Origin: a virus
Reading direction: 5' to 3' (one strand)
Virus record (IMG/VR): IMGVR_UViG_3300045999_006615
Location: 1-22,519 of that record
Length of the DNA stretch: 22,519 bases
In this document: positions 1-22,519 of the stretch, in pieces
How the letters are laid out: each line of letters begins with the position of its first letter
Numbering within the stretch: the stretch's first letter is position 1
Notes under the pieces: model-generated
What the model saw: only the letters and a program-made list of their open reading frames with translations
The model's database searches: none
Told to the model about the DNA's origin: nothing
Program-made: the position numbers and the translations under genes

Positions 1-351
1 CTTCCGATCTGGGGAAAATGCTAATACATTAGTGTTTCGATCTGGCAATCTAGTCCTTACTGAAATCCAGTTATTAAGAGTTGCTGAACTACTGACATCC
101 ACCATTTTGCTGACATCGACAATATGCTCGCAAGTATCCGGCATCACCTTGCTGACGCCAGCAAGCTGATCCTTTATCTCCTCCATCCTAACCTCAGCCT
201 CCTCTAGTGCTGCGTGTGCGTGCTCCTGTGCTGCTTTGTAGCCAGCGAGAAAGGCTTTGCGACAAGGCTCTGTGGGTAAGTAATGCATTAGCGGGATAGC
301 CTCCAAAGTTGTTGTGTATTCCTCCGCCATCTCTTCAGGTGTTTTGCTCAT
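1..351 (-). CDS. DUF551-like phage protein, cut by window edge
   Basis: The frame opens at ATG 351 and runs to base 1 without a stop, giving 117 codons of a longer protein. The N-terminal half is acidic and helical (a run rich in E, A and K around residues 35-65). The visible C-terminal end reads NWISVRTRLPDRNTNVLAF, which matches the WISV..RLP...VLV signature of DUF551, a small domain of unknown function common in phage accessory regions. Its ATG overlaps the previous gene's stop (ATGA), so it is probably translationally coupled. The last bases on this strand equal the start of an Illumina adapter, so the final three or four codons may be artefact. The domain call is fairly secure; the function is unknown. 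Confidence 0.7.
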   Translation of the reverse strand, partial: MSKTPEEMAEEYTTTLEAIPLMHYLPTEPCRKAFLAGYKAAQEHAHAALEEAEVRMEEIKDQLAGVSKVMPDTCEHIVDVSKMVDVSSSATLNNWISVRTRLPDRNTNVLAFSPDRK

Positions 352-560
352 ACCTTCTTCCCTTCCACCATAGTCTCTCCGTACGCCTTGCCAGCCTCAT
401 AGCCTGAGTCCCAGCTATCTTTTGCCAGCTCCATAGCCTCGGTAAACCCACCGATGAACGCCTTAATCTCACCAATAGGAGGGCCAAGAACTCCAGCCGT
501 TAAACTGTTTTGCTTAATCCACTTCTCTGCTAACTCTTCAATCGCTTTTATTCTGTCCAT
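348..560 (-). CDS. Small hypothetical phage protein (70 aa)
   Basis: I chose ATG 560 (MDRIKAIEEL...). A TTG at 572 in the same frame would add four residues, but it overlaps the upstream stop. Neither start has a clear Shine-Dalgarno sequence, so expression probably depends on coupling to the gene ending at 563. The protein is soluble and amphipathic, with a central Gly/Pro-rich turn (GVLGPPIGEIKAFIGG) between two helical parts. It ends four bases inside the next gene (ATGA overlap). I do not recognise a family. Its place in a chain of coupled small genes supports it being real. Confidence 0.6.
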   Translation of the reverse strand: MDRIKAIEELAEKWIKQNSLTAGVLGPPIGEIKAFIGGFTEAMELAKDSWDSGYEAGKAYGETMVEGKKV

Positions 561-562
561 AT

Positions 563-814
563 CTACGGCCAATCATTATAAACAACTACACCACCACGCT
601 CCCAATCAAGAACCTCAACAGCGTTCACGTTAGGAAGTAACAAGATAGACAAGGCTAAAGCTTTCGGATTTAAGTCCTGATTCTTGTGCGCCTCTGCCTC
701 TACATCGCTGATGCCCTGAGTAGCGTGCTCGTAGTCCTCTGTCTGCTGCCGCCATACACGGACGACATACTTGGGTAAGCTCACCCTTATCATCTGCTCA
801 ACTAATATGCTCAT
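563..814 (-). CDS. Small hypothetical phage protein (83 aa)
   Basis: The start is set at ATG 814 (MSILVEQMIR...), directly preceded by a G-rich Shine-Dalgarno (GGGGGTGAG) and overlapping the stop of the 24-aa gene upstream as ATGA. The frame stays open back to an ATG at 892, but that extension would overlap two better-supported genes and has no reason to be used. The protein has a basic N-terminal third (SLPKYVVRVWRQ), an acidic middle and a hydrophobic strand near residues 56-65 (LALSILLLPN). The N-terminal stretch hints at a small ligand- or nucleic-acid-binding fold, but I cannot name a family. Confidence 0.6.
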   Translation of the reverse strand: MSILVEQMIRVSLPKYVVRVWRQQTEDYEHATQGISDVEAEAHKNQDLNPKALALSILLLPNVNAVEVLDWERGGVVVYNDWP

Positions 815-885
815 CTCACCCCCGCAATAAACCCACCAACCAACACCCCTAGCAAGAACGTAGCGTATGCAATCATGCAACTCAT
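811..885 (-). CDS. Tiny single-pass membrane peptide (24 aa)
   Basis: This short gene begins at ATG 885, which overlaps the stop of the 79-aa gene (ATATGA), and it ends in a TGA that overlaps the next start (GATGAG). A GGAG lies seven bases before the ATG. The product is MSC followed by one hydrophobic segment (MIAYATFLLGVLVGGFIAGV) and a terminal Arg, as expected for a membrane peptide. Precise stop/start overlaps on both sides, plus an RBS, argue for translation despite the length. The function is unknown; it could be a holin-like or membrane-modulating peptide. Confidence 0.5.
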   Translation of the reverse strand: MSCMIAYATFLLGVLVGGFIAGVR

Positions 886-1121
886 ATCTCATCTCCTAGT
901 TGTCTTAGGTCGCAAAGGAACCCTTCAGCCCTCTGCGCATCCAAAGTTTTCAGACAGCGAATCGCATACAGCGCGAACTTGTGCTTGCCTATATACCAAG
1001 CCTCGAGCCTTCGCTCATAAGCCGGGGCAGTTTCCTTTGCATCTTTCCCTTTTGGACCGCGCCTAAGCTGGTCCAGTGTGTATTCAATCGCTGATACGAT
1101 TCGCCTGTACTGTTCGCTCAC
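882..1121 (-). CDS. Small hypothetical protein, GTG start (79 aa)
   Basis: The GTG start at 1121 overlaps the TGA of the upstream membrane-protein gene (AAGTGA) and is preceded by AAGGAG at a six-base spacing. The product (MSEQYRRIVSAIEYTL...) is charged and probably all-helical: an N-terminal amphipathic helix, a basic linker (RRGPKGKDAKE), then two further helices. There are no cysteine clusters or membrane segments. I recognise no family. Both flanking genes overlap it by four bases, which makes it a link in a tightly coupled operon. Confidence 0.65.
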   Translation of the reverse strand: MSEQYRRIVSAIEYTLDQLRRGPKGKDAKETAPAYERRLEAWYIGKHKFALYAIRCLKTLDAQRAEGFLCDLRQLGDEI

Positions 1122-1297
1122 TTAACTCTCCTTACCTTATAGCTATCTAACCTGTCATCCACGTTACGAATCTCTCGTAACAACTTATCTATCTGCCTGT
1201 CCTTAATTCGGTGAGCAAAATACCCAGCGACGTGCCCGACACCATGAAAACAGATTGATAGTGTGAGCGAGAAAATTATCATTGATTGCCAGTCCAT
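1118..1297 (-). CDS. Small membrane-anchored protein (59 aa)
   Basis: ATG 1297 is preceded by GGAGGGACT, a strong Shine-Dalgarno at good spacing. The translation is MDWQSMIIFSLTLSICF followed by HGVGHVAGYFAHRIKDRQ and a charged tail rich in D, R and K. Residues 5-27 form one hydrophobic segment, and the C-terminal half is an amphipathic helix that would lie in the cytoplasm. The stop overlaps the GTG of the next gene. It is the first gene after a 131-bp gap and so may head the small-gene operon. Architecture alone cannot separate a superinfection or anti-defence factor from another membrane role. Confidence 0.65.
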   Translation of the reverse strand: MDWQSMIIFSLTLSICFHGVGHVAGYFAHRIKDRQIDKLLREIRNVDDRLDSYKVRRVK

Positions 1298-1428
1298 AGT
1301 CCCTCCATGTTAAAGGCCGCTTGAGTCTAACAATCGACTCTTAAAGGGGAACGGCCCGCTCCCTAACATCACACTTGGGGTACTACATTAAGTGCCGTTT
1401 GTTTAAGGATGAACGGCGCACCCTCTTC
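1298..1428 (-). other. Intergenic leader with two hairpins
   Basis: This gap has no ORF. It holds two inverted repeats. One, at 1394-1417, pairs GCCGTT with AACGGC just downstream of the 71-aa gene. The other, at 1315-1356, pairs GGCCG with CGGCC around an inner GAGTC/GACTC stem and lies just before the RBS of the 59-aa gene. Neither has a U-tract on the minus strand, so they do not look like ordinary terminators. They may be RNA-stability or translational-control structures between two parts of the early operon. Confidence 0.35.
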
Positions 1429-1644
1429 TTACGCTTTCTTATCCAACACCGCTTGAAGCTCTTTCACTGGCGCACTCTTTGGCCTGGGAAGCATCACTCC
1501 CTGTTGCAATACAGCCTTACGCGCCGTGTTTAATACATCAGCAAACTTCTCTCCCTCCTCCAGCACTACAAGTATCCCGATGGATTCTGTCTCGTAATTG
1601 CCCAGGTTAAATTTGCGCTCGTAGTACACCTCTTGTGTTTTCAT
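1429..1644 (-). CDS. Hypothetical phage protein (71 aa)
   Basis: The ATG overlaps the stop of the SSB-like gene (ATGA at 1641-1644). The N-terminal 45 residues read like a small beta-rich fold (YYERKFNLGNYETESIGILVVLEEGE), followed by an amphipathic helix and a Lys/Pro-rich tail ending in LDKKA. The KFNLGNYE-type opening recurs in uncharacterised phage proteins found beside recombination genes, but I know no function for it. The coupling to the SSB-like and RecE-like genes suggests a small accessory of the recombination module. Confidence 0.65.
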   Translation of the reverse strand: MKTQEVYYERKFNLGNYETESIGILVVLEEGEKFADVLNTARKAVLQQGVMLPRPKSAPVKELQAVLDKKA

Positions 1645-2096
1645 ATATTCACCGACTCCTGAAACTCATAAAGGTCATCCTCAGTCAGCGTCACTGGAGT
1701 CGCCTGCTGCTTAATGAGCATCGCCGTTTGAATGTTGTTCCAGCCGTTTGACTGAGTAACTACAATCGAGAAGTCGCGCCCGACCAGCCCATTAACAAAC
1801 TGCCACATCTTGTCCGGGTCATTCTGTATCGCTGAGGTGAACGCATCTCCACATGCAGTCTTTAAAAACTTCACGATGAAGGCAGTATCCGCACAGCTAG
1901 GAGTAAAGAAGGCGGCAACCTCTGCATCCTGACCAGGAACGTAGAAGGAGAACAGAACTTTATCCCGCTTCTCTTGTGTCTTTTTGTCCGTTACTTGAAC
2001 AACCTTTACGCCGACCAAGCTAGCCGGATAGATGCCCGCATCAATTACCTTGCGCTCCCTGCGCGTTCTACTAAAGGGATTCTTCTGCTGTTCCAT
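1641..2096 (-). CDS. Candidate single-stranded-DNA-binding-like protein
   Basis: This gene encodes 151 aa from ATG 2096, with a strong RBS (GGAGGAAGAG) inside the end of the nuclease gene, which it overlaps by 26 bases. The core has alternating strands (GIYPASLVGVKVVQV, KVLFSFYVPG, VAAFFTPS), then a helical insert (IVKFLKTACGDAFTSAI) and further strands with an acidic C-terminal section (TLTEDDLYEFQESVNI). A beta-barrel followed by an acidic tail beside a RecE-like exonuclease is what phage SSB-type (DUF669/gp2.5-like) proteins look like. This is inference from shape and context; no diagnostic motif is visible. An alternative is an uncharacterised recombination mediator. Confidence 0.45.
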   Translation of the reverse strand: MEQQKNPFSRTRRERKVIDAGIYPASLVGVKVVQVTDKKTQEKRDKVLFSFYVPGQDAEVAAFFTPSCADTAFIVKFLKTACGDAFTSAIQNDPDKMWQFVNGLVGRDFSIVVTQSNGWNNIQTAMLIKQQATPVTLTEDDLYEFQESVNI

Positions 2097-2901
2097 ACTC
2101 TTCCTCCATATCCGTTAGTCCATATTTGGGAATCGAAATATCTTCGATCCCGTCCGTATATCCAGGCCAGACATCGGTGCGCGAACACTCCGCATACCTT
2201 CTAAGCAAAGCTTGGTTCTCCGACCTGGATAGTTTAATTGCCTCGTCCGAGAGGCGGTACAGCCCAATAGAGTAGGGGGGCTCTTTCTCCACTGCGATGA
2301 ATACGAAGTGGTATGCTGACTCGTTGTGCGCTCGCAAGGAATCCAAGTACCAGGCTGCTTGTCGATTGTAGCCGTACGCGTACAGCTTGCGACCAAACCC
2401 TTGAGGGCTAGCGTCGATAGTTGTCTTGATATCAATGACTGTACCTATCCGCTCGTTATACGCATCAAGCCTAGCCTTGCAGAGCACTCCGGTAGCGTCG
2501 TCCTTCCACTGAACCGACAACTCCATCAGCGCTCCATCAAGTAAGCGCATTGCATGTCGGTTGCTACGCACCTCGGTTGCTATCTCTAGCGCCTTGTTGA
2601 AGTCTGCCGCCTTGAGGATAGTCTTGTCTGGGTTGGCGGAAACGATAGTTGCGTACTCCTCACGACCCTTAGTGGTGCGCCTGTCAATATCTGGCAAGCA
2701 CAAGAACTCATCGTTAAATAGTTCCGGTTGGAGCACGGCAGTATGAATCGCTCGACCAATCGCCAGGGTATCGGTGTCCTCTCGGGCAACAGCCAGTGCG
2801 TGCTTAAACTTTTGCGGACACTTCTTTAGCATCCCCAGCTTGCTCTGGTTCAGACCTTCCATTGTTGTGTAATCAACAAAGCTCTTATTCTCGTAAATCA
2901 T
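2071..2901 (-). CDS. RecE/exonuclease VIII-like PD-(D/E)XK nuclease
   Basis: This is probably a double-strand DNA exonuclease of the DUF3799/RecE type, used for phage recombination. The start is ATG 2901, which overlaps the upstream TGA as ATGA; the open frame extends six codons upstream to a TTG that is not needed. Motifs in order are NQSKLGMLKKCPQKFKH near residues 18-34, GRAIH with the family His at 53, the KARLDAY acidic residue at 146, the VIDIKTT D157/K159 pair (the DxK of the active site), and QAAWYLD at 181-187 (the QxxxY motif). The length of 276 aa fits the catalytic domain alone. The overlapping SSB-like gene is a natural partner. Confidence 0.85.
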   Translation of the reverse strand: MIYENKSFVDYTTMEGLNQSKLGMLKKCPQKFKHALAVAREDTDTLAIGRAIHTAVLQPELFNDEFLCLPDIDRRTTKGREEYATIVSANPDKTILKAADFNKALEIATEVRSNRHAMRLLDGALMELSVQWKDDATGVLCKARLDAYNERIGTVIDIKTTIDASPQGFGRKLYAYGYNRQAAWYLDSLRAHNESAYHFVFIAVEKEPPYSIGLYRLSDEAIKLSRSENQALLRRYAECSRTDVWPGYTDGIEDISIPKYGLTDMEEEYGTAEESL

Positions 2902-3311
2902 TGCGCGCACCACGGACAAACGGCCATCAACTCTTCACTACCCTCTGGTACGGGCACACGACCGCACTGCTGACAGTCAACCCACGCGGTATAAGTAGGG
3001 GGCACAATATCCTGCTCAACCAACAGCTTCTCAGCTAGCGCCTTGATGGACTGCTTCTTATTCTCCTCTGGCACATGAATCGAAAGATCCCTCAAGTCGT
3101 CCTCGATAATGGAGCGCGCCATATCAAGCGCCAACCCCCACGCCTCCTCTCGACGCCGCGTTCCCTTAGCCACTAACTCCTCCATCGCTGGCCCCCTATA
3201 CCCTTGCGTTCTAGCCACCATCCACAGGTACTCATCGGTAGTTTTGAACCGCTGCCACTCATCTACCGTAAGCACGTTGCTTAAATGTTCGAGCGCTCTT
3301 AGTGTGTCCAC
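2898..3311 (-). CDS. Hypothetical protein with C-terminal zinc ribbon
   Basis: This 137-aa product starts at GTG 3311, inside the end of the preceding gene, with GGAG eight bases upstream. Residues 1-100 are helical and charged, including a basic patch (KGTRRREEAW) and a long amphipathic helix (KKQSIKALAEKLLVEQ). The C-terminus carries CQQCGRVPVPEGSEELMAVC and a further CPWC, two CxxC knuckles that should bind one zinc ion. This suggests a nucleic-acid-binding or protein-docking role in the replication operon, but the family is not recognised. It overlaps the nuclease gene by four bases. Confidence 0.65.
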   Translation of the reverse strand: MDTLRALEHLSNVLTVDEWQRFKTTDEYLWMVARTQGYRGPAMEELVAKGTRRREEAWGLALDMARSIIEDDLRDLSIHVPEENKKQSIKALAEKLLVEQDIVPPTYTAWVDCQQCGRVPVPEGSEELMAVCPWCAQ

Positions 3312-3532
3312 CTTGTGCTCTCCACTAGCTGCTGCCTATCAAGCTTTCGCTGATTCGTCTGAGCTACTATCTCGCACTCGCGGTACGTGCCGATAAACAT
3401 CGGTATCCAATCGAACATATCGCGCGGCTTACTCGAGAACCTGCGACGGTTACTCTCCAGTGCTTCATCCAACAACTGAATGTGAAAACAACCCTGACTA
3501 GGGCTCCACTCCAACACAAACATCTCTTTCAT
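3299..3532 (-). CDS. Small hypothetical protein (77 aa)
   Basis: I place the start at ATG 3532 (MKEMFVLEWSPSQG...), which sits after GGAGGTAAATAT and overlaps the ATPase stop (ATGA). A longer frame beginning at 3547 would lie inside the ATPase gene and lose this RBS. The product is a mixed alpha/beta protein: a first strand (MFVLEWSPSQGCFHIQ), then a basic region (SNRRRFSSKPRDM) and IPMFIGTYRECEIVAQ. No known family is evident. Its overlaps on both sides place it in the replication operon. Confidence 0.6.
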   Translation of the reverse strand: MKEMFVLEWSPSQGCFHIQLLDEALESNRRRFSSKPRDMFDWIPMFIGTYRECEIVAQTNQRKLDRQQLVESTRWTH

Positions 3533-4410
3533 ATATTTACCTCCCAAGCGTCGTTTATTTCCTTGTACGAAAGGCCGGTCTGTCTTGCCACGTCACGGCG
3601 AGTAGCACCCTGAGCCTTTAAGTCTCTAACAACATCAGTCTGAGCGCCGTTTAGCGGGCTCCACATCCACCGAGAAACCTGATCATCATCCTCGGCATAA
3701 GTCACCAGCATGTTCTGCGCGTCGCTTCGCTTAACATCCCTGGTCTTTTTAAAGCGCCACTCAAATTCAGTGCCACGCACCGGCCTCGAGGAAAGGGGAA
3801 GCCTCAGCTCAATGTTAGTGTCTAGCCAGTTCTCCTTAACACTGGTCCCTAGCTGAGCGCCCGACTTGCCAGTGTGGTGAACCACTATGACCGTCCGTCC
3901 CGTATCCCGTAGCGCGTGAAACCAGGGAAGGATTCGCTCCCACTGCCGAACATCGTCGTCCCTGCTGTGCATGGGAAACACACAGCTCAAAAGATTATCG
4001 AAAATAACTACGTCAGAGTTTCCTATAGCCTCGTTGTATTTCTTCTGGTCCGCAGGGTCGCTAATGTTCCAGAGTCTAGGCCCACAATGGTCCTTGCTAA
4101 GCACCCGAAAGAAATCTCCTCGAGGAGAGTGCGCGGCCTCTGCCTGTATCGCCTTAAACCTACGCTTGATAGCCGCTAGACCCAGCTCCCCGTCCACGTA
4201 CAGCACGCGCTTAGGGCTAAGCACCGGCCACTGTAGCCAAACACCTCCAGCCGATATTGTGTGAGCCAACTTCATGCACACGTACGTCTTACCGATACCC
4301 GTACCGCCATACACCATCACCAGATTGTGAGTGCAGATAGTTGGGCCCCAGATAGAGGAGGGGTCTGTAGTCTCCAGGTCTAGTAGCTCGTTAGCGTTTA
4401 ACGGTTTCAC
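3529..4410 (-). CDS. RepA-like AAA ATPase / replicative helicase
   Basis: This 293-aa RecA-fold ATPase is of the AAA_25/RepA helicase type. The visible motifs are Walker A GGTGIGKT at 35-42, YVDGELG at 71-77 containing the catalytic-type Glu, Walker B VVIFDNL at 134-140, and the VHHTGKSGAQLGTS sensor-like segment from about 177. The C-terminal 35 residues (VVRDLKAQGATRRDVARQTG) look like a helix-turn-helix. Such proteins unwind DNA at phage and plasmid origins as ring-shaped hexamers. The GTG start shares a base with the upstream stop (TAGTGA), and a G-rich SD precedes it. Together with the gene at 4410-4736 it probably forms the replication initiation unit. Confidence 0.8.
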   Translation of the reverse strand: MKPLNANELLDLETTDPSSIWGPTICTHNLVMVYGGTGIGKTYVCMKLAHTISAGGVWLQWPVLSPKRVLYVDGELGLAAIKRRFKAIQAEAAHSPRGDFFRVLSKDHCGPRLWNISDPADQKKYNEAIGNSDVVIFDNLLSCVFPMHSRDDDVRQWERILPWFHALRDTGRTVIVVHHTGKSGAQLGTSVKENWLDTNIELRLPLSSRPVRGTEFEWRFKKTRDVKRSDAQNMLVTYAEDDDQVSRWMWSPLNGAQTDVVRDLKAQGATRRDVARQTGLSYKEINDAWEVNI

Positions 4411-4736
4411 TAGCGACCCCCGCTCATAGCCCGGTCAATTACCCAGGTCTTGTAATACCCAGGCCCGTGCGACGGATGCTCAAACCATTCGTAGCCATCA
4501 GCTACGCGCATCGAGTGCCAGTTGTTTAGTGTACGAAAATGATTCTTGTACTTGGCCCACCGCCTGGGATACTCCTCCGCGTAGGCTTCAGCCTTCTCGC
4601 ACCAGTACAGGGCACACGTCTCGCCCAGCTTCGTTTTGAATACTTGCCACTCGGGTTCTGTCATGTAGACTGAACCAGGCTCATCAGGAAAAGGGACGGA
4701 TATCAGGTCGTCATCCCTCTGTTGCGCTCTCCCCAT
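4410..4736 (-). CDS. Replication-operon protein with DnaT/O-like motif
   Basis: This is the first gene of the replication operon, 108 aa, with a GCGGGGG SD before ATG 4736. The middle of the protein (KYKNHFRTLNNWHSMR, residues about 62-77) resembles the short Y..H..T..NW segment at the C-terminal end of phage O/DnaT-like helicase loaders. The N-terminal part is acidic, followed by a helix with CALYWCEKAEAYAEEYPRRW. The full helicase-loader domain is not present, so this could be a reduced loader or an unrelated protein with a chance match. Position directly before the ATPase favours a replication role. Confidence 0.5.
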   Translation of the reverse strand: MGRAQQRDDDLISVPFPDEPGSVYMTEPEWQVFKTKLGETCALYWCEKAEAYAEEYPRRWAKYKNHFRTLNNWHSMRVADGYEWFEHPSHGPGYYKTWVIDRAMSGGR

Positions 4737-4750
4737 ATAACCCCCGCTTG

Positions 4751-4758
4751 CTAGTCAG
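4751..4758 (-). repeat. Gene-start-associated CTGACTAG element, copy a
   Basis: The minus strand reads CCTGACTAGCAAG, fourteen bases before the ATG at 4736. It belongs to a set of near-identical elements found just upstream of early genes, with other copies near 5989, 6926, 8218 and 8848. Confidence 0.6.
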
Positions 4759-4776
4759 GGACGGGGACCAAAGTAA

Positions 4777-4801
4777 TTATCAGTCAATAATTGACCGATA
4801 A
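4777..4801. promoter_or_regulatory. Palindromic operator 1, replication promoter
   Basis: A 25-bp inverted repeat has 11-bp arms TTATCAGTCAA and TTGACCGATAA around TAA, with ten of eleven arm positions symmetric. Its centre lies 31 bp (about three helical turns) from operator 2, which suggests cooperative binding by a dimeric repressor. Confidence 0.6.
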
Positions 4802-4810
4802 GTAAAGCTG

Positions 4811-4829
4811 TCGTTCAGATTGTGAACGA
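4811..4829. promoter_or_regulatory. Palindromic operator 2, replication promoter
   Basis: The sequence TCGTTCA-GATTG-TGAACGA is a perfect inverted repeat with 7-bp arms. On the minus strand it extends to TTATCGTTCA, the same half-site that appears at 8889-8898 in the divergent control region, so the same protein may bind both. Confidence 0.6.
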
Positions 4830-4941
4830 TAACTATCTAGGCCCACCGTCCGATTAAGATTGGAACGGCCAACAACAAACAGAAACTACCAGATCCGTAC
4901 ACCTACCGCAACAACTATTTTTACAACACTATCTGTGACAA

Positions 4942-5919
4942 CTAATACTCGAGGTCCTTACTTGCGGACTCATCAGCTTCGACGCGCTTCTTGTCGTAGC
5001 GCTCCACCATCTGCACACTTGCGTGACGAGACAACTCCTGCACTGCGCGGTGATCCTTGCCCTGGTCTAATAGCTGGGTGATAGCTGTAACTCTGGCACA
5101 GTGTGGCGTGAAGTCCTCTCCGATATCATGCTCGCGGCAGATTGCTTTCCACCACCTATAGATCCCGCTGTCAGTTAGTGGGTGAGCGTCGCCCTTTACG
5201 TCGTAGCGCACGATTAAATGGTCCTTACTTGATGCCCCATCTTTATGCCTTAGCGATAACCACGCAGTCACATTAGCCGCCGCCCATCTTGGGAGAGACA
5301 CCGACTGCGCTTTTTGCGCTTTGGTTTTTAGGATAGCGATAACGGTTGTGCCCTTCTCAGTCCTGCGAACGTCTCCGATCCTGATGTTAATCACCTCCGA
5401 CCGCCTGAGGGCAGCGCCAAAAAACAGGGAGAGGATAGCAAGGTCCTGCTTCTCTTCTTTAGTGCGCGGTGTCCAGGTAAGGAGAGCCTTAACCTTCTCG
5501 GTTGGTACTCTTCTATGTGGCCTACGCTCGCCGGCATCCTGTTGTTTAAGTTCCTTTAGTACACGGACAAACGGGTTAGCCTCGACTGCGCCTTGAGCTA
5601 TTAGCTCATCGTAAATCGATTTTAAGATAGCGCAGTGGTGTCGGAGGGTAGAGCTTGAGACTGTCCCGTGCCGCTCATCCTGAGCCCGTCTAGTAGCTAG
5701 CTGATTACAGTAGTCGAGAGCATCTGAATGCTTTGCACGAATCCACCTTGCTCCGGCTCGCTCATCATCTAAGCTGGTGCCCAGATACTTGCTCCATGCC
5801 CGCGCTCTGTTTAGGTATTGCCTTCTAGTGTTCGCTGGTTTCAGTGTAAGCCAGCGCTCGAGCGCTTTTGCTACATTTGGCCTGTCGAGTGGCGCTTTTA
5901 ATTGTAATATCTTTGCCAT
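4942..5919 (-). CDS. int: Tyrosine integrase/recombinase
   Basis: This 325-aa tyrosine recombinase would integrate and excise the phage. The N-terminal core-binding (SAM-like) domain covers about residues 12-125. The catalytic residues are visible in order: R172 in FFGAALRRSEVINI, a Lys in the beta-hairpin (K198 or K200 in ILKTKAQK), H273 and R276 in TPHCARVTAI, H299 in LSRHASVQ, and the nucleophile Y308 in VERYDKK. The length is normal for the family. The start at ATG 5919 has GGGGG seven bases upstream. The leader upstream contains a GAGAAACCCGGGGGTCTC hairpin and a CTGACTAG element. It lies between lysis and replication genes rather than at a genome edge. Confidence 0.92.
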   Translation of the reverse strand: MAKILQLKAPLDRPNVAKALERWLTLKPANTRRQYLNRARAWSKYLGTSLDDERAGARWIRAKHSDALDYCNQLATRRAQDERHGTVSSSTLRHHCAILKSIYDELIAQGAVEANPFVRVLKELKQQDAGERRPHRRVPTEKVKALLTWTPRTKEEKQDLAILSLFFGAALRRSEVINIRIGDVRRTEKGTTVIAILKTKAQKAQSVSLPRWAAANVTAWLSLRHKDGASSKDHLIVRYDVKGDAHPLTDSGIYRWWKAICREHDIGEDFTPHCARVTAITQLLDQGKDHRAVQELSRHASVQMVERYDKKRVEADESASKDLEY

Positions 5920-5988
5920 AATCTTGCCCCCGATCCCAGGAGGTACTAGACTGCGGCCTAGAGACCCCCGGGTTTCTCACTTTGATTG

Positions 5989-5996
5989 CTAGTCAG
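5989..5996 (-). repeat. CTGACTAG element, copy b
   Basis: The minus strand reads ACCTGACTAGCAATCAAAG about 70 bases before the integrase ATG. Thirteen bases on the plus strand (TTGATTGCTAGTC) are identical to the copy at 8848 and differ at one base from 1282-1294. Confidence 0.6.
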
Positions 5997-6000
5997 GTGT

Positions 6001-6033
6001 GGGGGTAGGCCCTTAAAAGCCTATCCCCTTTTT
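6001..6033 (+). terminator. Rho-independent terminator facing right
   Basis: The plus strand has a ten-pair stem (GGGGGTAGGC with GCCTATCCCC, one G-U pair), an eight-base loop CCTTAAAA and then TTTTT. On the minus strand the stem has a mismatch and no U-tract, so the signal is for plus-strand transcription. All neighbouring genes are on the minus strand, so it would end an antisense transcript. It overlaps the end of the transglycosylase gene. Confidence 0.7.
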
Positions 6034-6524
6034 GTTATTGCCAGAACTTTAGCGGCGTACTGGATAGACTCCCGGCATCTGTTGATGCACTTAGGTCCAC
6101 CGTTATACGCCTGTAACGCTCTGTTCACGTCTCGATGCTCATCTAATTCCTCTCGTAATATCTGCGCGCCGCATCGCAGGTTAGCCGTCACATCCCATAA
6201 TGTTTCAGCACTCCTCAATCCGCAGCGCTTATGATTGTATGGCATGACTTGAGCGATCCCCCGAGCACCTACCGGACTAAGAGCTTTGGGATTCCCTCCG
6301 CTCTCCACCCGTATCAGCGCCCGAAATAGGGACCGCTCTAAGCCAAACTCCCTTGCCACTCGGTCGATCTCTCGCTCGATAATCTGCCGTGTAGGTGTAG
6401 GCTTTGCGCCTAGCATCCGGGCGACATGATATCTCACCACCGATCCTTCCGATGGGGTCAGCGAATAGGCCAAAAAAAGGAGGGCAACGGCAACGCCGCC
6501 ACCCCCCTGGGTTTTCTGACCCAT
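6021..6524 (-). CDS. Lytic transglycosylase endolysin (SLT domain)
   Basis: This 167-aa protein would cleave peptidoglycan glycan strands. Residues 9-22 form a hydrophobic, Gly/Ala-rich segment that may be a signal-anchor-release or signal sequence. The SLT domain covers roughly residues 50-160: RALIRVESGGNPKALSPVGA with the catalytic Glu at 74, GARGIAQVMPYN, the ANLRCGAQILREEL helix and ALQAYNGGP. Its gene follows the holin-like gene by one base, and the lipoprotein lies further upstream, the order of a lysis cassette. A virion-associated transglycosylase is the alternative, but the location away from tail genes favours lysis. Confidence 0.85.
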   Translation of the reverse strand: MGQKTQGGGGVAVALLFLAYSLTPSEGSVVRYHVARMLGAKPTPTRQIIEREIDRVAREFGLERSLFRALIRVESGGNPKALSPVGARGIAQVMPYNHKRCGLRSAETLWDVTANLRCGAQILREELDEHRDVNRALQAYNGGPKCINRCRESIQYAAKVLAITKRG

Positions 6525-6525
6525 A

Positions 6526-6696
6526 CTACCGTTTAGGTTTAGCAGATTGCTGGATAGATGCGACTGGGTCGTTTCCTAAAACGTACACCTGCGTTCCCAC
6601 CCAAACAGTAACCGCCCCTACAACCACGAAGAGGTGGAGTAAACTCGTCACAATCCCGTGCACTGTGAATAAATTTCCTTTTATTTGATCGAACAT
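6526..6696 (-). CDS. Holin-like single-pass membrane protein (56 aa)
   Basis: ATG 6696 follows GGAGGGTT, a strong SD. The translation starts MFDQIKGNLFTVHGIVTSLL, continues with one long hydrophobic segment (about residues 14-40, including HLFVVVGAVTVWVG) and ends in a charged tail, SAKPKR. Its stop lies one base before the transglycosylase ATG. Small size, a single membrane helix, a basic C-terminus and position next to an endolysin fit a class III-type holin. A spanin partner or antiholin is the alternative. A longer overlapping frame at 6539-6739 is cysteine/arginine-rich and lacks these features, so I read it as a shadow. Confidence 0.7.
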   Translation of the reverse strand: MFDQIKGNLFTVHGIVTSLLHLFVVVGAVTVWVGTQVYVLGNDPVASIQQSAKPKR

Positions 6697-6713
6697 AACC
6701 CTCCAAAAGTTTC

Positions 6714-6908
6714 CTACTTAGCCGGTAATTCTGCATCAACCTTGCCGCAATCCGTGAAATAACACTTCAGCGGTACGTTCTGCCGGTATGTGCGAGACGA
6801 CTCCGACTTCTCATCGATGCTAGCGATCCAGGCTTTACCCCCGACCTCTAAGCCACTGCACCCAGTAAGCACGCTTAAACCTAATACTAACGCGATCATT
6901 CTCTTCAT
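6714..6908 (-). CDS. Short lipoprotein, outer-membrane spanin candidate
   Basis: Start ATG 6908 (MKRMIALVLG...) is preceded by AAGGTGG. An upstream GTG in frame at 6917 is less likely. Residues 1-17 form a lipoprotein signal: two basic residues, a hydrophobic core and lipobox LTGC with Cys17 as the acylated residue. The mature 47 aa are polar and contain two more cysteines (CYFTDC) and a K/D/E-rich end. In a lysis block, a lipoprotein of this size resembles an Rz1-type o-spanin. A matching inner-membrane spanin was not found, and typical o-spanins are proline-rich, which this is not. The lipoprotein call is firm; the spanin role is inferred. Confidence 0.65.
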   Translation of the reverse strand: MKRMIALVLGLSVLTGCSGLEVGGKAWIASIDEKSESSRTYRQNVPLKCYFTDCGKVDAELPAK

Positions 6909-6925
6909 GGTTTCCACCTTGTTTT

Positions 6926-6933
6926 CTAGTCAG
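6926..6933 (-). repeat. CTGACTAG element, copy c
   Basis: The minus strand reads AACTGACTAGAAAACAAGG, beginning at the stop of the 6934-7212 gene and seventeen bases before the lipoprotein ATG. Confidence 0.55.
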
Positions 6934-7212
6934 TTATAGAAACAAACCTTCAAGAATAAGCCCCAGCTTTTCAGTTGGGATCTCCTTCAAGGTCCGCGGC
7001 ACAGTCGCCAGCATGTCCACCTTTAGGTCAACATCCCAGCAGTGTTCCGCTTTGGTCACTCGCACCTGGACCAGACCGCCTAACACGGGAACATAAAACA
7101 ACATGCCCCCGTCACAGCTCTCCACTCCCTTTGCGCGTAACCTCGTCATCATCTCGTCGCCACCCATAGCGGCTAGAGCCTCCTTTGCTTGGTCCAATTT
7201 ACTACTACTCAT
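6934..7212 (-). CDS. Hypothetical protein (92 aa)
   Basis: I chose ATG 7212 (MSSSKLDQAKEAL...), preceded by GAGGTGCAT. A GTG two codons upstream would overlap this SD. The N-terminal third is helical (KLDQAKEALAAMGGDEMMTRLRAKG) and the rest looks like a beta-rich sandwich (GMLFYVPVLGGLVQVRV, CWDVDLKVDML) with a final amphipathic helix. No family is recognised. It lies downstream of the ArdC gene after an 84-base gap and upstream of the lysis genes, so it could belong with either. Small proteins beside ArdC are often anti-defence factors, but nothing in the sequence proves this. Confidence 0.6.
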   Translation of the reverse strand: MSSSKLDQAKEALAAMGGDEMMTRLRAKGVESCDGGMLFYVPVLGGLVQVRVTKAEHCWDVDLKVDMLATVPRTLKEIPTEKLGLILEGLFL

Positions 7213-7252
7213 ATGCACCTCACTTTAGGCGGGCAAACATCACCCGATACAA

Positions 7253-7269
7253 CGCCCCCATCGGAGGCG
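7253..7269 (-). other. GC-rich hairpin downstream of ardC
   Basis: On the minus strand CGCCTCC-GAT-GGGGGCG forms a seven-pair stem with one G-U pair. It lies about 35 bases after the ArdC stop, and the 22-bp repeat sits between them. No U-tract follows, so it is a weak terminator candidate or an RNA-end protection structure. Confidence 0.4.
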
Positions 7270-7286
7270 CTGCGTCGGTTGTAGTT

Positions 7287-7308
7287 GCTTCCGATCCTGG
7301 GGTTAGTC
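7287..7308 (-). repeat. Gene-end repeat, copy 1
   Basis: A 22-bp sequence covers the last Asp codon, the TAA stop and sixteen bases after it at the ArdC gene end. It is identical at 21 of 22 positions to 8330-8351, which covers the end of the gene upstream. Minus-strand core: GACTAACCCCA(R)GATCGGAAGC. Confidence 0.75.
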
Positions 7309-8202
7309 CTCACCCTTTTCGCCGAACTTCACATTCAGAATGAAGTCAGCAGCCTTTTGCGCTTGTGCGCTTGCCTGCACCAGAAGCTTTGGATCATTCT
7401 TCAGGGCTTTGATCCAGCCTTGAAGGTAGGCAATCGAGTTGTCTTCTTGTGTCGCCTGAATACCGGCCACGCCGGAGAGATACGAGGCCCCTAACTCCGC
7501 GACCAACTCCTCTTTTGCGTACGGTTCCGATCCGAACTTAGCGAGAACGGCGTCCCCTTTGAGGCGTCCTAGTCTCGACTCATGCCCGGTCGCGTGCGTC
7601 AACTCGTGGAACAGAACGTGATAGTAGCTAGGCGCGTCGTGAAACATCTCCTTTTTGGGCATGTTCACATAGTCGAATCGGGGCATGTAGAAAGCCTCGT
7701 TTCTCTCGTGCCGGATCTCCGGGCGCTTCGGCATGGCTTTGATTACCTGCTCGCAAGCTTCTAAGCTTTGATCAGTATTCATGCACTTGGATTCGCTCGC
7801 AGGAGCCTCAATACCTTCGCACTGTTCAAGATTAAAAACGGTATAGTATTTGAGAACCGGAACGGTTTTGTCTTCGCCTGTTAACTTGTCTTTAGTCTCA
7901 AACCAATTCCAATAGATTACCGGCCATCCTTTTTCCCCCTTGCGAACCGATCCGCCTAGCTCTTTTGCTTGCTTGAATGTTAGCCAATAGGGGCTTGAGA
8001 ATGGTGCCATGTTGAGCAGCCAGACGTTTGAGCCTCGATAGTGTTTCTTGCTGACTAGGTTACGAGCGAACCCGTCAATCCAAGGTTTATGCCAAGGCAG
8101 TCTCCCTTCGGTTTCTATTCGCTCAATAATACGCTCGGTGATTATCTCGTAGACTGTCGCCTTGTCACCCTTGGCGCTTGTGGTATTGTTGTCGGAACTC
8201 AT
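7303..8202 (-). CDS. ardC: ArdC-like antirestriction protein
   Basis: This 299-aa protein has the two-domain ArdC layout. The N-terminal ssDNA-binding domain (DUF1738) shows LPWHKPWIDG, YRGSNVWLLN, WLTFKQAKELGGSVRKGEKG and YYTVFNLEQCEG within residues 15-130. The C-terminal zinc-metallopeptidase-like domain carries HELTHATGH, with H199, E200 and H203, and EELVAELGASYL supplying a third ligand near E236. ArdC proteins bind single-stranded DNA entering the cell and shield it from restriction. An AGGAG lies eight bases before ATG 8202. As the second leftward gene from the control region, it is well placed for early expression. Confidence 0.9.
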   Translation of the reverse strand: MSSDNNTTSAKGDKATVYEIITERIIERIETEGRLPWHKPWIDGFARNLVSKKHYRGSNVWLLNMAPFSSPYWLTFKQAKELGGSVRKGEKGWPVIYWNWFETKDKLTGEDKTVPVLKYYTVFNLEQCEGIEAPASESKCMNTDQSLEACEQVIKAMPKRPEIRHERNEAFYMPRFDYVNMPKKEMFHDAPSYYHVLFHELTHATGHESRLGRLKGDAVLAKFGSEPYAKEELVAELGASYLSGVAGIQATQEDNSIAYLQGWIKALKNDPKLLVQASAQAQKAADFILNVKFGEKGED

Positions 8203-8217
8203 ACGATTGACTCCTAT

Positions 8218-8225
8218 TTAGTCAG
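8218..8225 (-). repeat. CTGACTAG element, copy d (variant)
   Basis: The minus strand reads AACTGACTAAATAGGAG, fifteen bases before the ArdC ATG. It differs from the consensus at the last base (A for G) and directly precedes the ribosome binding site. Confidence 0.5.
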
Positions 8226-8296
8226 TTGTTTGGGACGTCCCTTGCTTGGCGTTGCCGCGCCTTGCAGGGGTTTTTATTTCGGGTTACTCACCCAGT

Positions 8297-8318
8297 GACC
8301 ACCCCCTCGGGGATGGTC
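8297..8318 (-). other. GC-rich hairpin downstream of the 160-aa gene
   Basis: The sequence GACCATCCC-CGAG-GGGGTGGTC on the minus strand forms a nine-pair stem and lies in the 143-bp gap between the 160-aa gene and ArdC. It follows the 22-bp gene-end repeat, the same order as at 7253-7308. It lacks a U-tract. The rest of this gap holds no ORF. Confidence 0.45.
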
Positions 8319-8329
8319 GAGCGTGAGTC

Positions 8330-8351
8330 GCTTCCGATCTTGGGGTTAGTC
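8330..8351 (-). repeat. Gene-end repeat, copy 2
   Basis: Second copy of the 22-bp repeat, spanning the final codon and stop of the 160-aa gene and the following bases. Only one position differs from 7287-7308. Its GATCGGAAG core resembles an Illumina adapter, but the flanks here are not adapter sequence, so this copy is natural. Confidence 0.75.
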
Positions 8352-8828
8352 TTCTAAAACCTCGTAGCCTAGCCGCTTGGCAGTCTCAATAGCCTCGTCG
8401 CGATTCAGGAACCGAACGTACCGAGTCACGTTAGTACCAAACACGCCCCCCTCTTTAGCGTCACACCAATACCACCGCTCGCTAGGTCTCGGTTCCTTGC
8501 GTACTAGCACCGTTCGATCCCCATAGCGGTCTGCGCTGATCGGCGTGGCTGTTTCTATCTCACCCCGTAGCCAATCCGTTAGCTCGTTAGCTACGGCCTT
8601 GAGTGTCTCAGCATCGACTACATTGTTATGATCGAGGTAGCTTTCGATCAGGTGGCAACCATCGCGCCACTCGTCAAGCGTGCAGTTGTTCCGCTCGTTG
8701 TTATCAATCGCCCCCTGCTTGCAATACTCAACAAGCACCTCTATATCCGTTGTTTCGCCCGCTTCGTCGTAGCCGATCTCTTGGTCCATAATTTGGATTT
8801 TTAGAATGTCAATTTCCGATAGTGTCAT
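8346..8828 (-). CDS. Acidic hypothetical early protein (160 aa)
   Basis: This is the first leftward gene from the divergent control region, with a CAGGGGGACATC leader holding the SD before ATG 8828. The product is strongly acidic in its first 100 residues (DIEVLVEYCKQGAIDNNERN, AETLKAVANELTDWLRGEIE), then has a more basic beta-rich part (DRTVLVRKEPRPSERWYWCD, TRYVRFLNRDEAIETAKRLG). An acidic early protein just before ArdC could be a DNA-mimic or other anti-defence factor, but no family is recognised and this remains speculation. Its gene end shares the 22-bp repeat with ardC, which suggests the two units came as one module. Confidence 0.65.
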   Translation of the reverse strand: MTLSEIDILKIQIMDQEIGYDEAGETTDIEVLVEYCKQGAIDNNERNNCTLDEWRDGCHLIESYLDHNNVVDAETLKAVANELTDWLRGEIETATPISADRYGDRTVLVRKEPRPSERWYWCDAKEGGVFGTNVTRYVRFLNRDEAIETAKRLGYEVLED

Positions 8829-8847
8829 GATGTCCCCCTGTTGATTG

Positions 8848-8855
8848 CTAGTCGG
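8848..8855 (-). repeat. CTGACTAG element, copy e (variant)
   Basis: The minus strand reads AACCGACTAGCAATCAACAGG, nineteen bases before the ATG at 8828. It has C for T at the second position. The TTGATTGCTAGTC stretch matches copy b exactly. Confidence 0.55.
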
Positions 8856-8859
8856 TTAA

Positions 8860-8875
8860 GTAAAAGTATTTTTAC
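8860..8875. promoter_or_regulatory. Palindromic operator L in the divergent control region
   Basis: GTAAAAGTATTTTTAC is an inverted repeat that extends to AAGTAAAA/TTTTACTT. It is the same as 8926-8941 except at one or two central bases. It lies just upstream of the leftward genes, in the expected place for a repressor site. Confidence 0.6.
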
Positions 8876-8888
8876 TTTCTAAGAGTAG

Positions 8889-8898
8889 TTATCGTTCA
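8889..8898 (+). promoter_or_regulatory. TTATCGTTCA half-site
   Basis: The stretch TAGTTATCGTTCAAAATC matches the minus strand at operator 2 of the replication promoter at 17 of 18 positions. The opposing arm here is degenerate (GATTCGC). It may be a weaker site for the same regulator. Confidence 0.5.
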
Positions 8899-8925
8899 AA
8901 ATCGATTCGCAGTCAACAAAAAAAC

Positions 8926-8941
8926 GTAAAATTATTTTTAC
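8926..8941. promoter_or_regulatory. Palindromic operator R in the divergent control region
   Basis: GTAAAATTATTTTTAC repeats the palindrome at 8860-8875. It overlaps the proposed -35 of the HTH gene, so a bound dimer would block that promoter. The two centres are 66 bp apart. Confidence 0.6.
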
Positions 8942-8972
8942 TCTTTTGTTTCAGTGTGTTATCTTGTCAAAT
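8937..8972 (+). promoter_or_regulatory. Candidate promoter of the HTH gene, possibly leaderless
   Basis: TTTACT (8937-8942), a 17-base spacer and TATCTT (8960-8965) form a plausible sigma70 promoter. The ATG begins at 8973, seven bases after the -10, and no Shine-Dalgarno is present, so the mRNA may start at or beside the start codon, as with lambda cI from PRM. Confidence 0.45.
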
Positions 8973-9200
8973 ATGGGCGTGAAAGATGTCATTAAAATAA
9001 TCCGGGAGAAAACAGGGTGGACCCCGAGTGAGCTTGCGCGCGCTTCAGGTATCTCGAAACAGATGATTCATCACTGGCAAAAACACGGCGCATCTCACGC
9101 GTCGATAAAGCACCTGATCAAATTACAGGAAGTGTCAGGGCTCAGTGTGGCGCAATTTTGGAAGCTGCTGAAAGATGAGCATGGGGCACTTGACGAATAG
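8973..9200 (+). CDS. Cro/CI-type helix-turn-helix regulator (75 aa)
   Basis: This 75-aa protein is little more than one HTH domain. It begins MGVKDVIKIIREKTGW; the helix-turn-helix is SELARASGISKQMIHHWQKH (residues about 19-38) and a last helical part reads SIKHLIKLQEVSGLSVAQFW. It has no peptidase or dimerisation domain, so it is closer to Cro than to a full CI repressor. I start at ATG 8973; the frame is open to a TTG at 8946 that would overlap the promoter. It is divergent from the early genes and has two palindromes next to it, so it probably controls both directions. It lies 26 bp before the small-terminase gene. Confidence 0.75.
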   Translation: MGVKDVIKIIREKTGWTPSELARASGISKQMIHHWQKHGASHASIKHLIKLQEVSGLSVAQFWKLLKDEHGALDE

Positions 9201-9226
9201 CAGGTGAGGCGCTGCATACTGGAAGG

Positions 9227-9679
9227 ATGATAGAAACAACCGAGGCGCCTGCTAAGAAGAAAGCAGGACGGCCGAAAGGCGTCAAGAGAAGCGTAAAGAG
9301 ACTCACACAAGGCGAGCTCGCCCTGGCTGTATTAGACTCAGCGCGCGGCATACCTCAGCACCAGATAGCTAAGAAGTTCGGGGTAGGTGAAGCCGCCATC
9401 TCGATGATATTGGATAAATTCAAGCCGGCCTTTGCTGAGCTGCAGAATGTTGAGGAATATCGCAAGGCTAAAGCTTCGCTGCTCGATAGTGCATCGCTCA
9501 CAGTTTTGAAGGAGATAGTAAATCCGGTCAAGATAGAAGCCGGTGACGTTCGCGCGCTTGCGACCACCTACGACATTCTCAACAAACACTCGAGACTCGA
9601 GCGCGGAGAAAGCACTAGCAACGTCAGCACCCAGTCTATTCAGGTGACAGTATCAGGTGACGATTACGCCGAACGATAA
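9227..9679 (+). CDS. terS: Small terminase subunit candidate
   Basis: The 150-aa product opens with a basic tail (KKKAGRPKGVKRSVKR), then an HTH-like segment (SARGIPQHQIAKKFGVGEAA, residues 39-58), a helical region (EYRKAKASLLDSASLTVLKE) and DILNKHSRLERGESTSN with a polar tail. HTH plus helices plus an LERGEST-type segment is typical of phage small terminases that recognise packaging DNA. The GGAAGG upstream touches the ATG with no spacing, an odd RBS, yet no other start exists in frame. The gap to the large terminase is about 1.7 kb, far more than usual. An HTH regulator is the alternative. Confidence 0.65.
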   Translation: MIETTEAPAKKKAGRPKGVKRSVKRLTQGELALAVLDSARGIPQHQIAKKFGVGEAAISMILDKFKPAFAELQNVEEYRKAKASLLDSASLTVLKEIVNPVKIEAGDVRALATTYDILNKHSRLERGESTSNVSTQSIQVTVSGDDYAER

Positions 9680-9694
9680 TTATATTTATCGCTC
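9671..9694. promoter_or_regulatory. Inverted repeat at the terS end, operator-like
   Basis: GAACGATAA and TTATCGCTC form 9-bp arms (one mismatch) around TTATAT. Each arm contains the TTATCG(T/C)TC half-site seen at 4777-4829 and 8889, but here the half-sites point away from each other. It may be an operator or a small RNA hairpin; no U-tract follows. Confidence 0.4.
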
Positions 9695-9778
9695 AATACC
9701 ACGTAACCCCTTGAAACCGTTGGCCCCCTCGAGGCATGTACCCCTCCTATGCGTGCTAGCCTATGCTCCGTAGTCCGG

Positions 9779-9847
9779 GCGCGCGTGCGTGCGTGCCTGC
9801 CTGCGTATGTGTGAGCGTGTGTGTGCGCGCGTGTGTGTGCGTGCGCG
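9779..9847. repeat. Alternating purine-pyrimidine tract (Z-DNA-prone)
   Basis: The tract is nearly all GC and GT dinucleotides. It includes an unbroken alternation of 33 bases at 9815-9847 and another of 18 bases at 9779-9796. Such sequence can flip to left-handed DNA under negative supercoiling. It is followed at 9864-9887 by a G-rich run. The 9680-9945 gap holds no convincing ORF. Confidence 0.8.
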
Positions 9848-9945
9848 AGAGGCTAGGCACACAGGGGGAGGGGGGTGCCGGGGTGGTGATTCATCGTCGC
9901 TCATCCAATCCTTAATTAAGACCCCTCTGAAAGTCCACCCAATTT

Positions 9946-10425
9946 TTATAGCGGCGCTCTCGTTCTTTTATTTCGCCACGGCTGTTTCCCTCGGCGCCTG
10001 ACAATTTGCTTTACAGTGCAGTGTGTCCAGGGGTTAGCGCCAGTCTTAGTCTTTACCCCCATAGCTGTTAAGCGGGCAGCAATCTCTCGGAGCGAAACTC
10101 CCATTAGTCGCCAAATTATCACCGTTTTGACAACGTGCCATTCCTCCGGAATCCAGGCAAGGCGACGGTTGGGAGTTAGCTTATATCCGTATGGGATATG
10201 CCCTCCGGTCCACTGCCGTTTAGCTCTCATGCGGAGGGTGCGCTGTTTAGCCAGCTCGCCAGTTTTCCAATACCCTTTTTCGCCGTGAGCTTTTGGGTGG
10301 CAGTGGCCACATAGTGGGACTGTTTTTTTACCGCCGAGAGATTGTGGGACAACGTGATGGTTGTAGCTAGCTGGCTCGCCACATTCAAAGCACTGTTTGT
10401 TTTGATCAGATTGCAGGATCTTTAT
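9946..10425 (-). CDS. HNH nuclease fused to recombinase-type DNA-binding domain
   Basis: The minus-strand frame from 10425 encodes about 159 aa. Residues 12-47 carry an HNH finger: CFEC, YNHHVVPQSLGGKKTV, then PLCGHCHPKAH, giving four Cys and the catalytic His region. After the linker (about 66 onward) comes GGHIPYGYKLTPNRRLAW, VSLREIAARLTAMGVKTKTG and PWTHCTVKQIVRRR, the signature of the C-terminal domain of large serine recombinases, here without the catalytic domain. No ATG, GTG or TTG lies between the upstream in-frame TAG and residue 1. The codon at residue 1 is ATA (then AAG ATC CTG); an SD (AGGAG) sits before it, with best spacing to ATC 10419. An internal ATG at 10230 would lose the HNH domain. 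It may be a free-standing homing endonuclease. Confidence 0.65.
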   Translation of the reverse strand: MKILQSDQNKQCFECGEPASYNHHVVPQSLGGKKTVPLCGHCHPKAHGEKGYWKTGELAKQRTLRMRAKRQWTGGHIPYGYKLTPNRRLAWIPEEWHVVKTVIIWRLMGVSLREIAARLTAMGVKTKTGANPWTHCTVKQIVRRRGKQPWRNKRTRAPL

Positions 10426-10504
10426 ATCTCCTACCTACCTATCTCTTCTAGCTTCTCTGTCAGACGTACGCATCTACCAGCTATCTACGCCTACCTATGC
10501 TCTC

Positions 10505-10960
10505 ATGGGGTGCATGACTAGGAAGTATAGTTTGGGATCGCCGTCTCCAACTAGGGATTCAGCGAAGTCCAAGCTATACAGTAACCGTCAGATGACTGAG
10601 GTTTGTGAAGTTGAGCCTTGTTGCCAAGGTAGGATGGTTAGAGTCCTCCCGTTTAGTCTCTGTCTGGTCGCCCTTGTCCTCGCCACTTGGATGCTCATGT
10701 TTCAGGCATCTGGCCATCGTAACCAAGTTACTGGGTACGACTACTCTATCCGACCTAACGGATAGCTTCAGAGGGGTTCACTAACTCAAGTCTCCAATGC
10801 TCTCCACCAACACTGGGACTTCGCGGGTCGGCAAAAACAATTAAACCGTTGCCGTGAGAGGGTCTGCCTGTCACCCCGGAGCTTACGCTTACCGGGCGCT
10901 CTATGTAGTAGTTTGAAGCTCAGTATGCTGACTACCCGCCACATACGTCGAAGCTGTCAG
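10505..10960. ncRNA. Candidate structured RNA region, strand not fixed
   Basis: The 10426-11072 interval has no convincing gene but several strong inverted repeats. GTATAGTTTGG pairs with CCAAGCTATAC (10525-10579, eleven pairs, with inner TCGC/GCGA). CTATCCG pairs with CGGATAG (10746-10765). CGGCAA pairs with TTGCCG (10829-10854) and CCCGG with CCGGG (10875-10896). Both of the last two are enclosed by a split helix, CTTCG-CGGGT (10819-10828) with ACCCG (10934-10938) and CGAAG (10949-10953). Nested helices inside a closing stem are typical of folded RNA. No known class (tRNA, group I intron, riboswitch) was matched. Confidence 0.3.
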
Positions 10961-11008
10961 AAGTTTACCACAGGTCTGTAGTAATTCGTCCAGTAAAAAA
11001 GAGTGTTT

Positions 11009-11043
11009 TTTTTGCCGGTATTTTTGCCGGTGTGAATTACAAT
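11009..11043 (+). promoter_or_regulatory. Direct repeats and possible promoter of the packaging operon
   Basis: TTTTTGCCGGT occurs twice with a 12-base period (11009-11019 and 11021-11031), followed by TACAAT at 11038-11043. A TTGCCG/TACAAT pair has a 20-base spacer, longer than ideal, so the promoter call is weak. The repeats may bind a late-gene activator. Confidence 0.3.
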
Positions 11044-11072
11044 AGCGCTTGGGGGAATTTTGGTGGGAGTGA

Positions 11073-11423
11073 TTGGAGGGATTGGGAGCGCAGGATAAGG
11101 GGCAGGAAGAGATCAAGTTAATCTTCCCCGTAGAGTTTGGGGAGCTGATAAAGAAACAACCGGAAGCGAAGCTTTGGGCGTATTGCTTGACTCAGGCGAT
11201 AGCGACTGCCGTAGGGAGTTTTAGGACTAAGGACTTACGGGCGTGGGGTAGTCGTGACCGGTATTGGCTATTACAGGACAAGAGACATTACGTTGGGAGC
11301 TGTAGTTGGATTTGTGAGGTGCTGGGGATAGACCGGAGGAAGCTTATCCGGCATGTGATTAGAAACCGTCATACACTGAAGAAAAACCCTTACGTTTTAA
11401 GGATTCAGTATAATGACCAGTGA
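11073..11423 (+). CDS. Hypothetical protein preceding large terminase (116 aa)
   Basis: The likely start is TTG 11073, four bases after GGGAG; no ATG is available. The protein has a short N-terminal acidic part, then strongly basic helices (RTKDLRAWGSRDRYWLLQDK and IDRRKLIRHVIRNRHTLKKN) at residues about 50-105, suggesting nucleic-acid binding. The WICEVLGIDRRKLIRHV segment could be part of a helix-turn-helix. It overlaps terL by 11 bases. A basic DNA-binding protein next to terL could itself be the small terminase subunit, which makes the terS call at 9227 less certain. No family is recognised. Confidence 0.6.
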   Translation: MEGLGAQDKGQEEIKLIFPVEFGELIKKQPEAKLWAYCLTQAIATAVGSFRTKDLRAWGSRDRYWLLQDKRHYVGSCSWICEVLGIDRRKLIRHVIRNRHTLKKNPYVLRIQYNDQ

Positions 11424-13035
11424 GAAGGCCCCAGCGTTAGAGATAGATGGGATTAAGTGGGACCCTGCACCTGGGATTCGCTACGCCTACGAGTATGAGC
11501 GTTTCTTTCGGGACTGGAAGGCTAAGGGCGCTACGTTTGAGAACTGCTGCCGCTGGATGCTCCAGAACGACCTGTGGTTCCTACTGTACTTTGGGATGAG
11601 GGTATCGATAGCTAACCACCCCTGGTGGGTGGATTGCTGCTTTGATGTGCAGTCGGGACCAAAGAGCCACACGCTAGATTTGTGGAGTCGCGAACACGGA
11701 AAGACCACCATCATCACTCAAGGCGAGACTATCAGGCAGATACTAAAGAACCCGGAGGAGAGGATAGGAATCTTCTCGTACTCGAGGCCAGCGGCGTTAT
11801 CCATCTTGCGCGGTATTAAGCAGATACTTGAAGGGAGTGCCCTATTAAAGGCTTGCTTCCCCGATATTTTGTATCAGGAGCCCAGGACCCAGGCTGAGAA
11901 GTGGAGCGAGACTGACGGGCTTATAGTGCAGCGTAAGGGCTTTTATAAGGAGGCTACGCTAGAGGCTTGGGGATTGGTTGAGGGTATGCCGACCGGTAAG
12001 CACTTTAGTGGCCGGGTGTACGACGACGTGGTGACTGCTGACTTGGTGAACAGTCCCGATGTTATGGCGAAGCTAAAGGATAGCTTTGACATGTCTCAGA
12101 ACCTTGGAACGATTGACGGGTGGCATAAGGTTATTGGCACGACGTACCACCATGAGGACCTGCTGGTTAATCTGAGGAACAAGGTTACGGCTGACGGAAA
12201 GCCTGTTTATCTGACACGGGTCAAGACCGCTACAGTTGACGGCACGCCTAACGGGAAGAGTGCTTATCTGCCAGAGGAGCGGTTAGCTGAGCTTAGGATT
12301 AACAAGCAGATGTTCTATAGCCAGCAGTTGTTGGACCCAACGCCTCAAGGAACCCAGAAGCTTGATAAGGATATGCTAAGGGAGGTGACTCCGGCTGAGA
12401 TTCCACAGCGGTTATTTAAGTTCATGGCGATTGACCCGGCGGGGGAGAGGAAGAGTGATAAGCGGCAGGGAGACTCGTGGGCGATAGTGGTGGCTGGGGT
12501 TGAGCCCTTTAGAGATGACCTTGGAGCCAGCCGAGTTTACATCCTGGATATGGTTGTTGAGCCGATGACTGAAGCCGAGGCACTGGACGCAATCGTTCGG
12601 GTGTTTTTAAGGAACGGGCAGATAAGACAGATTGGCGTGGAAAAAGTCGGCATTAGTACCGCTGAAGTGCACATTGCAAAAGCCTTACATGCCCGAAACA
12701 GAAGTCTTACAGTGGAAAACAAGGGCCTTGTTGTGCTTAGACCGGGCGGTAGAAGCAAGCAACAGCGAATTGAGTCAGCATTACAATGGCCTTTGTTGAA
12801 CGGAAAGTTACATATCAGCACGGCTGTTCCCAACGCTTACAGGGAAAGATTGAAATTAGAGATGCAGCGCTACCCTTTCTATCACGATGATGCACTGGAT
12901 GCCGTGAGCTACATCTACGATATGTGTAAGGACTTTCGTTTCGGAAACTTTGTCACCTCTGATGAGGAGGACAAGTGGGCTAATAAGTTTGGGCAGAAGA
13001 AGCAAGGTGGCCCTGATAGTTGGTTGTACGTATGA
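11413..13035 (+). CDS. terL: Terminase large subunit
   Basis: This 540-aa ATPase-nuclease packages DNA into the prohead. Motifs in order: a Walker A variant SREHGKTT at 92-99, Walker B around GRVYDDVV (200-207), the IGTT coupling motif (241-244), and the RNase H-like nuclease with D341 in FMAIDPAG, the acidic E410 in IGVEKVGIS and the D492/D493/D496 cluster in FYHDDALDAVSYI. The length is normal. AAGGA nine bases before ATG 11413 serves as SD inside the upstream gene. The portal ATG overlaps its stop (ATGA), the usual packaging-gene order. Confidence 0.92.
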   Translation: MTSEKAPALEIDGIKWDPAPGIRYAYEYERFFRDWKAKGATFENCCRWMLQNDLWFLLYFGMRVSIANHPWWVDCCFDVQSGPKSHTLDLWSREHGKTTIITQGETIRQILKNPEERIGIFSYSRPAALSILRGIKQILEGSALLKACFPDILYQEPRTQAEKWSETDGLIVQRKGFYKEATLEAWGLVEGMPTGKHFSGRVYDDVVTADLVNSPDVMAKLKDSFDMSQNLGTIDGWHKVIGTTYHHEDLLVNLRNKVTADGKPVYLTRVKTATVDGTPNGKSAYLPEERLAELRINKQMFYSQQLLDPTPQGTQKLDKDMLREVTPAEIPQRLFKFMAIDPAGERKSDKRQGDSWAIVVAGVEPFRDDLGASRVYILDMVVEPMTEAEALDAIVRVFLRNGQIRQIGVEKVGISTAEVHIAKALHARNRSLTVENKGLVVLRPGGRSKQQRIESALQWPLLNGKLHISTAVPNAYRERLKLEMQRYPFYHDDALDAVSYIYDMCKDFRFGNFVTSDEEDKWANKFGQKKQGGPDSWLYV

Positions 13036-15194
13036 AGGAGCTTAAAAAGCTATCCCGTTCAGGACTGGGCAGGGCGTCTCACAGTCACATTATCTACATA
13101 AACGATGAGAGTGGTGTTGGGCTTTGCTCTACAGAGCTTGGGCATACTCACGAGATTGTGTACCAGCCAGCGGTTGACCCGCAGATGGATGAGATGGGGA
13201 ACGAGATTAGTCCGGGCTCTCCTGCCGGTTGGTTAGTAGAACCTGCGCTTGATGGGCACACTCATCAGATTGAGGATTATGTAGTTAAGCCAGCAAAAAA
13301 AAAGGAGGAGGACGCGCAGATCCTCTCTGACATACGCGAACTATTTAAGGCTGGACGCGAGCTTGAAAAGGATTCACTTGAAAAGGCAAAGGAGTCAGAG
13401 AAGTTTTATTCGGGCGACCATTGGGACGATACTGAAAAGCATAGGCTTGAAAGCTTGTCGAGAGCTGCGGTCACAATTAACAAGATTGAAAAGAACGTTG
13501 ATCAGATTTGTGGTATGCAGCGCCAAGAGAGGACAGACATTCGTTACGTTCCTCAAGAGGGTGGTGACCAGAAAGTAGCCGACCTACTTAACGTTACGAG
13601 TAAGCATATTCTTAGCCGCTGCTTTTTCCCTAGAGAGGAATCTGCTGCGTTCGAGGATAGTGTTATTGCCGGGCGCGGACTTCTTAATGTTTACGTAAAG
13701 TTTGATAACGACCTTCGCGGGGAAGTGATAGTTGAAAAGTTTCCTTACCTGGACGTTGTTTTTGGCCCGCATGAGAAAACTGATCTATCTGACTGTGAGT
13801 ATCTTATCAAGCATCGGTTCTTCTCTAAGGCTAAGCTAAAGCAGCTTTGGCCAGATAAGGCTGAGGAGATTGATAAGGACTACGAGGATTACATCCTAGC
13901 AGAGCCTCACGTTCAGTATGCTGCCGACCAGTATGGCAAGAGCGATAACGTGCAGGTTATCGGCGATGACGTAATGGTGGATATTGCCAGAAAAGAGTAC
14001 CGAGTGCTCGAGTGCTGGAGAAAGGTTTACGAGAAGGCTTCGGTTGTAGCTAACGCGCAAGAGGACTTTTACTTCAACGCGTACGGCTGGGAGGCTAAGG
14101 ACCTAAAGAGCGCAAGAACGCTCCCTGGTTTTTTTGTCATAGAGAACAACATTACCAAGATGCGAGTGACTAAGGTTGCTGGTGGGGTGGTGTTGTCTGA
14201 TGAGTTCCCGGCTGAGCTTCCAGTCGATGATTACTTTGTTATTCCCATTTACGCTAAGAAGCGCGGTGTTAAGTTCTGGGGCAAGGTTGAGCCAGCAAAG
14301 GATGCTCAGAAGTATATCAATAAGCAGTATTCGCTAGCCTTGGATATCGGCAACAAGATGTCAGCTTATGGCTGGTTCATTGATGCTGGTACGTTCCCGG
14401 ATAACGAGAAGGAGAAGTTTAAGCGGCTATCTAGCAGCCCTGGGTTTGTGGTTGAGGTGACTGACACCAATAGACCTCCTCAGCGCGTCGAGGGAGTTAA
14501 GTTCCCCAGTGAGCTTATCAATCTAATGGAGGTTGGTAAGAACGAAATCACTGAGCAGATGAACATCGTAAACAACCCAAACGGTGCTAACGAGTCTGCT
14601 AGTCTGTTTATCCAGAGAAGGAACGATAAGCTTTTAGGGTCGGAGTACCTGTTTGATAACCTGTCGTTCGCAAAGCAGAAGCTTGGACGCTTACTGATTA
14701 AACTTATTCAGAAGTATTACAACGCAGACAGAATTATTCGCATCGTGAGGAACGCTAACTCGAAAGAGCCGGTAGAGCTGGGAGGGCAGCCGGTTGATGA
14801 GTTTAGCGATGAGGATATCTCCATGATGCTTAGTACAACCGACCTAGAGCTGTATGACGTTGAGGTTACTGAGAGCACTTGGAGCCCAAGCATGAGACTA
14901 AGTACGTTCATGCTCCTCTCTGAGCTAGCTAGGGGTGGCCAGCCGATACCGCCAGAAGCACTCCTTGAGTTTGCTGACATGCCAGCAGATGTTCGTACTA
15001 AACTGGTTAGTATGATGGCAGAGCAAGGACAAGCCCAGGCGCAAGCAGAACAGGCGAAGGCAGATGCAGAGATACAAAAGACTCTGATAGCCCAAGGGCA
15101 GATACCGCCGTCGGTACAAGAAAAATTTCTTATCCAACAACCGCAAGAAGCACAAGCCCCGATCGAGGCCAATCAAGGTCCGGGGATAATGTAA
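13032..15194 (+). CDS. P22-type portal protein
   Basis: This 720-aa protein is close to the length of the P22 portal (about 725). The start is ATG 13032, overlapping the terL stop; an upstream in-frame TTG at 13020 is inside terL. The conserved portal region starts around residue 95: AKESEKFYSGDHWDDTEKHR, NKIEKNVDQICGMQRQERTD, then ESAAFEDSVIAGRGLLNVYV, followed by a long adaptor-binding region. The C-terminus is Gln/Ala-rich and helical (QAQAQAEQAKADAEI), like the portal barrel. Residues 1-90 form an unusual extension with three His motifs: HSH 17-19, GHTH 37-40 and GHTH 75-78. The portal is the dodecameric DNA-entry ring. Confidence 0.88.
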   Translation: MKELKKLSRSGLGRASHSHIIYINDESGVGLCSTELGHTHEIVYQPAVDPQMDEMGNEISPGSPAGWLVEPALDGHTHQIEDYVVKPAKKKEEDAQILSDIRELFKAGRELEKDSLEKAKESEKFYSGDHWDDTEKHRLESLSRAAVTINKIEKNVDQICGMQRQERTDIRYVPQEGGDQKVADLLNVTSKHILSRCFFPREESAAFEDSVIAGRGLLNVYVKFDNDLRGEVIVEKFPYLDVVFGPHEKTDLSDCEYLIKHRFFSKAKLKQLWPDKAEEIDKDYEDYILAEPHVQYAADQYGKSDNVQVIGDDVMVDIARKEYRVLECWRKVYEKASVVANAQEDFYFNAYGWEAKDLKSARTLPGFFVIENNITKMRVTKVAGGVVLSDEFPAELPVDDYFVIPIYAKKRGVKFWGKVEPAKDAQKYINKQYSLALDIGNKMSAYGWFIDAGTFPDNEKEKFKRLSSSPGFVVEVTDTNRPPQRVEGVKFPSELINLMEVGKNEITEQMNIVNNPNGANESASLFIQRRNDKLLGSEYLFDNLSFAKQKLGRLLIKLIQKYYNADRIIRIVRNANSKEPVELGGQPVDEFSDEDISMMLSTTDLELYDVEVTESTWSPSMRLSTFMLLSELARGGQPIPPEALLEFADMPADVRTKLVSMMAEQGQAQAQAEQAKADAEIQKTLIAQGQIPPSVQEKFLIQQPQEAQAPIEANQGPGIM

Positions 15195-15202
15195 GGTGAT
15201 GG

Positions 15203-16081
15203 ATGGAAGGTGACAGCGTAGAGACAACTCAAGAGGGAACGAGTCAGGAGTTCGTTGAGCTACATGAGGCAAGCGATGAGGACATCGAGGCGTTTTTAAG
15301 CGGCTCGGAAGAATTAGAGCAAGCCCCAGTAGAGCAGCCGCAAGCTGACCCCGAAGCACAAACAGAACAGAAGAGCGACCCGCTACCAGAGCAGCCAAAG
15401 AAGCCAGAAGCTCAAGTGAGCCGAGAGGACTATGAGGCTTTAAGGAAGCGAGTCGAAGGACAGGAATTACTCTTAAAGAGACGCACAAGCGATCTCGCAG
15501 AGGTAAAGAAGCAGCTTCGGGAGTTCATAGCTCACAATACTCAGAATCTTGACGAACAGTGGTTAGAGTCACCGACTCAAGCCTACGCCAAAGCGCGGCA
15601 GGTAGAGATGGCTCAACAGAAACTTCAAGAGGCAGAGGCAGAAGAAGAGGCTTTAACCAATGCACACCAAGCACAGGTGCTATTACAGCACCATGTAGGG
15701 CAGGACAAGTTTGACGTGGAAGCCGTTGCTCAATCACTGATTGAGGATGGTATGCCGGAGGAGTTTATAAAAACCTTCGTGTCTAATCCGTATCAAGCAG
15801 CCTTGCCTGAGACACTGATTCAGCTAGCCAAGAGAGCCAGTGCTGAGAAGAAGGTTCGAGAGATGGAGAAAGTAATCCAGCAGATCGTTCCTTACACTCG
15901 CCAGCTTTTAGAAGAGCGGAAGCAGTTACCTCAAAATGTGCTGAAGAATGTGTCATCGGCTCTGCGGCAGTCACCCCAAGTAACAGGTTCAGCGGGTGGT
16001 ACTGGACAGGCAGCGGGAAACCGAGCTGTTGATCCGTCTTTGATGAGCGACTCTGAGTTGGAGGAATTCCTGAAAGGCTAA
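15203..16081 (+). CDS. Scaffolding protein
   Basis: The 292-aa product (near the 303 aa of P22 scaffold) is hydrophilic and acidic. The first 80 residues are Glu/Gln/Pro-rich and disordered (ELEQAPVEQPQADPEAQTEQ), followed by a long coiled-coil segment (REDYEALRKRVEGQELLLKR, EMAQQKLQEAEAEEEALTNA), helical pieces and a C-terminal GTGQAAGNR linker with a short end, SDSELEEFLKG. This layout and its position between portal and capsid are typical of assembly scaffolds, whose C-terminal helix binds coat protein. AAGGTG is the SD. The family match is by architecture, not motif. Confidence 0.75.
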   Translation: MEGDSVETTQEGTSQEFVELHEASDEDIEAFLSGSEELEQAPVEQPQADPEAQTEQKSDPLPEQPKKPEAQVSREDYEALRKRVEGQELLLKRRTSDLAEVKKQLREFIAHNTQNLDEQWLESPTQAYAKARQVEMAQQKLQEAEAEEEALTNAHQAQVLLQHHVGQDKFDVEAVAQSLIEDGMPEEFIKTFVSNPYQAALPETLIQLAKRASAEKKVREMEKVIQQIVPYTRQLLEERKQLPQNVLKNVSSALRQSPQVTGSAGGTGQAAGNRAVDPSLMSDSELEEFLKG

Positions 16082-16100
16082 AAACTTTTAGGGATGAACA

Positions 16101-17144
16101 ATGGCCAAATCGTCATTTTCAACTTCTAACGATCTTACAAAAAAGGCGTGGGAAGAAAAACTATACCGCGACTCTGTAAAAGAGGCGTATTTCAGCAAGT
16201 TCCAGGGCTCAGGATCGGATTCGATCGTGCAGGTCAAGGAGCAGCTAACAAAAGATAAGGGCGACAAGATTACCTTCGGTCTCCGTATGAGGCTTTCCGG
16301 CGCAGGTGTTGTGTCTGGTCAGATTCTCGAAGGAAACGAAGAGAGGCTTGTTACTCACAGTAACTCAGTAACCCTTGAGCAGTATCGTCATGCCGTTCGT
16401 GATGATGGAGCTATGTCTCGCCAACGCGCGATGTTCTCTATCTCGGATGAGGCTCGTTCTGCAATCAAGGATTGGATGTCTGAGAAGGTTGACCAGCTCG
16501 CATTTGACGCTATCGGCGTTGGTGCAGGAGCTACGGTTGATCCTTCCAAGATATTCTACAAGACGGGTGCTAGCACCTTCTTGGCTACTGGAACAGCAGC
16601 GACAGCAAAGAGCGCACTTGTAGCAGCAGATTCAAAGCTAACTTTGAACTTCATCAGCTTCATTAAGGCATTTGCTAAGACTGGTGGAAACCGCACGTAT
16701 GTTCCTCTTCGTCCTGTAAAGGTTGAGGGTAAGGAGTACTACGTTCTCTTGGTTCACCCTGATGCTTTGTTCGACCTGAAGGCTTCTTCAGAGTACCAAC
16801 AGGCTCAGCGTGAGGCTCAAGAGCGGTCGAAGCAGCATCCACTTTTTGTGGGCGCAACTGCATTGTGGGACGGAGTCGTTATCCACGAGCATGAGAACTG
16901 CGCTATCGCAACAGACGGTGGTGGAGCTTCGGTTCCTTGGACTAAGGCTGTATTCATGGGCGCTCAGTCGCTTGTTTGGGCTTGGGGTCAGCGTCCTGAA
17001 GTAATTCAGGAGACGTTTGATTACAAGAACGAGGAAGGATACGGAATCTCGATGATTGCTGGTGTAGCTAAGTCGAAGTTTAACTCGCTCGATTACGGTT
17101 CTCTTGGAGTTTATCTCTCAAGAACTAACGTAGCTGGCGCGTAA
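16101..17144 (+). CDS. Major capsid protein, N4-gp56 family (DUF4043)
   Basis: This 347-aa HK97-fold coat protein resembles the N4-gp56 family. It opens with KKAWEEKLYRDSVKEAYFSK, then carries GDKITFGLRMRLSGAGV, ILEGNEERLVTHSNSVTLEQ and a DGAMSRQRAMFSISDEAR segment, and later VLLVHPDALFDLKASSEYQQ and LFVGATALWDGVVIHEHEN, all features of this family. No delta-domain or long N-terminal extension is present, which fits a separate scaffold upstream. The SD TAGGGA lies before ATG 16101. It is normally the most abundant virion protein. It is separated from the decoration gene by 17 bases. Confidence 0.85.
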   Translation: MAKSSFSTSNDLTKKAWEEKLYRDSVKEAYFSKFQGSGSDSIVQVKEQLTKDKGDKITFGLRMRLSGAGVVSGQILEGNEERLVTHSNSVTLEQYRHAVRDDGAMSRQRAMFSISDEARSAIKDWMSEKVDQLAFDAIGVGAGATVDPSKIFYKTGASTFLATGTAATAKSALVAADSKLTLNFISFIKAFAKTGGNRTYVPLRPVKVEGKEYYVLLVHPDALFDLKASSEYQQAQREAQERSKQHPLFVGATALWDGVVIHEHENCAIATDGGGASVPWTKAVFMGAQSLVWAWGQRPEVIQETFDYKNEEGYGISMIAGVAKSKFNSLDYGSLGVYLSRTNVAGA

Positions 17145-17161
17145 TTAGGGAGGACTAGAAT

Positions 17162-17572
17162 ATGCCAACATATAGAACGGCTGGTGTTGCTGCTACTAGA
17201 CAAGCTCGTGCGGGGATCGATGCGACTTCGCAGACTGAGAGTCTTACTATCGGCACAAACCTTTTAGCGAATGACATTCTTGAAATGATAAAGGTTCCGG
17301 CTGGAGCCACAATTCAGGAGATCGTTCTGTCAACAACAGCTTCTCTTGGTGCTACTAGCACTGTAGAGATTGGTGACGGTGGAGATACGGATCGTTTCTT
17401 CGCTGCCGCTAACTTCGGGAATGGAGCTGCTAGTTTGGTGCGTCTTAGCAACCCGATTGGTCACGGATATAAGTATACATCCGATGATACCATCGACGTT
17501 AGGATTGCTACCAACGGTACTCCGGCTACCGGAGCTGTAGTGACTATGACAGTCGCTTACACGATGCAGTAG
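17162..17572 (+). CDS. Probable capsid decoration or head-fibre protein
   Basis: GGGAGG nine bases before ATG 17162 predicts strong translation. The 136-aa protein is Ala/Thr/Gly-rich and beta-stranded: ANDILEMIKVPAGATIQEIV, LGATSTVEIGDGGDTDRFFA, DDTIDVRIATNGTPATGAVV and a final strand VTMTVAYTMQ. No cysteines or membrane segments are present. Small beta proteins immediately after the coat gene usually decorate the capsid; the terminator just behind it closes the head operon. A jelly-roll decoration protein is my best reading, without a named family. Confidence 0.6.
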   Translation: MPTYRTAGVAATRQARAGIDATSQTESLTIGTNLLANDILEMIKVPAGATIQEIVLSTTASLGATSTVEIGDGGDTDRFFAAANFGNGAASLVRLSNPIGHGYKYTSDDTIDVRIATNGTPATGAVVTMTVAYTMQ

Positions 17573-17579
17573 GTTGTAC

Positions 17580-17611
17580 GGGGAGGGCTCTTAGGGGCTC
17601 TCCCCTTTTTT
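17580..17611 (+). terminator. Rho-independent terminator after head genes
   Basis: GGGGAGGGC pairs with GCTCTCCCC (nine pairs, one G-U) around an eight-base loop and is followed by TTTTTT. It lies eight bases after the decoration-gene stop and twelve before the adaptor gene, so it would lower tail-gene expression relative to coat. Confidence 0.9.
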
Positions 17612-17622
17612 GATTAGGCGAT

Positions 17623-18300
17623 ATGGCTCTTAGCGACTACGACTTTAACGCTACCCGTAACGAGATAATCGAGCGGGCTTACAGAATCATAGGGAAGAAC
17701 GACCCAGGCGACCCGCTATCCGGCGAGATGATGACTCAGGCCATAATCGCTCTAAACTCAATGGTGAAGAGCTGGCAGAGTAAGCATGTATTCCTTTGGA
17801 CTATAAAGGACTTTACTCAAGCTCTCTCCACGGGCGTAGCAAGCTACTCCTTAGCTGCCTCAGACCCGCCCATATACGCGATTGATAGAGCTTATTTGCG
17901 GATTGATAACATTGATCACCCAGTTGATGTAGCCTCGTGGCGTCAGTATTGGGACATAGAGGATAAGGCTTCAACGGGCGACCCTACAATAGTAGCTCTG
18001 GACAACCAGATTACTCCGACAATGTATGTATGGCCGGTCCCTGCTCAGTCAAGAACGCTCAAATTCACAGCACTGGTAAAGCTAAAGGACTTTGATACCG
18101 CTGGAGGCAATCCAGACTTCCCAGTTCGCTACCTAGACGCCCTGACATTCGGACTAGCTCATGCCTTATCCTTTGAATACGGCCTTCCCCTAGCAGAAAA
18201 GCGGGAGTTAGAGCGGCAGTACCAGGCAGCTTTCCAAGAGGCTAAGAGCGGGGAGCGCGAGCGGGCCGAGTTTGAGTTTTGTGACGGAGCATTTAAGTAA
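17623..18300 (+). CDS. P22 gp4-like head-tail adaptor
   Basis: This 225-aa product shows the layout of the P22 gp4 (tail accessory) family: an N-terminal helix ATRNEIIERAYRIIG, then MTQAIIALNSMVKSWQSKHV, the beta region SYSLAASDPPIYAIDRAYLR, YVWPVPAQSRTLKFTALVKL and the C-terminal helices DFPVRYLDALTFGLAHALSF, RELERQYQAAFQEAKSGERE. The adaptor extends the portal ring so the needle and tail can attach. At 225 aa it is longer than P22 gp4 (166 aa). The SD before ATG 17623 is weak. Its stop overlaps the tail-fibre start (TAATG). Confidence 0.8.
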   Translation: MALSDYDFNATRNEIIERAYRIIGKNDPGDPLSGEMMTQAIIALNSMVKSWQSKHVFLWTIKDFTQALSTGVASYSLAASDPPIYAIDRAYLRIDNIDHPVDVASWRQYWDIEDKASTGDPTIVALDNQITPTMYVWPVPAQSRTLKFTALVKLKDFDTAGGNPDFPVRYLDALTFGLAHALSFEYGLPLAEKRELERQYQAAFQEAKSGERERAEFEFCDGAFK

Positions 18301-20069
18301 TGGCAACAGCGGTACAGGTAGAGTCTCTCTGGAATGGACTGACTGACAACAATGGACAGCCACTGGCTGCTGGAAAGGTCTACACTTACTCGGCTGGGAC
18401 GACTACCCCCGTATCCTTATTCACTGCTTCTGACAAGTCTACCTCCGCTACTAATCCACTCATCCTAGACGGTAACGGCAAGGCGCAGGTTTGGGCTGAT
18501 GGTCGATATAAGTTTGTTGTTAAGACTAGCGCAGATGTAACGTTGTATACACTGGACAACTTGCTATATGGGTTTGACGACACGACTGTGTTGTATGGTG
18601 GAACCTCTACCGGGTCTGCCAACGCTCAAGTAGTAAGCGTCCCTGCTACGGTGACAAGCTATGCCAATGGACAGACAGTCTCGTTTGTTGCTGGTTTTAC
18701 TAACACTGGCGCTACTACTCTTCAGTTCAATAGTCTTTCAGCAGTTAATCTTGTTAAGGGACCCACACCTTCTAGCCTCCAATCAGGAGACCTGATAGCT
18801 GGACAGCTATACACGGCAACTTATCACGGAGGCGCTTTTCGGCTACAAGATTATCCGTCTGTTGCTGACGTGCAGAGGTCTCGATATGAGTATGCTGCAA
18901 GCGTGTCGGGGACAAATACAATTACGGCGACTCTCACTCCCGCGCCAAACGCGTATGAAACTGGGATGCTTGTAAGGCTTATTGCTGCTGGTGCAAATAC
19001 TGCCGCCGTTACCCTAAACCTTAACAGTCTAGGAGTTAAAACCGTTCAAAGGCAAGGCACCGCGCTGGTTGGTGGAGAGATTAAGGCGGGCGATGTGCTC
19101 GAGCTTTTGTATGACGGCACTCAGTTCCAGCTCTTAAACTTTGATTCAAGTCCATTGCTGTTAAATAAGACAACGAACCAAATCACAAGCGTTTCATCGG
19201 GAAGCGCCTCAGCTCCCGCGTTTTGTCCCGGCAATGACCTCGATACCGGCATGTACTCTGCTGGTGCTAACTATCTTGCGTTTTCTGTAAATGGTGTTCG
19301 GCGCTTCTACTCTACTGGTGGTGCTTTTGCTGTTGAGAGTAACATAGCTAGCGGCTATGCAATGGTTGTAGGCAATGCTGATACAGGCGTAAATAGCTAT
19401 GGTCTAATTGTAGATGGAGCAAAAAATCCTTACGCTCTTGCTGTCAGAGATAACACCAACACTTATAGGCATATCTGGAACGCTGACGGGTCCTTTACCA
19501 TTGGTGGCAGTGCTAACGCGCTAAACTGCAATGCTCTTGGCGATATAATGATAAACAAGCCATTAGCCAACATTACTACTGCTGGTGTACACTTTACCAA
19601 GTCTGGTAATGCTGCAAATCCTGCTTCGATGGTGATGGTAAAGACCGTTAGCGGATTGGTGAACTCTATTGTCAACTACTATGCTGGCGCTTACGTCGGA
19701 GGAATGGACTTTGACAATACGACTACCTACTTTCCTGCGCCGTCTGACTATCGATTAAAGGAGAACGTAGTTCCTCTTTCTGGGGCTCTTACGCGATTAA
19801 ATCAATTAAATCCGGTGCGGTTTAATTTTATCGCTGAGCCAGATAAGACTGTTGATGGTTTTATTGCTCACGAAGTTGCGACTGTGGTTCCCAATGCGGT
19901 ACTTGGGGAGAAGGATGCTGTCAAGGAAGATGGCAGCATGAAAATACAGTCACTTGATCAAAGCAAGTTAGTTCCATTACTTGTTGGTGCGCTACAGGAG
20001 CTTTCCGCAAAGGTAGTGGTCTTAGAAGCTCGAGTGTCGCAGCTTGAAACAGCGGAGGTTCAAGCCTAA
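18300..20069 (+). CDS. Tail fibre with C-terminal S74 chaperone
   Basis: The 589-aa protein has an N-terminal virion-binding part (about 1-95; GLTDNNGQPLAAGKVYTYSA, then LILDGNGKAQVWADGRYKFV). Two related beta repeats of about 75-80 residues follow (108-183 and 199-279; each has a TG(A)NT..(T/V)TLxxNSL core and ends near F(R/Q)L). A shaft with GNDLDTGMYSAGANYLAFSV and further beta stretches leads to the S74 intramolecular chaperone (480-589): SDYRLKENVVPLSG with the Ser482/Lys487 dyad, then FIAHEVATVVPNAVLGE and coiled coil KVVVLEARVSQLE. S74 domains trimerise fibres and cut themselves off. This protein likely determines host recognition. Confidence 0.88.
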   Translation: MATAVQVESLWNGLTDNNGQPLAAGKVYTYSAGTTTPVSLFTASDKSTSATNPLILDGNGKAQVWADGRYKFVVKTSADVTLYTLDNLLYGFDDTTVLYGGTSTGSANAQVVSVPATVTSYANGQTVSFVAGFTNTGATTLQFNSLSAVNLVKGPTPSSLQSGDLIAGQLYTATYHGGAFRLQDYPSVADVQRSRYEYAASVSGTNTITATLTPAPNAYETGMLVRLIAAGANTAAVTLNLNSLGVKTVQRQGTALVGGEIKAGDVLELLYDGTQFQLLNFDSSPLLLNKTTNQITSVSSGSASAPAFCPGNDLDTGMYSAGANYLAFSVNGVRRFYSTGGAFAVESNIASGYAMVVGNADTGVNSYGLIVDGAKNPYALAVRDNTNTYRHIWNADGSFTIGGSANALNCNALGDIMINKPLANITTAGVHFTKSGNAANPASMVMVKTVSGLVNSIVNYYAGAYVGGMDFDNTTTYFPAPSDYRLKENVVPLSGALTRLNQLNPVRFNFIAEPDKTVDGFIAHEVATVVPNAVLGEKDAVKEDGSMKIQSLDQSKLVPLLVGALQELSAKVVVLEARVSQLETAEVQA

Positions 20070-20072
20070 TCA

Positions 20073-21497
20073 ATGCCAACCGTCAAGATTCCCATCTTTG
20101 CTCCGGTTCAGAAGGGCGTAGACGGTATAGAGCTTACCGATGAGAACTTCTCGCTTTTTGATGGATACCGCACTCTAGGCGGTGGAACAATAAAACGACC
20201 TGGCTCAAAGGCTATTTTTACCGCTAGTGCTGCTACTGGCGTTGGCGTCGACGGGTTATTTTATTGGGCAGAAAAAGATGTAGTGATGATGGTAGCTGGC
20301 GGGGATATCTATCAGCTCACATACGTATCTAATACCCCAGTAGTTACCAAGCTAACTACTACGCCGCTTCTCAATCAAGGCACACCCGTATCGATGGCAG
20401 TGGATGGAACTAACTTCTATTGTGCTAACGGCGGTAGGATTGTCTATACTCCAATAAGCGGCACTCCTGCTTACATAGCAGACCCAGATGCTCCGACTAC
20501 GGTAAGTCAGATTGCTTTTGTTGATGGCTATATTCTTGCAATAGACAATACCAATAAGTTCTATGGGTCTGACGTCAACGCAGGAACTAGCTGGAACGCT
20601 CTTTACTTTGCTTCTGCCGCTGGTAGTTCCGACCTTATCTCAGCATTAAAGGTCTACAATAGAGAGGTCTATTTGTTCGGCCAGCGCAGTATTGAGATAT
20701 GGGAAAACGATCCAACGTTATTGTTTCCATTTGTACGAATCCCTGGCGGCTTTATTCAATCTGGCTGCTCTGCGCCTCACGCAATTATTGAGGATGAGAA
20801 TAGTCTTTACTGGCTAGACGATAAGCGTAGGCTGGTTCGCTTTGCAGGTAAGAGCGTTGAAAGGCTAAGCACTAAGTTTGATAGAGAGCTTCAGGGCTTG
20901 AGTAAAGTCTCAGATGCTATCGCTCAAAAGATTCAGATTGATGGCTACGTATTCTTTATATTCTCGTTCCCGTTTGATGGCAGGACTCTTGTATATAACC
21001 AGACAGTCGATGACTGGGGCGAGTGGGGTAAGTGGAATTTAGCAGACGCCAAGTACGAAAGATGGGTTGGCAACTGCTATACGTATGCTGAGAAGTGGGG
21101 ACTTCACCTTATAGGGCGCAGGAATACTCAGCAGGTATGCAGCCTAAGCAAGAACCACGCCGATGACGATGGCGACATCATACGGCTAGCAAGAACTACT
21201 GGTCACATTGATAACGGTTCGTCTCAGACTAAGCAGTGTAACGAGGTGCGGTTTCGAGCAAAGAGAGGCAAGGGATTATCGGGTAGGACTCCTAAGCTGA
21301 TGCTCAGGTACAAGCTAGACAATCGCTCGTGGTCAAACATTAAAGAGTTCTCTCTAGGCGATATAGGTGAGTACGACCTGGTTTTAAGAGACTTACGACG
21401 CCACCAGTACAGAACTAAGCAGTATGAGTTCACGGCTACGGATGCGGTAGACGTAGTGTTCTCGAACGCTGAGGAAGATGTAGAGGTGCTTCGATGA
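20073..21497 (+). CDS. P22 gp10-like tail (DNA-stabilisation) protein
   Basis: The 474-aa protein is nearly the length of P22 gp10 (472). It opens VKIPIFAPVQKGVDGIELTD and contains repeated beta-propeller-like blades (YRTLGGGTIKRPGSKAIFTA, GVDGLFYWAEKDVVMMVAGG, MAVDGTNFYCANGGRIVYTP, LYWLDDKRRLVRFAGKSVER). The gene lies between fibre and collagen-like genes. gp10 closes the portal-adaptor channel and is part of the tail hub. GGAGG occurs about fourteen bases before the start, a poor spacing. Its stop overlaps the next start (ATGA). The family call rests on the opening motif, length and neighbours. Confidence 0.8.
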   Translation: MPTVKIPIFAPVQKGVDGIELTDENFSLFDGYRTLGGGTIKRPGSKAIFTASAATGVGVDGLFYWAEKDVVMMVAGGDIYQLTYVSNTPVVTKLTTTPLLNQGTPVSMAVDGTNFYCANGGRIVYTPISGTPAYIADPDAPTTVSQIAFVDGYILAIDNTNKFYGSDVNAGTSWNALYFASAAGSSDLISALKVYNREVYLFGQRSIEIWENDPTLLFPFVRIPGGFIQSGCSAPHAIIEDENSLYWLDDKRRLVRFAGKSVERLSTKFDRELQGLSKVSDAIAQKIQIDGYVFFIFSFPFDGRTLVYNQTVDDWGEWGKWNLADAKYERWVGNCYTYAEKWGLHLIGRRNTQQVCSLSKNHADDDGDIIRLARTTGHIDNGSSQTKQCNEVRFRAKRGKGLSGRTPKLMLRYKLDNRSWSNIKEFSLGDIGEYDLVLRDLRRHQYRTKQYEFTATDAVDVVFSNAEEDVEVLR

Positions 21498-21997
21498 CGA
21501 TAAGACGCCCTCCAAGAGAGTCTACTGACAGCTTTCGAGATAGGAAGTGGAAGGAACAAGCCTTCTATGACGCAAACCGTCCAACCGGCGCACAGGGTAT
21601 TCAGGGTCCCCCAGGTCCAGCAGGTCCAACAGGTCCTCAAGGTCCAACAGGTCCACAGGGTCCACAAGGTCCGGCAACGGTAACGGTTGGCACGACAACA
21701 TCCACAGCATGGGGCAATCCTCCAACAGTAAGCAACGGTGGCACCAGTGGGAATGTAGTGCTGAATTTCGTTATTCCAGAGGGGCCTCCTCAAGAAGAGG
21801 AACCCGGCCCGGCGTTTACCTACACTTCTGGGCTTGTAACCAGGATTGATTACGACAGCGGCAACTACAAGGTGTTGACCTACACAAGCGGGGTGCTCAC
21901 TCAGGTCGATTATCACAGGGGGACTTCGATAATAAGAAAGACATTCTCCTATAACGGAGATGGAACATTAGCCGAGATAGTTCAGACGACGTTGTGA
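21494..21997 (+). CDS. Collagen-like virion protein
   Basis: This 167-aa protein has a basic N-terminus (TIRRPPRESTDSFRDRKWKE), then about ten G-X-Y triplets at residues 32-60 (GAQGIQGPPGPAGPTGPQG...), a short Thr/Gly-rich segment ending in VVLNFVIPEGPPQ, and a beta repeat region with two YTSGxxTxxDY units before the end FSYNGDGTLAEIVQTTL. G-X-Y repeats form triple helices, so the product is probably trimeric and sits on the tail. The beta units resemble RHS/YD-like fibre modules. The ATG overlaps the gp10-like stop. The host-binding or structural role is inferred. Confidence 0.75.
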   Translation: MTIRRPPRESTDSFRDRKWKEQAFYDANRPTGAQGIQGPPGPAGPTGPQGPTGPQGPQGPATVTVGTTTSTAWGNPPTVSNGGTSGNVVLNFVIPEGPPQEEEPGPAFTYTSGLVTRIDYDSGNYKVLTYTSGVLTQVDYHRGTSIIRKTFSYNGDGTLAEIVQTTL

Positions 21998-21998
21998 T

Positions 21999-22519
21999 AT
22001 GCCGACAGCAGGAATATACGACATATATCCAGCACCATCCGGCTCTACTGGCGCCGATTCGTCATACCCCATCCCTAGTAATCTTTTGGACTACCTTTCA
22101 GATTCGGGGAAGAGTTCCCTACTATCGGTGTCAAACATTGGAGCGTCTACGCTTGCCAAGGTGCAAACTTCTCTTGAGGTAATCGACAACCTAACAGACT
22201 TTGAAACCTACCTCCTCGACGGAGCGGCTCTTGATAGTCTGGCTAATGGCGCTACCTCCGCAACTTTTGCCTATCCCAACGTCGGAACATCTCGCTTTGT
22301 TCGTGTCGTAGTCATCCTTGGTGAGATTACACCAACAGGCACTCCTAGTGTAGAAATAGTAAGTGGGCTAACTGCGTATACTCTTAGTGTCTTAACGGCG
22401 ACTAGCGAGAAGAGGTTAGAGTTTAATGATATTCCGGAAGCGTTTGTGAATAGCTTTTCAGTGGTCAATAAAACTGGCGTTCCCTTTGCATCATCAGGCA
22501 ATAGCGTAGTGGTGGTGGC
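21999..22519 (+). CDS. Virion structural protein, cut by window edge
   Basis: The frame opens at ATG 21999, two bases after the collagen-like stop, and runs to the last base without a stop (173 complete codons). It begins MPTAGIYDIYPAPSGSTGAD and contains a helical part (NIGASTLAKVQTSLEVIDNL) followed by beta strands (TSRFVRVVVILGEITPTGTP, SVEIVSGLTAYTLSVL). This fits a tail or fibre protein in the same operon. The family is not recognised and the true length is unknown. A different plus-strand frame within it (21994-22182) is a shadow. Confidence 0.7.
   Translation, partial: MPTAGIYDIYPAPSGSTGADSSYPIPSNLLDYLSDSGKSSLLSVSNIGASTLAKVQTSLEVIDNLTDFETYLLDGAALDSLANGATSATFAYPNVGTSRFVRVVVILGEITPTGTPSVEIVSGLTAYTLSVLTATSEKRLEFNDIPEAFVNSFSVVNKTGVPFASSGNSVVVV

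Follow-up and report, generated by a model that had tools for sequence, protein, structure and literature searches.

Large noncoding RNAs of phages include GOLLD and ROOL, which are probably the nearest in kind to the RNA reported here. GOLLD, first named from lake and Lactobacillales sequences (PMC12286853), is a large multidomain noncoding RNA of phages and prophages with no known function, and ROOL is likewise a large structured RNA borne by phages. Both form nanocages, and the function of both is still open (PMC12286853). The two are unrelated to each other and occur in similar settings.

We examined a gene-free interval in a phage DNA stretch of 22,519 bases (the window), which is the whole of an IMG/VR virus record. 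As shown below by covariation, without transcript data, the interval holds a genuine large structured RNA, previously undescribed, which we call type A. It has the multidomain character of GOLLD, yet many GOLLD RNAs exceed 800 nt (PMC12286853), whereas type A has about 450 nt, and no Rfam covariance model matches it. GOLLD lies near tRNAs; type A lies beside a terminase gene, and a scan of the 22.5 kb window, and of the window only, found no tRNA or tmRNA. The same absence of an Rfam match and of nearby tRNAs in the window separates type A from ROOL, for which a location near tRNA islands is typical, not obligatory. A preliminary description of the interval had likened it to GOLLD and ROOL. 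The comparison holds well as regards size, setting, and complexity; membership in either family is not supported, and type A most likely belongs to neither. A second RNA, type B, occupies the same place in related phages, and the pair recalls GOLLD and ROOL as two unrelated RNAs in similar settings. Few bacterial or phage RNAs reach such size and complexity, and the locus appears to add two families at once to the large structured RNAs known from phages, with their interchange as its unusual feature.

Gene neighborhood, homologues, and coding potential

On its plus strand the window has genes for a terminase large subunit, a P22-like portal, a major head protein, and a tail-fiber-type protein that includes an S74 chaperone domain. 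The minus strand carries genes for recombination and replication, together with an integrase and an anti-restriction-like protein. Around the interval, the order is a plus-strand HTH-type ORF (9227–9679), a minus-strand HNH gene, the gene-free interval itself, and a plus-strand ORF of 116 aa (11073–11423). The HTH-type ORF, possibly the small terminase subunit, has likely counterparts in L005 and L031. The 116-aa ORF is conserved upstream of the terminase gene, with relatives in L006, L007, and L031, and has no family match in Pfam or PHROG. Two repeats were also seen: a GT/GC-rich microsatellite of GCGT-type units (9779–9845) between the HTH-type ORF and the HNH gene, and a collagen-like Gly-Pro repeat (unit GGTCCA/CCA, 21602–21676) inside a structural ORF (21494–21997).

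Relatives of the locus were located by scanning with the terminase large subunit protein (11413–13035, plus strand; phrog_38, E = 1.8e-45). Type A RNA was found in eight further phage contigs from metagenomes, upstream of the same terminase genes, giving nine distinct loci (the window, L003, L004, L006, L007, L013, L016, L017, and L020; L016 is identical to L015 at this locus). The terminase proteins at these loci are 65–88% identical to that of the window. At the DNA level, identities are 65–85% for the terminase gene and 71–87% for the RNA core, and the RNA is the more conserved of the two in 35 of 36 phage pairs. The difference is wide for L003 and L013 (82% for the RNA, 65% for the terminase gene); the sole exception is L020 with L006 (82.0% vs 82.4%). 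The sample nevertheless comprises only nine sequences, two of which, L006 and L007, lie above the stated range with RNA cores 98.7% identical.

Outside this group, four sequence patterns drawn from the conserved core of the DNA matched viral contigs only within the same lineage. Type A RNA was not found in 50,697 phage records or a plasmid collection, and searches of cultured phages, plasmids, and GTDB genomes found it in none. The pattern scan of GTDB contigs returned one hit (L028), located where a transporter-like gene ends and apparently due to chance. Rfam 15 contains no family that matches at gathering score, and relaxed scans (E up to 3–5) of the window and homologues L006, L013, and L017 gave only weak, chance-like hits. 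No description fitting the locus appeared in the titles and abstracts of the open-access literature searched, in which GOLLD, ROOL, and HEARO were found.

The interval codes for no protein. A frame of 86 codons at 10505–10765 contains a membrane-like stretch in the window and has no Pfam or PHROG match; in the homologues it is broken by stops and by insertions or deletions of 1–2 nt, which are frequent among them, and the longest open stretch they keep in this frame is 32–64 codons. No frame on either strand stays long in all homologues. The preliminary description had found no convincing gene here, and this held.

Compensatory changes and architecture of the type A RNA

The interval had also been described as holding at least five inverted repeats, including an 11-pair stem at 10525–10579, and as a possible new structured RNA. 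The stem and several other inverted repeats are present, the stem as part of the consensus structure. Inverted repeats alone are weak evidence, and single-sequence folding energy only modestly beats that of shuffles: z = −2.7 (plus) and −2.4 (minus) for the whole interval against 20 shuffles, −1.5 for the core of the window alone (minus, 60 shuffles), and −1.5 to −4.5 for the cores of eight homologues (minus, 60 shuffles each). The case for a real structured RNA is decided by covariation.

In a plain MAFFT alignment of the nine sequences, the minus-strand consensus comprises 132 pairs in 25 helices, with 95.3% of cells paired and two-sided (compensatory) changes in 41 pairs. When partners were slid by 1–3 columns, only 33–40% of cells were paired and 3–8 pairs showed two-sided changes; shuffles gave 20 such pairs. 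With a tree-aware null modeled on R-scape, 15 of the 132 pairs are significant at E below 0.05. For this test, the variable hairpins at about 10690–10765 had been realigned by hand, which favors them, and 11 of the 15 significant pairs fall outside. Both tests were applied to the same sequences from which the structure had been derived. Variation is almost absent from the helices that close the central and 3′ domains, and their pairs fit the model without being proven by covariation. Overall, the compensatory base changes exceed the controls and meet the criterion for a structured noncoding RNA.

The new-RNA claim is accordingly supported by covariation in homologous regions. Two of the checks proposed with it gave results: covariation analysis, which found compensatory changes, and an Infernal search of Rfam, which returned no match. 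On the sequence evidence, the outcomes named as refuting it did not arise; no conserved protein comes from 10505–10765, and folding beats shuffles, if modestly. The preliminary description had reported no tRNA or group I intron pattern, which held in a tRNA scan and Rfam scans, and it lacked three elements given here: which strand encodes the RNA, that a second RNA type can replace it, and that it does not depend on the HNH gene.

The structured RNA is very likely read from the minus strand, on sequence evidence of three kinds: consensus energy, an excess of G–U pairs, and GNRA loops. RNAalifold on the plain MAFFT alignment gives −210.6 for minus and −193.7 for plus, and two other alignment versions agree (−216 vs −198 and −240.6 vs −224.0). 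Where both strands are predicted to form a helix, the minus reading has 45 G–U and 16 A–C cells. One hairpin carries a GCAA, GAAA, or GCGA loop in all homologues on a stem that varies in sequence and length, a second carries a GUAA loop, and two more have GNRA-like loops in part of the homologues; as read from the alignment, GNRA loops appear on the minus strand only. A plus-strand RNA was rejected for its worse energy, wobble pattern, and loops. The assignment remains short of certainty because a few pairs are better on plus (pair 497/539 and one helix).

The same observations bear on an explanation in which the inverted repeats act as DNA, as a packaging site, an origin, or a recombination hot spot. 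Packaging sites often lie near terminase genes in phages, and the segment does recombine, as described below. A preference for G–U over A–C on one strand would be unexpected for DNA, as would RNA-type GNRA tetraloops kept on variable-length stems of one strand, and we consider a DNA element very unlikely, the least probable of the alternatives.

The RNA likely spans about 10515–10960, or roughly 450–500 nt, in a multidomain fold, although no transcript data are available, and it stops short of the minus-strand HNH gene. Its core was taken as 10505–10975 (minus strand; paired region 10518–10955), with support from the nine homologues, covariation, the lack of a conserved ORF, and RNAalifold. 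All of its parts are given on the minus strand. At the 5′ end is a hairpin domain (10917–10955; 10952–10955 paired with 10917–10920 and 10938–10946 with 10923–10932), in which 7 of 13 pairs show two-sided changes. The central multibranch domain (10780–10912), on which covariance model R1 was built, is closed by a helix (10905–10912/10780–10787) that is invariant and hence without support from covariation. It contains hairpins at 10875–10896 (GUAA loop) and 10854–10874 and a 13-pair hairpin at 10788–10821. A split closing helix around two inner hairpins had been proposed for 10819–10953, which held in part, as the arrangement differs slightly: the helix pair 10897–10899/10823–10825 and 10852–10853/10826–10827 encloses the hairpins at 10875–10896 and 10854–10874, and 10917–10955 forms a separate hairpin.

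Three hairpins follow (10746–10765, 10713–10744, and 10690–10710), the stems of which vary strongly yet compensate and which have GNRA-like loops in several homologues; at pair 322/333 of the hand-improved alignment, all four Watson–Crick types occur. The 3′ domain (10518–10682) is closed by a helix of 10677–10682 with 10518–10523 and, in the consensus structure and by covariation, includes the long hairpin at 10525–10579 and the hairpin at 10616–10629, in which the invariably GNRA-type loop is GCAA, GAAA, or GCGA.

Two short direct repeats are found in this part of the RNA, at 10592–10601 (CCTCAGTCAT, minus) and 10514–10522 (CCTAGTCAT, minus), of the form CCTCAG(TCAT) and CCTAG(TCAT), respectively. 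The same letters change in step in each lineage in all type A homologues, with the variants TCAT, TCAC, TGA, ATGA, and ATGG among lineages. No complementary partner for the repeats was found inside the RNA, even with G–U allowed. Because they change together without an internal partner, they could have a common outside partner or form a switch.

Exchange of type A for type B RNA

Three relatives, L002/L005, L019, and L031, carry another gene-free stretch of similar size at the same place, in which no resemblance to type A could be detected across the RNA. In the sister phages L002/L005, the alignment to the window breaks off at 10420 and restarts at 10964. The exchanged segment, 10421–10963, is the RNA itself.

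Type B likewise folds better in consensus on the minus strand, where the structure comprises 127 pairs with 94.1% of cells paired. Two-sided changes occur in 26 pairs in three sequences, compared with 2–5 when partners were slid. Type B is therefore likely, in the absence of transcript data, to be a second, unrelated structured RNA and a candidate new family. Distant homology of the two types was considered and rejected: profile matches are confined to the shared flanks, and model R1 detected type A neither in G002 (40.9 kb) and G003 (30.4 kb), two longer records with type B, nor at any other locus to which it was applied.

The terminase tree joins L002/L005 with the window, L019 with L007, and L031 with L017, in each case as sisters. 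Type B is nested at three places, and about three or more replacements must therefore have occurred. Because both types occupy exactly the same spot, we infer that they may do the same job. A bolder reading is that both large RNAs, though unrelated, serve interchangeably in one phage machine, for example as a packaging-associated or cage-forming RNA, with two architectures selected for one slot that recombination swaps. We offer both this reading and the choice of machine tentatively, as less likely than not. The phages that carry A or B, with genomes no smaller than about 40 kb, present a natural swap between RNA families. This swap is a built-in equivalence test, in that B should do whatever A does, and a shape or partner common to both points to function.

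The HNH gene and possible roles of the RNA

Downstream of the RNA on the same strand lies an ORF (about 9946–10434, minus) for an HNH endonuclease of about 160 aa, which matches HNH and Recombinase/integrase models, the latter a DNA-binding type of domain. The ORF is open, yet it has no in-frame ATG, GTG, or TTG before the conserved region; the start position is GTG in L005 and ATG in L006. A rare start codon, decay, or an assembly error could account for this. The HNH proteins fall into two subtypes with a common HNH part and different C-terminal parts (L006, L017, L019, and L020 vs the window, L003, L004, L005, and L016), and the Recombinase model PF07508 matches those of the window and L016 and not that of L006.

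This arrangement raises the possibility of a selfish unit in which a ribozyme, leader, or guide-like RNA serves the endonuclease. In its favor, the RNA lies directly upstream of the HNH ORF, on the same strand, at all type A loci as well as at L002, L005, and L019. Against it, L031 keeps type B RNA without the HNH gene, HNH relatives occur in other phages without the RNA, either HNH subtype pairs with either RNA type, and conservation of the HNH gene is much lower than that of the RNA. Partnership with the HNH gene is not obligatory for the RNA, and a selfish unit of this kind is unlikely; the gene is best regarded as a neighbor, perhaps one that promotes exchange of the locus, which is an inference.

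Two specific forms of this idea are also improbable. In the HEARO/omega-RNA of IscB–IsrB, a structured RNA likewise lies directly upstream, on the same strand, of an HNH-type nuclease gene. The protein here differs in pairing HNH with a Recombinase-type domain in about 160 aa, without a match to any RuvC model, and is not IscB/IsrB; type A has no HEARO match in Rfam, and the RNA and the HNH gene each occur alone. With a group I intron and its homing gene, the locus shares GNRA loops, a multihelix fold, an HNH gene alongside, and a short motif (CAGAGACTAAACGGG) resembling the P7 region. AGAGACT is invariant, but its candidate P7 partner, AGTC, becomes AGAT or AGTG between lineages. No Intron_gpI match was obtained at E up to 3–5 and no interrupted gene was seen, and a group I intron was rejected.

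A role in DNA packaging, in which the RNA would build or assist the terminase motor as phi29 pRNA does, whether structurally or as a cofactor, is also a doubtful explanation. Every type A and type B copy adjoins the terminase gene, conservation is strong, and phi29 pRNA is likewise a phage RNA encoded beside packaging genes. The pRNA has about 170 nt and is known from phi29-like phages; type A is about 2.5 times larger, comes from an unrelated phage group, and has no pRNA match in the Rfam scans. The argument rests on position alone, and a long gene-free interval is missing from that place in a distant relative whose terminase is 29% identical.

Alternatively, the minus-strand RNA, or its complement within the plus-strand late transcript, could be a cis-acting or antisense regulator of late gene or HNH expression. 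Its antisense position within the plus-strand gene order, from the HTH ORF to the 116-aa ORF, would fit. The size and number of compensated helices go beyond the needs of an antisense RNA, the GNRA loops show that selection acts on how the minus RNA itself folds, and its place can be taken by an unrelated RNA, all of which make a regulator unlikely.

We favor, by a modest margin and without transcript data, a large phage RNA comparable to GOLLD and ROOL that is free-standing, acts in trans, and is read from the minus strand. The fold, its conservation, its strand (by the sequence evidence), and the A/B interchange are shown. The remaining steps are inferred: transcription would start near 10990–11020 and head toward the HNH gene, and, during infection, its three-dimensional shape would be what allows the RNA to act in trans. 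It may work alone or as an oligomer, by analogy with what is thought of GOLLD and ROOL, although there is no evidence for an oligomer or for a binding partner. Types A and B would be functional equivalents.

A run of A followed by a run of T lies just 5′ of the RNA (10992–11016, minus strand) at type A and type B loci alike, in 11 of 12 loci, and is absent from L031. No sigma-70-like promoter was found at this motif on the minus strand, and we infer that it could be a start or processing signal. In L013, the motif occurs twice upstream of the RNA.
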